From a virus: 64,000 nucleotides of DNA. The stretch covers positions 124,001-188,000 of IMG/VR virus record IMGVR_UViG_3300035698_022190; one strand, written 5' to 3'. Positions 1-64,000 of this stretch are shown piece by piece. Under the pieces are notes generated by a model. That model was not told the DNA's origin, did no database searches, and saw only the letters and a list, made by a program, of their open reading frames with translations. Numbering within the stretch: the first letter of the stretch is position 1; each line of letters starts with the position of its first letter. Made by a program: the position numbers and the translations under genes.

Positions 1-91
1 TATCATTTTCGGCCGTTTGTAAAGATTCTTTTAGTTTAAAAATTTTCCGGTTCAACGCAGTTATCTGTTGCTGCCATGTTATTTTTGTCAT
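1..91 (-). CDS. hypothetical protein, cut by the window edge
   Basis: ATG at 89-91 opens a reading frame that runs off the left edge. The visible part begins MTKITWQQQITALNRKIFKL and is rich in Lys, Gln and Leu, as in a short coiled coil. It lies downstream of the next leftward gene with a two-base gap, so it belongs to the same operon. No family was recognised. Confidence 0.6.
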   Translation of the reverse strand, partial: MTKITWQQQITALNRKIFKLKESLQTAEND

Positions 92-93
92 AT

Positions 94-342
94 TTAATTC
101 CTATTGACTATTAAGGTGGTGTACTTTATAGCTTCATCAGCGATGTCTCCAATTTCTTTAATTGTTGACAAAGGGGGCTGTAGATCAACTACAAAATCCA
201 GCGATACAAACCGGTTTCCTACTAGCTGGAGAGTATTATTACTCCAAACCATTATGGCACCGTCAGACCCTACCCATTCATATTTTATGTCTCCTGCCTT
301 GTCGACAGAAATTGATAACGGGGCGGTCTTATCCTTCTTCAT
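94..342 (-). CDS. hypothetical protein, 82 aa
   Basis: A small soluble protein of unknown family (KAGDIKYEWVGSDGAIMVWS). Its start overlaps the end of the upstream gene by 14 nt, which suggests translational coupling in the leftward operon. It ends with TAA. No function can be assigned. Confidence 0.65.
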   Translation of the reverse strand: MKKDKTAPLSISVDKAGDIKYEWVGSDGAIMVWSNNTLQLVGNRFVSLDFVVDLQPPLSTIKEIGDIADEAIKYTTLIVNRN

Positions 343-526
343 CTACTATCACCTTACATTCTTTTTGCGCTAATTTAACGCGTTTTTGAATTGCCAAGTT
401 TTTTTCCTCTAAAGTTTTACACTTTTGGAAATAGGTTCGCAATTCATAATTTTCTAAATCGATGCCTAAATACCTAACCCCTTCATACCAGCCAAGTATG
501 TAGGCATCTTTTTCTTCTTTCGTCAT
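329..526 (-). CDS. hypothetical protein, 65 aa
   Basis: A small charged protein beginning MTKEEKDAYILGWYEGVRYL, with Lys/Glu-rich helices. It follows rtcB directly with a 6-nt gap and overlaps the next gene. The N-terminal YxLGxxEG pattern is common in small phage proteins, but no function is known to me. Confidence 0.65.
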   Translation of the reverse strand: MTKEEKDAYILGWYEGVRYLGIDLENYELRTYFQKCKTLEEKNLAIQKRVKLAQKECKVIVDEEG

Positions 527-532
527 TTTTAC

Positions 533-1717
533 TTAACCCTTTATTACTGCTAAGGGCCTTAATTTTGTGTGTATTCTAACAAGATCTTTTTGATTTTTCA
601 TAACCTCATTAATATCTTTATATGCACTTGGTGCCTCATCTAGCCTACTTGCGTCTAAATCATGGACAATATATTGATCGTCAAGAGTTTTTCGCTCTTG
701 TGCAAGATTAAGCGTTTGATTAGCTACACGTCTTCCCATTTTTCTTCCTGCACCATGTGAGCAGCTTTGAAAGGAGTCTCTGTTTCCAAGGCCTTCTACT
801 ATATATGAGTTTGTACCCATCGATCCGGGGATAATTCCTAGTTCCCCGTCACGCGCCCTCGTAGCACCTTTACGATGTACAAGTACGTTTGCACCAAAGT
901 GATTCTCCCACGCTGCGTAGTTGTGTGCTATATTTATTGTATGGCTTCCACAGTTAACGGTGCATGTACCTTTCATTACTCCCTGAAAAGCTTCTAGCAC
1001 ACGTGTCATCATTAGTTCTCTATTTGCCAAAGCAAAATCTACACAATATTGCATTTCTTCTAGGTAGGCTTTTCCTTCTTTTGTGTCTACAGGTAAAAAA
1101 GCCAAGTCAAAAGGTTTTGGCACACTAGTGTACCACTTTACGTTTTCAGCTTTTGCTATTTTATTGTAATGATCGGCAACTTGCTTTCCAAGATTGCGAC
1201 TCCCAGAATGTATCATAATCCAAATATGGTTCTGTTCATCTGATTGTACTTCTATGAAGTGATTACCGCCCCCCAGGGTTCCTAATTGTAATAATGCTTT
1301 ACCATAATTTCGCGCCACAACACTATCTGAGTCAGCCAATGAAACACTCTCTGGCATCATTTTCTCGTCTTGTGGTTTCTCATGCCAATTAAATCCTACA
1401 GGTACCAGCTCTTTTATTTTCTTTGTAAGAGACTTTAACATGCCTGTTGACACTTGACTAGCTAAATTTAAATTTGTTTTGTAGGCTAGCATTCCGCAGC
1501 CTATATCGACCCCCACGGCATTTGGTACTACAACCTTTTGGGTAGCCATTACGCCACCAATAGGCATACCGAAGCCGCAATGCACATCCGGCATTAAAGC
1601 TATGTGCTTATATGCGAATGGCAATTGCGATAGGTTTTGAGCCTGTGACATTGCTCCCGGCTCTATCTCCGGTGCCCAAGATTTTATTGGGACTCTTCCT
1701 TCTGTAAATACTCTCAT
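533..1717 (-). CDS. rtcB: RNA-splicing ligase RtcB
   Basis: This 394-residue protein is a full-length RtcB-type 3'-phosphate/5'-OH RNA ligase. The family is Mn- and GTP-dependent and seals broken or spliced tRNA. The family signatures are present in order: DVHCGFGMPIGG near residue 44, GVDIGCGM near 69, GGGNHFIEV near 149, HSGSRNLG near 171 and the guanylated-His region SHGAGRKMG near 320. Its ATG overlaps the TGA stop of the upstream gene (ATGA). Phage RtcB is thought to repair host tRNAs cut by defence nucleases. Here it sits in the same operon as an Rnl2-type ligase and an RlaP-like protein. Confidence 0.95.
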   Translation of the reverse strand: MRVFTEGRVPIKSWAPEIEPGAMSQAQNLSQLPFAYKHIALMPDVHCGFGMPIGGVMATQKVVVPNAVGVDIGCGMLAYKTNLNLASQVSTGMLKSLTKKIKELVPVGFNWHEKPQDEKMMPESVSLADSDSVVARNYGKALLQLGTLGGGNHFIEVQSDEQNHIWIMIHSGSRNLGKQVADHYNKIAKAENVKWYTSVPKPFDLAFLPVDTKEGKAYLEEMQYCVDFALANRELMMTRVLEAFQGVMKGTCTVNCGSHTINIAHNYAAWENHFGANVLVHRKGATRARDGELGIIPGSMGTNSYIVEGLGNRDSFQSCSHGAGRKMGRRVANQTLNLAQERKTLDDQYIVHDLDASRLDEAPSAYKDINEVMKNQKDLVRIHTKLRPLAVIKG

Positions 1718-1986
1718 GCTTTATATACTCCTTCAAATTCTTTTAAATCAGGGGGAAAGGCTCCAATCTTTTCAATAAGAGCGTCGTCTTCATCTGTAAC
1801 CTCATCAATAACTAAATCTTTCGAAGTGAAATTATATTTTTCCGCCATTCGTAATAAAAATGTTCTGGAATTACCTTCGCCCAATTCGTGACCCTCATCA
1901 ACAAGTCTACCATTTATAAAAAAGCCTTCCCAATCCCCTTCCTGTGTTGTAAGAACAACAACACTCCAGGGTTTTTCTTTTGTCAT
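1714..1986 (-). CDS. hypothetical protein, 90 aa
   Basis: An acidic small protein beginning MTKEKPWSVVVLTTQEGDWE. I chose the ATG at 1984-1986, not an earlier in-frame ATG at 2004, because it overlaps the TGA stop of the preceding gene (ATGA). Its own TGA stop overlaps the rtcB start in the same way. The family is unknown. Confidence 0.7.
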   Translation of the reverse strand: MTKEKPWSVVVLTTQEGDWEGFFINGRLVDEGHELGEGNSRTFLLRMAEKYNFTSKDLVIDEVTDEDDALIEKIGAFPPDLKEFEGVYKA

Positions 1987-2315
1987 TTTTCTTCCTCCAC
2001 CCATTTAGGGTTTTTAGTAAACCACACGGGTGTAATTCCCGTAGGAAAATCTTCTTCTTTTTCCATAATATAAATTCCAGCATAATCTAAAAAATATTTT
2101 ATGCTCATAAAATCATTGCTAGCTATATAAATTTCAAAACTACTTGCAGGCTGATCAGAATTTTTTATTAGATTCAATTTAAATTTTACAGCTTCTTGTT
2201 CTAAATATTTTATTGCAAGTTCTTTGGTATTAAAAAAGTAGCTGTTTCTTAATACTGAGCCATCCAAAAACCTAGTCATCTCATAATCAAGTGTTACTAT
2301 TTTCTTATTTTTCAT
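1983..2315 (-). CDS. hypothetical protein, 110 aa
   Basis: Begins MKNKKIVTLDYEMTRFLDGS, a mixed alpha/beta protein without recognisable motifs. It ends in TGA inside an ATGA overlap with the next gene, one of the couplings that show TGA is a stop here. Confidence 0.7.
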   Translation of the reverse strand: MKNKKIVTLDYEMTRFLDGSVLRNSYFFNTKELAIKYLEQEAVKFKLNLIKNSDQPASSFEIYIASNDFMSIKYFLDYAGIYIMEKEEDFPTGITPVWFTKNPKWVEEEK

Positions 2316-2317
2316 AA

Positions 2318-2695
2318 TTATCCTAATAATTTAATTGCAAAAGCGTTAATAACAATATGTAAGATATTATCCTGAGCATATAATAACCAATAGGTTAGCC
2401 AGTCTGGCAATGCCTTTAGATACCCAGTGTTTGGGTTTACATCTTCTTTCTTGTGACCATTTTTCCACCTAATAAAATGTTTTACTAAATAATAATGATC
2501 CTCTACTGCGTGCGTTGAACATATAATCAATAGAGCAAATATATTCTGAGTAATAAGTAAAAACGGTAACGTATATACTATAGCATGTACAATTGCTGGA
2601 AACCATCTTTTTGTTTTATTAGATGACATCCAATTAGTCTGTAAAACATAGTCACCAATAAAATGTGCTATGATTTGATCTGCTGTAAAAAGCAT
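2318..2695 (-). CDS. DUF3307-like membrane protein
   Basis: This 125-residue protein has about three hydrophobic helices and the pattern HFIGDYVLQTNWMSSNK followed by HAIVY and H-x-x-x-D. That resembles the DUF3307 family of small integral membrane proteins, which occurs in bacteria and phages. The function of the family is unknown. It is coupled to its neighbours with gaps of 2 nt or less. Confidence 0.7.
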   Translation of the reverse strand: MLFTADQIIAHFIGDYVLQTNWMSSNKTKRWFPAIVHAIVYTLPFLLITQNIFALLIICSTHAVEDHYYLVKHFIRWKNGHKKEDVNPNTGYLKALPDWLTYWLLYAQDNILHIVINAFAIKLLG

Positions 2696-2988
2696 TATAG
2701 TAACTCCCTCATCATTTCAGCTTCAAAATGGCCAGGATGTTTCTGTAGCACTCTTTTAACACAATGTTTGTGTACAAAAGTGTCCCATTCGCCAGAAAAA
2801 TGTAATGGTCCTGCTTCTTCACCGTGCCAACAAAACCAGCACCCACCTTGTGTGGGCGGCAGATCTCCTTTGGCCATGCCGTTACCGGCTGTAATATCCC
2901 AAATTGCTCTCATTTGTTCTTTTGTTAATTCTTTCTTTAATTCTTGTTTTACATACGCATATAGCGTGTGTTCAGTTACTTTATCCAT
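2695..2988 (-). CDS. hypothetical protein with CxxC-H pattern, 97 aa
   Basis: I start it at MDKVTEH (ATG 2986-2988), preceded by AGGAT, in preference to an ATG 21 nt upstream. The middle holds GGCWFCWHGEEAGPLHF and a later HKHCVKR, which is a possible zinc site. It overlaps the upstream gene by 8 nt. No family was recognised. Confidence 0.6.
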   Translation of the reverse strand: MDKVTEHTLYAYVKQELKKELTKEQMRAIWDITAGNGMAKGDLPPTQGGCWFCWHGEEAGPLHFSGEWDTFVHKHCVKRVLQKHPGHFEAEMMRELL

Positions 2989-3196
2989 ATCCTGGCTCCA
3001 AAAAACCATCTCTAGTTATATGCCAATTCTCATCCATATCAAAAATAATACCATTATCTGTGGCGATGGCAAGGGCATTTGTATTGTAAACTTCGCTAAG
3101 CATAAAAACTTCTCTAGCGTGTAATTTATTAAATGTGTGCAGATGCTTCATAATTTTTAGAATCTTTTTATCATCCTCACTGCCTATTTTAGCCAT
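2981..3196 (-). CDS. hypothetical protein, 71 aa
   Basis: A small protein beginning MAKIGSEDDKKILKIMKHLH with a helix-turn-helix-like spacing (KLHAREVFMLSEVYNTNALA). It may be a small regulator, but this rests only on helical pattern. It overlaps both neighbours. Confidence 0.55.
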   Translation of the reverse strand: MAKIGSEDDKKILKIMKHLHTFNKLHAREVFMLSEVYNTNALAIATDNGIIFDMDENWHITRDGFLEPGYG

Positions 3197-3642
3197 CTAA
3201 GTATCTCCTCTTTTTCCGATATATACTGGTCTACTTCAAGAAGTATATGACTGCATCCAAGTTGGTTTGTTAATTCTTCAATCCAGCTGCTCCAGTTTTC
3301 TTCTAGTAACTTTACAAATGCTGGCGCATTATTGCGTGCTATATAGCGCTCTATATAATTCTCTTTTAAATAAGGCTGTGGATATACTAAATTAAAATGT
3401 AAGCCTTCTTTAACTAGTGCATCTCTAACTTCTTTGTGACTGCTGATAAAAATAATGTCTGCCTTACCAATATTAGCTTTTATATGCTTTATATAATTGG
3501 TAGGAAAATCTTTTTTATCAAATGTAGAGCTGTCACTATCTAGAATTATTTTTCCATCTATACCCCCGAATACCGTGTAAAAATAAGATTTACCTGTGCC
3601 TGGAAAGGCTGAACATAGTTGTGTATTTTTAGACTTCATCAC
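3184..3642 (-). CDS. P-loop NTPase, putative nucleotide or polynucleotide kinase
   Basis: This 152-residue protein opens with a Walker A loop (SAFPGTGKSY, residues 11-20), then IILDSDSSTF and a Walker-B-like strand IIFISSHKEVRDAL. The later LVYPQPYLKENYIERYIARN resembles the lid region of small phage kinases. The substrate cannot be told from the sequence. It overlaps its neighbours by about 13 nt. Confidence 0.65.
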   Translation of the reverse strand: MMKSKNTQLCSAFPGTGKSYFYTVFGGIDGKIILDSDSSTFDKKDFPTNYIKHIKANIGKADIIFISSHKEVRDALVKEGLHFNLVYPQPYLKENYIERYIARNNAPAFVKLLEENWSSWIEELTNQLGCSHILLEVDQYISEKEEILRWLK

Positions 3643-3850
3643 AAAATGTCCCTAGTAAATAGGCAGATATAATTCCTTCTGATGGGGGATCTTCCAATGT
3701 TCGTACCGCAACCACATCAAGAACAAATGTATCCTTTACTAATGTTTCTGCTCCAATTACAATAAATTCAGTATCAGCTTCGATAGTGAAACGCTTATAT
3801 GCTTGGTCTGAAAATCCTACCATTGTTCTTGTTTTATATTTCTTTTCCAT
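3629..3850 (-). CDS. hypothetical protein, 73 aa
   Basis: Begins MEKKYKTRTMVGFSDQAYKR and looks like a small beta-rich protein. It overlaps the kinase-like gene by 14 nt. No family was recognised. Confidence 0.65.
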   Translation of the reverse strand: MEKKYKTRTMVGFSDQAYKRFTIEADTEFIVIGAETLVKDTFVLDVVAVRTLEDPPSEGIISAYLLGTFCDEV

Positions 3851-3891
3851 AACTTTCCTTTAAATAAGGGGCAGTTTCCTGCCCCTGTAAA

Positions 3892-4308
3892 TTAAAACGT
3901 TCTAAGCTTTCCGTCTTTCCATATTTTTATTTGCTTACCAAATAGTTGAGTCCACCAACAAAGTTTCTTGATGTTCACAGTCTTTTGATTAGAGGTAATT
4001 CCTTCAAAAGTTCTTTGGATTCTTGACATATATGTCTTCGATACCCAAGCATCCAACTTCTGATTTGTTTCTTTAGCCCTAACTTTAAACGTAGATTGGT
4101 TCGCTGTGTTGTACATTGCCAAACCGAGATCAGGCTGTACAGGAATTGGTTTAGAGACAGACTTTTTAGCTGGAGCTTTTTTAGCTACTGTCTTTTTTAC
4201 AACTGTCTTTTTAGGGACTGGTGTCATTTTCGCAACTGTCTTTTTAGGAGCTGCTTTTTTTGCAACTGTTTTTTTAACAGCTGGTTTCTTTTCTTTTGTT
4301 TTTGTCAT
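3892..4308 (-). CDS. Lys/Ala-rich histone-like protein with C-terminal domain
   Basis: The start is taken at MTKTKEKK (4306-4308), as it follows the upstream stop closely. Residues 1 to about 50 are KKTVAKKAAPKK-type repeats, like the tails of histone H1 or AlgP-like proteins, so nucleic-acid binding is likely. The remaining 80 residues form a globular domain ending KLCWWTQLFGKQIKIWKDGK, which I do not recognise. The repeat codons use AAG/AAA with GCT/GTC, giving a locally repetitive DNA stretch. Confidence 0.7.
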   Translation of the reverse strand: MTKTKEKKPAVKKTVAKKAAPKKTVAKMTPVPKKTVVKKTVAKKAPAKKSVSKPIPVQPDLGLAMYNTANQSTFKVRAKETNQKLDAWVSKTYMSRIQRTFEGITSNQKTVNIKKLCWWTQLFGKQIKIWKDGKLRTF

Positions 4309-4310
4309 AT

Positions 4311-4478
4311 TTAATTCTTTTCTTCCCAATAGTATTCACAAACAAACTTATTTTTCTTTTGTTTTCCTGGTACTTCTACAAAATAAGACTGTCTATGAGG
4401 GTTTATTGGAGCTATGTGCCTATAGCACTTCTCCTTTAGTGGACATTCTGTGCCTTTGCACATAGTAATGTCTGCCAT
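4311..4478 (-). CDS. Cys-rich hypothetical protein, 55 aa
   Basis: ATG at 4476-4478, TAA at 4311. It reads MADITMCKGTECPLKEKCYR and continues to FVCEYYWEEKN. Four or five cysteines suggest a small metal-binding fold. It overlaps the start of the next gene by one base (TAATG type). Confidence 0.65.
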   Translation of the reverse strand: MADITMCKGTECPLKEKCYRHIAPINPHRQSYFVEVPGKQKKNKFVCEYYWEEKN

Positions 4479-4744
4479 TATTCCTCCACGCGTTCATAGG
4501 TTTCTTCAAAGATATCTGATTTACAGGGATAAAATTCGCCCCGGACACCTTTAATGATCCAATCGCCCTCTGTCGCAATATGTTTACCTTCTAAAGTTTT
4601 AATCATCATGGTAGCTTTATTAGATGAGGCGTCTACTAATACTGTTTGAGAGGGAGAAAGAAATTCTGCCACCTTTGGCATTGCTTCGTCCGTATTAAAA
4701 AATTGAACAGCTTCAATAACCACGGGTTTCTTTCTAAACTGCAT
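4478..4744 (-). CDS. PGDYG-type conserved phage protein
   Basis: This 88-residue protein has the hallmark layout of a common phage family: N-terminal FRKKPVVIEAVQF and C-terminal GDWIIKGVRGEFYPCKSDIF. The family is widespread in phage genomes and its function is unknown. Length matches the family. Confidence 0.75.
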   Translation of the reverse strand: MQFRKKPVVIEAVQFFNTDEAMPKVAEFLSPSQTVLVDASSNKATMMIKTLEGKHIATEGDWIIKGVRGEFYPCKSDIFEETYERVEE

Positions 4745-4981
4745 TTACTTTGGCAGTTTGCTGTCGTCATCAAAAGAAATCAAATCAAAATAGCTGTCTA
4801 ACCAGGCATATTTTTCATCTAGTTCTTTATCTGATTCAAATTTAATTATATGTGTAGATCCACCTTGCAAGCCCAAAAGTATGGTTGATTCTGGTTTTGC
4901 TTCTGTAGCTCTATGCCGCATATATGTTGCGATAGCATCTAAATTAATTCTCAGATTTTCATCGGCTTTTAACATTGCCAT
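4745..4981 (-). CDS. hypothetical protein, 78 aa
   Basis: Begins MAMLKADENLRINLDAIATY, small and acidic. It abuts its neighbours. No recognisable motif. Confidence 0.65.
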   Translation of the reverse strand: MAMLKADENLRINLDAIATYMRHRATEAKPESTILLGLQGGSTHIIKFESDKELDEKYAWLDSYFDLISFDDDSKLPK

Positions 4982-4987
4982 ATTATT

Positions 4988-5251
4988 TTATGGTTTTTTA
5001 TTATCCTTAACTCGAAAATATGGGTCAAGTTTATTTATTACTTCTATTAATCTTTTTGTTTCGGAACGAACAAGACGTAATTGGGTGCCAACTAAAATAA
5101 AAGGATCCAATAACATGCTGCGCTCTTTTGCTAAGAGCTCAAAAATACCCTGTAATTCTTGTAGATCCATACCAATTTCGTGCACACCATTGCGGAACAT
5201 TTTTTGATAAATATACTCAATATCTTCCTTTGTTATAATTGTCTCTTTCAT
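4988..5251 (-). CDS. hypothetical protein, 87 aa
   Basis: Begins MKETIITKEDIEYIYQKMFR and is predicted all-helical. Its start overlaps the TGA stop of the upstream gene (ATGA at 5248-5251). Family unknown. Confidence 0.65.
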   Translation of the reverse strand: MKETIITKEDIEYIYQKMFRNGVHEIGMDLQELQGIFELLAKERSMLLDPFILVGTQLRLVRSETKRLIEVINKLDPYFRVKDNKKP

Positions 5252-5592
5252 TTTTTAACAGTGACTTTCGGTGTACCACGCTTGACGGGCTCTATAAGAA
5301 AACCCAATGCTTTTTTTCTGGCTCCAGCTTTTCGTAGCTGCTCTGCCTGTACTTCGAGTTTTCGTGCCTCATAGGCCGCAAAAATTTCCTTATCCATTTT
5401 ATCTATTTCAAAATACACCCCTTCCGGGTCTTCACGATAGTCCCATATACCGCCCAATGTCTCGGTGTTGTCTGGGTGCGTTATAGTTTCTAAAGCTAGC
5501 CCTAGTGGGTGCAAAAACTGTCTGTTTAATTCTTGAAGATACCCAAATTGTCGAAACTCGGTTATATTCATACGTTTAATTTCTACGCTCAT
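5248..5592 (-). CDS. conserved phage protein of unknown function, 114 aa
   Basis: Contains RMNITEFRQFGYLQELNRQF, HPLGLALE and LGGIWDYREDPEG, a combination I recognise from small proteins of many phages. No activity is known. It ends in TGA coupled to the next gene (ATGA). Confidence 0.65.
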   Translation of the reverse strand: MSVEIKRMNITEFRQFGYLQELNRQFLHPLGLALETITHPDNTETLGGIWDYREDPEGVYFEIDKMDKEIFAAYEARKLEVQAEQLRKAGARKKALGFLIEPVKRGTPKVTVKK

Positions 5593-5596
5593 TGTT

Positions 5597-5986
5597 TTAA
5601 ACCTTTTTTGTTTTCATTAATGTTTCCTCGTCATCTTCCGGCGTAATTAATAACCTTGCTGCCGGAACATCTAACATAGGTAAATCTTTTGTTTTTATTG
5701 TTTTTGGTTTTTCTATAATAACTGCTACTGGGCTCTTTCTTGTTTTGCTCCATCCCCAGTATGCTGCTTGATTATATATACCTTGAATGTGCGCTTCCCG
5801 CTTTTTATCTTTTAACGGTGTAAAGCATTCCGGACAATTTAAAACAATTTTTTGAGGGGGGCGTCTATTTAAGTATACAGTGTCTGATTTCTTTACAGGT
5901 AATCCGCAACAGGTCTCTTCATCTAAGTGAGAGGCCTTCGTTACTTTGTGTAAATATTTGCCGCCCTTTACTACAATGTATTTCAT
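5597..5986 (-). CDS. putative zinc-binding protein, 129 aa
   Basis: Cys/His positions (THKVTKASHLDEETCCG, then NCPECF) suggest a zinc ribbon in the N-terminal half. The C-terminal half has the basic stretch KPKTIKTKDLPMLDV. Function unknown. Confidence 0.6.
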   Translation of the reverse strand: MKYIVVKGGKYLHKVTKASHLDEETCCGLPVKKSDTVYLNRRPPQKIVLNCPECFTPLKDKKREAHIQGIYNQAAYWGWSKTRKSPVAVIIEKPKTIKTKDLPMLDVPAARLLITPEDDEETLMKTKKV

Positions 5987-5995
5987 GATTACTCC

Positions 5996-6337
5996 TTAAA
6001 AAGGTAACTCGTCATCGAGACTCTCATTCTCTTCTACTATTCCCTCTGTCCGTAATAAAACTACGGTGGTCGGCTCAAGATCCTTATCCCTCATTATTTG
6101 GATAGAATCAAATTCATTTTGTAGAGTTAGTACAGCTTTCGCGGCTGTATCTATTAAAATCTTTTTAATTTGATCAAAAGGCACTTTTAGCATAGGCATT
6201 CTCGTCAGTTGTCCTTCCGCGCCATTATCACTTTGAAATTTAATAGTATCTATTTGATTTGCCGCATCGAGATCATCTCTCGCAATTCCTAGCTGTTTTT
6301 TTAATTTGTTTATATAATCTAAATCTTCTTTTTTCAT
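5996..6337 (-). CDS. hypothetical protein, 113 aa
   Basis: Begins MKKEDLDYINKLKKQLGIAR with a coiled-coil-like N-terminus and ends in an acidic tail (EENESLDDELPF). The AAGGAAAAA ahead of its ATG is a reasonable ribosome site. It lies immediately downstream of structured-RNA candidate A. Confidence 0.65.
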   Translation of the reverse strand: MKKEDLDYINKLKKQLGIARDDLDAANQIDTIKFQSDNGAEGQLTRMPMLKVPFDQIKKILIDTAAKAVLTLQNEFDSIQIMRDKDLEPTTVVLLRTEGIVEENESLDDELPF

Positions 6338-6355
6338 TTTTTCCTTTTGTCAAAG

Positions 6356-6511
6356 CAACAGAGGGCAGCTAGTATACTGCAGCAAAAAAGTATCTCTCAC
6401 CATGAGCCTTATCGGCTTACTTTGTAGATACCCACTAACAGTTAAGATCCCTAAACGTTGTTGGCCTTATACTGGTGTTTTGGTGCTAGGGTACAACCCC
6501 ACACTCTGTTG
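6356..6511 (-). ncRNA. structured RNA candidate A
   Basis: A 156-nt gap between genes is closed by a perfect 8-bp stem (CAACAGAG at 6356-6363 with CTCTGTTG at 6504-6511). Inside, on the leftward strand, further helices can be drawn: GGG-TTGTA-CCC, GTATCT/AGATAC around a GCC-GATAA-GGC hairpin, and GCAG/CTGC. The layout is a multibranched RNA. No coding frame or known family was recognised. It could be a regulatory leader for the gene at 5996-6337. Confidence 0.5.
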
Positions 6512-6516
6512 GTTTT

Positions 6517-6633
6517 CTATTTGAATTTCTCTTGTAGCCAATCCCATAAATCGTGCGCACAGGTTCCACCTTGTAGCGCATCAATTCCGAACATAGCCAT
6601 AATTATTAATACAAAAAATGTTACTGTTTGCAT
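6517..6633 (-). CDS. small secreted or membrane peptide, 38 aa
   Basis: ATG 6631-6633 with AGGAG nine bases upstream, TAG at 6517. MQTVTFFVLIIMAMFGIDAL forms a hydrophobic N-terminus that could be a signal or membrane anchor, followed by GGTCAHDLWDWLQEKFK. It overlaps the upstream Cys-rich gene by 13 nt. Confidence 0.6.
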   Translation of the reverse strand: MQTVTFFVLIIMAMFGIDALQGGTCAHDLWDWLQEKFK

Positions 6634-6818
6634 CTAAATATTCTCCTAAACCAGTTGTCCTCATAATACTCACAATTATTGTTTTTATTTTGTTGTGAAT
6701 ATTTGGGAGTTTTACTTTGTCTTGAAGTTGGGGTGTCTACATAACCTATAACTTTGTTACACCAGGTCCCATATTCAGAGACTTTATAATACTTACAATT
6801 TATACAATAAACTTTCAT
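6621..6818 (-). CDS. Cys-rich small protein, 65 aa
   Basis: I start at MKVYCINCKYYKV (ATG 6816-6818), which overlaps the TGA stop of the upstream gene, not at the distant upstream ATG. Cysteine positions (CINCKYY, WCNK, CEYYE) suggest a small zinc-binding protein. Confidence 0.65.
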   Translation of the reverse strand: MKVYCINCKYYKVSEYGTWCNKVIGYVDTPTSRQSKTPKYSQQNKNNNCEYYEDNWFRRIFRCKQ

Positions 6819-6994
6819 CGCATCTCTCTTCCTATACCAATTGCTAGGGCTAAAATTATTAAAGGTATTAGTACAAACGGCGCTAGTACTACCAATGAGA
6901 GGAATCCGCAGACTAATGCCGCAAACGCAAAACAACCCCCCACTATAGCAACCATTACCCCTAGTCCTTTTATTCCATCTATTAAAATTTGCAT
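6815..6994 (-). CDS. small membrane protein, 59 aa
   Basis: ATG 6992-6994, TGA 6815-6817. Two hydrophobic helices are separated by a short turn (GVMVAIVGGCFAFAALVCGF and SLVVLAPFVLIPLIILALAI). The TGA stop overlaps the next start (ATGA). Function unknown. Confidence 0.65.
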   Translation of the reverse strand: MQILIDGIKGLGVMVAIVGGCFAFAALVCGFLSLVVLAPFVLIPLIILALAIGIGREMR

Positions 6995-7010
6995 CTTATT
7001 TGTTCCTTCT

Positions 7011-7283
7011 TTATGTTGTTGCTGTGGATGTTGTCCAGGTTACCGTGCTATCTGATATCCACATATCCCCTGCAGTAATGACGGGCATATCTGGGTTACC
7101 TATTTCCCACCGTTCACAAGAATCAGAAAGTTTTCTACTGTCCACGCCATACCTCAAACACTTTCCATTTGCTTTACATCCGGACAATTTTTCCGTGTAA
7201 TACTGAAAATGTTTACAAAAAGCACATGTTTCTGTTTGATAATAAAAAGAACTCGGGGCAGCTGTGCTTGATGTTCCGTCCAT
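7011..7283 (-). CDS. Cys-rich hypothetical protein, 90 aa
   Basis: Has CAFCKHFQYYTEKLSGCKA with further CLRYG and DSCERW, a spacing typical of small zinc-binding phage proteins. The C-terminus is Thr/Val-rich. No specific function. Confidence 0.6.
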   Translation of the reverse strand: MDGTSSTAAPSSFYYQTETCAFCKHFQYYTEKLSGCKANGKCLRYGVDSRKLSDSCERWEIGNPDMPVITAGDMWISDSTVTWTTSTATT

Positions 7284-7284
7284 T

Positions 7285-7503
7285 TTACCAATCTATGTCT
7301 GCAACCGCAAGCCCTGTAATTATAACCGCCAAAAATACTACTAATACCGGTATAAAAATAAACCACAATGTTTGGATCCCAGTCCATATTAATATAGAAA
7401 GGCCTATGGTTATAAATCCTACCCAAAATAAAACTTTTAAAAATAGATCCCAAGTTTCTGAATGGGAGCTTTTAAAGCTTTCTAAAAATTGAGGTAATTC
7501 CAT
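7285..7503 (-). CDS. small membrane protein, 72 aa
   Basis: Start set at MELPQFLESF (7501-7503), which has AAGGAG seven bases upstream. Two membrane segments follow (LFLKVLFWVGFITIGLSILI and TLWFIFIPVLVVFLAVIITG). Its stop abuts the next gene. Function unknown. Confidence 0.65.
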   Translation of the reverse strand: MELPQFLESFKSSHSETWDLFLKVLFWVGFITIGLSILIWTGIQTLWFIFIPVLVVFLAVIITGLAVADIDW

Positions 7504-7513
7504 CGTTTCTCCT

Positions 7514-7711
7514 TCATTTTTCTGTGAGGCGATCATTCCACCGTCTCTTTGCGTCCTTTCGAGTACGAGCCCTAACCATGGTAGTGTGCGTACTGCCTTT
7601 ACAACTAACCTCCCAATGATCATGCTTGCCCGAAGGCCAAAATATGTTTTTAACCCTGTATAATTCCGGGTACCCACCACAGAAGCAACAGGGTTTTAAT
7701 TTTGTAGTCAT
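7514..7711 (-). CDS. Lar-like zinc-ribbon protein
   Basis: This 65-residue protein has CCFCGGYPELY near the N-terminus, WEVSCKG in the middle and RKDAKRRWNDRL near the end. That is the pattern of the Lar (restriction alleviation) family of small zinc ribbons. Lar modulates type I restriction in the Rac prophage, but most phage homologues are untested. Confidence 0.65.
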   Translation of the reverse strand: MTTKLKPCCFCGGYPELYRVKNIFWPSGKHDHWEVSCKGSTHTTMVRARTRKDAKRRWNDRLTEK

Positions 7712-7983
7712 TTAATATTATATTCTTTATAAAAATCTAATAAGCAAACTTGTCCGCGAATTCCCCATCTACGGGTAACGCCTTTAAAAGACAGCCCTTT
7801 TCGATTAAAATTGCGGATTCTAAGAGACATGCGTTTAGCATTTAGCTTCACCTCTTCATATCCATAAATAGTCCCGTCAATGTCATCCCCAAAAGTGGCT
7901 ACAAGATCTGCAAGTTCATCTAGATCATATGTGGCGAGTACTTTATTAAATCTTTCTAGATCACGTTCTTCTTTTTTTGTCAT
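7708..7983 (-). CDS. hypothetical protein, 91 aa
   Basis: Begins MTKKEERDLERFNKVLATYD and ends in a basic region (RKGLSFKGVTRRWGIRGQVC). It overlaps the Lar-like start by 4 nt. Family unknown. Confidence 0.6.
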   Translation of the reverse strand: MTKKEERDLERFNKVLATYDLDELADLVATFGDDIDGTIYGYEEVKLNAKRMSLRIRNFNRKGLSFKGVTRRWGIRGQVCLLDFYKEYNIK

Positions 7984-7999
7984 TTACTTTCCTTTTTAA

Positions 8000-8193
8000 T
8001 TAAGATAGGTAAGGATTTGCCGAGAAACGGGAAAAGTGGTATACCAATTTTCAGAACCAGTTTACTCGTATAGTCACCCTACAGTATTCACATTAACGTC
8101 CTGACTAAAGCAGTATCAAAGTACAATGTCTGTAACCATGCACAATGAGTAACCCCCGTTCAACGGCGTATACCTATTCCGCCACTATCTTAA
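8000..8193 (-). ncRNA. structured RNA candidate B
   Basis: A 194-nt gap closed by a perfect 9-bp stem (TTAAGATAG at 8000-8008 with CTATCTTAA at 8185-8193). On the leftward strand internal helices include GGCG/CGCC near the 5' end and TAGTCA/TGACTA enclosing a central domain. No coding frame fits. Size and closing-stem architecture match candidates A and C although the sequences differ. Confidence 0.5.
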
Positions 8194-8195
8194 AT

Positions 8196-8546
8196 TTAAA
8201 TTATATTCCAACTAGGTTTAGCTAACCCTGCGGGGTCAATAACTCTTCGCCTGCGCCCATAGCCCATGTTTTCTCCAAGCTTTACAACACGTTTTTGGTT
8301 AAATCCTATGATTGCCTGATTCAATTCACAATCTTCTATGTCAACGTCAGATTCCATAACATGGGAAATAGATTGTTGCGCGTGACAATGCTCACAGCGC
8401 TCAGATTGTAGCCAAAGTCCATTTTTATTTCCCTTAACATAGTAAGGAGTTCCGGCGGGCATACTCATGCGACCGTTTTGCAAATCTCTGTTAGCTATAA
8501 CTCTCAGCCCTTCCCAATCCATTTTTCTTTTTGGTATTTTAATCAT
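8196..8546 (-). CDS. hypothetical protein, 116 aa
   Basis: Begins MIKIPKRKMDWEGLRVIANR; residues about 50-62 hold CEHCHAQQSISH, a CxxCH motif that could bind zinc or haem. Its stop lies only 3 nt from RNA candidate B. Confidence 0.6.
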   Translation of the reverse strand: MIKIPKRKMDWEGLRVIANRDLQNGRMSMPAGTPYYVKGNKNGLWLQSERCEHCHAQQSISHVMESDVDIEDCELNQAIIGFNQKRVVKLGENMGYGRRRRVIDPAGLAKPSWNII

Positions 8547-8886
8547 CCGGCTCCTCCAATCTTTTTAAATATATATCTTTTAAGACTTTACAATACTCGT
8601 CACATTGCGTTGGTGCGGGATTTCCGCTGTTATCCCAAAGTTTTTTAGGCATAGCAATACGGAACAATAAATGTTTGAGCATCATATATGATTTTTCATT
8701 AAACTCATCTATGTTCCAAGATTCCCCACCAGCATTATTTATAAAGCAATCCAAGGTGTAATCTTCTGGCTCTATCTCAAATAACTCTGGTGGTAAAATC
8801 TGGCCTATCATAAAATCTAATTCTTTATCACTCTGTTCTTGGCTGGGAAGAGCGTGTACTCCCATTACATGTTTTTTTCTTGTCAT
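8539..8886 (-). CDS. hypothetical protein, 115 aa
   Basis: Acidic protein (MTRKKHVMGVHALPSQEQSD) overlapping the next gene by 8 nt. No motif recognised. Confidence 0.6.
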   Translation of the reverse strand: MTRKKHVMGVHALPSQEQSDKELDFMIGQILPPELFEIEPEDYTLDCFINNAGGESWNIDEFNEKSYMMLKHLLFRIAMPKKLWDNSGNPAPTQCDEYCKVLKDIYLKRLEEPDD

Positions 8887-8901
8887 GCCTTATTAACTTG
8901 G

Positions 8902-9051
8902 TTAATGTTTCTTTTTAAATTTTTCAACTGCTTCCCAACACTTTTTGCACATAAATACCCACTTACCATCTATTGGCTCGTAGTATACTGTAGCAAAGGT
9001 AGGTCCTCCAGATTTTTTACATAGATCACATCTACACTTATATTCATTCAT
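8902..9051 (-). CDS. small zinc-ribbon protein, 49 aa
   Basis: ATG 9049-9051 inside an ATGA overlap with the upstream TGA stop; TAA at 8902. Two knuckles (YKCRCDLCKKSGG and FMCKKCWEAV) form a plausible four-Cys zinc ribbon. Confidence 0.65.
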   Translation of the reverse strand: MNEYKCRCDLCKKSGGPTFATVYYEPIDGKWVFMCKKCWEAVEKFKKKH

Positions 9052-9242
9052 TGTGCGCACGCAAAGACTATAATTTGTAACTCATATATAATAATTGTGA
9101 AAAGAACCATCGCCGGATACGTCTGCCAGGACATTTTTTCCCCAACTAATTTAGTAAGCATATGAGCAACAAATGTAGCGCAGGTTATTATAAATGTAAA
9201 TGCGGCCAGACCTGATAGCAATATTTTTATTCCTTCGTGCAT
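9048..9242 (-). CDS. small membrane protein, 64 aa
   Basis: Two hydrophobic helices (ILLSGLAAFTFIITCATFVA and YPAMVLFTIIIYELQIIVFA). Ends in TGA coupled to the zinc-ribbon gene. Overlaps the radical SAM gene end by 16 nt. Confidence 0.6.
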   Translation of the reverse strand: MHEGIKILLSGLAAFTFIITCATFVAHMLTKLVGEKMSWQTYPAMVLFTIIIYELQIIVFACAQ

Positions 9243-10075
9243 TTGACCTCCGTTAGGTTGAAGCTTGAGTTATATAGCTTCATGTTAGTTAAATCCAAAT
9301 ATTTACTCAATAACTCTGGTTCATACAGTGAAATCTTAAGCCAAGATTTATCTTTTAAATATGGGTAAAAATTGGCTCCAAAAGCTATTTTACTACAATC
9401 CATGTCCTTTAATCGATCAAATAAGTAGGTAAAATCACTATATTTGTGCTTTGCTCTGCCCATTTGCATATATGGCAACAACACAAAGTAATAAATACCC
9501 TCAAATTCTTCTAAAAGGTCAAAAAAATCATCCACCGACTTCGCGTCAGAGATAATTATGTGTAAATTTGTCTTTACATCCGCAGCTATATAGCTGTGGG
9601 CTGCTATTTTCCACGGTAGGTGCGCGTGAGTTGAAACTGCAACTCCTCCACAGTATTCTACTGTTAAATCCAGCAACTTTTTATTTAAATTAAGCCCGTT
9701 CGTGGTATAGTTGGGCAAGATTCCTAAACTATCTGAGAGTGCAACAAAAGAATCGAACTCTGGATGATCTGTAGGCTCTCCACCACCAAATGCTACCTGA
9801 AACGGTCTTTGATTTTCTGTCATTTTACTGAAATAATCTACAAACCTTCCGACGGGTGGGCTATACCTTTCCAGGGCGGAACTGTCCTGGTAACACCAAG
9901 GACAGCCACCTCTGCAATGATTGGTAAGCTTTACGTCATAGAACTCAGGATACCTAAGTTCTTTGATAGGCTTTGTAGGATCTAGCGCAATTCGAATTGT
10001 TTTGCCATTATGAAAAACAGCAGAGTAATTCTCTTCCTCGAACTTACGAGTTTTAACCACAAAAACCTCCATCAA
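9227..10075 (-). CDS. radical SAM protein
   Basis: This 282-residue protein carries the CxxxCxxC cluster motif (CRGGCPWC, residues 54-61), which in the family binds a 4Fe-4S cluster that cleaves S-adenosylmethionine. The SAM-binding FGGGEPT strand follows near residue 96. There is no obvious SPASM domain, and the C-terminal half is not diagnostic. It sits immediately downstream of a gene encoding a DVITNSSTE protein, so a protein-modifying role is possible but unproven. Confidence 0.8.
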   Translation of the reverse strand: MMEVFVVKTRKFEEENYSAVFHNGKTIRIALDPTKPIKELRYPEFYDVKLTNHCRGGCPWCYQDSSALERYSPPVGRFVDYFSKMTENQRPFQVAFGGGEPTDHPEFDSFVALSDSLGILPNYTTNGLNLNKKLLDLTVEYCGGVAVSTHAHLPWKIAAHSYIAADVKTNLHIIISDAKSVDDFFDLLEEFEGIYYFVLLPYMQMGRAKHKYSDFTYLFDRLKDMDCSKIAFGANFYPYLKDKSWLKISLYEPELLSKYLDLTNMKLYNSSFNLTEVKCTKE

Positions 10076-10451
10076 TATTAAATATACGTTTTATTTGCTT
10101 TATCATTTTAATGCTTTCTCTTGATTTATCTTTAGGAATCAGCAAAAGATCATGATCTTCCCAGTCCTCATCCTCATCATGGTACTTATCTGTCCGATTG
10201 CCTTCTGAATCAAAACCAATTTCTGCATCCTCTATTTCTTTGTCTGTCTCTGGATCATATACATAATCTCGTGACATTCTAATTGTAAATAAGTCTTCAG
10301 CTCTTTTATCTGAGTCAGCTGCTCTTAATAACGAGTTTAGGAGTTCAAAAAGAAACTGTGCTGTTTTTCCGTGACACTCAACAAAAATTTCTGTTGAAGA
10401 GTTTGTAATTACATCAATAAAAGAATGAATTGATATTCTTAATGCTTCCAT
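10053..10451 (-). CDS. DVITNSSTE-motif protein 1
   Basis: This 132-residue protein begins MEALRISIHSFIDVITNSST. The N-terminal motif HSFIDVITNSSTEIFV is nearly repeated in the protein at 12489-12881. The middle is highly acidic (EDEDWEDHD) and the tail ends GGFCG. It overlaps the radical SAM gene by 23 nt. Many bacterial proteins of unknown function share a D-x-[IV]-TNSS N-terminus. Whether it is a substrate of the radical SAM enzyme is speculation. Confidence 0.6.
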   Translation of the reverse strand: MEALRISIHSFIDVITNSSTEIFVECHGKTAQFLFELLNSLLRAADSDKRAEDLFTIRMSRDYVYDPETDKEIEDAEIGFDSEGNRTDKYHDEDEDWEDHDLLLIPKDKSRESIKMIKQIKRIFNIDGGFCG

Positions 10452-10464
10452 TACTGTTTTTGAT

Positions 10465-11121
10465 TTAAGTTAAATGTATAAAGTCTTTATACTTTATTTT
10501 AGTTATAATACGTTTGCCGTCTCGGCCAATCAATTCAGTTTCCGGTCTCGCAACAATACCTTCGGCTATAAAGTCACCCCATTGAGATGCAAAACCATTC
10601 CTAGTTTTTTCAACCATCTCATGGAGTGTGCCTGTCCCAATTATAGGAACAATATCTATGCCCAATTGTTTGGCAATGTCTTCTACATTCTTACGTTGAA
10701 GCCACCAGCCTCCGATATTTACATCAAACAAAACAAATTGTTTTTCTTCTTGGTATTTTCCTCCACCTTTTTGAATTCCTGCGCCGTAACCCTCACCATA
10801 TAAACATACAGCTGTTGGGTTGTCGGTGGGGTTCTCAAATATCTCAAGGAACTTGTCTTGTTGACTACTAAATGTATCAACTAGGTATTGTCTTAAATCT
10901 TTGTGCATTTCAGCGTTGTCTGTTTTTCCGTTAAACTTTACCACTTCGTCATCATCGAACATAACACGGATATTTGTACCATCTACCTTTTCGGTCCAAA
11001 TCCATTTGTTATCTGAAAGATACTCAAACTCCGGCTTAGACCAGTAACCCTCTAGAAGGGTTTTGTGGTTGTCATCGGGGTCTCTAAAAAATATTGTCTG
11101 TATTTTATGATACTGTTTCAT
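10465..11121 (-). CDS. Rnl2-type RNA ligase
   Basis: This 218-residue protein belongs to the RNA ligase family of T4 Rnl2. The adenylated lysine motif EKVDGTN lies at residues 44-50, followed by VVKFNGKTDNA (motif Ia/III region), EGIVARPE (motif IV) and KIKYKDF (motif V). It would seal nicks in double-stranded RNA using ATP, for example broken tRNAs. AGGAG precedes its ATG. It lies directly downstream of the DNA ligase. Confidence 0.85.
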   Translation of the reverse strand: MKQYHKIQTIFFRDPDDNHKTLLEGYWSKPEFEYLSDNKWIWTEKVDGTNIRVMFDDDEVVKFNGKTDNAEMHKDLRQYLVDTFSSQQDKFLEIFENPTDNPTAVCLYGEGYGAGIQKGGGKYQEEKQFVLFDVNIGGWWLQRKNVEDIAKQLGIDIVPIIGTGTLHEMVEKTRNGFASQWGDFIAEGIVARPETELIGRDGKRIITKIKYKDFIHLT

Positions 11122-11129
11122 ACTTCTCC

Positions 11130-12485
11130 TTAAGTTAAGGTCATCGCCATTTCGAGAGAATCTTTTGCTCTCTGTAAATCATCTGTTGTATTCTTGTCTC
11201 CCCGCATCTCAACAAAACGTGGGTGTGAAAGGGCATAAGAATCTTTGCTTCTACTTTTTGTTAAATCATTTGCCTCAACTTCCATGATCGTGCCTATTAA
11301 CTCTTCTCTACGAGAATTAAAATCTTCTAATAGTTTGTCATTAAAACCCGAAGTCTGGCCTTTGATTAGCCCGTCGTCTGTTTCAAATGATATAGACCCA
11401 AATGTTTCTTCTCTTTTTGTTCCTGGAGTTCCTTCAATAAACCCTGTAATTCGAACATCAACAGAAAAAGCTACCTTAAGTTTTAACTGAAGTAGTGAAG
11501 TTCCGTCTTTAAATATTCCGTCTTTATCTTTTAAGATTGCCCCTTCATATCCTTTATTCATCCAGATAGAAGTTTGTTGCAATGCTTCTTTGATTGTATC
11601 AATTCGTTTTGTTTCGATCAACTTAATATTTGTTGTACTAACTTTTGTCATGATTCGTGATAACAAATGCCATCGTGTTTCATACCTAGTAGTATTTTTA
11701 ATTTTAACCACAGAATTTGCATACTCTTTAAGAGATACATAATCCCACAACTCACAAATAATGTCTTTGTGCGGCGGGCTACTTGAATTGATCATGCCAT
11801 TTGCTTCCGCCCTATCCGTGATACCACGCACAGTAAGTTCACCAATATACTTACCCTCTGGGAAAAATGAGAAGGCTCTGTTTAAAACAGGGTACTCATA
11901 TTCTTCCCCAGCCCGTGAGTTTGCTGTCACAGTGCCATCTATAACTGTAAACTCTCTGTAAGTACCGTCGGCTTTCTTTTGTATGAATGCTTGTACTGGA
12001 TTGATTCTATTAGCTGTGCCCTTCTTCAGTTTGCCATTAACAGTTTTGTCTACTGTATATATTCCACACCGCATGTAGGCAGGTTTTACTATTAAGCCTT
12101 TGAAGACTTTATTTATATTTGAACGGCCCATATTAATTCTCAGGTCCCTGGTAATTACTTTCTTAATAATATCAGCGTTGACCTCTGATAAGTTACCTAA
12201 TACAGTTGATAACATTTGTAAGGCCTTATGCCCAGTAAGCTCTCTTGTACTAAATTTAGCTTCCAGTATGTCTAATGCTAAGTTCAATGTTAAGGGGACA
12301 TCCAATTTGATCGGATCAAAATTTCCGACATTTCTCATTGTGATGCCGTAAGTGTATGACACTTTGTCATACGTCATTTTAAGTAATCTCTTTAACAGCT
12401 CATTTTTAGAATACTTTCGTAGCACATCTATTTTATAGTTTGTGCCGTTGTCAGAGTTTAGCTCATCTAGTATTTTCTTTATCAC
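11130..12485 (-). CDS. ATP-dependent DNA ligase, T4 gp30-like
   Basis: This 451-residue enzyme has the lysine motif KADG at about 171, the RAGEEY stretch after it, EGAILKDKDG (motif IV) and LLQLKLK (motif V). The helical N-terminus resembles T4 DNA ligase. It joins nicks in phage DNA during replication and repair. Length fits a T4-like ligase (487 aa). A second, different ligase lies at 53155-54510. Confidence 0.88.
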   Translation of the reverse strand: MIKKILDELNSDNGTNYKIDVLRKYSKNELLKRLLKMTYDKVSYTYGITMRNVGNFDPIKLDVPLTLNLALDILEAKFSTRELTGHKALQMLSTVLGNLSEVNADIIKKVITRDLRINMGRSNINKVFKGLIVKPAYMRCGIYTVDKTVNGKLKKGTANRINPVQAFIQKKADGTYREFTVIDGTVTANSRAGEEYEYPVLNRAFSFFPEGKYIGELTVRGITDRAEANGMINSSSPPHKDIICELWDYVSLKEYANSVVKIKNTTRYETRWHLLSRIMTKVSTTNIKLIETKRIDTIKEALQQTSIWMNKGYEGAILKDKDGIFKDGTSLLQLKLKVAFSVDVRITGFIEGTPGTKREETFGSISFETDDGLIKGQTSGFNDKLLEDFNSRREELIGTIMEVEANDLTKSRSKDSYALSHPRFVEMRGDKNTTDDLQRAKDSLEMAMTLT

Positions 12486-12488
12486 TTC

Positions 12489-12881
12489 TTAGCCCAGGTG
12501 AAATCGTTGGCAATTGAAGGTATCAGTAATAACATCCATAAACTTCCAAGGAATGCTATTGTCTTCGGTACCGGTAATGAGAATATCTCCAACTTTGATC
12601 TTCAGCATCCCGGGATACCAATCAGACCAATGATCATGGTACTCTTTTACATCTTCCTTGGTCGCTAGATCCACCCTTAAGCATTCGCTTAGATCTTCTG
12701 ATCTCAGATAATCTTCGCCATCTGAATGGTATAATCTTTTATAGTGTGGCCATTTTTCTTCAAGAATGGATAGCACTAAGTCAGCAGACTTTTCGTCAGA
12801 AGTGACGAACAGCTCTGTTGATGAATTAGTTATTACATCCACAAATGAATGGGGTGTAACAACAAAAAATGTTTTTTTCAT
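12489..12881 (-). CDS. DVITNSSTE-motif protein 2
   Basis: This 130-residue protein begins MKKTFFVVTPHSFVDVITNS, a close match over 16 positions to the start of the protein at 10053-10451. The rest diverges (acidic, WPHYKRLYHSDGEDYL). The two paralogues flank the DNA and RNA ligase genes. Confidence 0.6.
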   Translation of the reverse strand: MKKTFFVVTPHSFVDVITNSSTELFVTSDEKSADLVLSILEEKWPHYKRLYHSDGEDYLRSEDLSECLRVDLATKEDVKEYHDHWSDWYPGMLKIKVGDILITGTEDNSIPWKFMDVITDTFNCQRFHLG

Positions 12882-12890
12882 AATTGCTCC

Positions 12891-13013
12891 TTAAGCGTCA
12901 AGCAGACTCATAATAAAAGACCATATAAGGCCTATTATAAAAAAACCTGCCCAACCTAAAACTTCTAAATAGTATAATACTAGCAACACCAGTATTCCCA
13001 TAAACCATATCAT
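12891..13013 (-). CDS. small membrane peptide, 40 aa
   Basis: ATG 13011-13013 overlaps the upstream TGA stop (TTATGATATGG). Almost wholly hydrophobic (MIWFMGILVLLVLYYLEVLG, then a second helix). Function unknown. Confidence 0.6.
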   Translation of the reverse strand: MIWFMGILVLLVLYYLEVLGWAGFFIIGLIWSFIMSLLDA

Positions 13014-13405
13014 AAGTCGTCCTTATGAATTATTTTTAATTGACCATATGGGTTTCTATACACATAGTCACCTATTGCAACACTATCTACAGCAGCATAG
13101 TCTGTACCATTACTTAAGTGTACAGTCTGATACGCAGGGCCATCAGTAATTTTTACAACAGTTCCCAGATAATTGTGTCTGGCAATTGTTGGCACTGTTG
13201 GTGCACAGGACATTATTATTAATGTAGCTAAAATTATAAGAATAGCTGCCATGGATATATTATATATCCGCTGCATATTCAACCTGGGTGTTATATTCCT
13301 CATTGGGCCGCCAACCTTCATATTCATGCCGCCGCCCTCATCAGGCCACGTGTACCAGAAACCATTCCAAGCTTCTGTGATCCACAAAAAAAATCGTTTT
13401 TTCAT
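13010..13405 (-). CDS. putative lipoprotein with extended N-terminus
   Basis: The frame opens with MKKRFFLWITEAWNGFWYTW. A more convincing lipoprotein signal (NMQRIYNISMAAILIILATL, then IIMSCAPT) lies about 45 residues in, so an internal start is possible. The mature part (YLGTVVKITDGPAYQTVHLS) looks like a small beta-barrel. It ends in TGA coupled to the next gene. Confidence 0.6.
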   Translation of the reverse strand: MKKRFFLWITEAWNGFWYTWPDEGGGMNMKVGGPMRNITPRLNMQRIYNISMAAILIILATLIIMSCAPTVPTIARHNYLGTVVKITDGPAYQTVHLSNGTDYAAVDSVAIGDYVYRNPYGQLKIIHKDDL

Positions 13406-13575
13406 CTTAGTTTAATTACCCCTATTATAGTTTTAATGTCTTTAACACTATCATCAATTCCGCGATTCTTTAATTTAGTTTCATAATAGCTTACTTTAAA
13501 AGCTAAAACTAAAATATTGTTAATTATAATTAAGAAAAGCCCAATAACGAGAATGCTAATAGTAAAAAAATTCAT
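13402..13575 (-). CDS. small single-pass membrane protein, 57 aa
   Basis: ATG 13573-13575 overlaps the upstream TGA; its own TGA 13402-13404 overlaps the next ATG. N-terminal membrane helix (FTISILVIGLFLIIINNILV), then a charged tail. This layout resembles Rz-like or anchor peptides, without proof. Confidence 0.6.
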   Translation of the reverse strand: MNFFTISILVIGLFLIIINNILVLAFKVSYYETKLKNRGIDDSVKDIKTIIGVIKLR

Positions 13576-13955
13576 TCCAAATCCTCCAAATCAATTTTAT
13601 AAATATTCTCAATAGCCCATAAGGCCCCAGCTAATCTAGCATTAGCTTCATTCCTAAAAAAGGTAGGCTCACTCTCCATTTGAATACCGTCTATAAACAT
13701 GTGTGCCCAGTTATGTCGCATGTGTTCGTGAATAAGTGTACGACGGAGTTCGTCCTTTGTCGTAATCATTTCTTGAAATATGCGTGCCTTAATTCGTTCT
13801 ATGCTAGTTGGGGTAAGCATTTTTTGCAACGTATCAACACTGGCCTGAACACATTCCACCATGTAGTCTTTTACGGCCTCTTCGATATCTCTTTGTTGCG
13901 GAATCATCAGTAAATTCGGTGCTTCTGCCTCTAGATATTGTTTAGGTGTTCTCAT
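13572..13955 (-). CDS. hypothetical protein, 127 aa
   Basis: Helical protein beginning MRTPKQYLEAEAPNLLMIPQ with an HEHMRHNWAHMF stretch. It ends in TGA within an ATGA overlap. The HExxR/H spacing does not match a metalloprotease closely enough to call one. Confidence 0.6.
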   Translation of the reverse strand: MRTPKQYLEAEAPNLLMIPQQRDIEEAVKDYMVECVQASVDTLQKMLTPTSIERIKARIFQEMITTKDELRRTLIHEHMRHNWAHMFIDGIQMESEPTFFRNEANARLAGALWAIENIYKIDLEDLE

Positions 13956-14286
13956 TTAATTCCTTAAATATTATATACTCAGTTCTATAACTTCCTGGAT
14001 TTACTAGGGTAAGGTCCGTATCTTTTACTGCGTGCCGGATACCCCGAAACAGTTTTTGTAATTGCCAGCTACCTATAGAAAAATAACTTTGACCTATTAA
14101 TGACGTACCATAAGTCTGCGCGACTTTTATTTTGGCACGATCAACAAATAAGTAGGCTTTCCAGGTATTGTTTAAATCTGAAGCTATCTCGTGTAACGAC
14201 ATAAGGATGCAATCGTCATAGTATATACCATAACTTTTTATCATCTTTATTACTGCATCTAGTCGTTCTTCTTTTAGTTTAGTCAT
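13942..14286 (-). CDS. hypothetical protein, 114 aa
   Basis: Begins MTKLKEERLDAVIKMIKSYG, overlaps the next gene by 14 nt. No motif recognised. Confidence 0.6.
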   Translation of the reverse strand: MTKLKEERLDAVIKMIKSYGIYYDDCILMSLHEIASDLNNTWKAYLFVDRAKIKVAQTYGTSLIGQSYFSIGSWQLQKLFRGIRHAVKDTDLTLVNPGSYRTEYIIFKELNENT

Positions 14287-14292
14287 CTGGTT

Positions 14293-14364
14293 CTATAATT
14301 TTGACGATAAAATACCGGCAATAAGACATAGAACCAAAAAAATCAAAAAACTGCCCTGATCCAT
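14293..14364 (-). CDS. membrane micropeptide, 23 aa
   Basis: ATG 14362-14364 with GGAG five bases upstream; TAG at 14293. MDQGSFLIFLVLCLIAGILS is a single hydrophobic helix. Good ribosome site and exact fit between genes support it. Confidence 0.5.
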   Translation of the reverse strand: MDQGSFLIFLVLCLIAGILSSKL

Positions 14365-14366
14365 AT

Positions 14367-14723
14367 TTACTCCGTTATTGCGGTGTACATAGAATTAGTC
14401 GCTATAAAGTTTCTTTTCCAAGACCAATCATCCATTACATAATTGCTAAAGTCACTGGCGGAGACATCTATATAATCTTCGCTATGCATTTCAAGCATAA
14501 GTATTGCTTTGTCATAGTCTTTTGTTTGATCAACAGGTTTTTCCAAATAAATTTCCGTATTGATACTTTTACCGGCTTTTGCATCTGCTAAAGCTATATC
14601 TAGCTGCTTTATAGCTTCAGCGCGATAACCTTTTTGGGCATCCTTAAAAATTCCACGATGTTTTGTTCTATTTTCTTTTAGCTTTTCTAGTAATTCAGCT
14701 ACGTTTACATTTACTTCTTTCAT
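14367..14723 (-). CDS. hypothetical protein, 118 aa
   Basis: Begins MKEVNVNVAELLEKLKENRT; helical N-terminus and a mixed C-terminus with DYIDVSASDFSNYVMDDWSW. Function unknown. Confidence 0.65.
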   Translation of the reverse strand: MKEVNVNVAELLEKLKENRTKHRGIFKDAQKGYRAEAIKQLDIALADAKAGKSINTEIYLEKPVDQTKDYDKAILMLEMHSEDYIDVSASDFSNYVMDDWSWKRNFIATNSMYTAITE

Positions 14724-14747
14724 TATATTGTCCTCATATTTATTATT

Positions 14748-15047
14748 TTATTCAAAAGAGCCCCTTACACCGCCACTTATTCTTGCGTACATGTCGTGTA
14801 CTTCACGACGAAGGTTATTTAAATGGCCCAAGATTCCCATTCTTCTGGGGTCTTCATTTCGTGGGTCACCTAATAACTCTAAAAGATGTTCCATAAGATG
14901 GTCCCGCTGATGTTCTTCAAACAGGGCGAGACCATCAATTACTTTACCACACATTTTACATCTACATTCACGATACCCAGCTTCTCTGTCTCTATCAATA
15001 TAGTGCTGAAAGTAGTCACTTAATTCTGGGGGTGTTGCGCGGTCCAC
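14748..15047 (-). CDS. C2H2-like zinc protein, 99 aa
   Basis: Contains CRCKMCGKVIDGLALFEEHQ followed by RDH, a C-x2-C-x12-H pattern that could bind zinc. It is coupled to the RlaP-like gene upstream. Possible nucleic-acid binder. Confidence 0.6.
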   Translation of the reverse strand: MDRATPPELSDYFQHYIDRDREAGYRECRCKMCGKVIDGLALFEEHQRDHLMEHLLELLGDPRNEDPRRMGILGHLNNLRREVHDMYARISGGVRGSFE

Positions 15048-15898
15048 TAGTTAGTTACCCCTAAATGCTCTTTAGTTAATTTAAAGGTTAAATCTCTTAT
15101 AGCCTGAATATCTGGGGTGGCGGGAAGCTTTGAGTTTATATATGCTTCTTCACACTTCTCAAATAGACCATCAGCTATGCCCTTTATTCTTTTAAGTGTA
15201 AACTCTCCCCTTTTAATTTGTATCAGCTGGGAGGCGTCCCTACCGCCGCGATCCGGATAAAGGGTACCCTCTGTAAGAAACTCCACACCAGTTCTCAGCA
15301 ACCTAATCATATGAGCTGCGTTTTTTGTATCATAGCCATGTTTTTCTACTAATGCCTTTCGTTTAGCACCCATAACGGGTGTAGTCTTTCCAGCTTCCAT
15401 CTTTTTAAATTGCTGGTAAGCATACCCATTGAAAGAATGGTATACGGCTTTGGTCGCAAACAAGTGTCTATTATCTATGAGCTCCTGGCCGATGTCCGAT
15501 CTCTTTAAATAGTACTTGTCCGGAAGCCAAAGCATTTGAATCACATTAGGATTACTATTAGTTAAAAGATTCATAAATTTGTGAAACTCATAAATAACAA
15601 TATCCCATGGATCTACTGTATCCTCCGGATCAGGTAATCTTTCAAATTGCTCAAACTTACCTGCTTTCTTTTTATATGGGTTCGTGCCAAGATAATAATC
15701 TAATGGTGGTATACAAACTCCCATAACATCTATATCATCAGCTATGTTCTTGTCAGATACATAGGTCCCATGAACAGTGCTGCCACGGTATGCTAAGATA
15801 ATGGAGTGCTCATACAAATCAAACTCACCCTCAGTATTTAGTATGTGATTTAGGATCCGGAGTTTGCCGGTTCCCATCATACGAAGGTTTTTTGTCAT
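15047..15898 (-). CDS. RlaP-like nucleotidyltransferase
   Basis: This 283-residue protein has YRGSTVHGTY and ADDIDVMGV near the N-terminus, the GS...DxD signature of pol-beta-fold nucleotidyltransferases. The following DPWDIVIYEFHKFMNLLTNS and NVIQMLWLP match the RlaP (RNA-ligase-associated) family. RlaP proteins are linked to RNA repair with ligases such as Rnl. The presence of RtcB and an Rnl2-type ligase in the same operon supports that role. Confidence 0.78.
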   Translation of the reverse strand: MTKNLRMMGTGKLRILNHILNTEGEFDLYEHSIILAYRGSTVHGTYVSDKNIADDIDVMGVCIPPLDYYLGTNPYKKKAGKFEQFERLPDPEDTVDPWDIVIYEFHKFMNLLTNSNPNVIQMLWLPDKYYLKRSDIGQELIDNRHLFATKAVYHSFNGYAYQQFKKMEAGKTTPVMGAKRKALVEKHGYDTKNAAHMIRLLRTGVEFLTEGTLYPDRGGRDASQLIQIKRGEFTLKRIKGIADGLFEKCEEAYINSKLPATPDIQAIRDLTFKLTKEHLGVTN

Positions 15899-16113
15899 TA
15901 GCCTACCTCAAAATCTTTTAGATCTTCCGTTTTAATTTTTCCCGTTGCATGCAGATGGGCCATAGAAAAAAACTCGGCCATAATCTCATAGTCTTCGGGT
16001 ATGAATTGACAAAAATTAAAATTTCCATATTTCCATTCATCGTGCGGTGCTTTTGTAGCTTTGGTTTTGGGATCATATTCAAAAACTAATACCCCTCTAA
16101 ATTCATACTTCAT
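15898..16113 (-). CDS. hypothetical protein, 71 aa
   Basis: Begins MKYEFRGVLVFEYDPKTKAT; small and mixed. Its stop overlaps the RlaP-like start by one base. Confidence 0.6.
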   Translation of the reverse strand: MKYEFRGVLVFEYDPKTKATKAPHDEWKYGNFNFCQFIPEDYEIMAEFFSMAHLHATGKIKTEDLKDFEVG

Positions 16114-16304
16114 AATATTCCTATCTCCTTATACCTCGCTGTCCAGTATTTAATCATTCTTAAGTAGTGGCTTAAATCTCTAAACCCTTTATGACTAGCT
16201 CTAAATTCGGCGTTGCCATTAAAAGATGGGTAAAGATATGTGCCATATCCAAAGTTATGAACATTAACCTCACATCCGGCTACTTCTATTGTTCTTTCAG
16301 TCAT
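16110..16304 (-). CDS. hypothetical protein, 64 aa
   Basis: Begins MTERTIEVAGCEVNVHNFGY; AAAAGGAA ahead of the ATG is a weak ribosome site. Overlaps the next gene by 4 nt. Confidence 0.6.
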   Translation of the reverse strand: MTERTIEVAGCEVNVHNFGYGTYLYPSFNGNAEFRASHKGFRDLSHYLRMIKYWTARYKEIGIL

Positions 16305-16319
16305 AATAATTCCTTTTAT

Positions 16320-16562
16320 TTATGCGTCTATAAAACCTCTAATGGTCTTATTGACGGCATCTATTAATCCTTTATGTATAAAATCTGGTGCAGCTAATAC
16401 ATACTTCACGTGCATCCCATTTAATTCCTTTTCAACAAAAGGTCCGTTAAATTTTGTTTCAAGACCGCTGTGTTGACAGAATGAGACATCCTCATCTTCA
16501 GCGATGTGGAAACTATATACCATGTCGTCATCCATCTCTAAATGAATTCCCACTATTTTCAT
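16320..16562 (-). CDS. hypothetical protein, 80 aa
   Basis: Begins MKIVGIHLEMDDDMVYSFHI. Its ATG lies in an ATGA overlap with the upstream TGA stop. Confidence 0.6.
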   Translation of the reverse strand: MKIVGIHLEMDDDMVYSFHIAEDEDVSFCQHSGLETKFNGPFVEKELNGMHVKYVLAAPDFIHKGLIDAVNKTIRGFIDA

Positions 16563-16729
16563 GCTTGGTTAATCTCCTCTATTATAAGCTCTTTAATTAG
16601 GGCAGCTAAGTCCCACCTTAATGTGCCACATAATTCTCCAACGGCTATAATGTATTCAAGATTATCTTTTTCTATTTTTATATCGCTTAGTCTTAGGTGA
16701 ATCATTTTGTCTGTGTCATCTAGTTTCAT
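16559..16729 (-). CDS. hypothetical protein, 56 aa
   Basis: ATG 16727-16729, TGA 16559-16561. Reads MKLDDTDKMIHLRLSDIKIE and continues with a helical acidic tail. It joins its neighbours by TAATG and ATGA overlaps. Confidence 0.6.
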   Translation of the reverse strand: MKLDDTDKMIHLRLSDIKIEKDNLEYIIAVGELCGTLRWDLAALIKELIIEEINQA

Positions 16730-16803
16730 TATAAATCTTTTATCCGTTGGTTTGTAGTTTTTAGTGCTGCCTTCATATAAGTATCGCCTGATAGACTGCC
16801 CAT
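16729..16803 (-). CDS. short peptide, 24 aa
   Basis: ATG 16801-16803, TAA 16729-16731 (MGSLSGDTYMKAALKTTNQR, then IKDL). Both ends overlap neighbouring stop/start codons in TAATG fashion, which fits a translated coupling peptide. Confidence 0.45.
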   Translation of the reverse strand: MGSLSGDTYMKAALKTTNQRIKDL

Positions 16804-17048
16804 TATATGTCCTCCATTAATTTCTTGAGAGCGTCAAAACATTTTCGTTGATACTCGTTTTCTTCTATTGTCCTAGCAGGTATGGCTAGTATTGCACTAT
16901 CACATCTATCTATAACCCCTTTCTCAACAGAATTAAGTAAACTAATTAGGTGTCCTTCGCAAATCAAGCGGGTATCCCCTAAATCTTTTATATACTGGAA
17001 GACATAATCTAACAGTGTGTCGTAGGCCTTGCCAGATTCTTTATTCAT
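16803..17048 (-). CDS. hypothetical protein, 81 aa
   Basis: Begins MNKESGKAYDTLLDYVFQYI; all-helical. Coupled to both neighbours. No family recognised. Confidence 0.6.
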   Translation of the reverse strand: MNKESGKAYDTLLDYVFQYIKDLGDTRLICEGHLISLLNSVEKGVIDRCDSAILAIPARTIEENEYQRKCFDALKKLMEDI

Positions 17049-17406
17049 TGTTTCTTTTCCTTAATGTTTTGTATTTAAAATTATTTGCCACTTCATATGC
17101 TCTTTCGTACGTGTTCCACTTATTGTTTCCATCCTCATCCGTGACTTCCTGTCCGTCTATATTGGCATACCAATGCTTGCCTAAAGGCCACTGCGTAATT
17201 CTGGGCCTGGCAATCATAAATTCATGGAGCTCTTGTTCCTTCATTTGTCTTTCAAAGTATGCCCCTTTATCCTTCGTGGACATACCGAGGAAGCCAAAAT
17301 ACATCTTTATATTAAATAATTCTAAAGCTGTACAGTCATCACTATTTATCTTAGTCTTGGCCCAATCCATAGTATCCTGGTATTCTTCATGGGCCTGATC
17401 AAGCAT
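17041..17406 (-). CDS. hypothetical protein, 121 aa
   Basis: Start set at MLDQAHEEYQ (17404-17406), which overlaps the TGA stop of the upstream gene by 8 nt; the longer in-frame ORF would overlap that gene fully. The C-terminus WPLGKHWYANIDGQEV resembles small phage hydrophilic proteins. Function unknown. Confidence 0.6.
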   Translation of the reverse strand: MLDQAHEEYQDTMDWAKTKINSDDCTALELFNIKMYFGFLGMSTKDKGAYFERQMKEQELHEFMIARPRITQWPLGKHWYANIDGQEVTDEDGNNKWNTYERAYEVANNFKYKTLRKRNNE

Positions 17407-17584
17407 GCTTACACGTACTACAATATTGGGGCTCGAGGTCAATCTCGCCACGAAGAGCTTTCCATTCTTCATCGGTAAACTCATGGCCCGTTTTGATTAT
17501 TATACGGCAACCAGAACATAGCAATGCTCCATAGCCGTTGTTAAATTTAAATATTGCCTTAGGTATATTATCTTGTTTGTTCAT
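17399..17584 (-). CDS. small zinc-binding protein, 61 aa
   Basis: Contains LLCSGCRIIIKTGHEF and QYCSTCKHA, two CxxC knuckles that would bind one zinc. This CSxCxxIIKxGxEF pattern occurs in many small phage proteins. Ends in TGA. Confidence 0.65.
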   Translation of the reverse strand: MNKQDNIPKAIFKFNNGYGALLCSGCRIIIKTGHEFTDEEWKALRGEIDLEPQYCSTCKHA

Positions 17585-17587
17585 AAT

Positions 17588-17881
17588 TTATCTCTCATCA
17601 TATTGCCACATAACTGCGTTGCAATAAGCATGCACTGCACCTTCAGTCATCCCTGTATCATGGTCGTGCTGTAAATGCACCGGCCAGCTTAAAAAGTTTT
17701 TAGGGAATAAATACCAGTTAATACTCTTCTCTGTTATTTCCTTTGGGGGCTTTTCTGTAAGTGGCTCCTTGCAGTAATAACATTTATTATCTTGCTCGAG
17801 TATGTACTGCTCTCGAACTTCTTTTCTTTGCTGCCAGGTTAATTTTGTATAGTCAGTAGGCAACTTCATGTTATCCGTCAT
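17588..17881 (-). CDS. HNH/endonuclease VII-like protein
   Basis: This 97-residue protein has CYYCKEPL, then LQHDHDTGMTEGAVHAYCNA. This is the zinc and DHxxxG catalytic pattern of recombination endonuclease VII-type HNH nucleases (cut branched DNA). It is shorter than T4 gp49. It overlaps the nuclease upstream by 11 nt. Confidence 0.65.
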   Translation of the reverse strand: MTDNMKLPTDYTKLTWQQRKEVREQYILEQDNKCYYCKEPLTEKPPKEITEKSINWYLFPKNFLSWPVHLQHDHDTGMTEGAVHAYCNAVMWQYDER

Positions 17882-18254
17882 ATAATTCCGCCAGGTTGTT
17901 ATCTAGTAGGTACTGATTTAAGGAATAATATTTGATGCCATCTATAATGGTCGGGGCAAGTTCTGGTGTGATAGGATCGGTCACATATAATTCACCAAGC
18001 ACTCTACCATATACACCTACACCAAGAGACTGTAAGAAAAACGGAGTATCCGTAGGCAATATATCTATCACTGCCTGTTTTGTAATAAGCCCGGCTTTCT
18101 TTTCGAGGAGGTCACGTGTCCTAGTTTCGGGAGCATTGATCCTCGCAAAACGTATTCGTTTCTTTATACTTATGTAGAACCCTAGATCTATAATAACATC
18201 TACAGTGTCTCCGTCTATAACCCTATCAAGTATTACTTCATATAAATATAACAT
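17871..18254 (-). CDS. thermonuclease (SNase) family protein
   Basis: This 127-residue protein shows the staphylococcal nuclease core: VIDGDTVDVIIDLG near residue 12, then RIRFARINAPETRT. In the family a Ca ion held by these Asp residues supports DNA and RNA cleavage. No signal peptide is visible, so it acts inside the cell. Confidence 0.75.
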   Translation of the reverse strand: MLYLYEVILDRVIDGDTVDVIIDLGFYISIKKRIRFARINAPETRTRDLLEKKAGLITKQAVIDILPTDTPFFLQSLGVGVYGRVLGELYVTDPITPELAPTIIDGIKYYSLNQYLLDNNLAELYDG

Positions 18255-18255
18255 C

Positions 18256-18420
18256 CTAGTCCGTGGTTACCCTTAGGTGCGTTACATCATAATTCTCGTC
18301 CACAACTGCTCTAATCTTTGGTTCAAACTCCATTCCGTTTTGGGCAACAACTTTAATCTCTAAGTTTTGCCAACTCTTCTTGAGTTTTTGTGCATCTTTA
18401 ATAAAATCTTTTAATTTCAT
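18256..18420 (-). CDS. hypothetical protein, 54 aa
   Basis: ATG 18418-18420, TAG 18256-18258. Reads MKLKDFIKDAQKLKKSWQNL and onward; AAGGAGTAAAC precedes the start. Small basic N-terminus, acidic tail. Confidence 0.6.
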   Translation of the reverse strand: MKLKDFIKDAQKLKKSWQNLEIKVVAQNGMEFEPKIRAVVDENYDVTHLRVTTD

Positions 18421-18505
18421 GTTTACTCCTTAATCTTATAATTAATGATATTACTACTAACAACATGGGTATGCACAGTATTATGGCAAAAATAACTACT
18501 TTCAT
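18398..18505 (-). CDS. small membrane peptide, 35 aa
   Basis: ATG 18503-18505, TAA 18398-18400. MKVVIFAIILCIPMLLVVIS is a membrane helix followed by a basic tail. It overlaps the next gene by 23 nt. GGAAGGA lies ahead of the ATG. Confidence 0.5.
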   Translation of the reverse strand: MKVVIFAIILCIPMLLVVISLIIRLRSKHEIKRFY

Positions 18506-18708
18506 TCCTTCCTTACTTTCCCATTAGTTATATAAAATGTTTTGCTTTCTTGCATTATAGCACCATCAGGCATTCTAACATCACAAAATAGCTCAAATTC
18601 GTCTTTCTTTTGTGTATTAGTAATTCTTATTGAAAGGCCGCCCTTATTGGTAACCTCTACTCCAGCGTAAGCCTCTCTTATACCTAAACCGTTTATATTA
18701 ATTTCCAT
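18502..18708 (-). CDS. hypothetical protein, 68 aa
   Basis: Start set at MEININGLGI (18706-18708) with AAGGAAAG upstream. Beta-rich small protein. TGA stop at 18502-18504 overlaps the next ATG. Confidence 0.6.
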   Translation of the reverse strand: MEININGLGIREAYAGVEVTNKGGLSIRITNTQKKDEFELFCDVRMPDGAIMQESKTFYITNGKVRKE

Positions 18709-19033
18709 ATCTTTCCTTAAAACCAATAAGGGTTAGCCCGACAACTTGATTAGTTTCCTTGTCTAGTATTACCAATTCGCTATCAGTTATTGGGTGTGCT
18801 ATGGTATCGTCGCTTTTCTTTATGTTAATATATAGAACATCTGCAATTTCATCATAGCTAGTGTTAATTTCTTTGGCAGCTTCTTTCTTTAGTTGGATCA
18901 GATCATATAATTCTTTCCTGATTGTTATCCTAACTATGTCACGGTGCCCCATTGATGCTTTTCGAACATTGAGGAGCATTTCCTCCCATCTGTCAACAAA
19001 GTCAGATAGTTCCAGCAATTCTTCATTAGTCAT
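18698..19033 (-). CDS. protein with C-terminal DUF2283-like domain
   Basis: The 111 residues split into a helical half (ELSDFVDRWEEMLLNVRKAS) and a C-terminal SYDEIADVLYINIKKSD...VVGLTLIGFKERYG. The latter matches the DUF2283 fold, a small beta domain of unknown function often linked to toxin-antitoxin-like genes. Confidence 0.6.
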   Translation of the reverse strand: MTNEELLELSDFVDRWEEMLLNVRKASMGHRDIVRITIRKELYDLIQLKKEAAKEINTSYDEIADVLYINIKKSDDTIAHPITDSELVILDKETNQVVGLTLIGFKERYGN

Positions 19034-19034
19034 G

Positions 19035-19232
19035 CTAGAGCCTATCTTTTTGAAGCATATTAAAGGATTTGTCTTTTATTCCCAATTTAAGATCATCATT
19101 TAAGTCTCGTAAAAAGCCTCTAATGCCCGATCTTTCGCCTCGACTAAAAATTCCGATAGCATCTTGGTTATGGTCTTGTGGCGCAGTCTCAGCCATCTTT
19201 TCTTTTAAAAACGTAATAAGTTCTTTTTTCAT
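19035..19232 (-). CDS. hypothetical protein, 65 aa
   Basis: Begins MKKELITFLKEKMAETAPQD. ATG overlaps the upstream TGA (ATGA at 19229-19232). No motif recognised. Confidence 0.6.
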   Translation of the reverse strand: MKKELITFLKEKMAETAPQDHNQDAIGIFSRGERSGIRGFLRDLNDDLKLGIKDKSFNMLQKDRL

Positions 19233-19999
19233 TGTCTACTCCTTATATACTGTGTTGTCATCATAGTACAGCGACGCCCTCCGTTCTTATAAACATAATC
19301 TTTTTCCGTAGGCTCTATCCAGCCAAGTCGTTTTACGGGAACCCTATGCCTAACTTCTGATAAAGGAGGTATATTTCTAAAACCAAGAGAGCTTAACGCC
19401 TCTTCTAAATAAGACATAACAGTGGTTTTTCCTCTAAAGTCTTTTATCAAAGTAATTCGTATAATAAAAAACGGCTGCTCACTATCTTTAATAGCTGCGT
19501 TTAGACCATCATATACTGCGTCAATAACATCTTTCGTGCCTACCGACATTGCATCAAAATCTAAATAATTTACCCCTTGTTTTACAAAGGGCGAAAACCT
19601 AACTACTCTAAAAAACTCCCCTTCGCAAATACCCATAATTCTTTGCCCCATTGTAGGCGGCAAATTTCTCGTAAGGTGCTTTAGGGTGTCTAGAACCGGC
19701 CCATCACAATCCACCGGATATACAATGGCGGAAGGAGTTTCAGACATGTGTGTAATTAAATCAGGGCCTATTAAAGCCATTTCTTTTAGCTGCGACGTGT
19801 CGCAGTGTTGCTCCAGATCCTTCCATTGGCTCTTGACTACTATGCCTTTGGCTGCATGTACGTCTCGACCCCATTTGGAATAGACTGGAGATATTTTTCC
19901 ATGTTGTTTACCCGTCATTTTTCTTTCGGCATAGCTTATAGGGTAAAATTCCGAACCGCTAAATGTTTTTATTCCATATTCATCTGTTTGAGTTTGCAT
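19229..19999 (-). CDS. hypothetical protein, 256 aa
   Basis: A medium-sized soluble protein beginning MQTQTDEYGIKTFSGSEFYP, with VYPVDCDGPVLDTLKHL and FFIIRITLIKDFRGKTTVMS. I do not recognise it. The IKDFRGKTTVMS strand is suggestive of a nucleotide-binding turn but lacks a full Walker motif. Ends in TGA coupled to the next gene. Confidence 0.65.
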   Translation of the reverse strand: MQTQTDEYGIKTFSGSEFYPISYAERKMTGKQHGKISPVYSKWGRDVHAAKGIVVKSQWKDLEQHCDTSQLKEMALIGPDLITHMSETPSAIVYPVDCDGPVLDTLKHLTRNLPPTMGQRIMGICEGEFFRVVRFSPFVKQGVNYLDFDAMSVGTKDVIDAVYDGLNAAIKDSEQPFFIIRITLIKDFRGKTTVMSYLEEALSSLGFRNIPPLSEVRHRVPVKRLGWIEPTEKDYVYKNGGRRCTMMTTQYIRSRQ

Positions 20000-20166
20000 A
20001 TAAATCCTTCTAATTTGTCTGTTGGTAAAGTTGCCTTGAGCAGATCCATAAAGTCAGACATGTCGAGGAGATAGTTCTCTCCGTCCATATCAGGAATGGA
20101 ATCTCTCATAAAATCAAGTTCGTGGCCTTCATATGAATCTACATCTATAATTGTTAAAGTTCTCAT
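19969..20166 (-). CDS. hypothetical protein, 65 aa
   Basis: Begins MRTLTIIDVDSYEGHELDFM; acidic. It overlaps the next gene by 31 nt. Confidence 0.55.
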   Translation of the reverse strand: MRTLTIIDVDSYEGHELDFMRDSIPDMDGENYLLDMSDFMDLLKATLPTDKLEGFICKLKQMNME

Positions 20167-20180
20167 GCTTCTTATTTTGG

Positions 20181-20744
20181 TTATTTAGTATTTTTTGCTC
20201 CACTAATTAATAACGGAGTATCCGTATCGCGGCAGTCTAACACAGCGGCAGTATAACTTGCGTCTGAAGTTTCAAAAACTTCTATTGAATACTCGTCATA
20301 CCCTTCATTATTCTTTTTAATATGTTCATCAAGATCTACTCCCGGAAACACATAAAAAATACCCTCATCTTTTTTTACACCTTTTTTTGAATTTGCAATG
20401 TAAGTTTCCAGGTCATCAGTAAGATCTCCTATACCCAAAGTAGGCATAATGCTGCTAGACTCCCATCCCTGTATTCCTGTCTCTCGTTCTAAAACTTTAA
20501 TTATGTCCATAATGTTTTCCTCCAGTTTAAATGCGTATTGCACTGCCTGACCAGACCAAAAAGAATATCCTTCGGGGGTATTATCCCAGAAAAAAGCTGA
20601 AAGGATAGTATCAATTACGTCTTTGCCTGTATCTTGTTTAAAATAGCCGGGCTGTGCTTTTACATTGTTTGTAAATTTATCTAGTAGATCAGTTTCTTTA
20701 AGCCAAGAACGTAGTCCTGGCAAAATCTTATTTTCTTGCTTCAT
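20181..20744 (-). CDS. hypothetical protein, 187 aa
   Basis: Begins MKQENKILPGLRSWLKETDL. Central part YSFWSGQAVQYAFKLEENIM, acidic C-terminus. Family not recognised. It lies just downstream of RNA candidate C. Confidence 0.65.
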   Translation of the reverse strand: MKQENKILPGLRSWLKETDLLDKFTNNVKAQPGYFKQDTGKDVIDTILSAFFWDNTPEGYSFWSGQAVQYAFKLEENIMDIIKVLERETGIQGWESSSIMPTLGIGDLTDDLETYIANSKKGVKKDEGIFYVFPGVDLDEHIKKNNEGYDEYSIEVFETSDASYTAAVLDCRDTDTPLLISGAKNTK

Positions 20745-20764
20745 AGTTGTTGCCCTTTATAATA

Positions 20765-20906
20765 AATAAGGGAGGCCAGCGTGTACTTTGCTGGCCCATC
20801 TAATATGTTCATTACCAGTAGAGCTTCGCATCTCTACGTGTGCCGGGGTTAAATGCCCCGGTGCTATTGGCTCAGCTACAGTAAGCAGTCATATTATACC
20901 CTTATT
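20765..20906 (-). ncRNA. structured RNA candidate C
   Basis: A 142-nt gap closed by AATAAGGG (20765-20772) with CCCTTATT (20899-20906), 8 bp. Further helices: a 7-bp hairpin GGCCAGC/GCTGGCC (20774-20796), an inner long-range stem TAATATG/CATATTA (20801-20807 with 20890-20896), and within it GTAGAG/CTCTAC (20818-20837) and CCGGGG/CCCCGG (20843-20861). This is a clear multibranched fold in either orientation; leftward is assumed from the neighbours. No known RNA family recognised. Confidence 0.6.
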
Positions 20907-20909
20907 GTT

Positions 20910-21191
20910 TTAATTAAATAATAATTCTTCGATCTCAGCTATCGCTTTTAGCGCATGTTCTCTGCGCCTTGCCAGATCATCTGGAGTGCTCTCAAGGAAC
21001 TCTCTTAAGCCGGGATATCCTGGATCTATTTTGTCGCCGCGTTCTTCAGTTGGCTGTGGCTGTATTTTTTGTATTAAGTTAGAGAGTGACAGCGATATAT
21101 CCCCTAAACTTCTTATCTCGTCCACTATGTGGTGATGCAACTGTGTTTTAACATCTGTTTTTTCACAAGTCATATTCTTTTTATGGTTCAT
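20910..21191 (-). CDS. hypothetical protein, 93 aa
   Basis: Begins MNHKKNMTCEKTDVKTQLHH; helical with Pro-rich middle. Sits directly upstream of RNA candidate C and adjoins the next gene without a gap. Confidence 0.6.
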   Translation of the reverse strand: MNHKKNMTCEKTDVKTQLHHHIVDEIRSLGDISLSLSNLIQKIQPQPTEERGDKIDPGYPGLREFLESTPDDLARRREHALKAIAEIEELLFN

Positions 21192-21401
21192 CTATTTTAG
21201 TTCTGCTAATAAGTTGTGCTTTCTTAACTCAGCCTTTACTTCTGCTAAGCCTTCATCAAGTTTTCCTTTACTGGAAAACATTATAACTAATGGGGGCGCA
21301 CTCAGGATATCAAATGTAATTCCCAAGCCCTTGGCGGTGACGCCTATCGTTATGATTTGATTTGTATTTATGTAGGTTGTTCCTATCTTTATAAATGCCA
21401 T
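21192..21401 (-). CDS. hypothetical protein, 69 aa
   Basis: Beta-rich small protein (MAFIKIGTTYINTNQIITIG) that recalls short phage proteins with a split-barrel look. No function. Confidence 0.6.
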   Translation of the reverse strand: MAFIKIGTTYINTNQIITIGVTAKGLGITFDILSAPPLVIMFSSKGKLDEGLAEVKAELRKHNLLAELK

Positions 21402-21402
21402 G

Positions 21403-21576
21403 TTATTTCTTTTCTATAGTCTGAATATCCACATATGCAAAAGTAATAGTTGCAGTAACTTCTTGTTCTGGTCTATATTTAATATCTACAGCTGATAGGG
21501 GTCCAAGGTTTTTTCCTTGATAGGTTACATATTGTAAATCTTTTTCTTTGTCTATGATAATAACTAGTTTATCCAT
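21403..21576 (-). CDS. hypothetical protein, 57 aa
   Basis: ATG 21574-21576, TAA 21403-21405. Reads MDKLVIIIDKEKDLQYVTYQ and onward. It fills the gap between its neighbours exactly. Confidence 0.6.
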   Translation of the reverse strand: MDKLVIIIDKEKDLQYVTYQGKNLGPLSAVDIKYRPEQEVTATITFAYVDIQTIEKK

Positions 21577-21588
21577 CTAGGTTTTTGG

Positions 21589-21819
21589 TTAGCAGTTTGC
21601 ATTTATATATTCCCAAACATCTCTACCAAAGACGGCCTCCATCGCCGACTCAAATATGAAATGTTCACGATCATTGTCTTCATGGTACTCTTCGCTTGTT
21701 AAATAATCTAAATATTCCTGACACTCGTCTATCAGTTCCTGGAAATTTGGATTACCTTGTTGTTTTGGTTTTTGCATAGTATTAATTGGTCTGTTTCTGT
21801 AATGTGACAAATTTGTCAT
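21589..21819 (-). CDS. hypothetical protein, 76 aa
   Basis: Begins MTNLSHYRNRPINTMQKPKQ. Acidic C-terminal half. It is the first gene left of the 1.4-kb gene-free block, so the promoter of this part of the operon may lie in that block. Confidence 0.6.
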   Translation of the reverse strand: MTNLSHYRNRPINTMQKPKQQGNPNFQELIDECQEYLDYLTSEEYHEDNDREHFIFESAMEAVFGRDVWEYINANC

Positions 21820-22159
21820 TTAGTGGAAATATGTTGGGCTACTTCAGACGGCTGCTTGCAGTCGTCTAGGGGAAATACACCTTAAAAATTATACGGATCA
21901 GCATCGCGTGGGTGAGGTTGACGGTATTATTGCCGGTGGGTACCGGGGGTCCGTTTTGTTACTTAACGTTGGGCAGTTGGGCAGTGGGGAGGCTTAGTCA
22001 GTGACTAAGCTAGGTGGCGTTGAATGAAAAGTCAGACAAAAACAACGTTTTTTGGCTGTTTTGCATGAAAAGCCATTCAGTCGTGTCGATTGGTTAGACA
22101 TGTTGGTTGGACATGTCGATTCATGCTCGTTGGTTGTGCATGAATAGGGGGCAATGCCC

Positions 22160-22176
22160 AAAAAAAACGTTTTTTT
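22160..22176. repeat. A-tract/AACGTT/T-tract palindrome
   Basis: Palindromic A-run, CG, T-run. Similar copies occur at about 22040-22054, 22417-22432, 23055-23070 and 44249-44262. They may act as weak terminators or protein sites. Confidence 0.45.
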
Positions 22177-22620
22177 GTGCATGAATGCTGGTTTTGTCTG
22201 GCAGTTGTGGTGGGTTGGCCAGCCCTAATATGCCCTCTTTTGGGGGCATTTGTGGGTAACTGACATTGTTGGGCAGTTAAACTGAAGTTAAACTGTAGTT
22301 AAACTCTGACGTGACCTGTAAGTTTCTAGATAAATTCTCTAAGCTGGTCGCTGGGGTATGTAGCTATCAATTAGGAACTTAGACAGTTTAGTTAAAGTGC
22401 GGGTAGTTTTACCCACAAAAAAAACGTTTTTTGTTGCTTAAAATGTTCTCTGAACACTGTTAATATTGAAAGTATCACTTGAAGTCTTTTTAGGTTAAGT
22501 TGTTGGTATTGTTAGAAGTTAGGTTGTTTTCTCGACTACCGTAACTACTTTTTCGACTACTTTTTTGAACAGCATGTAAATGTCTGATAGATAGAGAGAT
22601 AGAGAAGTTCATTCCGTTTT

Positions 22621-22642
22621 CGACTACAATCAATTGTAGTCG
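22621..22642. repeat. CGACTAC/GTAGTCG dyad 1
   Basis: A 22-bp inverted repeat: CGACTAC, 8 nt, GTAGTCG. Two single CGACTAC sites lie upstream at 22534 and 22555. Likely a dimeric protein-binding site. Confidence 0.65.
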
Positions 22643-22842
22643 TGTTAACTTCTTATATAATAGTATGTTAGATAGGGTAAATCAGTCGTAACTACCAAAA
22701 GCGCACATAAACCCCCTGTACAGATACGCATTTCGTTTTTAAATTAAAAATGTGAAATATTCAGTTACATAGGGGTCTTATACGGCTTTTTGGTAGTTAG
22801 GGGTCGTTTTTGGCTGTAAGTCTTGATATTGCTTGATTTGTT

Positions 22843-22864
22843 CGACTACAATTGTTGGTAGTCG
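22843..22864. repeat. CGACTAC/GTAGTCG dyad 2
   Basis: Same 22-bp geometry as dyad 1 with a different 8-nt centre, which argues for a bound protein dimer and not simple duplication. Confidence 0.65.
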
Positions 22865-22911
22865 TGTTTTTGAAAATCTCTTGTAAGTTATTGATAAATA
22901 AGGTAGTTGCT

Positions 22912-22933
22912 CGACTACAATTTTTTGTAGTCG
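22912..22933. repeat. CGACTAC/GTAGTCG dyad 3
   Basis: Third dyad with identical arm spacing. A lone GTAGTCG follows at 22948-22954. Confidence 0.65.
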
Positions 22934-23230
22934 AAACGGCTCTTTTTGTAGTCGAGATGGCTTAAGTACTGTGTTATCAATATGATTAACACTGTTCAGA
23001 AAATTTAAGTAAGAAAAAACGCTTAGCCGTAGGCAATGAAAGTGCCATAGCAAACAAAAAAACGTTTTTTCTATCTTATTCTCAAAGATTTTTCCAGAGA
23101 CCCCACTCGACCAGTAGAGCATAGATGGACAATTGCTAGAAGGAGGTAGCCCAACCTCATAATTTATATGTGCCATCGGTAACCGATCCTACCCCTGCGG
23201 GAGCCGGTTATTCCGAATAGCTATACTGCT

Positions 23231-23572
23231 TTACTGACCTATTTTACTTATTAGATCAAGTGCTTCTTCATTAGCAGCTAGTCTATGTGCGGCATCAACT
23301 TTTCTCATATCTTGTCCACATCCACATGGACACTCAAAGAATGTAGCCCATACTTCAGGGAAACACCTTTGACAAAAACTATAGCCTGTGTAGATCCTAC
23401 GTACTTCGTCGTAACCTCGCTCGGTAACCTCATGATCTTGATCATGAAGTCTCCGGCCACAACAGGTCGTGCCTAAGTGATCTTCATCTCTACTTAGCAT
23501 TGTAGCGGGCGTAGATTTATGTACTTTTCTTAATCCGAAAGGTATCCAGAGTCTGTCAAGAGGTTGCTTCAT
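23231..23572 (-). CDS. Cys-rich zinc-binding protein, 113 aa
   Basis: Contains TTCCGRRLHDQDHE, FCQRCFPEV and FECPCGCGQDM, enough Cys and His for two zinc sites. The CxRCFPEV form is common in small phage and actinobacterial proteins of unknown role. First gene right of the gene-free block. Confidence 0.65.
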   Translation of the reverse strand: MKQPLDRLWIPFGLRKVHKSTPATMLSRDEDHLGTTCCGRRLHDQDHEVTERGYDEVRRIYTGYSFCQRCFPEVWATFFECPCGCGQDMRKVDAAHRLAANEEALDLISKIGQ

Positions 23573-23826
23573 AATGGCAATCTATTCTTTTGATATTCAT
23601 CATAGCTCTCTTTCCATCCTAAGGCTTCTTTAGTAGTTTTAGCCTCCAGGTAAGTATTAAGGAATGATTCAATATCTTGCATCAATCCTGATTCGCCTTT
23701 AATGTCATCTTCGAAACCGCTCTCCATAACTATATGAAGGACACTCTGGTTATTTGTGGAGAGCATTAAGTTATATATGTCTATGTGATCGATATTAACA
23801 AATGTGCCGGCTAAGTTAACTATCAT
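23569..23826 (-). CDS. hypothetical protein, 85 aa
   Basis: Begins MIVNLAGTFVNIDHIDIYNL. TGA stop at 23569-23571 overlaps the next ATG (ATGA). Overlaps the upstream gene by 11 nt. Confidence 0.6.
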   Translation of the reverse strand: MIVNLAGTFVNIDHIDIYNLMLSTNNQSVLHIVMESGFEDDIKGESGLMQDIESFLNTYLEAKTTKEALGWKESYDEYQKNRLPL

Positions 23827-24181
23827 CTCTTAACTCCTTCAGCAGCATATCTGTAATGTTAATAACATCTCGTCTCTCTGCGTCTACATATATAATTTGA
23901 TGTTCCATCTCAATAATGCTCGGACAAGTGAATTGTAGTATACCAAATCCTTTGTCTACCATTTCTTCAATATCTTTGACCGAGAACCAGGATAATAGGC
24001 CAGCTTTATCAGCTACTGCGGTTTTCCAGTTCTTGCCATCAGTTTGGTGGATTGGATCATAAGGCATTGGCAAATTAAGCAATCTGTCATCTGACAACTG
24101 CTCAAGTACCAGTTTACCATCAATTTTTGTAGTCCACATTCCATTTGATTCATCTAAATGTTCTATTCTACACAACCTCAT
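23816..24181 (-). CDS. hypothetical protein, 121 aa
   Basis: Begins MRLCRIEHLDESNGMWTTKI. Mixed alpha/beta, no motif recognised. Overlaps its neighbours by 11-14 nt. Confidence 0.6.
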   Translation of the reverse strand: MRLCRIEHLDESNGMWTTKIDGKLVLEQLSDDRLLNLPMPYDPIHQTDGKNWKTAVADKAGLLSWFSVKDIEEMVDKGFGILQFTCPSIIEMEHQIIYVDAERRDVINITDMLLKELRDDS

Positions 24182-24536
24182 CTCGTAATTCCTTATATTT
24201 ACCGGCTATTACTCCTAAGCGTTGCTTTTCAAGAGTAAAGCCATGTTCAGCAGGATTTTCTGTCATATATGTAGCTGCTAACTGCTCAGTAGCAAATACC
24301 TGAAAATCTGTATCTATTCCGTCCCAGCCCATATCAATATAGACTAACCATACTTCTTGGTGATAGGCTAATTGATGACTAGCACCAATTAATGCTACGT
24401 TTAGGCTGGATAAAGCTTTATCTTTGGCGTCTTTTAGTCTTTTATCACTCATACATTTTAAGCAAAGATCTTCAGACCACCACACTGCATTAGATATTGT
24501 ACTGCTGCATTCTCTGCAGATCTTTTCTTCTGCCAT
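24168..24536 (-). CDS. protein with N-terminal zinc ribbon, 122 aa
   Basis: Start set at MAEEKICRECSS (24534-24536), because the longer frame would run through the tRNA-like element at 24557-24623. CRECSS and CLKCMS form a four-Cys knuckle. The C-terminal part YIDMGWDGIDTDFQVFATEQ is unassigned. Confidence 0.65.
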   Translation of the reverse strand: MAEEKICRECSSTISNAVWWSEDLCLKCMSDKRLKDAKDKALSSLNVALIGASHQLAYHQEVWLVYIDMGWDGIDTDFQVFATEQLAATYMTENPAEHGFTLEKQRLGVIAGKYKELRDEVV

Positions 24537-24556
24537 TTGCGTCTCCTTTAAAATTG

Positions 24557-24623
24557 CTAAGTATGCCGGAATCGAACCGGCGTCACTCGTTTGTGAGTAT
24601 ATTACCCCTCTACCAATACTTAG
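24557..24623 (-). tRNA. tRNA-like element T1, short and with an odd anticodon region
   Basis: Acceptor-like 8-bp stem CTAAGTAT/ATACTTAG and a perfect T-arm, GCCGG-TTCGATT-CCGGC, directly next to it in the tRNA arrangement. The whole is only 67 nt, about eight short of normal. Between D-like and T regions I see a 4-bp ACTC/GAGT hairpin with a 6-nt loop and no U33, so no anticodon can be assigned. It may be a tRNA-like element, a decayed tRNA or a tRNA with an unusual fold. No CCA is encoded. Confidence 0.5.
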
Positions 24624-24628
24624 GTTCA

Positions 24629-24645
24629 TCTGGTCGCGAACCAGA
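24629..24645 (-). other. isolated T-arm-like hairpin
   Basis: TCTGG-TTCGCGA-CCAGA resembles a tRNA T-arm but has C in place of the invariant A58. I found no matching acceptor partner. Confidence 0.3.
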
Positions 24646-24808
24646 GTCTTCTTTGACGTCAGTCAAAATTTTACGAGCATGCAAGTATGTGTTGGATCAG
24701 GGCACATTTAGCCGACATCCTAGGTCTCGACGTATTCTATCCGATGCACCTTGGATACATTGTATCCACGGCACTTGCGCCCGTAATAAGGCTATATTCC
24801 AAAATTTG

Positions 24809-24975
24809 TGACCAGTGGAGGATTTGAACCCCCGATTATAGAGACTAGTGAGTTTCGCTCTATTAGCCTGCTGCTTACTACGCAGCGCTACACTTGAATA
24901 CCCGGCTCACTACTATCGAATATTACCGTGCGAATGTTTTAAAGAGTCTCGCCCTCTAAAACATAAAACTGGTCA
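24809..24975 (-). tRNA. tRNA-like element T2 with about 90 extra nt
   Basis: A perfect 8-bp acceptor-like stem (TGACCAGT at the 5' end of the leftward transcript, ACTGGTCA at the 3' end) is followed in tRNA geometry by the T-arm GGGGG-TTCAAAT-CCTCC. The total is 167 nt, so about 90 nt are extra. Inside are a long hairpin (ATGTTTTA/TAAAACAT), a GCTGC/GCAGC hairpin and a TAGAG/CTCTA stem with a 14-nt loop where the anticodon arm should be. It could be an intron-bearing tRNA, a tmRNA-like RNA or a tRNA mimic. No anticodon assigned. Confidence 0.45.
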
Positions 24976-24985
24976 TTGCAATGTA

Positions 24986-25207
24986 TTATTTCTTCGGAGG
25001 AAGTCCAAGACTATCTTGACGCTCAAGATAATGTTCAAGGGCCTCCGTTACTACCCAGGAGAATCTTTTTGTGGTAAGACGTTTCCATCCGAATAGTCTC
25101 TTTAAAGAATTCTTTAGAGCAGGCTCAATAGTACATTCCCACTCAACGAAGTCTCCATCGATCTCTACTTCTTTGATAATTTTAAAACTTCCTAACTTTT
25201 TCTCCAT
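24986..25207 (-). CDS. hypothetical protein, 73 aa
   Basis: Begins MEKKLGSFKIIKEVEIDGDF, a small basic protein (LKRLFGWKRLTTKRFSWVV). It lies between two blocks of structured RNA, and the RNA nature of its surroundings makes an RNA-binding role worth considering. Confidence 0.6.
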   Translation of the reverse strand: MEKKLGSFKIIKEVEIDGDFVEWECTIEPALKNSLKRLFGWKRLTTKRFSWVVTEALEHYLERQDSLGLPPKK

Positions 25208-25241
25208 ATGAATATCCTTTAATTTAAAGTATTAGGAATAA

Positions 25242-25350
25242 GGCTTAACTTTTCACCGGCGACTTTCAGGATTCGAGTATGAAATGTCCCGCCCGACTTA
25301 GAGGGGCCTCCTTGCAATGATCAACCTGCACGAGCTATCTGGGTTAAGCC
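25242..25350 (-). ncRNA. stem-closed RNA domain D
   Basis: A 109-nt segment closed by an 8-bp perfect stem GGCTTAAC/GTTAAGCC. A TTTCA/TGAAA hairpin with a CGAATC-containing loop lies near the 3' end of the leftward strand, reminiscent of a T-arm but not canonical. Confidence 0.4.
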
Positions 25351-25645
25351 ATAAGTTCCTACGAAATTAATTGAGACTGTCCCCGCCTGTCGGTCTTGGG
25401 TACAGTTGGACCGGCCTAGTTAGTGGCTAACTCGTAATACAGTATCGGCAATACCCCATCAGGGGTATCTGCTCTCTTCGGGTTCTCTATATAGGCTCAG
25501 TGTACAGCTATCTTCCGGACTCTGTACTCGATTACTCTATATATTTCCATCCCCGTCCTGTTAACTGAACAAAGGGGATCTGCACTAGGTTAGTATCTTA
25601 CGGCCAGATTCTGTTAGGCTACAATGCCTACAGTCTCAAATTTGA

Positions 25646-25736
25646 TGAATAGACAGGGTTCGAACCTGCATAGTACCGTTCAAAGCGGCGACATTTCCGA
25701 ATGCACCTGCATAGTGCCATTTTATGCTACTATTCA
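25646..25736 (-). tRNA. tRNA-Gln(UUG) candidate with a 17-nt insertion (T3)
   Basis: The 7-bp acceptor TGAATAG/CTATTCA, D-stem GCAT/ATGC with GG in the loop, T-arm GCAGG-TTCGAAC-CCTGT and an ideal anticodon loop CTTTGAA (U33, anticodon UUG, A37) are all present. The anticodon stem has one mismatch (CGCCG/CGGTA). Between the D-stem and the anticodon stem there are 18 nt where one is normal, and these form a GCATT-CGGA-AATGT hairpin. It may be a spliced or tolerated insertion. No CCA is encoded. Confidence 0.55.
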
Positions 25737-26171
25737 TTTTGGTATATGGGCCGCGTTGCAACCTCATGCATGCATACATGTGTATCCAAGCACAGGGACA
25801 CATCCTTACATATACCGAGTTCGGGGCAGGCATTGAATGGACGAGTCCACTCTTACCGCCTCCACCATTCTCACCGAAGTGAAAATTTATTTGTAAATTA
25901 TTGTAGTGGGCAATCTGAGCTGCTCCGCTGTCACGGACACAGGCATATAATGTTCAGGGTGAATAATATACCAACAGGGTCTTATCCTATACTATGACCG
26001 ACTCCCTTAATGAAACCGGCTTTTGTCCGCTGCAGAGTTAACTCGTTGCGGTTCTTGGCGGAAAATAGATTGACATTATAATATTGCTAGGGCACAACCC
26101 CTGCAGCTCGTACGATCGCTAGGAAGAGCGGCCTGCCGTTGGCCTATGAAGGTCCATTAATTGAATAGCGG

Positions 26172-26195
26172 ACCCGCAACTGGGATCGAACCAGT
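26172..26195 (-). tRNA. T-arm and 3' acceptor of a tRNA (T4), partial or decayed
   Basis: ACTGG-TTCGATC-CCAGT is a canonical T-arm followed by TGCGGGT as a 3' acceptor strand. No complementary 5' strand (ACCCGCA) was found within several hundred nt upstream. A GGAATG/CATTCC stem with an 18-nt loop occupies the expected anticodon position. Possibly a broken tRNA or a tRNA mimic. Confidence 0.35.
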
Positions 26196-26427
26196 GTCTC
26201 TCTTTTGATCGGAATGACCTTTTGTGAGTTATTACATTCCTGATCCCATTTTCATGGGTGTCTCATCCTGCTCTAGTCACTAGGATAATGCTGTCGGAAG
26301 CAATTCCCAACATTTTGACTACGTGAATTTTGTTTCCATATTAACATCCGTAGGTTTGTTCCTGGGCACGTATAAGTTTTACAAAATATACAGTGATTTG
26401 ATGTTGCTCCTATTAGTGCGATACCTT

Positions 26428-26742
26428 TTACGCAAAGCGCCATGTTAATAAAACTATTCTTGATGAGATACGCTCATCTATTCTTTCTAACGTAGTAGTT
26501 GGTAGCCCGGTATACTTAATTGCTTCCAAGTTTGAAATTGTTCGCGAGGGCGGATTGATTCCCGAAGGGGTCACCGCCAACCTCCACCTCACCATACAGT
26601 CGCGTGAACTGTACTTATGGTAAGACTTTGGATTCAAGTCGCCACCTGAATGCATGTGCTGCACTAGTTTGTTGCCAGCCAGCTTCTGCTTCTCACTTAC
26701 GTTTAATAAAGGTTTTGTTCCGGTCTGTTGTTCAGTAGACAT
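26428..26742 (-). CDS. hypothetical protein, 104 aa
   Basis: Begins MSTEQQTGTKPLLNVSEKQK and is followed by a basic region with LEAIKYTGLPTTTLERIDER. It sits behind a leftward promoter motif (26755-26764). Part of the DNA (near 26625-26640) also resembles RNA hairpins of the adjacent block, so coding status is moderate. Confidence 0.5.
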   Translation of the reverse strand: MSTEQQTGTKPLLNVSEKQKLAGNKLVQHMHSGGDLNPKSYHKYSSRDCMVRWRLAVTPSGINPPSRTISNLEAIKYTGLPTTTLERIDERISSRIVLLTWRFA

Positions 26743-26754
26743 TATGGAACAGTT

Positions 26755-26764
26755 TTCTTATACC
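26755..26764 (-). promoter_or_regulatory. leftward cassette promoter motif
   Basis: GGTATAAGAA on the leftward strand, 13 nt upstream of the ATG at 26742. Confidence 0.6.
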
Positions 26765-26784
26765 AAAAAGAGCCCATAAAATTG

Positions 26785-26808
26785 AAAAACCCACTTCTAA
26801 GAAATGGG
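26785..26808 (-). terminator. intrinsic terminator
   Basis: Leftward CCCATTT/AAGTGGG hairpin followed by TTTTT, downstream of the gene at 26841-27029. It is nested within a larger inverted repeat (GCCCATAAAAT/ATTTTATGGGC, about 26772-26833). Confidence 0.65.
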
Positions 26809-26840
26809 TGAAAGGAGGTCATTTTATGGGCCCAATAAAT

Positions 26841-27029
26841 CTAATGTTGTATAAGTTGATCCATAGTGAACTCGGTGTGGTGTTCACAGGTTCCTGCTTG
26901 TTTGCAGCTAGGGGGCAATGGAACTTTGCAATCCTTTGTAGTACATCTCAAACGACGTTTAAATTCTGCCTGTGTCATTATGTATACTATTACTTTTTCT
27001 TTCGGTTCGTTTGTAAATATATTAGTCAT
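26841..27029 (-). CDS. small Cys/His protein, 62 aa
   Basis: Contains TQAEFKRRLRCTTKDCKVPL and later GTCEHH. The pattern TQxEFKxRxxCxxxxCxxPLP is shared with the next gene upstream (27052-27453), so the two are paralogues. Zinc binding is likely. Confidence 0.6.
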   Translation of the reverse strand: MTNIFTNEPKEKVIVYIMTQAEFKRRLRCTTKDCKVPLPPSCKQAGTCEHHTEFTMDQLIQH

Positions 27030-27051
27030 TCACTAGTGTTGATTTGTCTGT

Positions 27052-27453
27052 TTATATGTTGCTGAGAACTTGGTTACTTGACTCTGGTTGTAATAGAGTT
27101 TCTGTAATAGGTTTATCATCAACTACGCCGACCTTGACTTTAGGGCCGGATTCTTTTAATTTTGCCTTCGAAGCTGTTTTAGTCTTCTTAGCGTCACGCT
27201 TTGTAATTAGATTGTCAAGAAAATCATTTATGTTAACTCCTTCTTTCTTTGGAGTGCCTAAAGTTTTGGCACGCCATTTATCAATAGCAGCTTGCGTGTG
27301 TAGATTTTGCGTGTCTTGACAGTTGAAACACAGCGTATCAGAAAGACCCATGGGTAGGGGTGATGTACACCCCGGTGCAATACATATATCGCGATTCTTG
27401 AACTCTGTCTGTGTCTCCACGTTAATTAATATGCGTTTTGGCTTATCGCTCAT
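27052..27453 (-). CDS. zinc-binding protein, 133 aa
   Basis: N-terminal TQTEFKNRDICIAPGCTSPL followed by CFNCQDTQNLH gives a C4 zinc site. The C-terminal half is basic (KKTKTASKAKLKESGPKVKV) as in a nucleic-acid-binding tail. Paralogue of 26841-27029. Confidence 0.6.
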   Translation of the reverse strand: MSDKPKRILINVETQTEFKNRDICIAPGCTSPLPMGLSDTLCFNCQDTQNLHTQAAIDKWRAKTLGTPKKEGVNINDFLDNLITKRDAKKTKTASKAKLKESGPKVKVGVVDDKPITETLLQPESSNQVLSNI

Positions 27454-27475
27454 TTTCCTGTTTCCTGTTTTATAA

Positions 27476-27859
27476 TTATTTGTTTCCCAATACTAAATCT
27501 GGATGTGTTAAAAGGCTACTTAGACTTACGCTTGGTCGTGGGTCTATCTTTCCCCACGTCGTTAGTCCTGGTAGTTGTTTTAGCGTTGCTGCTATTATTA
27601 CTCCTTCTTTTATTGGAATCGCTTGCCACGGAATTCCCTTTCGTCCTTGCGCTTTTCGACACTCGTTTATTTGGTGTCTTATTAATCCTATCCTCTTCCG
27701 AGCGTTTCCGCACTCTGGGCAATACTTTGCGTATGGTCCCTTCTTTTGACGAGGGCACCCTCTTGCTTCGCACAATGGGCTTCCTTTTTTCGCCTGTCTT
27801 TGTCGGCGTTGCTCTCGAAGGTATGCTTTTGCGCCCTTCTTTGATCCGAATAGTGCCAT
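27476..27859 (-). CDS. zinc-finger protein overlapping a lipoprotein gene
   Basis: From the ATG at 27857-27859 the frame reads MALFGSKKGAKAYLREQRRQ and has CEARGCPRQKKGPYAKYCPE with CGN, a C-x4-C-x12-C-x2-C site like the two small genes to its left. Most of it overlaps the lipoprotein ORF (27516-28262) in another frame. It has protein-like composition, but no strong ribosome site is visible. One of the two frames may be unused. Confidence 0.4.
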   Translation of the reverse strand: MALFGSKKGAKAYLREQRRQRQAKKGSPLCEARGCPRQKKGPYAKYCPECGNARKRIGLIRHQINECRKAQGRKGIPWQAIPIKEGVIIAATLKQLPGLTTWGKIDPRPSVSLSSLLTHPDLVLGNK

Positions 27860-28262
27860 TATTGTTTTCTGGTTTATTTGTTGTCGATCGTTTGTAAGGA
27901 CTACGCTTAGTCCAGCTGCGATCATATCTATTTTTATAAGGTTTCTTCTTTTTATACTTAAAGTAATGGTTATCATACCTATTGTAGGTGTTCCAATTGT
28001 AGTAACTTGAGGAATACCAAGGATAATTCCAGTCCCAACCATAATAGTTCACATAATAATAGCCATAGTGAGGGTTAAACTGGTAATAATTGTATGAATA
28101 TCCCGGATTAAAAGATAACGTAAAAGAATAGGACCCCAAATCGTAATCGACATAGTCATAGTGAGGTTTCTCTACGTATAGTCTATGTCGTGTGTTCATA
28201 TTAGTGTAGCAACCCGTTAAAAACAGTATTGCCATCATAAGTGTAATTAGTCTGTATTTCAT
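27516..28262 (-). CDS. Tyr-rich lipoprotein, 248 aa
   Basis: N-terminus MKYRLITLMMAILFLTGCYT is a classic lipoprotein signal with the lipobox LTGC. Residues 30-100 are very Tyr/Asn-rich, and the rest is a basic low-complexity tail. It would be anchored to the host membrane. A 20-mer promoter-like element (28300-28319) lies upstream. The second half overlaps the zinc-finger frame. Confidence 0.6.
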   Translation of the reverse strand: MKYRLITLMMAILFLTGCYTNMNTRHRLYVEKPHYDYVDYDLGSYSFTLSFNPGYSYNYYQFNPHYGYYYVNYYGWDWNYPWYSSSYYNWNTYNRYDNHYFKYKKKKPYKNRYDRSWTKRSPYKRSTTNKPENNNGTIRIKEGRKSIPSRATPTKTGEKRKPIVRSKRVPSSKEGTIRKVLPRVRKRSEEDRINKTPNKRVSKSARTKGNSVASDSNKRRSNNSSNAKTTTRTNDVGKDRPTTKRKSK

Positions 28263-28299
28263 ATATATGTGTCCTGATTTATATCATAATATACTATAT

Positions 28300-28319
28300 A
28301 TAGTACAAAAACTGTGCCA
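28300..28319 (-). promoter_or_regulatory. promoter-like 20-mer shared with 52436-52455
   Basis: Leftward TGGCACAGTTTTTGTACTAT is identical to the element ahead of the Hsp20 gene. Here it precedes the lipoprotein gene by about 40 nt. It resembles a sigma-54-type TGGCAC-N-TTG box and also runs into TATA. Confidence 0.45.
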
Positions 28320-28441
28320 AATACTTAAATATAATAATATCAGTATATTCAGATTAAAATTCCAAGATTAGTGTCTAAATAGTATACATTAAATTGTATA
28401 CTAAGTAAACAGTGACGAATTTTAACGAGATTAGTGCGTAC

Positions 28442-28451
28442 TTCTTATACC
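28442..28451 (-). promoter_or_regulatory. leftward cassette promoter motif
   Basis: GGTATAAGAA on the leftward strand with no clear gene immediately after it; possibly drives the lipoprotein region. Confidence 0.5.
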
Positions 28452-28541
28452 GGAAAGTGTAAAAAAATTGGCGTGTAATAACAAGTATTACTAATGGCTT
28501 ATCTTGTATCAGCCCTCTTACTCTAGTCGTTACCTCATAAT

Positions 28542-28561
28542 AATAAGAACCCCTTCTTATT
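28542..28561 (-). terminator. AATAAGAA-CCCC-TTCTTATT hairpin
   Basis: Perfect 8-bp hairpin with a CCCC loop overlapping the stop codon of the possible small gene at 28560-28664. Weak as a terminator because it is AT-rich. Confidence 0.4.
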
Positions 28562-28664
28562 AATTAAAGTAATATAGCTCCTGTATTAAGGGAATTATAT
28601 GACTGGAAAGATTGTTCTCCTTCGTGGAAAACAAGTCTAGTTGTTCTTCGTGTTTATCATCCAA
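28560..28664 (-). CDS. possible small protein with TTG start, 34 aa
   Basis: TTG 28662-28664, TAA 28560-28562. Would read MDDKHEEQLDLFSTKENNLS and onward. It lies between a GGTATAAGAA promoter motif and a hairpin, like other cassettes, but depends on a TTG start. Confidence 0.35.
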   Translation of the reverse strand: MDDKHEEQLDLFSTKENNLSSHIIPLIQELYYFN

Positions 28665-28683
28665 GACGCCACCTGATAATTTT

Positions 28684-28700
28684 GAAGGTCGTTAACCTTC
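28684..28700 (-). terminator. GAAGGT/AACCTTC hairpin
   Basis: Short hairpin between the RNase HII gene and the promoter motif at 28709. Likely ends the rnhB transcript. Confidence 0.4.
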
Positions 28701-28708
28701 TTGCACAA

Positions 28709-28718
28709 TTCTTATACC
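28709..28718 (-). promoter_or_regulatory. leftward cassette promoter motif
   Basis: GGTATAAGAA on the leftward strand ahead of the possible gene at 28560-28664. Confidence 0.55.
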
Positions 28719-28725
28719 AGAATAC

Positions 28726-29364
28726 CTACTTTTTACGCTTTTTTGAGGGCTTAGAGGTGTTGAAGACTTTTTTCCACCAATTATTGGCGTATCCCCGTCT
28801 TCTGTGGAAGGGCGTGGGTCCCACTGTGTTGAGGAGCTTCTTGTCATGAGCCCTGATTAACCCTTTACTAAAGTTGGGCGCAAAATCAGGGTAAAGTGCG
28901 GCAAAGCCATGAAACAGGGCATCAGCGGTTACTTTAGCATGAATTGATGCTGCCCATACCCAAGCATCTCCACCGGTTATGCTTTTTACGCTGAAATTGG
29001 GGTGAAATTCGCTAGAAAAGGGTTTAGCTAAGGATTCATCAGCATGAAGCTCTATTTTGCCCGTACGAAGCCGCCTAGGCAGGGATTGAATAATTCTACG
29101 TACTGCTTCAGCTGCAGCCTGATTACGAGCGCGATATACCCCGAATCGCTCAATATCTGAGGGCATTGCTAAAGAAATTACATAATGACCTATTTGAGTA
29201 AGGCTATTAAATAATTCTACTCTAGCTGCTGAGTTGATAGCCTTTGAGTCTCTGATGTTTGATGGAAGTGTGGTGCGAGTTGGACGAAGGATATATGCCG
29301 CACATACACAGGGGCCTGCCATAGATGGGCTATAGTTTGCTTCATCGAGTCCTATAATTACCAT
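28726..29364 (-). CDS. rnhB: ribonuclease HII-like protein
   Basis: This 212-residue protein has the RNase HII core: GLDEANYSPSMAGP (catalytic Asp7, Glu8), then DSKAI, ELHADES and GDAWVWAASIHAKVTAD. The family removes RNA from RNA:DNA hybrids. The usual GRGPLAGP after DEA is changed to NYSPSMAGP, as in RNase HIII-like or phage variants, so the substrate preference may differ. The basic tail (KPSKKRKK) may bind nucleic acid. Confidence 0.82.
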   Translation of the reverse strand: MVIIGLDEANYSPSMAGPCVCAAYILRPTRTTLPSNIRDSKAINSAARVELFNSLTQIGHYVISLAMPSDIERFGVYRARNQAAAEAVRRIIQSLPRRLRTGKIELHADESLAKPFSSEFHPNFSVKSITGGDAWVWAASIHAKVTADALFHGFAALYPDFAPNFSKGLIRAHDKKLLNTVGPTPFHRRRGYANNWWKKVFNTSKPSKKRKK

Positions 29365-29412
29365 ACCTAAATATAAGTTAAAAGAATAGTATTACCTATT
29401 CTTTTTTAGTCG

Positions 29413-29622
29413 CTAGGTGAGGTCTAGACGTCGAGAAGGCTTTTGCATATACTGCCATACATCTGGCGTAGTGTGCTTTACAGCCCCTTTACAGTCACAA
29501 CATACTTTAGCATCAGACTCACGAGTAAAAAAGGGTGAATCTCCGCTACACACTGGGTCCGGTTCTTTATAAAACGGTTCTCCGCAAGATGTGCAGATAT
29601 TTACTTTTGTGTTATTAGCCAT
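29413..29622 (-). CDS. zinc-ribbon protein, 69 aa
   Basis: CTSCGEPFY and CCDCKG provide a four-Cys zinc ribbon; GGAG precedes the ATG. Found behind a GGGATAAGAA promoter variant. Function unknown. Confidence 0.65.
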   Translation of the reverse strand: MANNTKVNICTSCGEPFYKEPDPVCSGDSPFFTRESDAKVCCDCKGAVKHTTPDVWQYMQKPSRRLDLT

Positions 29623-29654
29623 GGGGAAAACTCCTTTACTAGTTTAGGTTACTG

Positions 29655-29664
29655 TTCTTATCCC
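29655..29664 (-). promoter_or_regulatory. leftward cassette promoter motif
   Basis: GGGATAAGAA with the conserved TTTTAGCTTAAAATTT block immediately upstream, 33 nt ahead of the gene at 29413-29622. Confidence 0.6.
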
Positions 29665-29728
29665 AAATTTTAAGCTAAAAGAGTCAAGTTCCCAGAGGGA
29701 ATTATGTGACTTACGTTCTACGTTATTG

Positions 29729-29738
29729 TTCTTATACC
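29729..29738 (-). promoter_or_regulatory. leftward cassette promoter motif
   Basis: GGTATAAGAA on the leftward strand, between the genes ending at 29767 and starting at 29622. Confidence 0.55.
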
Positions 29739-29766
29739 AATAACTTATATGTAAGCCACATAATAA

Positions 29767-30186
29767 TTAACTTGAGAGCTTTTCCTTTTCAACGTCCCAT
29801 TTATGCTTCAACACAATCTTATAATGGTTAAACTGTTCATGACAATATGTACCCAGATTCATAATACCCCACCCTAAGAAAGGCCAGACACATGATCCTA
29901 TAACTAATAACATTATTAACGCTAATGTTAGGTCCTCTACCCTGTGTGAATGTAGGCTTGGATCTGTGTTTATTTCGATCATCTTAGCTACGCCCCAAAT
30001 AAAAACTAGACCCGCAAAAATTCCACCAAAGGCTGTTCCTGTTCGCATATTGCGTTGGTCTTTGGAACCTCTCTGGTAGTTTCCGTCAGGCTTCCAAAGC
30101 CAAGCATGAATAGTGTGAAACCACTCTACCACAAGGGTAAGAGCTAAGTTCTTTGCTACATCTGTATTAGTCGGAGTTGCTGTCAT
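29767..30186 (-). CDS. membrane protein, 139 aa
   Basis: Two membrane helices (GTAFGGIFAGLVFIWGVAKM and LALIMLLVIGSCVWPFLGWG) between charged ends. Overlaps and resembles in layout the next membrane protein, so the pair may work together. Family unknown. Confidence 0.65.
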   Translation of the reverse strand: MTATPTNTDVAKNLALTLVVEWFHTIHAWLWKPDGNYQRGSKDQRNMRTGTAFGGIFAGLVFIWGVAKMIEINTDPSLHSHRVEDLTLALIMLLVIGSCVWPFLGWGIMNLGTYCHEQFNHYKIVLKHKWDVEKEKLSS

Positions 30187-30550
30187 GGAAGCTCTCCTTT
30201 AACTTTTCCCAAGACTCTTTGGCCTCGTCCCATTTACGTTCGCACCACCATATAAAACGTCCGGTAAGAAAGCCTATAACTCCCACACAAAACATAAGCA
30301 GCATAGCTAAGCATATCCATAGACAGAGGGTAAATATTCCCATTATAAATCCTGCCCAGTTAGGGATATCATTAGGAACTATGCCAAAGACAATAGCCCC
30401 AAAGAAGGGAAGTGATATCAATAGACCAACAACACCACCAACTGCTCCTCCTTGGTCTTCAAGATCTGAAGAGCCCCATTCATATACTATACTATCCCAG
30501 AAGTTACTTAAAGCATGCTTTAGAATTGCACCTGTTTCTGATTTATCCAT
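30167..30550 (-). CDS. membrane protein, 127 aa
   Basis: Two to three hydrophobic helices (GGVVGLLISLPFFGAIVFGI and FIMGIFTLCLWICLAMLLMF), C-terminal charged helix. Overlaps the previous gene by 20 nt. Confidence 0.65.
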   Translation of the reverse strand: MDKSETGAILKHALSNFWDSIVYEWGSSDLEDQGGAVGGVVGLLISLPFFGAIVFGIVPNDIPNWAGFIMGIFTLCLWICLAMLLMFCVGVIGFLTGRFIWWCERKWDEAKESWEKLKESFHDSNSD

Positions 30551-30659
30551 CTTTCTTCTTCTTCCTTATATGTAGTAAGTGTAAGTTATACTTACGTTGA
30601 CTTAAGCGTTTACGTAAGGGAATCAGCCCTCTACCATTACGCTTAGAATTATTATGCAT
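30543..30659 (-). CDS. basic peptide, 38 aa
   Basis: ATG 30657-30659 with AAAGGAG seven bases upstream, TAA 30543-30545. Reads MHNNSKRNGRGLIPLRKRLS and onward: very Arg/Lys-rich, possibly nucleic-acid binding. It overlaps the next start by 8 nt. Confidence 0.6.
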   Translation of the reverse strand: MHNNSKRNGRGLIPLRKRLSQRKYNLHLLHIRKKKKDG

Positions 30660-30701
30660 AATATCTCCTTTAATTAATACTTAATATTAAGTATACTAGA
30701 T

Positions 30702-30711
30702 TTCTTATACC
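30702..30711 (-). promoter_or_regulatory. leftward cassette promoter motif
   Basis: GGTATAAGAA 43 nt upstream of the ATG at 30659. It lies back to back with the rightward promoter at 30723-30751. Confidence 0.6.
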
Positions 30712-30722
30712 AAGAATTACCT

Positions 30723-30751
30723 TTGCTATTTGCCAAGGAAATGCTTATATT
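30723..30751 (+). promoter_or_regulatory. rightward late promoter
   Basis: TTGCTA, 17 nt, TATATT; the ATG at 30760 starts 8 nt after the -10 box, so the mRNA is leaderless or nearly so. Confidence 0.65.
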
Positions 30752-30759
30752 TAAGTGTT

Positions 30760-32646
30760 ATGAAAAAACGTAATGTATATTCTCCTTATTTAAAGGATAG
30801 TTTGGGCGCCAACATATCTCGAGTATTTAGAGCTGTTGTAGTTGCCATACCAAAAGAAGAGGGCACAAATCGTCGCACTATCAAGGTACGTGATCTGTCT
30901 TCGACTATTGGACAGCTGTCTGAAACATTTACAGCATACCCCCCAAACCCCATACCGCACTCTGATACAGGGAGTGGTTTTTACTCTGTACCTGATGTAG
31001 GAACAGAATGTGTAGTCACAGACACCCATGAAGACGGGATAGTCCAAATTTTGACATATACACCACATACGAAGACAAGTGCTTCAACCCCCCAAGGCGT
31101 TCGCCATGCTGAGAACACAGAGCCAGGGGATTTCTATTTAAAGTCAGGGGGACATATTAAAGGGGTATTGCAGCTTTCACGAGGGGGTCTTGCGAGTTTA
31201 TTCGCTGGGCATTTTGCACGCTTATCTGTGAATGGCACGGATAAACTGGTTACAATAGGAAATAAGCGGTTTAAACACTTTAGTGCTGTAGGCAGGCATC
31301 TTAATACATACCAAGAGTCAGATGATTATACCGGAGAAGATGAGTTTACTACTCACGAGGCTAGTTTTGCACGGACATTTGAACATCCGGGAAGTAGCGA
31401 TCTTGATTATGAAACTGAGATTCAACCTAAAATTATTACTACCAAGTATGTAGACAAAGCATTAGTGCGTGCCGGCGGTATACCAAACCGTAATCACGCC
31501 ACAAAGTTTTACCCACAACATACTTACCAGATTGAAACTCGTCAATCAACTGGCGAGAACCCTCAAAAGAAAGATACTATAACCATCTTACGTTTAGGAC
31601 ACCAGGCAGGCCGTAATTTAGGAGTTTATAAGTACGGTACAGATTTATTCAACCCACCGGGGACCATGGTCGAGCTAGAAAGTAAGCGGGTGACAGCGTC
31701 TTCCTCTAGTTCGATGCTCTGGAGGTATGGAAAGTTTACAAAAGATATACAAACACGAAACCCTGATTTAGCAGCAGGAGCACCAGGCACTGACACAGAT
31801 TATGTGAGTGGTGAAGTATTTCGTCATCAAGTATATGAAGGTATAACTCCGGGAGGGGGGTCCGTCTTAAACCCAATGGCAGACTCTAAGCATTATGATT
31901 TTGAATTCCCCAAAAATAAGGCTACAGAGCAACTGACTACCAGTTTCGGCACATTAACTAGTAATTTTGCGTCCGCAGATTTAAAAGGCAGTATTTGGCG
32001 TAAGCATATTCATAGATATGATACCCCACTCACTGCAGCACCAAAAGGTTTGTCGCGAACGGAAATCTTAGGAAGAGCCTCTGAAGAATACTTGTATTCT
32101 GATGTAATTTCACATTCACTGGGGACTACTACAGTAGATTATGAACATTATATAAAAAAAGATTTATATCAACGTATATGGACACGAGTAGCCGGGGGAA
32201 CATCTAAGCTAAAGGAACAGGTGTCCGGCACAGATGATATTACTTACACCCTTACTCGATCGGACGATGACAATAGCGAAAAAATTACCTTAGAGAAGGA
32301 TAAAGCTTTAATAAAAGTATTAACTAAGAGCACTACATATTTAGTTAAGCTGAATGAGGAGGCATTGACCATTTCTATTGAGGATGACACAGATAGTGGG
32401 TCAATAGAGCTAACATCGGGCGGAATCACCATAGACGCTGGAACTAGCCCTGCAAATATTATTAAGTTAGGCGGATCAGGTGGAGAGCAGCAATTAGTAA
32501 CGAAGTCTTGGGTAACCAATATATTTATGAAACACATGCATCCAACAGCAGCAACCGGACCACCCTCTACACCTATCCCTTTGCCAGCAATAACTATTCC
32601 AGACTCATCTAACTCACCCTATACTAAACAAACCAAGGCTGAATAA
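30760..32646 (+). CDS. baseplate/tail protein with OB-fold-like N-terminus
   Basis: This 628-residue protein starts at ATG 30760, fixed by the promoter 8 nt upstream. Residues about 15-110 (FRAVVVAIPKEE, VPDVGTECVVTDTHEDG, VQILTYTPH) resemble the OB-fold of gp5/VgrG-type baseplate hub proteins. The rest is beta-rich and charged, ending in a Pro/Thr tail. It is followed by two small genes, the second PAAR-like, as in baseplate hubs. No lysozyme domain was seen. Confidence 0.65.
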   Translation: MKKRNVYSPYLKDSLGANISRVFRAVVVAIPKEEGTNRRTIKVRDLSSTIGQLSETFTAYPPNPIPHSDTGSGFYSVPDVGTECVVTDTHEDGIVQILTYTPHTKTSASTPQGVRHAENTEPGDFYLKSGGHIKGVLQLSRGGLASLFAGHFARLSVNGTDKLVTIGNKRFKHFSAVGRHLNTYQESDDYTGEDEFTTHEASFARTFEHPGSSDLDYETEIQPKIITTKYVDKALVRAGGIPNRNHATKFYPQHTYQIETRQSTGENPQKKDTITILRLGHQAGRNLGVYKYGTDLFNPPGTMVELESKRVTASSSSSMLWRYGKFTKDIQTRNPDLAAGAPGTDTDYVSGEVFRHQVYEGITPGGGSVLNPMADSKHYDFEFPKNKATEQLTTSFGTLTSNFASADLKGSIWRKHIHRYDTPLTAAPKGLSRTEILGRASEEYLYSDVISHSLGTTTVDYEHYIKKDLYQRIWTRVAGGTSKLKEQVSGTDDITYTLTRSDDDNSEKITLEKDKALIKVLTKSTTYLVKLNEEALTISIEDDTDSGSIELTSGGITIDAGTSPANIIKLGGSGGEQQLVTKSWVTNIFMKHMHPTAATGPPSTPIPLPAITIPDSSNSPYTKQTKAE

Positions 32647-32909
32647 TGCAGACAGTAACAGAAGATAAAATATTTGAGACCTTTAAGTCTTTATATGAGT
32701 CCCAAAACCATGAGGAAGAGGTAACGATATCGCACACCTTCAATGATGAGACGGGACAAATAACAGATGAGACAGAAGTTCAGGCATTTGATGTAAATGC
32801 AGATCTTGAAGCATTAGTACGCTCTATTATAAAAGCAATGCTAAGTGAAATTAGAAAGAATGGTATAGCTATGGGTGATTCAACTGCTACGAAAATTGAG
32901 GTCGGTTAA
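32646..32909 (+). CDS. small tail-associated protein, 87 aa
   Basis: Begins MQTVTEDKIFETFKSLYESQ. Overlaps the hub-like gene and the next gene by one base (TAATG). Helical, acidic. Probably part of the tail or baseplate operon. Confidence 0.6.
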   Translation: MQTVTEDKIFETFKSLYESQNHEEEVTISHTFNDETGQITDETEVQAFDVNADLEALVRSIIKAMLSEIRKNGIAMGDSTATKIEVG

Positions 32910-33322
32910 TGAAGAGCTATATAGTCCATGGAGATAAGATTATATTTGAGCCTATGGCTGGGGCAGCAATAGTTACAGCCCCTCCTGCAGCATTTATTGT
33001 TACCAGCAACATTGGGGTAGCTATGGGTAGTAAAAAGAATTTAGCAATAGAAGATGATTTAAAAAATGTAAAGGTAAGTGCTACATATATTAGTTCTGCC
33101 TTTGTTGGGGGTACGGGATTAGTTACTTTAATTAATTGGCCCAAAGTATCTAGCAAGACGACTAAGAAAAAGAAGGGGGTACTGACACATGGAGGTAAAG
33201 GAAAGTATAAACTTAGTGTTGTAACGCCGGCTATCAATCCTTCGGGCGTGGTTGATCCAACACCTATATATAATGGGTCATTTACATCCGTTCCATCACA
33301 ATTTGTATTTACTGAGAAATAA
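32909..33322 (+). CDS. PAAR-like spike tip protein candidate
   Basis: This 137-residue protein reads MKSYIVHGDKIIFEPMAGAA and has several VTAPPAAF/VTSNIGVAMG-like short beta turns, which recall PAAR or DUF4280 proteins that cap spikes. Position after a hub-like gene supports this. A Lys-rich loop (SKTTKKKKGV) follows. Confidence 0.5.
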   Translation: MKSYIVHGDKIIFEPMAGAAIVTAPPAAFIVTSNIGVAMGSKKNLAIEDDLKNVKVSATYISSAFVGGTGLVTLINWPKVSSKTTKKKKGVLTHGGKGKYKLSVVTPAINPSGVVDPTPIYNGSFTSVPSQFVFTEK

Positions 33323-33323
33323 C

Positions 33324-33352
33324 TTGACTAAAAGGTCAAACAAGGATATATT
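33324..33352 (+). promoter_or_regulatory. rightward late promoter
   Basis: TTGACT, 17 nt, TATATT. The first ATG after it is that of a 13-codon ORF at 33361; the next gene starts at 33418. Confidence 0.65.
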
Positions 33353-33360
33353 TAGGTATA

Positions 33361-33402
33361 ATGAAACAATTAACATCATATAACACGAGCACACGTTCAT
33401 AA
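33361..33402 (+). CDS. possible leader peptide, 13 aa
   Basis: ATG 8 nt after the -10 box, reading MKQLTSYNTSTRS then TAA. It precedes the structural gene with GGGAG between them. May be a leaderless leader peptide or an accident. Confidence 0.35.
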   Translation: MKQLTSYNTSTRS

Positions 33403-33417
33403 GGCTGGGAGACGCAA

Positions 33418-35598
33418 ATGAATAACTTATTTCTAGACAATGTTGAGTTTGAAAAGATCGGGGAGCTGATATACTTAGACAAAGATTCAACTAAGTGGAT
33501 TAAAACAATAGTAGGTGCATTCTTGGAACAATACCCAATGATGCAAGACTTGCCTATTACCCTTTCTTGGAAAAAGAAAGATACTAATAAGGGTTACGGC
33601 GTTGGTACACTAAACATAGCAGGAGCACAGGTTCCCGTTATTGCAAACCAATGGCAGGTATCACCTTTTGATATCATTCTTGTTTCTGGACAAACATATC
33701 CATTAAACACAGACATCTTACAAACTTTAATGACTGAGGCTTCACCTTTTAAAGGTGTTGCTGGGTCTGGAAAGAAACAATCTATGGCTATCTTTGGAGA
33801 ACAGCTACAGATTTCACCACAAGATGTAGGACAAACACCTATTAAATATGCGTCAGCCAATTCTTTTATTGATGCGATAGAAAATGTAGATAAGCAGGCC
33901 GTTATAAATATTCTTAGAACTGTACAAGATAATCCTACAATTAAGCAAGGCTTTGTTGATAATGACACATATGACATAATTGAGAAAATAGCTACAAAGA
34001 AGGTAACTGACTTACAATCAACGGTGGACACATTTACTCGTGGATTAGAGATGGATCGCCAATTTGTAGCCTCAGATGCTTATGGCAATAAAATTTTAAA
34101 GCAAGCTAATTCAGCAGTGGATGTGACATGGGATACATCCATTACTCCAGCCGAGGGTGAAACTTATGAATTGAAAACAGCTACACTACCAGAGATTGAA
34201 GATGTTAAGGTTAAAAAACCTGTCGCTATCTTTGGAACGGATACAGACACAGTCTTGCATATATATGAAGACAGATCATGGGAAATAAAAGAAGCAGAAT
34301 TAAATGAAGAGCTGGAGAGTACACTTGAAAGTGATCAGCCACACACCGGTGACTTCGGAGTTTGGGCACTACATAATAAGGTAACTGCTCCTTTTGAGGT
34401 TTCTCGTATTTACAAAACAGCTGAAGTTGATGCTGTAAATAAATATCATATTACAGATTCAGATGACTCTCTATATTTAACAAAAGAGGGTGAATGGTTC
34501 AGAACACAGGAAGAGCGCGAACAGCCACTAACATCTAATTTTGAAGCTGAAGGTGTCGACCCCAAAGTTCATGACTTTGGTGTATGGATCACTAACGATA
34601 ATGTTACTGAGCCTTTTGAAATAGTTTCAATGGAAAAGATTGCTGAAATTGGTCAGTGGGAAATCACCGGACATTCAGGTCTAAAGATGACACGTTACTA
34701 TCCCATTCGTACCAAGTCGGAAGAATTAGTAGAGAAAGAAAAAAATGCATACTACGTACCAGGAAATGCTAAATTTGTCAAACTAGGTGCTCAGGTAACT
34801 GAGGCTGATACTGCAGATGTATATAAACAAGCAGCGGAACTAGCAGCTGAAACTAGCGCTGTGTGTATTGAAGGAACAGCTGATTTTCGCAAAGTTTCTT
34901 ATTATCTTGAAAAAGATTGTGAGAATAAATCCTTTGTGAATCATCAAATGTATCTGGATGCAAAAGTCGTACCTGAAAAGGCAAGGTTCATTAAATTAGG
35001 CGAAAAAGCCACATATAAATTGCCCAATAGAATAAAAGAAAATGTACACAATATCCATAAAGATTCTGCAGGGCTATACAGATTAAGTGGTAGAGAGTTT
35101 GATAAATATGCAGATAAACACGAAACTCGTGATCTGAACCATGATAGTGCTTTTTGGGCAATGGTTCACTGTGGAGTAGCCAAAGAAGATCTTCGTAAAA
35201 TAGCATCAATGCACAATGGAGAGACTATTGCGTTGATATCTAACCCAAAAGCTCCATTATCTGTAAAAGATGTGGTTGGCGCAGTAGAACGCAATTATGA
35301 AAAGCATGCAGAAACTATTGGTAAGCTAAAGATCAATTTAGTGAAGGAAGCTTCTGTGTTAAATAATAAAGGTAGTGTAGATGCTGTATTATCTTTAGGA
35401 TTACTAAAGAAAAGTAATGCATTAGAATATTCTAACCTTGTACCTCAATATGAGAGTGTAATGTCAGATATGGCAAAATTACTATTAGCCACACGTCTGG
35501 GAATGCAGCAAGTTCCAGAGGAAGCAGTAAAGACGGCTATGTTATCTCTAGCTGATGTAGTGGCGGTATTAAAACAAATTGGAGCCGTAAATAAATAA
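33418..35598 (+). CDS. large structural protein with internal repeats, 726 aa
   Basis: GGGAG lies 6 nt upstream of the ATG. Residues 300-420 contain two related segments (GDFGVWALHNKVTAPFEV and HDFGVWITNDNVTEPFEI), so the protein has a repeated beta domain. The C-terminal part is helical. It has no in-frame TGA. By size and position it is a tail or baseplate structural protein; no family recognised. Confidence 0.6.
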   Translation: MNNLFLDNVEFEKIGELIYLDKDSTKWIKTIVGAFLEQYPMMQDLPITLSWKKKDTNKGYGVGTLNIAGAQVPVIANQWQVSPFDIILVSGQTYPLNTDILQTLMTEASPFKGVAGSGKKQSMAIFGEQLQISPQDVGQTPIKYASANSFIDAIENVDKQAVINILRTVQDNPTIKQGFVDNDTYDIIEKIATKKVTDLQSTVDTFTRGLEMDRQFVASDAYGNKILKQANSAVDVTWDTSITPAEGETYELKTATLPEIEDVKVKKPVAIFGTDTDTVLHIYEDRSWEIKEAELNEELESTLESDQPHTGDFGVWALHNKVTAPFEVSRIYKTAEVDAVNKYHITDSDDSLYLTKEGEWFRTQEEREQPLTSNFEAEGVDPKVHDFGVWITNDNVTEPFEIVSMEKIAEIGQWEITGHSGLKMTRYYPIRTKSEELVEKEKNAYYVPGNAKFVKLGAQVTEADTADVYKQAAELAAETSAVCIEGTADFRKVSYYLEKDCENKSFVNHQMYLDAKVVPEKARFIKLGEKATYKLPNRIKENVHNIHKDSAGLYRLSGREFDKYADKHETRDLNHDSAFWAMVHCGVAKEDLRKIASMHNGETIALISNPKAPLSVKDVVGAVERNYEKHAETIGKLKINLVKEASVLNNKGSVDAVLSLGLLKKSNALEYSNLVPQYESVMSDMAKLLLATRLGMQQVPEEAVKTAMLSLADVVAVLKQIGAVNK

Positions 35599-35608
35599 CG
35601 GAAATATT

Positions 35609-35902
35609 ATGAGTGAATATACAGTATACAGTAAATCAGCTACGCGTTTAAATTCTTTAGACTTAAACATAACTTATATGAGTAGCCCGGGATATACTAC
35701 TAGTGGGTTACTTGAACCTGACACTTATGTTACTGAATACTCTGGTAATGTAGTAGCTACCTTCGATACTAATCTAGAAAGAGAGAATTTAACTATCCGA
35801 AAAGATTTAATGCCATTTCTTACATCGGCAGAGAAAGCAGGGATAGTTGCTATTATAACACGACTAAAGACATTAGCCGAAGGAACTATAGACAATGGGT
35901 AA
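35609..35902 (+). CDS. small structural-module protein, 97 aa
   Basis: Begins MSEYTVYSKSATRLNSLDLN; GGAAA precedes the start. Follows the repeat protein by 10 nt. Unknown family. Confidence 0.6.
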   Translation: MSEYTVYSKSATRLNSLDLNITYMSSPGYTTSGLLEPDTYVTEYSGNVVATFDTNLERENLTIRKDLMPFLTSAEKAGIVAIITRLKTLAEGTIDNG

Positions 35903-35948
35903 ATTCTTTAAAAAAGTCTGGGATAACGTTAGTGCCAAGAAAGTCTAG
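35895..35948 (+). CDS. possible basic peptide, 17 aa
   Basis: ATG 35895-35897 overlaps the end of the preceding gene by 8 nt; reads MGKFFKKVWDNVSAKKV then TAG. Amphipathic and basic. Translation is unproven. Confidence 0.3.
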   Translation: MGKFFKKVWDNVSAKKV

Positions 35949-36063
35949 CCAATATGAACCAGGATCTGCGCAGAGAGACAGAATTTCAGAATCTTCTTCA
36001 TTTTACTTAAATTAATTAAGCAAATTAACCAATATACCTAAAATATTTAAGCACACACAAAAT

Positions 36064-36411
36064 ATGGCAAAACTTAATGCTAACCCTCCTCTAACAATAT
36101 CAAAAGAGGCACATCAGGTTATAGAATCCACCCGATTGAACGCTCACAAGAAGAAAAGTGATTTTTTGCGTGTTAAGGCTACTGTTAGACCTGACACACC
36201 CACAGTATCCTTCGATATGTTCTTCGATGATGTACTTATGAAGGGAGATATGGCATATAAGACAGAGGGAACAAAACTTTTGTTGGATAATGACACTGCA
36301 TACTTACTTGTAGGGTCAAAGCTAGTCCAACTAGACTCAGGAGAGTTAAAATTCGTACATTTAGACACCACAGCATGCTTTGACATGACAGATACACCCA
36401 TTATGAACTAG
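36064..36411 (+). CDS. hypothetical protein, 115 aa
   Basis: Begins MAKLNANPPLTISKEAHQVI. A TATTTAAG-type -10 box lies about 20 nt upstream. Beta-rich. A terminator follows at 36435. Confidence 0.6.
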   Translation: MAKLNANPPLTISKEAHQVIESTRLNAHKKKSDFLRVKATVRPDTPTVSFDMFFDDVLMKGDMAYKTEGTKLLLDNDTAYLLVGSKLVQLDSGELKFVHLDTTACFDMTDTPIMN

Positions 36412-36434
36412 ACACAGACAACATATTCCTTCAT

Positions 36435-36464
36435 AAGGCCTAGACCTAATAAGTTTAGGCCTTT
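36435..36464 (+). terminator. intrinsic terminator
   Basis: AAGGCCTA/TTAGGCCTT hairpin followed by TTCT, 24 nt after the stop at 36411. Confidence 0.6.
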
Positions 36465-36518
36465 CTGTATCTAGACCTTACTATATTAGGCAAATACCCA
36501 AGTTTTTCACGGAACAAC

Positions 36519-36737
36519 AACCCAAGCCTCCGGCTTCGGCCTTCGGCCTCCGCCTCGGACGGTAAAGCACCGTCCTCGGACTGCCTACGGCACCGGGGGA
36601 CCGTCGCGTGTGTGCAATGTGCGCAATGTGCGCTGTTGAGCGGGTGTGTGCTGTTGAGCGGGTGTTTTACCCGCGAGAGTTTTTCGAGCTGTTGCGAGCT
36701 GTATGTGCGAGCTGTGTTTTACAGCGAAGCTTGGGTT
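36519..36737. ncRNA. GC-rich structured RNA or regulatory element E
   Basis: A 219-nt GC-rich island in an AT-rich genome, closed by AACCCAAGC/GCTTGGGTT (9 bp). It contains hairpins GGACGGT/ACCGTCC (36557-36575) and GCGGGT/ACCCGC (36658-36674) and a duplicated 15-mer CTGTTGAGCGGGTGT (36633 and 36651). GCGAGCTGT-like units follow near 36684-36715. An ORF at 36612-36839 crosses these repeats and is not convincing. The strand is uncertain. Confidence 0.5.
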
Positions 36738-37033
36738 TTATGGTGCTTATGGGCAACATTAATTGCCAATATGACGCATAACAGTGCTTATAGCCAACAT
36801 GCTAATAACCAATATATGGCCGGTTACGTCATGATATAGGCCTTAACAACCAATAAATTACCTATTAACAATCCAAACTTTTCGACAAGGATGTAGGGTC
36901 CCCTATCGGCCCCCCATAGAGTACCTAGATGTGGCCGACAAAATTACCAGGGTACTTGGTATCGCAATCTGTGATCTCAAATTTTTTTAATTTAAATTTC
37001 ACAAAGGTCTCTATAGAAATTTTTAAGCTAAAG
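36738..37033. other. intergenic, repeats only
   Basis: Holds imperfect direct repeats GTGCTTATGGGCAACAT and GTGCTTATAGCCAACAT and AT-rich sequence. No gene was seen. Confidence 0.4.
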
Positions 37034-37059
37034 AAAAGGCTTCTTAAAATAAGCCCTTT
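37034..37059 (-). terminator. intrinsic terminator
   Basis: Leftward AAAGGGCTT/AAGCCTTT hairpin with a T-run, ending the gene at 37069-37575. It is followed by the conserved TTTAGCTTAAAAATT block. Confidence 0.6.
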
Positions 37060-37068
37060 CTATAAATG

Positions 37069-37575
37069 CTATAGAAATTCCATTTTTGTTTGTACTGATT
37101 TGAAACGGTTCCCCAGTACTTGTGCTAGCCATATTCTATTACTGAAGAATTGGTATTCATTATAAACAATATAATCCACATCTATATTTCCAAGACGTTG
37201 CGCAGCCTCTACAAACATACCAGCAACTTCAAAAATATCATCTGTAGGGATGGCTGCCCCTGTAACATATTGTCCAATTAGTAGTACACGATCACCGGGT
37301 TGGTGCATATCTTCTACAATGCGGCGTATCTCGGGCACGCAACAGCTGTCCAGATGGAAGTTACCCAGGGTACCACATTCAACTCCCTTTCCCATTTTTC
37401 GAGCAACAAGAGTGGCTACAGTATCTTCGGCGAAATCCGGCTCAGTAAAACGTCTGTGTAAAAAATGACGCACAGCCTTTTCTGGCGTAAGTGAAGTTTC
37501 TCCCTCAAAGGAAGCTAGTAATGGCACATTTAGATCTAAAGCTTGTACAAATCCATGTAATTCTTGAGGATTCAT
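37069..37575 (-). CDS. hypothetical protein, 168 aa
   Basis: Begins MNPQELHGFVQALDLNVPLL. Contains LDSCCVPEIRRIVEDM and GDRVLLIGQYVTGAAIP. It may be an alpha/beta enzyme, but no motif is decisive. Expressed from its own GGTATAAGAA promoter. Confidence 0.6.
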   Translation of the reverse strand: MNPQELHGFVQALDLNVPLLASFEGETSLTPEKAVRHFLHRRFTEPDFAEDTVATLVARKMGKGVECGTLGNFHLDSCCVPEIRRIVEDMHQPGDRVLLIGQYVTGAAIPTDDIFEVAGMFVEAAQRLGNIDVDYIVYNEYQFFSNRIWLAQVLGNRFKSVQTKMEFL

Positions 37576-37615
37576 TTTTTGTCTCCTTTTATTTAGTTAG
37601 TAAATTAAGTTACTG

Positions 37616-37625
37616 TTCTTATACC
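37616..37625 (-). promoter_or_regulatory. leftward cassette promoter motif
   Basis: GGTATAAGAA 41 nt upstream of the ATG at 37575. Confidence 0.6.
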
Positions 37626-37647
37626 TAATTTTTTTAAGATTTTGAAG

Positions 37648-37676
37648 TTGCCCTTTTGATTTTTTTACCTTATATT
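37648..37676 (+). promoter_or_regulatory. rightward late promoter
   Basis: TTGCCC, 17 nt, TATATT, 21 nt ahead of the ATG at 37698. This one leaves a short leader, unlike the others. Confidence 0.6.
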
Positions 37677-37697
37677 TAAACATAACCATAAAATTAT

Positions 37698-39050
37698 ATG
37701 CCTGAATCATTTGATCTTTTTAAAAAAGAAGTCACAGAATGGCTTCTAGACAACGTTCCACAAAATGCTCGAATCCTTGATGTAGGTCCTGGTAAAGGAA
37801 CCTATAGTCAGCTCCTTAAACCATATGGCTATCGCCTAGATTGTGTAGAAATATGGCAACCTTACATAGACAAGTATGAGCTATCCAGCCAATACGATCA
37901 TGTATATAATCAAGATATAATGGATTTTGAGGGCCTAGCTTTATATGATTTCATAATTCTAGGGGACGTCCTTGAACACATACCTACGATGCAGGCACAG
38001 CAACTTATAAATAGTATAATTCAGAAAGGTATAGGATGTCTTGTAGCGGTACCATATAGTATGGAACAGGGAGAATACGATGGCAATATTTATGAGACAC
38101 ACCATCAACCAGATTTAACAGAAGATGTTATGAACTATAGATATCCGAGCTTGACGCTTATATATGGTAATCAGTACTACGCATACTACACTAACAAATC
38201 TTGGAAATATGAAAAGGCATACGTACTCTTTACAACTGAGTCCTACTCTGATCTGGCTGATATATGTTGCCAATCAATTCGGGCTGTTAGCAAACACCCT
38301 ATACTTGTATATATGGCAAATTCTGATAAACAACTGGCGTCAGCTACCGAAACTATTCGGTGGGATTGTGATGCTAAAATTTTAGTTAATCGAGATGATT
38401 TTATACATCGTCGAGATAAAAATATATATTTACTTCTGAAAGAAAGACCTTCAATAATGTTAGATGCTTTAAAGCGAACTGAGGTTGCAGCATATGTTGA
38501 TACGGACTCTATTGCTAGTAAGCATGCGGATAGAATGTTTGCTTTTTATGATCCAACAGAGGCTTACCCCCATTTTACTAAAGGGATTTATGAGTTTCTG
38601 ATGGTTGATGGAAAAGGCGGGGTTGAGAATAGAGATGAACTTCACAAATCCTTAGAACATAATGCGTGTGATTTGTTTTCTATAGATCAAAGCACACGAA
38701 AAGATTATAGACAAACAGGTTATTTTGTGTGTGGACAAAATACTACAGGCTTTCTTAAGGAGTGGTATTGGATGTGCCTACACCCGACAATTTTGGGAAA
38801 TACTTTTAAGTATTGTCCTTTTCATGAAGAGACCATCGTAAATGTCTTATTATGGAAATATGACCTCACGTGCGGGCTCCCCTTAGTTTATGTAAACGGA
38901 CTCCATAAGGATCTTACTTTTAATGGACAAGAACAGCTTTTAGAGGACTGGGTAAAGATTCCAACGCATGAGGAAAATTTACTATTCTACCATGGCGAAA
39001 AAGATATAAAGAAATTAAAGAAATTTCTGCAATATTTGAGGACTTTTTAA
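37698..39050 (+). CDS. methyltransferase-glycosyltransferase-like fusion
   Basis: Residues 1 to about 160 form a class I SAM methyltransferase (RILDVGPGKGTYSQLL motif I, LGDVLEHI later). The C-terminal 290 residues resemble a nucleotide-sugar glycosyltransferase-like region, with AYVDTDSIAS as a DxD-type site. Such fusions modify glycans or small molecules. It is followed by two sulfotransferase-like genes, so together they may decorate a surface glycan. Target unknown. Confidence 0.7.
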   Translation: MPESFDLFKKEVTEWLLDNVPQNARILDVGPGKGTYSQLLKPYGYRLDCVEIWQPYIDKYELSSQYDHVYNQDIMDFEGLALYDFIILGDVLEHIPTMQAQQLINSIIQKGIGCLVAVPYSMEQGEYDGNIYETHHQPDLTEDVMNYRYPSLTLIYGNQYYAYYTNKSWKYEKAYVLFTTESYSDLADICCQSIRAVSKHPILVYMANSDKQLASATETIRWDCDAKILVNRDDFIHRRDKNIYLLLKERPSIMLDALKRTEVAAYVDTDSIASKHADRMFAFYDPTEAYPHFTKGIYEFLMVDGKGGVENRDELHKSLEHNACDLFSIDQSTRKDYRQTGYFVCGQNTTGFLKEWYWMCLHPTILGNTFKYCPFHEETIVNVLLWKYDLTCGLPLVYVNGLHKDLTFNGQEQLLEDWVKIPTHEENLLFYHGEKDIKKLKKFLQYLRTF

Positions 39051-39053
39051 TAG

Positions 39054-39082
39054 TTGCTATTCTGGGTTTTTTTAGTTATATT
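39054..39082 (+). promoter_or_regulatory. rightward late promoter, leaderless
   Basis: TTGCTA, 17 nt, TATATT, with ATG 39088 starting 5 nt later. Confidence 0.65.
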
Positions 39083-39087
39083 TAAAC

Positions 39088-39696
39088 ATGAGTTATATAC
39101 TACCAAAACACGAATCCATCTTTATTCATATTCCGAAAACAGGTGGAGGAGCAATCAAAAGATGGCTTGCATCGGAACTTCCGGGTATCCAAGTGCAAAA
39201 CCATGATACACCAGAATCACTGGTACGGTATCAAAAAGTAAGTAGAGATCTCGTTGCAGAATATTGGACGTGGGGAGTAATAAGAGACCCTTGGGCACGA
39301 TTTGTTTCAGCCTGGACCTCTCGAAGTAGCACCCCAAATTTGGAGAGATATAAAAGAGGAGACACTTTTGAAGAACATCTTCTTAGTTGTTATGAAACTC
39401 CTATGGACGAACTAATTCGGTTCGACATAATCCTAAAACCACAAATTGACTATATACGTTCTTTAGAGGATTCAAGCCTAGATATGGACTTTCTTATCAA
39501 TCATGAGAATTTTACAAAAGGTTTGAAAAAGGTAACCGATCACTTAGACATACCATTTCCAGTATTACCGAAATATAATGTTTCCGCCGATCCGGATAAA
39601 CACTTTAGTACATATTACACCCCTGAAACCAGAGACATGATTGCAGAGATGTATGCTGAAGATATAGAATACGGAAAGTATACTTTCGAAATTTAA
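39088..39696 (+). CDS. sulfotransferase-family protein 1
   Basis: This 202-residue protein has the PAPS-binding start IFIHIPKTGGGAIKRWL and the second site VIRDPWARFVSAWTSR, as in carbohydrate sulfotransferases. It would transfer sulfate from PAPS. Shares about the same layout as the following gene. Leaderless start. Confidence 0.75.
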   Translation: MSYILPKHESIFIHIPKTGGGAIKRWLASELPGIQVQNHDTPESLVRYQKVSRDLVAEYWTWGVIRDPWARFVSAWTSRSSTPNLERYKRGDTFEEHLLSCYETPMDELIRFDIILKPQIDYIRSLEDSSLDMDFLINHENFTKGLKKVTDHLDIPFPVLPKYNVSADPDKHFSTYYTPETRDMIAEMYAEDIEYGKYTFEI

Positions 39697-39700
39697 AATA

Positions 39701-39729
39701 AAAAAAGGGAACTAATACTTCCCTTTTTT
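39701..39729 (+). terminator. intrinsic terminator
   Basis: AAAAAAGGGA/TCCCTTTTTT hairpin between the two sulfotransferase-like genes. Confidence 0.7.
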
Positions 39730-39734
39730 CTTCT

Positions 39735-40355
39735 ATGCCTTTTATAATGCCAAAACAAAAAGCAATCTTTCACCACATACCAAAGACAGGTGGAACTAGT
39801 ATTCGTGCATACCTAGAAAATTATACCCATGGCAAAGATGTATATCGTCACAGACCCCCGAGCAAATGTATAGAAGATGGGCGTATCCATCCAAAATGGT
39901 TTTTCGAATCTTTTAAATTTGCCTTTGTCAGAAACCCATTTGCGCGGGCCGTATCAGTCTGGGAATTTCGAGGACGAACGGATATTAAACGTCGGCACAA
40001 CTGCGCAACTTTTGAGGAATTTATAAAATACTATTACCCACATATGCCACTACAAGATTGGGATCCAGTAGAAGCAACTATGTGCCCACAACATCATTTT
40101 GTGATTAATAAAAAAGATTCTCGCCTAAGTATGGATTTTGTGGGATATTATGAAAATTTACAGAAACACTTTAATAAGGTCTGTACCCGCTTGAAACTTC
40201 CTGTAGGAACTTTAGAACACCGCAATAAAGCCTGGTCTTTAAAAAAGTATCCCCATTACAGTACCTATTACACTACAGAACTAAAACAAATGGTTACGGA
40301 AATGTACGAAGAAGATCTAGATACTTTTAAGTACACCTTTGAAAATTTAAGTTAA
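39735..40355 (+). CDS. sulfotransferase-family protein 2
   Basis: This 206-residue paralogue shows FHHIPKTGGTSIRAYL and FVRNPFARAVSVWEFR and the shared C-terminal STYYT-EL-MVTEMYEEDL. It follows the terminator by only 6 nt, so it may depend on readthrough or on a promoter not recognised. Confidence 0.75.
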   Translation: MPFIMPKQKAIFHHIPKTGGTSIRAYLENYTHGKDVYRHRPPSKCIEDGRIHPKWFFESFKFAFVRNPFARAVSVWEFRGRTDIKRRHNCATFEEFIKYYYPHMPLQDWDPVEATMCPQHHFVINKKDSRLSMDFVGYYENLQKHFNKVCTRLKLPVGTLEHRNKAWSLKKYPHYSTYYTTELKQMVTEMYEEDLDTFKYTFENLS

Positions 40356-40376
40356 AAGAAGGGTTAACCCTTCTTT
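40355..40376. terminator. bidirectional terminator
   Basis: AAAGAAGGG/CCCTTCTTT hairpin between convergent genes. Confidence 0.7.
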
Positions 40377-40385
40377 ATATTTTAC

Positions 40386-40715
40386 CTACCATTGTTCGTG
40401 AGCGTGCTCTTCTGCGTAACGCATTAGTTCTTCATCAGGCCATTTGTCCATTTGTGAAAAGCGTTGCTCTTTTAATCTTTTAAGCTCTTGCTCCTCTAAA
40501 ATAACTTCAAGCGCATCTCGGGTTGACATACTATGGCTAAGTATGTGTAGGTCTTCATAAACTTTGGGATAGCTATAATCAATATTAGCATTCAATATGT
40601 GGATAGCATGTGTATCGCTAAACAATTGAGGCCCATAATTTATGAGTAGCAAGGTAAGGAAAAGGCTGCCTATAAAAGCAACCCCAAAATGTTTTCCCTT
40701 TATCGATTTGTCCAT
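40386..40715 (-). CDS. membrane-anchored protein, 109 aa
   Basis: One N-terminal membrane helix (FGVAFIGSLFLTLLLINYGP) followed by a charged helical domain (QELKRLKEQRFSQMDKWPDE). Own promoter at 40741. Function unknown. Confidence 0.65.
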   Translation of the reverse strand: MDKSIKGKHFGVAFIGSLFLTLLLINYGPQLFSDTHAIHILNANIDYSYPKVYEDLHILSHSMSTRDALEVILEEQELKRLKEQRFSQMDKWPDEELMRYAEEHAHEQW

Positions 40716-40740
40716 AAGTTTTAATCTCCTTTAATTATAT

Positions 40741-40750
40741 TTCTTATACC
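40741..40750 (-). promoter_or_regulatory. leftward cassette promoter motif
   Basis: GGTATAAGAA 26 nt upstream of the ATG at 40715; AAAGGAG lies between. Confidence 0.6.
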
Positions 40751-40767
40751 TTTTTCGGTATTAAAAC

Positions 40768-40796
40768 TTGCTTTTAATACCTTTAAACGCTATATT
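40768..40796 (+). promoter_or_regulatory. rightward late promoter, leaderless
   Basis: TTGCTT, 17 nt, TATATT, ATG 40802 starts 5 nt later. Confidence 0.7.
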
Positions 40797-40801
40797 TAAG
40801 T

Positions 40802-41464
40802 ATGATAAATAAAAAATTTCGAGAAAATTACTTTCAGAATATAAACACTCAGAACAAGGGCTATCATCTTGGCTGGATGTATGCAGATGGAAATGTAGCA
40901 GCAACGAGTAATCAAATAGGTTTTACTATAAACCCTAAAGATATAGAACAAGTTGAAAAATTTAAGGCTGATATGGCTATTTCAAATAATCCAACTTTTC
41001 ATCGTAAAGATGACAAATATGATATGGTAAGTTTTCATTTTAGTAGTAAAATTATGCGTGGAGATTTAATTAAATTGGGGTGTACTCCAAAGAAAAGTCT
41101 TACGCTTCAAGCACCCATAGATATGGATCCCCGACTTAGGCGGCACAATATTAGAGGTTATTTTGACGGAGATGGGTCAATAGGATATATGGGCAAGAAT
41201 AAACAGCCCCAGGTAACTTTTGTCGGTACGGAGAAAATGCTAAAATGGATTCAAAATGAATTACCGGTACCCTCACACATTTATGCTTTTACCCATGCTC
41301 ATGTAAATACACGCAGACTTGTTGTTACTAAACAGAAAGATGTTATAGATTTATATGACTATTTATATAAAGGAGAAACACGTTCTCTATCTCGAAAGAA
41401 AAGTAAGTTCGCAGAAATTAAGACCGACTTACAAGCTCGACACCGTAACAAGAAAAATTCTTAA
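40802..41464 (+). CDS. LAGLIDADG homing endonuclease
   Basis: This 220-residue protein has the two LAGLIDADG-type motifs YHLGWMYADGNV (about residue 21) and HNIRGYFDGDGSI (about 118), so it is a single-chain homing endonuclease. It is free-standing and not inside another gene. It would cut DNA lacking this locus and promote its spread. Confidence 0.8.
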   Translation: MINKKFRENYFQNINTQNKGYHLGWMYADGNVAATSNQIGFTINPKDIEQVEKFKADMAISNNPTFHRKDDKYDMVSFHFSSKIMRGDLIKLGCTPKKSLTLQAPIDMDPRLRRHNIRGYFDGDGSIGYMGKNKQPQVTFVGTEKMLKWIQNELPVPSHIYAFTHAHVNTRRLVVTKQKDVIDLYDYLYKGETRSLSRKKSKFAEIKTDLQARHRNKKNS

Positions 41465-41467
41465 TAT

Positions 41468-41498
41468 AAAAAGAGGCTTTAATCGGCCTCTTTTTTTT
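41468..41498. terminator. bidirectional terminator
   Basis: AAAAAGAGGC/GCCTCTTTTT-type hairpin after the homing endonuclease stop. Confidence 0.65.
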
Positions 41499-41504
41499 GT
41501 CTTT

Positions 41505-41609
41505 TCAATGAAGACATGCATTGTCCACCCAAGTTATAACTGCTGCAAAGATTAAAATTAATACACCAATTATGTAGGGCCTACGTTTTGGAATCGACCA
41601 AAGTTTCAA
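41505..41609 (-). CDS. small membrane peptide with TTG start, 34 aa
   Basis: TTG 41607-41609 overlaps the TGA stop of the upstream gene (TTGA); TGA stop at 41505. Contains a helix (YIIGVLILIFAAVITWVDNA) after basic residues. Confidence 0.45.
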   Translation of the reverse strand: MKLWSIPKRRPYIIGVLILIFAAVITWVDNACLH

Positions 41610-42109
41610 CTATCTACCCAAGTAATCTCAGTAGGATCCGGTTTAACAACAATAATTATAGTGCTTTTCTTTATCAAGTTGCCCCATAAGAAACTTTTTT
41701 GTTGTTCCTGTTTTTTACTCACTTTATAATTGTAACTGTCTACCCTTTCATGTAAGCTGCGAAGGGTAGTGGTCATAAACTGATCAGTCGAATCCACTGC
41801 GGGTGTAAACAACACCCAATGTGCTGAATCTGGTTCGAATAGCATCGAATCGTCGTAACTGCTTTCTATACTCATGAACTCCATAGCTAGGTTATTATCG
41901 CTAACGTTTGATAGTCCCGAAACACCTAGTACAGTAAAACTACTTACGATTAACGCTATTAGTAACACAAACTCAAAACCAAAGAACCCCTTGCTCCACG
42001 ATCTAGGTTTGTCAAACATTGCAGCACCTGCCGAGTTATCGGTTACAAATCTATATATCCACAATAGTGTTGCAAAGCTCATAATGACAAATAGTGTAGT
42101 TAATATCAT
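41606..42109 (-). CDS. membrane protein, 167 aa
   Basis: Two membrane helices at the N-terminus (TTLFVIMSFATLLWIYRFVT and FEFVLLIALIVSSFTVLGVS) and a soluble C-terminal part. Coupled to the next gene. Unknown. Confidence 0.6.
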   Translation of the reverse strand: MILTTLFVIMSFATLLWIYRFVTDNSAGAAMFDKPRSWSKGFFGFEFVLLIALIVSSFTVLGVSGLSNVSDNNLAMEFMSIESSYDDSMLFEPDSAHWVLFTPAVDSTDQFMTTTLRSLHERVDSYNYKVSKKQEQQKSFLWGNLIKKSTIIIVVKPDPTEITWVDS

Positions 42110-42132
42110 GTTAATTTCCTTTTTCTAGTTTG

Positions 42133-42531
42133 TTAATATCGATAAAGTCGTATTGACCTTGTGGACCAATTTGCTGAGGATAGGTCTACCGTGTCTCTGT
42201 CTATCCTTCGAACGGCCACTGCTTCCCGCATAGTATTGTCGTTTGTAGTAAGGGTGAATATATAATCACCAGCGCTATGGGACTTCCATGTTCCTTTTTT
42301 ACATACAGGTACATCACAATATACGTTTTGCCAGAAACCTCTATCATCTATAATGATTTTGGTTTCCCAACTAATTGGTTCTGACATGGCGTAAAAAGTC
42401 ATGGTTGGATATCCCACACGATCGGGATTAGCATACCATGAACCTATTAAATAGTTCTCTATGTCTTGGCCAAACAGTGGTACTAACATTATTGTCAGTA
42501 GTACAGTAAAAAACATTTTTTTGTTTTTCAT
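42133..42531 (-). CDS. putative secreted protein, 132 aa
   Basis: N-terminus MKNKKMFFTVLLTIMLVPLF is a signal peptide. The mature protein has a lipocalin-like feel (YLIGSWYANPDRVGYPTMTF) with CDVPVCKKGTW. It may be exported or virion-linked. Confidence 0.6.
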   Translation of the reverse strand: MKNKKMFFTVLLTIMLVPLFGQDIENYLIGSWYANPDRVGYPTMTFYAMSEPISWETKIIIDDRGFWQNVYCDVPVCKKGTWKSHSAGDYIFTLTTNDNTMREAVAVRRIDRDTVDLSSANWSTRSIRLYRY

Positions 42532-42566
42532 GTGTTTCCTTTTTTTTTAATTAGATTATCATACAA

Positions 42567-42576
42567 TTCTTATACC
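42567..42576 (-). promoter_or_regulatory. leftward cassette promoter motif
   Basis: GGTATAAGAA ahead of the gene at 42133-42531 (36 nt to ATG). Confidence 0.6.
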
Positions 42577-42630
42577 TCAAAAACACCTTCAAAACTTAAG
42601 CTAAAAAAGTGCTTAAGTAAACTTAAGCTA

Positions 42631-42652
42631 AAAGAAGACCGAAGTCTTCTTT
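42631..42652 (-). terminator. intrinsic terminator
   Basis: AAAGAAGAC/GTCTTCTTT hairpin ending the gene at 42657-42941, followed by two tandem TTAGCTTAA blocks. Confidence 0.65.
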
Positions 42653-42656
42653 GTGT

Positions 42657-42941
42657 TTACGGAGCTATATTCCTATTTAGCTCAGGCAAATCCCTGATAT
42701 GAATCTTTTGATACATTTTTTTAAGCTCTGCGCGCTTAACGGGAGCAGTGCCGACCCAGGGATGACTGGTTAAGTGCCAATGCTGACAATACTTGCACCA
42801 GTAGTAAAATAAGAAATGTGTATGTAGTTCACCGTTTCTTGTTTGATAAAAAATGGCGTCCTTTGCATCTTTTCTATTTCTATACTTTACTTTTGTGCAA
42901 GTGTCAGTTATTTTTTTAGGAATATAATTTTTTGTAATCAT
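42657..42941 (-). CDS. zinc-ribbon protein with WHLTS motif, 94 aa
   Basis: Contains YYWCKYCQHWHLTSHPW. The same motif (CKHCGLWHLTS) occurs at 43995-44231, so they are paralogues. Basic N-terminus. Zinc and RNA or DNA binding are likely. Confidence 0.65.
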   Translation of the reverse strand: MITKNYIPKKITDTCTKVKYRNRKDAKDAIFYQTRNGELHTHFLFYYWCKYCQHWHLTSHPWVGTAPVKRAELKKMYQKIHIRDLPELNRNIAP

Positions 42942-42980
42942 AGTATTCCTCTTTTAGTTAATTAAAAATTACTTACATAT

Positions 42981-42990
42981 TACTTATACC
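42981..42990 (-). promoter_or_regulatory. leftward cassette promoter motif
   Basis: GGTATAAGTA with an immediate upstream TTTTAGGTTAAGAATT block; precedes the gene at 42657-42941. Confidence 0.6.
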
Positions 42991-43030
42991 AATTCTTAAC
43001 CTAAAAGAGCGCTTAAATAAATTTAAGCTA

Positions 43031-43055
43031 AAAGAAAGACCAAGGCCTTTCTTTT
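43031..43055 (-). terminator. intrinsic terminator
   Basis: AAAGAAAG.CC/GG.CTTTCTTT hairpin after the RadC-like gene. Confidence 0.6.
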
Positions 43056-43069
43056 TTTAGTAAACCTGC

Positions 43070-43513
43070 TTACAGAATGCCAGTATCACTGAAGCTGTAG
43101 TAACCATTCTTACCGGCTATTATGATATGATCATGTAGCATAACATCAATTGCTCTGCAAGTAATTGCAATTCTTGTTGTAGCATTAATATCATCCTGAG
43201 AAGGTTCGGTTGAATTGCTTGGATGGTTGTGTCCAACTATTATAGCGGCTGCATCTAGTTCTAGAGCTCTCTTGGCTATTTCTCTTGATGAAATAACAAT
43301 AGAGGTTAAACTTCCTTTGAACATTACTTGACTAGTAATGATACGATTTTTAGCATCAAGAAAGATAACTGCAAATTGTTCTATATTTGTATCGCCGGAT
43401 AGCACAACTCTTAAGTGCTTAGATGTATCTCGAGATCCTACCAACTTATCGCCATGTAGCTTAAAAACTCTTTCTGGATTATCTTGAGGTAACGATTGAA
43501 TATGTTGTTGCAT
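43070..43513 (-). CDS. RadC-like JAB domain protein
   Basis: This 147-residue protein has the JAMM zinc metalloprotease pattern VGHNHPSNSTEPSQDD (H95, H97, S105, D108). The RadC N-terminal HhH region is absent, as in many phage and mobile-element RadC proteins. Its true role (peptidase or DNA repair) is unsettled. AAGGAG precedes the ATG. Confidence 0.8.
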   Translation of the reverse strand: MQQHIQSLPQDNPERVFKLHGDKLVGSRDTSKHLRVVLSGDTNIEQFAVIFLDAKNRIITSQVMFKGSLTSIVISSREIAKRALELDAAAIIVGHNHPSNSTEPSQDDINATTRIAITCRAIDVMLHDHIIIAGKNGYYSFSDTGIL

Positions 43514-43536
43514 GTTAACTCCTTATTTAGTTATTC

Positions 43537-43546
43537 TTCTTATACC
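43537..43546 (-). promoter_or_regulatory. leftward cassette promoter motif
   Basis: GGTATAAGAA 24 nt upstream of the RadC-like start. Confidence 0.65.
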
Positions 43547-43615
43547 TAAAAACCTCCCCAAAAGCTTCTCAAAACCTATTAATTTTTAAGCTAAAAAGCT
43601 CTTATTAAAAAACTA

Positions 43616-43645
43616 GCAGGGTAGCTTATACTTCCTACCCTGCTC
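43616..43645 (-). terminator. intrinsic terminator
   Basis: Perfect 10-bp AGCAGGGTAG/CTACCCTGCT hairpin with a T-run on the leftward strand. Confidence 0.65.
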
Positions 43646-43682
43646 TCGGTTTGAATAAACATGAAAATTTTATTTTTAAAAT

Positions 43683-43715
43683 GAGCAGGGCGGATATTGT
43701 GGTCTACCCTGCTCG
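43683..43715 (-). terminator. second hairpin with the same arms
   Basis: GAGCAGGG/CCCTGCTC hairpin 38 nt from the previous one, no strong T-run. Confidence 0.45.
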
Positions 43716-43836
43716 GTAACTAGTAAAAAACATTTTTGTTTTTCTTAGCTTCGTTAGTTGTCCTAGTAGTGAATTAACTGTATGACAGTTCTAGCTAGCC
43801 CCCGTGTAAACAAAACTGTTTTTTCGTCGTTAAATT

Positions 43837-43965
43837 TTATCTGCGTCTTCCGCCACGTCCGTTGCCATGCCCGTCTTTACGATTTGGCTTGTCGTCGCCT
43901 TTTTTACCAGTGCGTGGATTATCTCCACAGTCGCCTTTTTTAGGCGTTTCTTTTTTGTCTGCCAT
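43837..43965 (-). CDS. Gly/Lys/Arg-rich peptide, 42 aa
   Basis: ATG 43963-43965, TAA 43837-43839. Reads MADKKETPKKGDCGDNPRTG and ends GRGGRRR; low complexity, basic, likely nucleic-acid binding. Confidence 0.55.
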   Translation of the reverse strand: MADKKETPKKGDCGDNPRTGKKGDDKPNRKDGHGNGRGGRRR

Positions 43966-43994
43966 GTTTATAGCGTCCTTTTTTTATTGATTGA

Positions 43995-44231
43995 TTACAG
44001 TCCTCTTTTTCTTTTTCTTTTCATTGTAGGCTGCTTGGTATGGTGATAGTTATTTTTTTCCCTTTCTGGGCTTCCCCATGGGACTGATGTTAAATGCCAC
44101 AATCCGCAGTGTTTGCAATGATAAAAAAACATTTTTATTCGTCTTTCACTCCTATGAGCGTTGTTGTGTTGAAAAAGAATGGTAGCCTGCTTAGCCTTTC
44201 CAGCTGAGTTGTATGGTATCTTATAGCACAT
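43995..44231 (-). CDS. zinc-ribbon protein with WHLTS motif, 78 aa
   Basis: HCKHCGLWHLTSVPWG is shared with 42657-42941. The C-terminus is Lys/Arg-rich (KQPTMKRKRKRGL). Probably binds zinc and nucleic acid. Confidence 0.65.
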   Translation of the reverse strand: MCYKIPYNSAGKAKQATILFQHNNAHRSERRIKMFFYHCKHCGLWHLTSVPWGSPEREKNNYHHTKQPTMKRKRKRGL

Positions 44232-44266
44232 TTTACTTCCTTTCTTTTAAAAAACGTTTTTGTTGT

Positions 44267-44458
44267 TTACATTAAACTAATACCTTCTGACATCTTTAAT
44301 TCAACAATGAGTGCAATGGCTACAGCCATTTGACAAATTAAAGCTATTGCCAAAAGCATCATAACTACCTTCCAATATTCACCGTCCCATTGATCCCACA
44401 TTACAAACCCCAGCGCAAGCAAAACAGCAACTAGGGCAATTACTGATATTATTGCCAT
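44267..44458 (-). CDS. small membrane protein, 63 aa
   Basis: Two hydrophobic helices (IISVIALVAVLLALGFVMWD and VVMMLLAIALICQMAVAIAL). Preceded immediately by the next gene. Confidence 0.6.
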   Translation of the reverse strand: MAIISVIALVAVLLALGFVMWDQWDGEYWKVVMMLLAIALICQMAVAIALIVELKMSEGISLM

Positions 44459-44857
44459 TTAAAATTCCTTCCCGTCGCTTTCGATCCAGCGTTGATTGCT
44501 CACAGCAGCATGCCGAACTATAGCTTCCTGAGCTTCTTCACGGGTATTATAACGCACTTCATCAACAGCGTTATTAGTATATTTAACTAATACCTTAAAA
44601 GTACCGTTGCCGAATTCATGTATGCTATACCCGTTGACGCTACAGTATGATGGTCGCTTTTTACTACCTTCGTTAACCGGGCCTTTTAAAATCCTGTGTA
44701 CAGGATCATTTACAGGATCATTTACAGTATCCTTTACAATATTATTGGGTTTATTAAATCGTCCGCTGTTGCCCTCGAAACCAGTAGGTGGTCCATAAAA
44801 CAACATTGTTAGTCCCATTATTGCAAGCATTACAATAATCACTGTGCTTGTTTTCAT
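44459..44857 (-). CDS. membrane-anchored protein with short repeats, 132 aa
   Basis: One N-terminal helix (STVIIVMLAIMGLTMLFYGP), then VKDTVNDPVNDPVHRI repeats and a C-terminal domain (FKVLVKYTNNAVDEVRYNTR). The DNA carries matching GGATCATTTACA repeats. Function unknown. Confidence 0.6.
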   Translation of the reverse strand: MKTSTVIIVMLAIMGLTMLFYGPPTGFEGNSGRFNKPNNIVKDTVNDPVNDPVHRILKGPVNEGSKKRPSYCSVNGYSIHEFGNGTFKVLVKYTNNAVDEVRYNTREEAQEAIVRHAAVSNQRWIESDGKEF

Positions 44858-45057
44858 ATAGTTTTTCCTTTCTGTAGTATGCCATGTTTTTTAGCTAGGT
44901 TTAAAGCTTCGCCTGGACGAAACCGGGCCAACCGACTAACTCTGCCTAACAAATTTCGATTCAAATCATATTCATAGACCCTTCCATCGATTGAAAACTT
45001 AACGGCATCTAGACCTAAATTGTGTTTTGCGGTGCCTATTAATACTATCTTAGTCAT
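44854..45057 (-). CDS. hypothetical protein, 67 aa
   Basis: Begins MTKIVLIGTAKHNLGLDAVK; ends in TGA that overlaps the next ATG (ATGA). Possibly a small Rossmann-like fold, not assigned. Confidence 0.55.
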   Translation of the reverse strand: MTKIVLIGTAKHNLGLDAVKFSIDGRVYEYDLNRNLLGRVSRLARFRPGEALNLAKKHGILQKGKTI

Positions 45058-45069
45058 AAGGCCTCCTTG

Positions 45070-45210
45070 TTATTTTGTCAGTTCTGAAATAGCGCGTTCA
45101 TGACGTAAACGTGCGATCCCCCGCTCTTTTGGTGTAAGCTTCCAATTAGTCATGCGTTTTTTATTGTCACGCATTTGCTTCATTAACCGTGCAATTTTTT
45201 CCCTAGTCAT
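45070..45210 (-). CDS. basic helical peptide, 46 aa
   Basis: ATG 45208-45210, TAA 45070-45072, overlapping the end of the upstream gene by 8 nt. Reads MTREKIARLMKQMRDNKKRM and onward; very basic. Confidence 0.55.
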   Translation of the reverse strand: MTREKIARLMKQMRDNKKRMTNWKLTPKERGIARLRHERAISELTK

Positions 45211-45421
45211 GTCTGTCCACCATTTCCAACTTTACATTACTTAAAACTCTGTTTGTATCTTCCCCATCAACTAACACACAAACGCTAAAGTATCCATCGC
45301 CTTTGTCCCGATAAACATTTCGGACCAAAGCTTCTTTCCCAATTAATCCGGTGCGTTCTGTATTGTTGGAAACATCTTTTTCTTCCAGTACTAAGAGAAT
45401 AGCCTTATCATTTCTTTTCAT
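45203..45421 (-). CDS. hypothetical protein, 72 aa
   Basis: I prefer the start MKRNDKAILLVLEEKDVSNN at 45419-45421, which overlaps the end of a tiny upstream ORF by 3 nt. Beta-rich (VCVLVDGEDTNRVLSNVKLE). Unknown. Confidence 0.55.
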   Translation of the reverse strand: MKRNDKAILLVLEEKDVSNNTERTGLIGKEALVRNVYRDKGDGYFSVCVLVDGEDTNRVLSNVKLEMVDRHD

Positions 45422-45423
45422 GA

Positions 45424-45483
45424 CTAGTCTGTTAAAACTGCAACGAGTATTATACAAAGTATAATTAGCATTATCAATTGCAT
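45424..45483 (-). CDS. membrane micropeptide, 19 aa
   Basis: ATG 45481-45483 with AAAGGAGC four bases upstream; MQLIMLIILCIILVAVLTD then TAG. The good ribosome site supports translation, perhaps as a leader for the next gene. Confidence 0.45.
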   Translation of the reverse strand: MQLIMLIILCIILVAVLTD

Positions 45484-45520
45484 ATTTGCTCCTTTTGCTT
45501 TTAATTAAAGTTTCACATGT

Positions 45521-45530
45521 TTCTTATACC
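45521..45530 (-). promoter_or_regulatory. leftward cassette promoter motif
   Basis: GGTATAAGAA, 37 nt upstream of the ATG at 45483. Confidence 0.65.
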
Positions 45531-45564
45531 TAAAAACTCTTTAAATCAACACAATTTTTAAGCT

Positions 45565-45595
45565 AAAAAAAAGGACCGACTAGCGATCCTTTTTT
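45565..45595 (-). terminator. intrinsic terminator
   Basis: AAAAAAGGATC/GGTCCTTTTTT-type hairpin for the gene at 45609-45950, followed by TTAGCTTAAAAATT. Confidence 0.7.
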
Positions 45596-45608
45596 AAACT
45601 AAAATTAA

Positions 45609-45950
45609 TTAGTAGCGGCTATCTACACCACAAAGCCTGTTGAACTCGGCAATAACAATTTTCTTGCCGGCGAATTCGCGTGCTTCTTCTAGGTAACCTT
45701 CAACGATTGGAATATGGGAAAGCATATCTCTTGAAAGAGGTATCGTTGTATAATTCAATGCACCCTTAATATTGAGGGTAGGTAGCTCTTCAATTTCTTT
45801 TGCAGCATACCAGCTTTCGATATCACGGGTTGACAGCTCACCACTGGAAATTCTCAGTGCGTCTGATAATACGGTGTTTTCACCTTCGTCTAGGTGTCCG
45901 AGGTAAGTCTTACCACTTACTTCGACTATAATAAGATTTTTTTTGGCCAT
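45609..45950 (-). CDS. hypothetical protein, 113 aa
   Basis: Begins MAKKNLIIVEVSGKTYLGHL. Beta strands then helices; ends CGVDSRY. Single-gene or two-gene cassette with the next gene. Confidence 0.6.
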   Translation of the reverse strand: MAKKNLIIVEVSGKTYLGHLDEGENTVLSDALRISSGELSTRDIESWYAAKEIEELPTLNIKGALNYTTIPLSRDMLSHIPIVEGYLEEAREFAGKKIVIAEFNRLCGVDSRY

Positions 45951-45976
45951 CTTATATATCCTTTTATTTTATTGTT

Positions 45977-46651
45977 TTAGAATGTTTGTTTTCTAGGCGG
46001 TCTTTTGCTACCGGGCCTAGTTGGTCTTTGTTTGATGTCTCCTGCGAAGCGTATAGTATCGCGTGGCGCAATTTTCATGTCAAGTAGATGATCAATGTCT
46101 TTTTTGCAATAAGCTTCCATAGATTCCATGGCAGCTCTACTTGGGCTTGGTGGATAGGGCATTCCGTCCGGATCCATTTCAAATCCACCAGCATGCTTTT
46201 GTAAAAGTTCGAAAGAATTTTCGCCAATAAAGCCGCCGTATTCGCCTGATTTAGAGTTTCCTATTTTAGGGGTTACTTTGTATCCGGGCTGTGAATGTCC
46301 CCCGAATCCTCCATTGTACTCACCGCGACATACAATCCTAACTTGAACATTAAAGTCCCTGCTAGCAATGCCTGAGCCACCATGCATACCCCTTACAATA
46401 TCTCCTACTTCAAACTCATAATCCAAATCGGGCTCATTGTTACGGCCTATAGAACGTATGTGCTCTTCGGATACGTAGAAACTATCATCATCATCATCTT
46501 CCCGTACTCCGTTTGAATCGCATGCATAACAAAGGTATTCGTCGTCTCCGTCTTTTTCTTCATTAATAATAACGAAATCGCCCTCATAATATATCTGATC
46601 ATCATGTTCCTCAATGACCTCACAAACATCTCCAATATCAAATTTATCCAT
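45977..46651 (-). CDS. acidic protein with SH3-like repeats, 224 aa
   Basis: The N-terminal 70 residues (FDIGDVCEVIEEHDDQIYYE) and the next 80 (YEFEVGDIVRGMHGGSGIAS) both start with a GD[VI] turn, so it may hold two SH3-like or KOW-like domains. Basic C-terminus (RPTRPGSKRPPRKQTF). Unknown function. Confidence 0.55.
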   Translation of the reverse strand: MDKFDIGDVCEVIEEHDDQIYYEGDFVIINEEKDGDDEYLCYACDSNGVREDDDDDSFYVSEEHIRSIGRNNEPDLDYEFEVGDIVRGMHGGSGIASRDFNVQVRIVCRGEYNGGFGGHSQPGYKVTPKIGNSKSGEYGGFIGENSFELLQKHAGGFEMDPDGMPYPPSPSRAAMESMEAYCKKDIDHLLDMKIAPRDTIRFAGDIKQRPTRPGSKRPPRKQTF

Positions 46652-46689
46652 ATGGTTTTATCCTTAATTTAGATATTAAATAGATACTT

Positions 46690-46699
46690 TCCTTATACC
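46690..46699 (-). promoter_or_regulatory. leftward cassette promoter motif
   Basis: GGTATAAGGA variant, 38 nt ahead of the ATG at 46651. Confidence 0.55.
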
Positions 46700-46756
46700 C
46701 TAAAATTTAAAATTTAGTATAGGATACCTTAGACATTTTAAGATCCCGTCTAAGCT

Positions 46757-46783
46757 AAAAAACGGGCCAACTTCGACCCGTTT
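46757..46783 (-). terminator. intrinsic terminator
   Basis: AAACGGG/CCCGTTTT hairpin ending the gene at 46797-47303. Confidence 0.65.
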
Positions 46784-46796
46784 AATAATGATATCC

Positions 46797-47303
46797 CTAA
46801 TGTAAGGGGAATGGCGATACAACAATTTCTGGTTCTAAATAAACTAACCGTGGGTTACTCTCGGCATCAAGCATCATCAACCAAGTTGCACTAGAGCTCG
46901 TTGGCATGAAGAGCCCATTAGGATCGGCCTGTGGTAGTATTTCAAAACCACCCTGGTAAGATCTTTTGGTTCTCATAGGGTTTGTGAACTGCGCGGAGAA
47001 AGGAACGCCATATCCTAGGCATTTACCAATATACATAAGTTTTCCCTGGTAATCGCTTTTGATATAAGCATAGCAAACTATATCTTCTTGATCTTGTAAT
47101 TCATAGATCATTTTCATTAGTTTACGTTGCTGGAAATTTACAATATTTGGCATCCCAATCTGACGTTGAGATTCGGCAAGTAATAATTCTGTTGCCTCTT
47201 CTTGGATTGAATCTGTATCTGAACTCATTTCGCATGTTTCTGCAGTGAATACAAAGTAACACAGTGTTACAAGCAGTACTGCATATAATGGACGTACCCT
47301 CAT
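46797..47303 (-). CDS. putative secreted protein, 168 aa
   Basis: N-terminal signal-like helix (RPLYAVLLVTLCYFVFTAET) then a soluble domain (QQRKLMKMIYELQDQEDIVC). Coupled to the next upstream gene. Unknown. Confidence 0.6.
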   Translation of the reverse strand: MRVRPLYAVLLVTLCYFVFTAETCEMSSDTDSIQEEATELLLAESQRQIGMPNIVNFQQRKLMKMIYELQDQEDIVCYAYIKSDYQGKLMYIGKCLGYGVPFSAQFTNPMRTKRSYQGGFEILPQADPNGLFMPTSSSATWLMMLDAESNPRLVYLEPEIVVSPFPLH

Positions 47304-47635
47304 TAATAGCCTCTTGTTTTTACTAAGAAATCTCTTAGTGTTTCATTGGAAATGTCTTCAGCGTTTACATCTGCAATTTGCATTTTGATTGTCGCTTCAA
47401 TGGCTTTCTTGCCATCATAATCAGTATCTTGCCATTCGCCATATAGCTTTCCTAGCAATTGTTGCTGACCATGAACATATGATTTTGTATTTTCGAAAAC
47501 TTCTCTACGGATGTTTTCTTTCTTTGGAGCATACCATTTAGTAAAACTTAGGTCCATGGCTCCTGAAATGAATAGTATAAGAAATAGGCCTACAATACAA
47601 AGTAGGACAATTACCGTGATTTTAAACGGGCTCAT
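47303..47635 (-). CDS. membrane-anchored LemA-like protein, 110 aa
   Basis: One N-terminal membrane helix (ITVIVLLCIVGLFLILFISG), then NTKSYVHGQQQLLGKLYGEW in a helical stretch. This outline resembles small phage membrane proteins; LemA-like is a guess. Confidence 0.5.
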   Translation of the reverse strand: MSPFKITVIVLLCIVGLFLILFISGAMDLSFTKWYAPKKENIRREVFENTKSYVHGQQQLLGKLYGEWQDTDYDGKKAIEATIKMQIADVNAEDISNETLRDFLVKTRGY

Positions 47636-47868
47636 CTATTTTCCTTTTTAATTAAGTTTCTTTTTGCACCTTCACAGAAAGGATGGTCTTGATTGCCGTG
47701 ACACATTACCCGCCAGAAACTGTGCGGATAGTCTTCATCATCCTTCATGTCTATTAATTTACAATAACTTCCTGCACCATCTCGTAGATAGTGTGGACAG
47801 CTCTCTAAATTTAAAACTTTAGGCCGACGACCACCGGCCCTACTGTTTAAATTCCTGTGGTTTCCCAT
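47632..47868 (-). CDS. Cys/His-rich protein, 78 aa
   Basis: Contains ESCPHYLRDGAGSYCKL and MCHGNQDHPFCEGA, a likely zinc site. TGA stop overlaps the next ATG (ATGA). Confidence 0.6.
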   Translation of the reverse strand: MGNHRNLNSRAGGRRPKVLNLESCPHYLRDGAGSYCKLIDMKDDEDYPHSFWRVMCHGNQDHPFCEGAKRNLIKKENR

Positions 47869-47875
47869 AGTTCTC

Positions 47876-48379
47876 CTACTTTATAGTTATTATATCTTTT
47901 TCTAATAATTCTTTCTGATACATCTTTACTCGATCATCCATCTTCCATTTGTCATATCTTCTGAGATAACTACTATTAAGCTGATTAGGCCCTATCTTTA
48001 TCTCGGAAGCCACTACCACCTCTATATAATTACCAGGAATCATATATCCTTTTGTATGGCCCCCACGATAGTCGACGGCCAGGATATAATATTCTAGATC
48101 TATGCGTCTTAAATTTATCCAATCCTCGGCATCCTGTACATTAGTAAATATATGCCAACCCATCGGGTATTCAAGTTTTGACAGAAGGACGTCTATAGTG
48201 CTTTTTTTGGAATTAGCATTGGTTCTAAAATCTTTTTCATGTAGCCACCGTTGTATAAAAAGGGGCTTATTTATATCATAGTAAATTTCTGGAAAAGGTC
48301 GACCATGACATGACCAAAAGACTTTAACACCAAAACCACTTATATTCATTCTGGTTTCAGTAATACTTTTTAAACTCAT
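47876..48379 (-). CDS. hypothetical protein, 167 aa
   Basis: Start set at MSLKSITETR (48377-48379), with GGAAATAAA upstream. Mixed protein with FWSCHGRPFPEIYYDINKPL. Unknown family. Confidence 0.6.
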   Translation of the reverse strand: MSLKSITETRMNISGFGVKVFWSCHGRPFPEIYYDINKPLFIQRWLHEKDFRTNANSKKSTIDVLLSKLEYPMGWHIFTNVQDAEDWINLRRIDLEYYILAVDYRGGHTKGYMIPGNYIEVVVASEIKIGPNQLNSSYLRRYDKWKMDDRVKMYQKELLEKDIITIK

Positions 48380-48431
48380 TTTATTTCCTATGAAATGCGG
48401 CGCCCACATCATTGACGTAAGCGCCTGTTAA

Positions 48432-48866
48432 TTAATTAGTTATGATTTTACCGCCACGTACTAGATCAAGAAAATCTACGCTCAAGGGCACTTCCCCGGG
48501 ATAGTCTTCCCAACGATCGGCCATTAAGGTAAGATGCTCTTCAGGAATATCGTGAACTCCTTGAAATTGTCCGGTACATTTCAAAACTTTAAGATTTGCA
48601 TCATACTTTTTAGCGAGATCAATATATGTCTGCATTTCCCAAATTCTTGTAAAGGTGTTTGACACTACTACGTCCATATTAAATCTCAGGGCGGTTTCAC
48701 AGGCCACGATGCAAGCTTCTGCAACGTCTTTAATCTGTGAAGGGTCGAATTCATAAACACCGTCTCTGATAAAAAACATGTCCATCTCTAAGTGTAAACA
48801 TTCAAAAGATTTAGCCATTGTAGTTTTTCCACTACCAGATAATCCCCTGATGAGTGATAACTTCAT
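48432..48866 (-). CDS. P-loop kinase-like protein, 144 aa
   Basis: Walker A RGLSGSGKTTMAKS at residues 7-20, then DVVVSNTFTRIWEMQTYIDL and LKVLKCTGQF. It resembles AAA_33/polynucleotide-kinase-type NTPases seen in phages. Substrate unknown; 5' end repair of RNA is one option given the RNA-repair genes. Confidence 0.7.
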   Translation of the reverse strand: MKLSLIRGLSGSGKTTMAKSFECLHLEMDMFFIRDGVYEFDPSQIKDVAEACIVACETALRFNMDVVVSNTFTRIWEMQTYIDLAKKYDANLKVLKCTGQFQGVHDIPEEHLTLMADRWEDYPGEVPLSVDFLDLVRGGKIITN

Positions 48867-48874
48867 GCAACCTC

Positions 48875-48991
48875 CTATGCTACAAAAGGTCCAAGAAAAA
48901 GCTTAGCGGCTAATATTATCAATCCCACAATTGTTACTAGAATCATAATATCTATAAAACCACGCCACTTTGTTGATTTTGGTTGTCCCAC
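48875..48991 (-). CDS. small membrane peptide with GTG start, 38 aa
   Basis: GTG 48989-48991 with AGGAGG four bases upstream, TAG 48875. Contains IMILVTIVGLIILAAKLFLG, a membrane helix, after a short basic part. Confidence 0.5.
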   Translation of the reverse strand: MGQPKSTKWRGFIDIMILVTIVGLIILAAKLFLGPFVA

Positions 48992-48999
48992 ATATCCTC

Positions 49000-49407
49000 C
49001 TATTTTCTAATCATTGCAAAATATACTTTTATTTCATGTTGAAATATTTCAATTTTTGTAACAACATGGCCTTTATTTTTTATGTTAGCTAAAGCTCCAA
49101 CATCTTCCCAGCTCAGTGCTTTGGAATAATCTCCATTAGTATTAAAGAGATTTGTCTTACAAATTACTTCACCAAGTTTGGCAGTTTTAGCAATTTCAAT
49201 TTCGTCCAGGCTCGTCCATTTTCCTTGAAAATATAGCCCAAATAGGCCACATAGAATGGCAACACCCATGCCCCACCAAAGTACTGCAGGAAGCGGAGTA
49301 AAAGAATTTTCTACATGTGTCCAAACATATAAGATTATTCCAGTTGCTATGGCCACCATCGTTCCAATAAAGATATATTCATATTTTTTATATTGCTTTA
49401 TAGTCAT
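49000..49407 (-). CDS. membrane protein, 135 aa
   Basis: Two membrane helices (YIFIGTMVAIATGIILYVWT and AVLWWGMGVAILCGLFGLYF) and a soluble tail. Own promoter at 49432. Confidence 0.6.
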   Translation of the reverse strand: MTIKQYKKYEYIFIGTMVAIATGIILYVWTHVENSFTPLPAVLWWGMGVAILCGLFGLYFQGKWTSLDEIEIAKTAKLGEVICKTNLFNTNGDYSKALSWEDVGALANIKNKGHVVTKIEIFQHEIKVYFAMIRK

Positions 49408-49431
49408 TTTTATTCCTTTTTTGTTATACCA

Positions 49432-49441
49432 TTCTTATCCC
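49432..49441 (-). promoter_or_regulatory. leftward cassette promoter motif
   Basis: GGGATAAGAA with an adjacent TTTTAACTTAAAAATT block, 25 nt ahead of the ATG at 49407. Confidence 0.6.
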
Positions 49442-49453
49442 AATTTTTAAGTT

Positions 49454-49480
49454 AAAAAAAAGGGAGCGAGGCCCCCTTTA
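49454..49480 (-). terminator. intrinsic terminator
   Basis: AAAGGGGGC...CTCCCTTTTTTT hairpin ending the gene at 49483-49731. Confidence 0.6.
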
Positions 49481-49482
49481 AT

Positions 49483-49731
49483 TTATTGTTCTTCTTTGGC
49501 TGCAGCTATTATTTCTTCCCTGTTTTCCCACATGATTGGTGCCCAGGTTAAAGTATATCTACAAAAAGTTCTTACAAATTTGTCGATACAGTTCCATCTT
49601 GTTTGTTCAATTCCACATTTTACCATTTCTCTGCGCACTATGGATCTCATGGATTTTTCGGATTGAAGCAACAATATCCAACCTAAGAGGACGTAAAGTA
49701 TTACTATTGATAACAATATGTGTATTATCAT
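49483..49731 (-). CDS. small membrane protein, 82 aa
   Basis: Start set at MIIHILLSIVILYVLLGWIL (49729-49731) with GGAAATT upstream. One membrane helix and a basic helix (KSMRSIVRREMVKCGIEQTR). Confidence 0.6.
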   Translation of the reverse strand: MIIHILLSIVILYVLLGWILLLQSEKSMRSIVRREMVKCGIEQTRWNCIDKFVRTFCRYTLTWAPIMWENREEIIAAAKEEQ

Positions 49732-49757
49732 TTTAATTTCCTTTCTATTAAGTATTC

Positions 49758-49767
49758 TTCTTATACC
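49758..49767 (-). promoter_or_regulatory. leftward cassette promoter motif
   Basis: GGTATAAGAA with CTTTTACGTTAAGATTG immediately upstream. Confidence 0.6.
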
Positions 49768-49780
49768 CAATCTTAACGTA

Positions 49781-49804
49781 AAAGAGAGCATCACTGCTCT
49801 CTTT
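49781..49804 (-). terminator. intrinsic terminator
   Basis: AAAGAGAGCA/TGCTCTCTTT hairpin. Confidence 0.6.
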
Positions 49805-49887
49805 AATTTGTAAATATCTCACCAATATTTACAGAGTTCCCCATAATAACAAACAAAGACTATATATAACTATATAGCTTTACATAA

Positions 49888-49897
49888 TTCTTATACC
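49888..49897 (-). promoter_or_regulatory. leftward cassette promoter motif
   Basis: GGTATAAGAA leading into the gene-free stretch at 49805-49887, so it may make a short RNA ending at the 49781 terminator. Confidence 0.55.
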
Positions 49898-49990
49898 TAA
49901 TTGCGGTTAAAAGTGTCTAATGAAAATAAAAGAAATATACAATAATAAAACTCAGGAGGGCGCATACCAAACATGGTAGAAGATGGGTGT

Positions 49991-50083
49991 ATATAAATTT
50001 ACGTCGGTCCCCAGTTCGGCGGCCGAAGTGTAAGTCAATGAACTTACATAAATAGTTCTTCATAATTTAATATACACTTTAAA
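49991..50083. ncRNA. stem-closed RNA candidate F
   Basis: GTGTATATAAATT pairs with AATTTAATATACAC (13 bp with one bulge) enclosing a 65-nt region that includes a GTAAGT/ACTTAC hairpin. Strand unknown. Confidence 0.4.
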
Positions 50084-50116
50084 TAAAATAAAAGCAAGTT
50101 TAAACGTTCTTAAACT

Positions 50117-50142
50117 AAAAGAAGAGTTTAACCTCTTCCTTT
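50117..50142 (-). terminator. intrinsic terminator
   Basis: AAAGGAAGAG/CTCTTCTTTT hairpin after the gene at 50155-50436. Confidence 0.6.
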
Positions 50143-50154
50143 AAGATACATCTT

Positions 50155-50436
50155 CTAAAGTACTGGTGCATTACAATCTGGGCAGTGTTTCTTTGTCAAG
50201 CCCAGTCCAGATAGCCCATTCAAAAACTTATGTGTTTTTTCATGTTTTACCGTAATGGGCTGCCATGCGGTCGTACATAGCGTGCAAAAGAAAGCGTTTG
50301 CTCCCCTGTTAGTTTTTCTTGTACTCGATTTATTTTGTAAAATAGCCTTTGATGTGTTTTTCATACTTATAAGAAATTGACAAATTGTATTATTTGTGTC
50401 TACATTTTGTGGAAAGTGTTTTGCTTGTAAAGCCAT
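50155..50436 (-). CDS. putative zinc-binding protein, 93 aa
   Basis: Contains FFCTLCTTAWQPITVKHEKT and a C-terminal KKHCPDCNAPVL, two CxxC pairs. Basic N-terminal part. Confidence 0.6.
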   Translation of the reverse strand: MALQAKHFPQNVDTNNTICQFLISMKNTSKAILQNKSSTRKTNRGANAFFCTLCTTAWQPITVKHEKTHKFLNGLSGLGLTKKHCPDCNAPVL

Positions 50437-50451
50437 GTTATCTCCTGTTTG

Positions 50452-50700
50452 TTATTTATGGGCAATTTGCTGTCCCGGACTTAGTTTTAATTGGGAAAGC
50501 TTTTCTTGTAACTTAATAAATTCTACATCTGTGAGATGGATATCTATCTCTCGATCAGCGGTAAGAACTGATAAAACAATGGCCGATCCTGTTACTTTGC
50601 AAACTTCTCGGCTGGTATTAATCTTTATTTTGTCAGCACAAATCAGTTCTTCTTTTCTTGTAATGACAGCACTTGGGGATTTTTTCTTGGACATAGGCAT
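50452..50700 (-). CDS. hypothetical protein, 82 aa
   Basis: Begins MPMSKKKSPSAVITRKEELI; AAAAGGAG precedes the start. Beta-rich, with IHLTDVEFIKLQEKLSQLKL. Unknown. Confidence 0.6.
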   Translation of the reverse strand: MPMSKKKSPSAVITRKEELICADKIKINTSREVCKVTGSAIVLSVLTADREIDIHLTDVEFIKLQEKLSQLKLSPGQQIAHK

Positions 50701-50735
50701 GCTCCTTTTAGGTTAATTTAAATGACTAGTTATAA

Positions 50736-50745
50736 TTCTTATACC
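50736..50745 (-). promoter_or_regulatory. leftward cassette promoter motif
   Basis: GGTATAAGAA 36 nt ahead of the ATG at 50700; divergent from the rightward promoter. Confidence 0.6.
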
Positions 50746-50775
50746 ATTTATATTTTAAGAAAAAATAAAGAAAAG

Positions 50776-50804
50776 TTGCTTTTAAAGGTATTGTATGCTA
50801 TATT
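50776..50804 (+). promoter_or_regulatory. rightward late promoter, leaderless
   Basis: TTGCTT, 17 nt, TATATT, ATG 50810 starts 5 nt later. Confidence 0.7.
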
Positions 50805-50809
50805 TAGGT

Positions 50810-51001
50810 ATGAAACCATCAGAAAAAATTTATAACGATTTGATTCGAGAGTGGAATGCCTTTGAATTAGATTACGAAAAATACTTAGAATTTGGTAACC
50901 AAGCAGCAGCACGACGTGCACGACTCTCTTTAATCAGGCTGAGAAAATTGGTGACCCCTTTTCGTTTAATAAGTGTAGCTGAATCACAAAAAAAGGGTTA
51001 G
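50810..51001 (+). CDS. histone H1-like (Hc1-type) DNA-binding protein
   Basis: The start at MKPSEKIYND is fixed by the promoter. The 63-residue protein carries EFGNQAAARRARLSLIRLRK and PFRLISVAESQKK, the GN-AA-RAR-L-KL-FR-S pattern of small histone H1-like proteins common in Bacteroidota, Chlamydia and their phages. It likely coats DNA. Confidence 0.65.
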   Translation: MKPSEKIYNDLIREWNAFELDYEKYLEFGNQAAARRARLSLIRLRKLVTPFRLISVAESQKKG

Positions 51002-51002
51002 A

Positions 51003-51809
51003 ATGAATTCATCAAAATATAAGCTTACATTAAGAAAATCTTTATTAGATTACAGAGATTGGCGTGCTGAAACAATATATAGTGCCGGACCGCTTCCTAC
51101 TAAGTTTAGTTTAGAAAAGACCTTATCAAGAATAAAAGACCAAGGTAGTTTTGGGACCTGCGCAGCACAGACAGCTGCCTGCATAAAAGAAAGTCAGGAA
51201 TATATAGAAGATGGCTTACTTGAGGACTTTAGTCCTATGTTTGTTTATGCACACAGAACTCCAACCAGCATAGCCGGGATGTACCCTAGAGATGTAATGA
51301 AGATTATGCAAAACTTGGGGGGCGTTGCTGAACAAGATTACCCCTACAAAGCGGCTAATAGAAATAAACAAAATATCACCACCGCTATTTACGAAGACGC
51401 CAAAAATTATACTATTAAAAGTTATGCAAGCATATCAACAATCGATGCAGTAAAAAGAGCTTTAATAGCAGATGGCCCTGTCTTTGTAGGGCTCCCAGTA
51501 TTTAATTTTGGAAATACTTTCTGGAAGGCTAATTTTGGTGACGATTCTCTTGGAGGGCATGCGGTTGCTATAGTTGGGTATGATAAAAAAGGATTTACTT
51601 TACGCAACAGTTGGGGAACTTCTTGGGGCGATTATGGTTACGGATTCTTTCCTTATAAAGATTGGGGTGTACAATGGGAAGCATGGACAACAATTGATGA
51701 CAGCTCCTTTATTATAGATAATTATAAATATAAAGCCAGCCAATCAGAGAATACAAAAAACTTTGTTTTGTTAATTCTTGAATGGATCCTAAACATTTTT
51801 AAAAAGTAA
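51003..51809 (+). CDS. papain-like C1 cysteine peptidase
   Basis: This 268-residue protein has the catalytic triad of the papain family: KDQGSFGTCAAQTAAC (Gln48, Cys53), GGHAVAIVGYD (His near 185) and LRNSWGTSWGDYG (Asn near 203). A C-terminal hydrophobic helix (FVLLILEWILNIFK) may anchor it to a membrane. No signal peptide is visible. Phage C1 peptidases may process virion proteins or host targets. Confidence 0.85.
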   Translation: MNSSKYKLTLRKSLLDYRDWRAETIYSAGPLPTKFSLEKTLSRIKDQGSFGTCAAQTAACIKESQEYIEDGLLEDFSPMFVYAHRTPTSIAGMYPRDVMKIMQNLGGVAEQDYPYKAANRNKQNITTAIYEDAKNYTIKSYASISTIDAVKRALIADGPVFVGLPVFNFGNTFWKANFGDDSLGGHAVAIVGYDKKGFTLRNSWGTSWGDYGYGFFPYKDWGVQWEAWTTIDDSSFIIDNYKYKASQSENTKNFVLLILEWILNIFKK

Positions 51810-52087
51810 TGAAATTAAAAAATATTAAATTAAGATATTTCTTTCTTCCTTCAATAGCTTTTATCGTAGCACTTTGGTTTGTTCCTACCCAAGCACATAT
51901 GGCCGTGGGACCTGAAATAGAAGTTATGGAGATGCGCTCCTTATCTCCAGATGGAGAAGAACCACAAGTGGTTCATTTTGAAACAGAAGAATTTTCCTGG
52001 CAAAAATGGATTACTTGGATAGTAGCTACTGGTAATGGTTTATTGGGAACTGCTGTGCAAATAAAAAGAATTAAAGATAAAAAATAA
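51809..52087 (+). CDS. small membrane protein, 92 aa
   Basis: N-terminal membrane helix (YFFLPSIAFIVALWFVPTQA) that could also be a signal peptide, acidic middle, and a C-terminal helix (WITWIVATGNGLLGTAVQIK). It overlaps the peptidase stop by one base, so the two may form a pair. Confidence 0.6.
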   Translation: MKLKNIKLRYFFLPSIAFIVALWFVPTQAHMAVGPEIEVMEMRSLSPDGEEPQVVHFETEEFSWQKWITWIVATGNGLLGTAVQIKRIKDKK

Positions 52088-52100
52088 CCAACTAATATAG

Positions 52101-52379
52101 ATGAAACGTACTAGAGAAGAAGTATATGCATTAATAGACCAAGAAAGGGCATATCAAACAAAATGGGATTTGACCAATTATCCCGGCAGGGTAAAAGATG
52201 CCGATAAAGAGGTTGAATCTTGGCTATCCTCTATGAGAGTATATCTCAGAAAATCAGAAGAAGCTGCGCTTTCAGTTGACAAAACAGAAGCATTAGAAAA
52301 TATTAGAAAAGTTTTAGGTCTTGGGGTTGCTTGCTTAGAACATCACGGCGGACCATCACGAGAACAACCTGTCATATAG
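52101..52379 (+). CDS. hypothetical protein with HNH-less helical fold, 92 aa
   Basis: Contains YALIDQERAYQTKWDLTNYP, LSSMRVYLRKSEEA and VACLEHHGG. It matches a small phage family (ERxYQ...AxxCLExHG) of unknown function that I have seen in many phages. Confidence 0.6.
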   Translation: MKRTREEVYALIDQERAYQTKWDLTNYPGRVKDADKEVESWLSSMRVYLRKSEEAALSVDKTEALENIRKVLGLGVACLEHHGGPSREQPVI

Positions 52380-52402
52380 ACAGACCAAACTTTTGAGTAA
52401 TA

Positions 52403-52448
52403 AAAAACTGTGCCAAAATGACAATTCCTGGATTCTGGCACAGTTTTT
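52403..52448. terminator. strong bidirectional terminator
   Basis: 13-bp AAAAACTGTGCCA/TGGCACAGTTTTT stem. Its 3' arm is also part of the repeated 20-mer at 52436-52455. Confidence 0.7.
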
Positions 52449-52455
52449 GTACTAT
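52436..52455 (+). promoter_or_regulatory. promoter-like 20-mer shared with 28300-28319
   Basis: TGGCACAGTTTTTGTACTAT then AATAAG, 45 nt ahead of the Hsp20 start. Identical sequence precedes the lipoprotein gene on the other strand. Confidence 0.45.
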
Positions 52456-52499
52456 AATAAGCAACTAATTACATAAACAATAATATGGAGATACAAAAA

Positions 52500-52841
52500 A
52501 TGTACTACTTTTCAGAACTATTCGAAAACCGCGGTTTTGATTATGATTGGGAAAGCCGAACTAGTATGTCGGTAGAGACCCTTGATGATCATTTCGAAGC
52601 ATATATAGCATTACCAGGGATAAAGAAAAAAGATATCAAGGCAACAGTAGATAATAATCTTTTGACCATTGAAACAGAGCAAAATGAAAAATATAAAATT
52701 AATACAGCTTACAAAAAAACATGGCGCCTTGGCGATAGTATTGATACGAGTAAAATTGATTTAAAACTTGATGCGGGAATTCTTATAATCACATTACCAA
52801 AGAAGGAAGAATCCAAGTCTATTACATTAACTGTTAAATAG
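52500..52841 (+). CDS. small heat-shock protein (Hsp20 family)
   Basis: I start at MYYFSELFEN (52500), because GGAG lies nine bases upstream within an earlier ATG codon. The alpha-crystallin domain shows YIALPGIKKKDIKATVDNNL and DLKLDAGILIITLPKKEE. Length (113 aa) fits a minimal Hsp20. It would hold unfolded proteins, as seen in other phage Hsp20 genes. Confidence 0.85.
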   Translation: MYYFSELFENRGFDYDWESRTSMSVETLDDHFEAYIALPGIKKKDIKATVDNNLLTIETEQNEKYKINTAYKKTWRLGDSIDTSKIDLKLDAGILIITLPKKEESKSITLTVK

Positions 52842-52861
52842 CCGTCAGTTTTTTTTAATTT

Positions 52862-52893
52862 AAAAACAGGGAATGTTGGTTCCCTGTTTTTTT
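52862..52893. terminator. intrinsic terminator
   Basis: AAAAACAGGGA/TCCCTGTTTTTTT hairpin after the Hsp20 gene. Confidence 0.7.
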
Positions 52894-52907
52894 ATGCCCG
52901 AAACCAC

Positions 52908-52937
52908 TTGACTTTCTGCAAGTAAAAACGTTATATT
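52908..52937 (+). promoter_or_regulatory. rightward late promoter, leaderless
   Basis: TTGACT, 18 nt, TATATT, ATG 52943 starts 5 nt later. Confidence 0.7.
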
Positions 52938-52942
52938 TAGAT

Positions 52943-53152
52943 ATGACTAAAGCACAGAAAATATTTTTTAAGTATGCCCAAACAGCACCTTTAAAAACCA
53001 TAATTAAGGCAACTACAAAAGTTGTACAAAAAGGTGTAGGGACTGTTCCCCCAAAAGGAATTAAGAGTGTTGGTTTTAAAGGAAAACACTTGCCCAATAA
53101 AAATGCTTTTGAAGGGGCAGATAAAATTGGAAAAGGCGCTCCACGCCCCTAA
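52943..53152 (+). CDS. basic protein, 69 aa
   Basis: Begins MTKAQKIFFKYAQTAPLKTI; Lys-rich, ends GADKIGKGAPRP. Followed 2 nt later by the ligase gene. Unknown. Confidence 0.6.
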   Translation: MTKAQKIFFKYAQTAPLKTIIKATTKVVQKGVGTVPPKGIKSVGFKGKHLPNKNAFEGADKIGKGAPRP

Positions 53153-53154
53153 GT

Positions 53155-54510
53155 ATGTCGTCTAAAGCCAAAGGCATTCCCGATAGATCTAAGTATCTAC
53201 AAATGCCGGTTACTAAGAATAATGAGTGGCTTGGCAATATTCAGTCCCACAAGGCAAACAAGGCAGGGCAACATTTTGATTTACGTATAAATGATCCAAA
53301 AACTTCGCATGCATATTCTTGAGCACTTCGTAGTTTACCAGAACCTGGACAAAAGGTATTAGCCGTTGAACAGCCCACTCATACAAAATCTTATATGGGG
53401 TGGTCTGGTATAATAGAATCCGGCTACGGGGCAGGGACAGTAGAAAGTACTTTTCATGATAAAATAGAAGTGCTAGAATCTGGCACAGATAGAGTCACCT
53501 TTAATATGTATGGACCGGGACAAAAAGTACATCGTTATATGCTTATGCGGATGGATAACAAAGATTGGCTACTTTATAACTATACTGCTACAACAGACAC
53601 ACCATTAATACCAAAACATAAACGTTCTTATAAAGAAATATCATATGATAAAGTTGAAACTAATAGAGATAATGAGTGGATGGCGCCCAAGATGGACGGT
53701 GCCCACAATACAGTTCTTCTTAGACCTGAAAAACGCATTGACGTATATTCTCATAGGCTAAGTAAAAAAGGCTCAGAAAGAATTGATCATTCATATAGAA
53801 CAGATTTATATAAAACGAAAAGTCCTAAGGAATTAGGAGTAACGGTAGTTCGTTCTGAATTATATTTACCAAAACAAGATAGTTCTATAGTAGGAAGTTT
53901 GTTGACTCCTACTGTTTGGAAATCAAGACTAAAGCAAAGAACTCTTGGTAAATTACAAAATGTTATTTTTGATGTGGATCGTTATAAAGGACAAGACATG
54001 ACTGACGCGCCATACAGTGAAAAATGGCGAATATTGCAAAAAATTAATAAACTTATTCCTGCGCTACATTTACCCGAACTGGCTAAAACTCCAGAGCAAA
54101 AAAAAGCTATGTTAAGATCGGTTCGTGATAATACCCATTCAGAAACAGGCGAAGGTATTGTTATTTATAAACTTAACAAATCTATTCCTATCAAAGCAAA
54201 AGCTGTAAGTGACTACGATGTAAAAATAACCGGAACTTATCCAGCACTTCCTGGATCAAAATATGATGGAAAAGCTGTTGGAGGTTTCACGGCTACCCCA
54301 GAGTATGACAGCAATGTTGAGATTAGAGTGGGTACTGGCTTAAAAGATGTAGAACGAATGGAAGTTTATAAGCATCCTGAAAAATATATAGGCCAATGGG
54401 CTAAAGTCCAGGGACTAAAAAAAACGAAATCGGGCAAGATTAGAATGCCCGTATATAAAGGACTTCGTTTTGAAAAATATCTTGGCAAATTTTTTAACCA
54501 AAAAACATAA
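53155..54510 (+). CDS. LigD-like phosphoesterase-ATP ligase fusion, one TGA=Trp codon
   Basis: Reading TGA 53320-53322 as Trp joins two frames into a 451-residue protein. Residues 38-120 match the LigD 3'-phosphoesterase domain (GQHFDLRI, HAYSWALRSLP with the W encoded by TGA, and SGYGAGTVES). Residues about 179 on are an ATP-dependent ligase (KMDGAH motif I, GEGIVIYK near 360). In that domain the Trp in SWAL/SWAV is widely conserved, which supports the TGA reading. It would repair DNA ends or breaks, perhaps of packaged DNA. Confidence 0.85.
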
Positions 54511-54962
54511 TGGAAAACATAGCAAACTACTTTTATTCTGAAATGCTTGCAAATATGATATCACAAGCACGATATACTGTTAAAAGCTTAAAAAAACAGA
54601 ACTATTTATATTCCCCATCTTCGGCGGCGTGGGAGTATCAAACTATTCACTTTGGAGGGATGCGCGGATCTGGCCATAACACAGCTATGGAAGCCTTGTC
54701 CCATGTTTTTAAATGTGAAATTGTTTGCGCAATCGCCGCACATACCAAGCTTTTTCCTGAGGCAAAAAAAGGTACGTCAATTACTTGGCTTGACCATGTG
54801 CTACAGCCGGGAACTCATAGACATAAATTTGAAGTAGTGTTTCTAGATAACTGGGCCACCATGATGTTACAGGCATACCCAGATGTGGAAAGCATGATTC
54901 ACCAACTAGAGCCCATATATAGAGCATACACAAATAGCACTATTTTTGTATTAATACACTAG
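54510..54962 (+). CDS. P-loop-like protein without the Walker lysine, 150 aa
   Basis: HFGGMRGSGHNTAMEAL resembles a Walker A loop with His replacing Lys, and FEVVFLDNWA resembles Walker B. It overlaps the ligase stop by one base (TAATG). It may be a degenerate NTPase; no partner known. Confidence 0.5.
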   Translation: MENIANYFYSEMLANMISQARYTVKSLKKQNYLYSPSSAAWEYQTIHFGGMRGSGHNTAMEALSHVFKCEIVCAIAAHTKLFPEAKKGTSITWLDHVLQPGTHRHKFEVVFLDNWATMMLQAYPDVESMIHQLEPIYRAYTNSTIFVLIH

Positions 54963-54981
54963 AGGATGAAATAAAAAATAT

Positions 54982-57144
54982 ATGAGTTTTAATTTAAATA
55001 AAGTTGAGTATAAAGACCATTTAAAAGGGTTTTGAGCGGGCAATTTAATAGCTAATTGGAAAGCGTTGCCGAGCGAGTTCAAGAAATTTGAGCCACCATT
55101 TTTTACCACAAAGGATGATATACTGTTTCCCTATAACTGGCAAGTGAACTGGAAAGCTGACGACGACAATGATATTGAGTATATGTATTTACACTTAATG
55201 AATAAACATAAAACATTGCAGCTGTCAGCAAATCAAATTCGAGATGGATGATTAGAACATATAAACGATGATTATTTGTGGGTTGCCAATCAGCGTGCTT
55301 ATGATTTAATGAAAACAGGCATGGTTCCCCCAAGCACAGGAATGGCGTGTAATAATGAGTTTTCTGACAAGATTGATGCCCAAATAGAGTGTGAAATCTT
55401 TGGTGTATTTTATCCCGATGAGCCACACAAGGCATTAAATATAGCAGATTTGCCAATTAGAACAGTTGGCGAAGGTATTGCTTATCACGCCTCAAGAGTT
55501 TATGTGGCGATGTATTCTTTAGCTTTAAACAGTCAATCGCCATTAGAGTTGTTAGATAAAGCAATCCAATATGGGAATGATAAAACAAGTGAGATTTATA
55601 ATTCAATAAGAGTAAGTTTCAAAAATAGTTATACTTGGGAAGAAGCGAGAGATTTCTTTTATGAAGAATATCAAAAGAACAACTCTGACTACGATTGGGC
55701 GTTAGATGCTGAGATTAATTTTGGTGCTGTTCTAATTGCTCTGTTATGGGGTGAAATGGATTACAAAAAGACTGTGATGATTGGTACTCTTGCAGGATGG
55801 GATTCAGATTGTAATGCAGTTACAGCAGGGTCATTGGTTGGATATGTAAAAGGATTCAAACATCTTGAACAGGTTTTTGGTAGAAAGATTTATACTAATT
55901 ATAATATAGCAAGAACTCGTAAGAATATGCCTGATTATTTACCTAATGTAAGTGGCGCTGAAGATACTTTTGAGTTCATGGCAGATAGAATGATTAATTT
56001 TATGACAATAGATAATGGAGATAAAATGAAAAAAGTAATATTTTGTATTGGAGACAGTAGAACTGCTGCAGGACACAGTCCTTGGTACACACCAGCTCCC
56101 GATAGTTATCCTTTTTTCTTACAGCAAGAAATGGGGAATGGGTATGATGTTAGACAGTGGGGACAAGGTGGCACTTCTGTAACTAAGGGAGTCCATTGGA
56201 GTATCTGGGATGGTTTTGAAGGTAACCCGGCTTTGTCTTTTCAGCATTTAAAAAATGTTCAGCAAATAGAGAGTTTCTGGGATAAAGCTTTTCCTGGAAT
56301 GCCTTTTAATGAAACTGAGATAATTAACATCGTCAATTATGGTACTAATGATGCGATGAATAATAGATGGCCTACAACTAAAGCGAACTTTAAAAGGGAT
56401 TACAAAGCATTAACTTGGCTACTAAAAGGTAAAACATACCTTTGTTTACCACAGCCAACTTTTGGTACAGGTGAAGACCATGTTTATAACTCGTCAATTT
56501 TAGAAGTGCACGCATTAATAAATGAGCTTTCCAAAGAAACAGGATGCCCCACAATAGACTTTTATACAGGTACAACAGCTAGTATGTCGCCTGTTGATGG
56601 GCTACATTTCGGAGCATTAGGCAATATGCACTTTGCTAATGCAGCAAGTAAAGAATTAAAAAATGACTCACCAATAATACCACCAATAATCGGAGAACCT
56701 ATGGAAACACCAATAATTAAAATTGAAAATAATAAACTATCCGTAACTAATTTTGATCCAACTGTTACAAATTATAGCTGGCAGTATAGTAAAACATTGC
56801 ATGGTTATGATGAATGGCTTGGTTTTGGAACAGAAATGGACATTAAGCCGAGATTCCAAATAGATGGACATTATTTCTTTTGTTACGCAAGAGATAATAC
56901 CACTGATGGTAGAACACCTGATTCTAAGAGGGTGATATATAAATCAGGCGCCCCGGCCCCAATATGCGGATGCACAGATTCGGAAGCAACAAATTATAAT
57001 CCAAACGCCACAGAAGATGACGGCACATGCATATACTCTAACCCCACCAATAATGATAAAGTTGTTTTAGAGATGCGAGCACATCTTTTAACTGCTACAA
57101 ATGCATTAACTGCCATTGAAGACTTATTTGATGATATTGAGTAA
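54982..57144 (+). CDS. ADP-ribosylglycohydrolase + SGNH hydrolase protein, two TGA=Trp codons
   Basis: With TGA at 55033 and 55249 read as Trp this is one 720-residue protein. Residues 1-345 match the ADP-ribosylglycohydrolase (DraG/ARH) family: LKGFWAGNLIAN at the start (W from TGA) and TLAGWDSDCNAVTAGSLVG near 270. From Met349 a GDSL/SGNH hydrolase domain follows (FCIGDSRTAAGH, NYGTND, VDGLHFG). The end has CGCTDSEATNYNPNATEDDG, a repeat typical of marine Bacteroidota. An internal GGAG-ataaa-ATG at 56017-56028 could start the SGNH part alone. Confidence 0.8.
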
Positions 57145-57157
57145 AATTTAAGGAGAC

Positions 57158-57433
57158 ATGATGAAAAAAATAGCTAATAGATTTGTGCCCTCAAGAGATT
57201 TCGTTAAGCTTTGAAACAGGCGTAGTCGTATTGCAGCACAGCTCACAAAACAGGTAGCTGAAATAGCAACTAAACGAGTAGCACCTGGACCAGAGCCATT
57301 GGGAAAATTTATGAAAGCAATAAAAGTTCCAAGCCAACGAATCACAAAAGTTGATCAAGATATTTCTAAAGTCCAGTCAATAATAAATAAAAAAAGATAT
57401 TCAAAATTATACAAACAGTATCATGGAGCTTAA
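57158..57433 (+). CDS. basic protein with one TGA=Trp codon, 91 aa
   Basis: AGGAG lies 2 nt before ATG 57158 (5 nt before the ATG at 57161). TGA 57212-57214 interrupts the standard reading; as Trp the frame continues (FVKLWNRRSRIAAQLTKQVA) to TAA 57431. Overlaps the DUF192 gene by 11 nt. Helical and basic; unknown. Confidence 0.65.
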
Positions 57434-57776
57434 ATTAAAATATATTTTCACTACCGAGACAGATCGTCAAGAGGGGCTTATGCAGAAGGCCCCTCTTGCA
57501 CAGAACGAAGGTGCTTTATTTATCTGGCAAAAGCCCGTTGTAAATTATGTTTGGAATAAGAACGTATCCTTTCCAATAGATGTCGGATTTTTTTCTGAAT
57601 CACACTCTCTTATTAATATAGAGCATTTAAGAGCTTATCAAGAAAGTCCAGTATATTCAGTTGGGCGCTATCAATTTATCTTAGAAACCCCTCATAGTTG
57701 GTTTATTAAACACAAAATAAAAGTGTTTACCAACTTAATTAAACTTTTAGACCCTATACCCAAAGAATTATCTTGA
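57423..57776 (+). CDS. DUF192-family protein
   Basis: This 117-residue protein shows the DUF192 layout: RQEGLMQKAPLAQNEGALFI, NYVWNKNVSFPIDVGFF and a C-terminal YQFILETPHSWF. DUF192 proteins are small beta barrels of unknown role, found in many phages and bacteria. The stop given is TGA 57774-57776; if this is read as Trp the protein gains six residues and ends at TAA 57792. Confidence 0.7.
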   Translation: MELKLKYIFTTETDRQEGLMQKAPLAQNEGALFIWQKPVVNYVWNKNVSFPIDVGFFSESHSLINIEHLRAYQESPVYSVGRYQFILETPHSWFIKHKIKVFTNLIKLLDPIPKELS

Positions 57777-57801
57777 CAAACTGCTAAAAATTAACTATCT
57801 T
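57773..57801 (+). promoter_or_regulatory. rightward late promoter, leaderless
   Basis: TTGACA, 17 nt, TATCTT, ATG 57807 starts 5 nt later. The TTGACA overlaps the DUF192 TGA codon. Confidence 0.65.
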
Positions 57802-57806
57802 AAAGT

Positions 57807-58304
57807 ATGTTAAATCCTGCGACTGATAAGACACAACCTTCCGAATATACGAAGGCCCTCAAACTAAAAAATAAACTTGATATTGCTATACGCAATAAAG
57901 AGCTCCAAAACATTTCTCATAATGTTCGAGCAATGGTTGATGGAAAAGAAAGTAACAAATCTTTTGCTAAGAGTGTTAGCAAACATACCGCCACAGGTGC
58001 TGTAGTAGGCGCTGCCGCTGGTGGGGTTGCCTCTGTTCCCCTATCTTTAATATCAAAAGGTTTTAGAGGTTTAAGACATAAGCCCATTGGCATGGCTACA
58101 GTGGCTGCCTCAACTGCAATCGGTGCAGTTGCGCTTGGCGGAAATCGCCTTAGACAGGGAAAACGTCCAATTCAAATTAGACAACACGACGCAGATTTAA
58201 TGCATTTAAAAGGCTTAAGACAAGAATTAAAAAACACAGAATCACCTGCTTATACAGCATATGTTAAACATAACAGAAAGTTGAGCAGGACTGTGGATGT
58301 TTAA
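57807..58304 (+). CDS. Gly/Ala-rich membrane-like protein, 165 aa
   Basis: Central segments TATGAVVGAAAGGVASVPLS and GMATVAASTAIGAVALGG are glycine-zipper-like helices that could insert in membranes, between basic flanks (RGLRHK, NRLRQGKR). Similar segments recur in the next genes. Possibly a virion ejection protein. Confidence 0.6.
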   Translation: MLNPATDKTQPSEYTKALKLKNKLDIAIRNKELQNISHNVRAMVDGKESNKSFAKSVSKHTATGAVVGAAAGGVASVPLSLISKGFRGLRHKPIGMATVAASTAIGAVALGGNRLRQGKRPIQIRQHDADLMHLKGLRQELKNTESPAYTAYVKHNRKLSRTVDV

Positions 58305-58764
58305 AGTCAATGCTGTTTCACATAAAAATTTTTCAGAAATACAAAAAGAAGTTTTAGATCAAACGATTGTTAAGCTCGAAACGGTATTTAATAGTCAAAA
58401 ATTTAAAGAACAAGTAGTAAACTTTAAATGTCCTTTAACAGGAAAGGAAGAATTTCTTGAAAATTTAGGACATTCAAATGAACAGTTGTATGACAAGTTG
58501 ATGAGCGGAGCCACACTCCACGTAGAAATTGATACCGACCTACCCAGTCGCAGGGTTATCGGATATACATATCCCAAAGGGGTTACAATTTATACATATA
58601 AGTGGTGGTTTGATAAATATGCAAAAAAATATTATGCTGCTCATTTAGCGCATGAATGGTGCCATAAACTAAACTTTGACCATACAGCACGTCGTAAGAA
58701 ACGGTGGAAGTATACTGTACCATATATGATAGGAAATATAGTAGAAGAGTTAACTAATGAGTAA
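58297..58764 (+). CDS. zinc metallopeptidase-like protein, 155 aa
   Basis: HLAHEWCHKLNFDH places an HExxH zinc motif at residues 119-123 with His/Asp at 128-129 as a third ligand. The fold resembles small phage M-type peptidases. It overlaps the neighbouring genes by 8 nt on each side, so it is co-translated with the ATP-grasp gene. Confidence 0.72.
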   Translation: MFKVNAVSHKNFSEIQKEVLDQTIVKLETVFNSQKFKEQVVNFKCPLTGKEEFLENLGHSNEQLYDKLMSGATLHVEIDTDLPSRRVIGYTYPKGVTIYTYKWWFDKYAKKYYAAHLAHEWCHKLNFDHTARRKKRWKYTVPYMIGNIVEELTNE

Positions 58765-61408
58765 AGCCAAAGATATTTGATCTAAGACTAAAAAACAAGT
58801 TGGACAGAAAGTCGAACAGATTGAGAAAAAAGATATAGCTATTGGTACTGGTGTAGGACTTGGCGCTGGGACAATAGCCCAGAAAATAGACAAACCTAAA
58901 CGTTTGTTTGCCGGTGGAGTCCATCAAGGTAAAAAATTAGTCTACTATAATCCTTTTGTAGCAAAGTATCCTTTTAAAATACAAGGTAAGTTCAAAGAGA
59001 CAAAGCGAAAAATTAATCGAGCAGCTACATTTATTTCCAGAAAAAAGGCTCAGATTAGACACCCCGCAATTCCCGTTTACACAGATTCCCAAAAAATACC
59101 AAAAGGCTCGGTCGCTTATAATTACTCTGAATTAGACCTTAAGGGCGGGGGCCCAAATAGGGCTCCTGTGCATAAAAGTGTATCTGTAATTAATAATATA
59201 AAAGATTCTTCTACCTTTACTGATAAGTATAATTTACAATCTAGTAAGGCTTTTTATTCACGGGGTATTTCAACAAAAACAGAAATGTTTGATGACTATG
59301 TATCACGCAAAGTAGGGAAACCCATAAAAGATATTAGCCAGCTAGAGGCTCAAAAAGTCTTTGAAAGTGCCTCTCACAAATTTGTAAAACCACGAGTCGG
59401 AACCATGAGCCAAGGAACTTATACTTCTGGTGAGAAACTTTTAACTGAATTTGATGAGACCATCGGAAAGGGTACTAACAAAAAATCAGGTAAACCAGCT
59501 TTCTTAAAGGTTTGAAATAATAAAAAGAATTTTATTGTACAAGACAAATTAGATTTTGCTGGCAAAAAAGAATATCGTATCCATGTGGGACCAGAAGGTG
59601 TAGAGCAGACCGGTTTTAAACGTTTTGGAAGAAGAAACCCTGTAAATGCCTTTAAACATGTGGATCAAGAATTTTTAGGAAATCTTGGGGCTGCTCATAA
59701 AGAATTTCTGAAAACTAAGGGTGAGTCAAAGAACATGGTTATTGGTTATGACGTCGCGCAGACCAAAAAAGGATGGAAGGTGGTCGAAGGTAATATTATG
59801 TCAGACTTTAAAGCAGGCGGACACTGAAGAGCAAAAAATTTAAAATTTAGACATGCTGTAACAGGAAAAGGTCTTACAGGTAAAGCTATAGGTGTAGGAG
59901 CTTTAGCAGCTGTAGGCGTAACAGCATACTCTGCATTAAAGAAAGAGGCTGCAAAGAAACGGAAAGTTTCCGGAGAAACAAAAGCCACGGCATTAATGGC
60001 AGGCGGAGCAACCACTGCTGGAACATATATTCATCTTCGTAAGCCTGATTATCACACATCAAGAAACATAGCCGCACTTCAAAGAGAATCAAAAGGTAAA
60101 GTTACTTCTTTACATTATAATACTTCAAGTAAATTCCATCAATTAGCTAATAAGGCTGTATTTGGTGGATCTATGAAACATCTTGATTCTCATAAGCTGT
60201 GGTCCCAAAGAAAAGGACCTTGAAAAAAAGGAAAGAAAAAACAAATTGAAGGTACATTATATCTTAGATCACAGAAGGGGACTGCAACAAAATGAGTACC
60301 AGATGTGGGAATTAATTTAGATCCGGGACAGCACGCAAAAAAGGGCGGCAAAGGATCAGCCTGAGGTCGTTTAATAAAAAAAGAAACATTATCTGATACC
60401 CCTGCATTGAAAGGTCTGGCAGTTGAGAATTGAGATGCTGATAGGTTTCTTGAATCGAGAGGTACTACTCGAAAAGAATTTTTGTCAAAAACAAACGATG
60501 AGTGGGAACCGCTATTTAAAAAGTGGCATAAAGAAAAGCCAGTATTTGTTAAACAAGACAGTTCCAATATGAAGGGAGTATATGGTGATTTAGATAAAAT
60601 TAGACGACACCAAATGAAAGACATTGGGGGAAAGAAAGTATATACCCCAATCAAAACTGACAATTATGATATTCTTAGAAAGCAATTAACTAACCCACCT
60701 AAGGCAGTAAAAGGGGCTGTTAATAGAGGCACTTTCTTTTTTGGCGCAAAGATTCCAAAGGAAATGAAAGAATATCGTGTTCACACTCTTAATGGAAAGT
60801 TTTTAAATGCTTCTCCTCGTTGGGGTGACAAAGCTCTAACAAAATGAGAAACCAATCCAGCTAAAATTAATGAAAAATCCATTCGACAGCTTGAAGCTGG
60901 TGTAACAAAGCTCCAATATGAAGAGCTCCCCAAAGAACTAAAAAAGCATAGACAGCATAAAAGATTTAAAACCTCGCCTGCTCGAATTCGTCACAAATAT
61001 TTAGGGATGGACGTTTTTATAGACCCATCTGGAAAGCATGCTCCAAAAATAGTAGAAATTAATTCTAGTCCTATGACTGCTGGTATGCCTATGACTAATT
61101 TAAGGAAGGATCAGGTAGAAGATATATTACAACAAAATAAAAGAATTAAAGGGCCTTTACCTGATACTAAAAGCAAAGCTTATAAAAAAATTGTGCGAAA
61201 GCCAAAAAACTTCTTACTTTTAACGAAATCTCGTTTAGGTAAAATGAAAGCACAGCATAGTGAAGCAAAAGCTTTTTATACTTCTTTGACTGGAAGAAAA
61301 GAATTTAGAAATGTAGCGGTAGCCAAAGCTGGCGTAGCTGGTTTAGCAACAATTGGATTAACAGGAGCGGCAATTCATGGCCTCAAAAAAAGAAAAAAGA
61401 ACAGATAA
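58757..61408 (+). CDS. tandem ATP-grasp-like membrane protein with eight TGA=Trp codons, 883 aa
   Basis: TGA at 58778, 59513, 59825, 60221, 60293, 60362, 60431 and 60845 all fall in one frame from ATG 58757 to TAA 61406. Two ATP-grasp-like units can be seen: FIVQDKLDFAGKKEYRIHV to VIGYDVAQTKKGWKVVEGN (about 260-350), and PVFVKQDSSNMKG with KEYRVHTL to LGMDVFIDPSGKHAPKIVEI (about 590-770). Gly/Ala-rich helices sit at the N-terminus, in the middle and at the C-terminus. ATP-grasp enzymes join carboxylates to amines; the substrate is unknown. Confidence 0.75.
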
Positions 61409-62567
61409 TTTAATTTCTGCAGCAGGCGGCACGGGTGTGGGGACAGCTGCATACTTAGGTAGCAGGTCTATTGACATCTCAAATCACTCAGATGCGACAC
61501 AGCAGCGTTTAATTTCTGCTCATAAAAAACGTGGTACAGGCATTGGTTTTAGAAATAAGCCTAGAGCCCTGCTAGCTAAAGTTATATATGAGCCTAAATT
61601 TAAGTATTATACTTTAAAGTCACAGGTACGGAAAAACCCACCAGGGGTAATGTTTAGTAAATTACTTACTAAAACTGAGGGCGGTATTACTATTAATGGC
61701 CCTAAGTTATTTAAATCTTATCGCAAAACTTTAAGTAATAAAAAGAATTACCAAAACCTTCCGCATATTGGAAAATATTTTCCGAAAACAATGGAAATGA
61801 CGGATGCCTTTGCAGAAGTTGGTATTTCAAATGTATCTAAAACCACCGATAAACAGCTTTTAAAAGGCGTAGCTGATATTGAAAAGAAACACGGTAAGTT
61901 CTTTTATAAACAAAAACCAGACTTTGATAGAAATCTAGGGCACTCAATGCGTGGAGCATACGGCCATAGTGAGGATATACCTAAGGGTGTAAAACGTACA
62001 GATATTACTCTTTGAGACCGCGTACGAAATAAAGATGTAAGATATAAAAAAGCTCCTGACATATTAAAAACAATTAGAAAAGAAGCCCCTAATGTACTAA
62101 TCAGCAATGATTGGGGAACAGGACACAAAGAATACCGTTTAGAAATTTTGGGAGATAAGCCCACACTTCTACACCGTTTTGGTCGTAAAAAAGGAATGAA
62201 GGTTAAGATAGACAAAGAATTAAGTGAGTCTGGAAGAGCCGGGTTAAACACATTTATTGGTGACTATAAAAAATATTTAACCAACAAAGGGGCATACAAG
62301 CATCTAGATGAAGTTCCTTTTGTTGGCGCAGATATAATTATTCCTAAGAAAGGAAGGGTAAAAGGAGTAGAGTTACAATGGAATTCAGGTTTCCCCTTCC
62401 ATGCTAAGGCAATGAAACATATGGTATCTAAACCCTATGGATCAACCGGACGCATGGCCGAATATATAACGGGACGTATTTCACATCCAAAGGCATTAGC
62501 TATAGGAGGTACTGCAGCCTTAGCAGTTGGCGGCGGAATCAAAGCGTGGAGAAGACGTAACGATTAA
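61377..62567 (+). CDS. ATP-grasp-like protein with membrane-like ends, one TGA=Trp codon, 396 aa
   Basis: TGA 62013-62015 lies in frame (DITLWDRVRNKD). It has a single degenerate ATP-grasp-like region (KFFYKQKPDFDRNLG, GHKEYRLEILGDKP, VPFVGADIIIPKKG with VKGVELQWNSG). Gly-rich helices lie at both ends (SAAGGTGVGTAAYLGS and KALAIGGTAALAVGGGIKAW). It overlaps the 883-aa gene by 32 nt and looks like its paralogue. Confidence 0.7.
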
Positions 62568-63454
62568 TGAAAACTTTAGTTAAATTAGGTTTTGAGGCTG
62601 CTAAACCACGTACGCGTCTTAGACGTGTCACGGATGTAGGCACAGCGGCCTTTGCTGGGGCCTTAACGTCACTTGTACCCGGAGTCCCTATAGGAACCGG
62701 TATAGTAGCTGGGATAGCTCCTAAGGGCCATAAAACAGAAGTGGCGGCTAAAACAACAGCTGGAGGTATACTTGCCTCAGCACCCGCAGCAATGTATGGT
62801 GTGCATAGGTTAGCTAAAGATGTCAGTAATACTAATAAAGCTGATTATATGCGCTTAATAGATCGCGGACAAGAATTATATAAAGATGTAAAGACCGGGA
62901 AAGCAGGTAAGTGAAAAACGTTAAAGTATATGATGCGTCGAAGTAAAGGGGCAACTAAGAAAATGTATGCAGCCAACATTGCCTTAGGAACAATAGGAAC
63001 TGGGCTATCATATGCTGCAGCAACAAAAAATTATTATAAAAAAGCAGAACTAACTAAGCTTGGTTTCCATCCTGAGTCTTTTACGCAACCATCTCATGAA
63101 AAAGATCAGGCCTTTCTAAATTCTTTTTCGCGTGCGGGGATTAGTGGCAAAACAAGAAAAACTTTAAATAATCCACTGACTTGGGCTTTAGGTGGTATAA
63201 GTTTATTTATGAATCATAAAAAACGTTCAGATAATCCAGAGTCAATGTGGCCTTATTTAACTGGTGGTTTGTTAGCAGCAATATCAATAAAAAGATGAAG
63301 CAACGCAAGCAAAAGAGAAAAACAAAAATTTGTAAAAGAATATAATGCTACAATGGGCACCACTTTTACTTTAAAGCATCCTAAGATGCAATCACTTTGG
63401 AATATGACAAATGCCCATGCAAATAGGGTAGACAGGTTTAAAGGTAATGGCTAA
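62567..63454 (+). CDS. Gly/Ala-rich membrane-like protein with two TGA=Trp codons, 295 aa
   Basis: In-frame TGA at 62912 and 63296. Contains GTAAFAGALTSLVPGVPIGT, KKMYAANIALGTIGTGLSYA and WALGGISLFMNHKKRS. Begins right at the previous stop (TAATG). Role unknown; probably the same complex as its neighbours. Confidence 0.65.
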
Positions 63455-64000
63455 ATTTTTTAAAAAAGCTGAGTATGATCCAACTAAAGTACGTCAGGCC
63501 CCTGGCTATGATGCCGGAGCTCAATATAAACATAATAGAAACACGCCTACATCACATGCTATTAGACAATTAGGGGCAGAGTGAATTTATAGAAAACCCC
63601 CAAAAGGAGTTTTTAAAGAAAGTAAAATTCCTGTAAATCAGGGATCCCATTTAAAAACAGCCGGGGTATGGGGAAAATTTACTAATGCCTTGTCAGAAGG
63701 TTTTAAAGAAAGCGACGCTGAATTAAAACAAAGTATGAATCATGGTTGAGAGACTTTAAAAGCTCATGGTAGGTATGGTAAGCATTTGAGTAAACATAAA
63801 TTTTATGTTTATAAAACGGGTCGAGAGTATGGAACGCCTCGTATTCCTTTATTAAAGCACGACATGTCAAAATTTTTACCAAGTGAATGAGTTCCCTATA
63901 CTAATTTTTGAGAAGGCCCTGAGGGAGTTAAAGGTACATCAAAATCTAGAACATTAAAAACTAGATATGGTCTAGCAGCTCCAGCAGTTTACGATCGTTT
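63447..64000 (+). CDS. DUF5662-like protein, partial, four TGA=Trp codons
   Basis: Opens at ATG 63447 and runs off the window. In-frame TGA at 63582, 63747, 63888 and 63909. The stretch HKFYVYKTGREYGTPRIPLL, HDMSKFLPSEWVPYTNFWEG resembles DUF5662 (HDxSKFxPSEWxPY); the W in PSEW and in NFWEG come from TGA codons, which fits family conservation. Confidence 0.7.

Follow-up and report, generated by a model that had tools for sequence, protein, structure and literature searches.

A strongly folding gap between co-directional genes of a tailed phage as a plausible structured RNA

The stretch of DNA analyzed here (the window, 64,000 nucleotides) covers positions 124001-188000 of a viral record of 210,208 bp whose source is a tailed phage. 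Its portal protein is 34% identical to a Vibrio phage D69 protein and 79% identical to the portal of an IMG/VR fragment. The contig carries approximately 26 tRNA genes and one tmRNA, and the phage encodes two RNA-repair proteins, one RtcB-like (recognized from sequence) and one RlaP-like (Pfam). All predicted genes from 25207 to 14367 of the window lie on the minus strand; a minus-strand transcript therefore probably crosses the gap at 20745-20909. The protein encoded downstream of this gap (187 aa) has just weak PHROG matches, themselves of unknown function, and no match in Pfam, NCBIfam, or PADLOC, while the upstream protein (93 aa) has no family match among PHROG, Pfam, and NCBIfam profiles. 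Further upstream, a tRNA at window positions 24557-24622 (minus strand; Rfam, 41.6 bits) was missed by ARAGORN. It overlaps the start of the mechanically listed open reading frame (ORF) 24168-24629, so that gene probably begins later, at 24536. The features of the gap are as follows.

20910..21191, minus strand: upstream gene, 93 aa (ORF), whose stop codon abuts the folded element
20745-20909: whole gap between the 93-aa and 187-aa genes, both on the minus strand
20181..20744, minus strand: downstream gene, 187 aa (ORF)
20753..20758, minus strand: Shine-Dalgarno-like AAAGGG of the 187-aa gene, from the upstream sequence of gene starts
20765..20906, most likely minus strand: whole element, 142 bases (shuffle z on both strands; co-directional genes on either side)
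20765-20772/20899-20906: outer stem P1, AATAAGGG/CCCTTATT, 8 Watson-Crick bp
20765..20772: P1 arm AATAAGGG, which reads CCCUUAUU on the minus strand and is the 3' arm there
20899..20906: P1 arm CCCTTATT, which reads AAUAAGGG on the minus strand and is the 5' arm there
20801-20807/20890-20896: inner long-range stem P1b, TAATATG/CATATTA, 7 Watson-Crick bp
20774-20780/20790-20796: hairpin P2, GGCCAGC/GCTGGCC, 7 bp, with an eighth, G-U pair on the plus strand
20818-20823/20832-20837: hairpin P3, GTAGAG-CTTCGCAT-CTCTAC, 6 bp
20840..20864: hairpin P4, with a 6-bp core at 20843-20848/20856-20861, CCGGGG-TTAAATG-CCCCGG
20893..20900, minus strand: TATAAT-like box GGTATAAT, a weak match (score, 8.1) to the phage motif GGTATAAGAA

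A preliminary description of this gap had listed two nested long-range stems (8 and 7 bp) and three hairpins (7, 6, and 6 bp), and all five helices were located in the element. Its picture of an AT-rich spacer almost filled by stems did not hold: the G+C content of the element is 47%, versus 36.7% for the contig, and 68 of the 142 bases (48%) are paired, such that the stems span the gap and do not fill it. Its central point, that the pairing lies far above chance, was borne out by dinucleotide-shuffled controls, with the energy falling clearly outside the shuffled range. The plus strand of 20765-20906 folds at −55.2 kcal/mol, compared with −37.7 ± 3.6 kcal/mol for shuffles (z, −4.83; 0 of 1,000 shuffles as stable), and the minus strand folds at −48.7 kcal/mol, compared with −35.7 ± 3.7 kcal/mol (z, −3.50; 1 of 1,000). 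When the whole gap, whose borders (20745-20909) are independent of the choice of stems, was treated in the same way, z was −3.65 on the plus strand and −2.92 on the minus strand. Helices were also counted directly, with neither an energy model nor wobble pairs, as perfect Watson-Crick helices in 2,000 composition-matched shuffles of the whole gap. Three hairpins, each 6 bp or longer, arose in 3 shuffles and a nested pair of long-range stems arose in 5; the two together arose in none. Since the energy is not within the shuffled range, selection for pairing is plausible.

Ranked by best z, this gap comes approximately sixth of 118 in the contig, indicating that its folding is real but not unique in the phage, whose gaps overall fold somewhat better than shuffles (mean z, −0.8). 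The strongest-folding gap of the contig, at window positions 43514-43836, reaches a z of approximately −7.8 on the minus strand and so ranks above the element. A nearly gene-free, G+C-richer stretch of 2.2 kb (contig 73614-75816; L005 13614-15816) folds on both strands, with z down to −6.3, and has no Rfam match.

In every tested context, the local hairpins P2 to P4 form whichever strand is folded. P2 has a pairing probability of 1.0 on both strands in all contexts, and P3 has a probability of 0.91 to 0.96 on both strands. The long-range stems depend on context. P1 has a pairing probability of 0.93 in isolation, which falls to about 0.4 to 0.6 in longer minus-strand transcripts and to 0.01 to 0.05 in longer plus-strand transcripts; P1b has probabilities of 0.84 (minus) and 0.30 (plus) in isolation and of 0.35 to 0.55 (minus) and 0.13 (plus) in longer transcripts. 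In longer plus-strand transcripts the local hairpin CCCUUUAUAAUAAAUAAGGG captures a P1 arm, and local pairing thus outcompetes the nested long-range stems. Evidence on the strand of the element is split. The plus strand is 6.5 kcal/mol more stable than the minus strand, and wobble pairs lengthen P4 there (10 bp, counting three wobble pairs); for 21 of 25 tRNAs of this phage, the sense strand folds better than its complement. In favor of the minus strand are the direction of both flanking genes and the better retention of P1 and P1b once flanking sequence is included. An element within an operon is generally read in the same direction as the operon, and for this reason we weight the minus strand as distinctly the likelier, while regarding the strand as uncertain.

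Searches for relatives returned the element and little else. No Rfam covariance model reached its gathering score in the gap, and matches with E values up to 10 were at chance level, the best in or beside the gap (E = 0.4) being far below gathering scores. ARAGORN and the Rfam models RF00005 and RF00023 found no tRNA or tmRNA in the gap. By blastn, the element matched only chance pieces in phages, no homologue in plasmids, itself alone (a single copy) in its own contig, and one 16-bp piece in 15 related phage records. A single-sequence covariance model run against 0.9 Mb of this phage and its relatives (0.7 Mb from the relatives) recovered only the element itself. Hairpin-stem patterns gave 0 matches in IMG/VR and GTDB genomes, although these patterns demand exact stems and would miss relatives with changed stems. 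The neighboring proteins (187-aa, 256-aa, 93-aa, and RlaP-like) led to no related locus in IMG/VR, GTDB, or phages, and in the first 30 kb only RtcB, RlaP, and two small proteins match related phages. Synteny therefore gave no alignment and, with no homologue, there is no covariation to assess. Nothing in these results shows membership of a known family, and a new class would rest on one sequence. As to the proposal in the preliminary description that the element is a structured RNA, the parts that stood are pairing in excess of shuffles and three robust hairpins; against it are folding on both strands, no covariation, no Rfam match, no convincing promoter or terminator to delimit a transcript, and long-range stems that are partly outcompeted. 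On the folding models, we consider a structured RNA at 20765-20906 plausible.

Signals that might delimit a transcript were sought in the gap. A sigma-70 scan found no passing promoter-like site inside the gap or at its edges. Both strands have a TATAAT box just upstream (20758-20763 on the plus strand and 20898-20893 on the minus strand), and the score of the minus-strand box is at background, with 6 minus-strand and 6 plus-strand positions reaching 8 to 9. A promoter of the phage GGTATAAGAA class was dropped from consideration, the copy here being degenerate (GGTATAATAT) with a score at background. No intrinsic terminator (a G+C-rich hairpin followed by a T run) was found in the gap on either strand, and a terminator reading of the hairpins was rejected for want of the T run. 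A 6-codon upstream frame (ATG ACT GCT TAC TGT AGC TGA; 20892-20872, minus strand) behind AAGGG is plausible and likely due to chance.

Twenty copies of the decamer GGTATAAGAA itself occur in the contig; every one is a minus-strand copy within a gap, and most precede a minus-strand gene by 30 to 140 nt. Thirteen are in the window (minus strand; 26764, 28451, 28718, 29738, 30711, 37625, 40750, 42576, 43546, 45530, 49767, 49897, and 50745) and 7 more are outside it. Of 12 related IMG/VR records, 11 contain it, with nearly all copies on a single strand. It has the appearance of a phage-specific, conserved promoter. The motif of plus-strand genes is another one, near TTATATTTAA. A 1.4-kb stretch with no clear genes contains, at window positions 22618-22937, three copies of the hairpin CGACTACAAT...ATTGTAGTCG, of which one has a T-rich tail.

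The reading that we favor, tentatively and at a little short of an even chance, is that the gap is a structured cis-acting element in a minus-strand operon mRNA, the leader of the 187-aa gene, which would tune translation or stability. On the minus strand, the 3' end of P1 lies 20 nt before the start codon of this gene, and the P1 3' arm (CCCUUAUU) is complementary both to the 5' arm (AAUAAGGG) and to the AAAGGG Shine-Dalgarno. In the alternative pairing, CCCUU of the 3' arm (20772-20768) would join AAAGGG in a 5-bp hairpin, whose predicted probability is weak (0.2 to 0.35 in a readthrough transcript and 0.3 to 0.5 if transcription starts at about 20887). With P1 closed, AAAGGG would be free and the ribosome site open; with P1 lost, the 5-bp hairpin could form over the Shine-Dalgarno. 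The choice between the two pairings might then tune translation or stability of the downstream message, with the presence of a ribosome on the 93-aa gene, a ligand, cleavage by RNase III, or the position of the transcription start as candidate triggers. Such translational control is plausible, at less than even odds because the pairing is short (5 bp) and was recognized post hoc. We count the lack of an intrinsic-terminator-like site on either strand in favor of the leader model. Counting against it, transcription from the TATAAT-like box at 20898-20893 (minus) would yield an RNA lacking the 5' arms of P1 and P1b, and both the lower energy of the plus strand and the sense-strand trend of the tRNAs weigh against a minus-strand leader. 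Were the model extended to a new class of phage leader RNA, in which a P1 arm switches between a pairing that closes the fold and one that masks the Shine-Dalgarno so that a lineage-specific protein answers an infection signal, we would judge it very unlikely.

A stand-alone phage noncoding RNA of approximately 140 nt, read from either strand, stabilized by its hairpins, and acting in trans, is rather unlikely, although several properties of the element suit it. These include the elevated G+C content with strong hairpins, the wobble-extended P4 and the associated energy gain on the plus strand, a TATAAT box just upstream on both strands, and the existence of phage small RNAs of similar size, such as PreS of lambda (PMC12197685). 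However, the starts expected 6 to 7 nt after either TATAAT would cut into P1, and P1 nearly vanishes in plus-strand transcripts longer than the element. The failure of any site to pass the promoter scan, the lack of an intrinsic terminator, and the lack of a homologue in the collections searched also argue against such an RNA.

We consider it unlikely that the pairing is incidental to something other than RNA, namely, inverted repeats acting at the DNA level (protein binding or cruciform), a decayed coding remnant, or a recent GC-richer insert. In favor of such an origin, most of the helices are perfect Watson-Crick and hence equal on both strands, and the surrounding genes are without relatives in other phages, as in a region of fast turnover. 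For a coding remnant, the minus-strand frame that carries on from the upstream gene contains 43 codons uninterrupted by stops, and its codon use resembles that of genes (0.171 bits per codon, against a level of 0.142 that 5% of wrong frames surpass and a mean of 0.277 for real genes), yet this score is unremarkable given that six frames were tested. The frame is preceded by two stops, has no ATG, GTG, or TTG until an internal ATG that leaves 24 aa, and gave nothing below an E value of approximately 9 when its peptide was searched by tblastn; a small protein in this frame was rejected on the grounds of no start codon and no relatives. With respect to an insert, the contig contains no second copy of the gap, and its 8-bp ends are not flanked by a target-site duplication; a MITE or other repeated mobile element was dropped on the same two observations. 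Pairing in excess of composition-matched shuffles argues against all of these origins.

A known RNA class too divergent for its models (a tRNA-like remnant, riboswitch, ribozyme, or retron msr-msd RNA) is most improbable. Many such RNAs do share the general plan of hairpins enclosed by a closing stem, and a retron-type reverse transcriptase is encoded elsewhere in the phage genome, but no Rfam family scores better than E = 0.4, ARAGORN finds no tRNA, and the reverse transcriptase lies approximately 66 kb away with a folding gap of its own directly upstream. The genes adjoining the element have no match to a retron reverse transcriptase, and a tRNA-like reading of P3 and P4, as look-alikes of the anticodon arm and T arm, was dropped, there being no fitting acceptor and no model match.

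The reverse transcriptase (contig 77619-78554; L005 17619-18554, minus strand) matches Pfam RVT_1 (6.6e-21), PADLOC RT_XIII (4.4e-75), and, just below the cutoff, the NCBIfam retron St85 RT (5.1e-65). The gap directly upstream of it is 365 nt long, folds with a z of −2.8 over 246 nt, and could be its msr-msd RNA. A further gap, at window positions 7984-8195 (minus strand), opens like a tRNA-Leu gene (AAGATAG TG GCGGAATAGGTATACGCC) and has a matching acceptor arm, CTATCTT, approximately 180 nt later. No tRNA model fires there, and the gap is possibly an interrupted or degenerate tRNA.

Large phages have many gene-poor spacers without a known role, and a fold that passes composition-matched tests singles out 20765-20906 among them. 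The initial observation was confirmed, and what it describes is one orphan structured element, ordinary to mildly interesting and of modest novelty; as a single orphan sequence, it gives the finding small weight. If the translation switch exists, it would add a regulatory RNA to phages in which Rfam scans named only tRNAs and tmRNA. The tRNA region of T4 encodes the stable RNAs C and D, of about 120 to 140 nt and unknown function. The element resembles them in RNA length and in belonging to a tRNA-rich phage genome; unlike them, it is not part of the tRNA cluster, from which more than 35 kb separate it, and blastn of a phage collection that should hold T4 gave no sequence relation to T4. PreS of lambda is a phage-encoded small RNA of about 88 nt (PMC12197685). 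The element is likewise intergenic, in a similar size range, and in a phage genome, whereas it is a candidate from sequence, with no promoter or terminator found in the gap. The GC-IGR approach has yielded structured candidates of the 5'-leader and riboswitch type in GC-rich intergenic regions, built from homologues and covariation (PMC6429828, PMC8632094). In contrast to these candidates, the element is a single phage sequence with no homologue; like them, it is a gap of high G+C content that folds strongly and precedes a gene and, compared with riboswitch-type leaders, it has an outer-stem arm that could also mask the Shine-Dalgarno.
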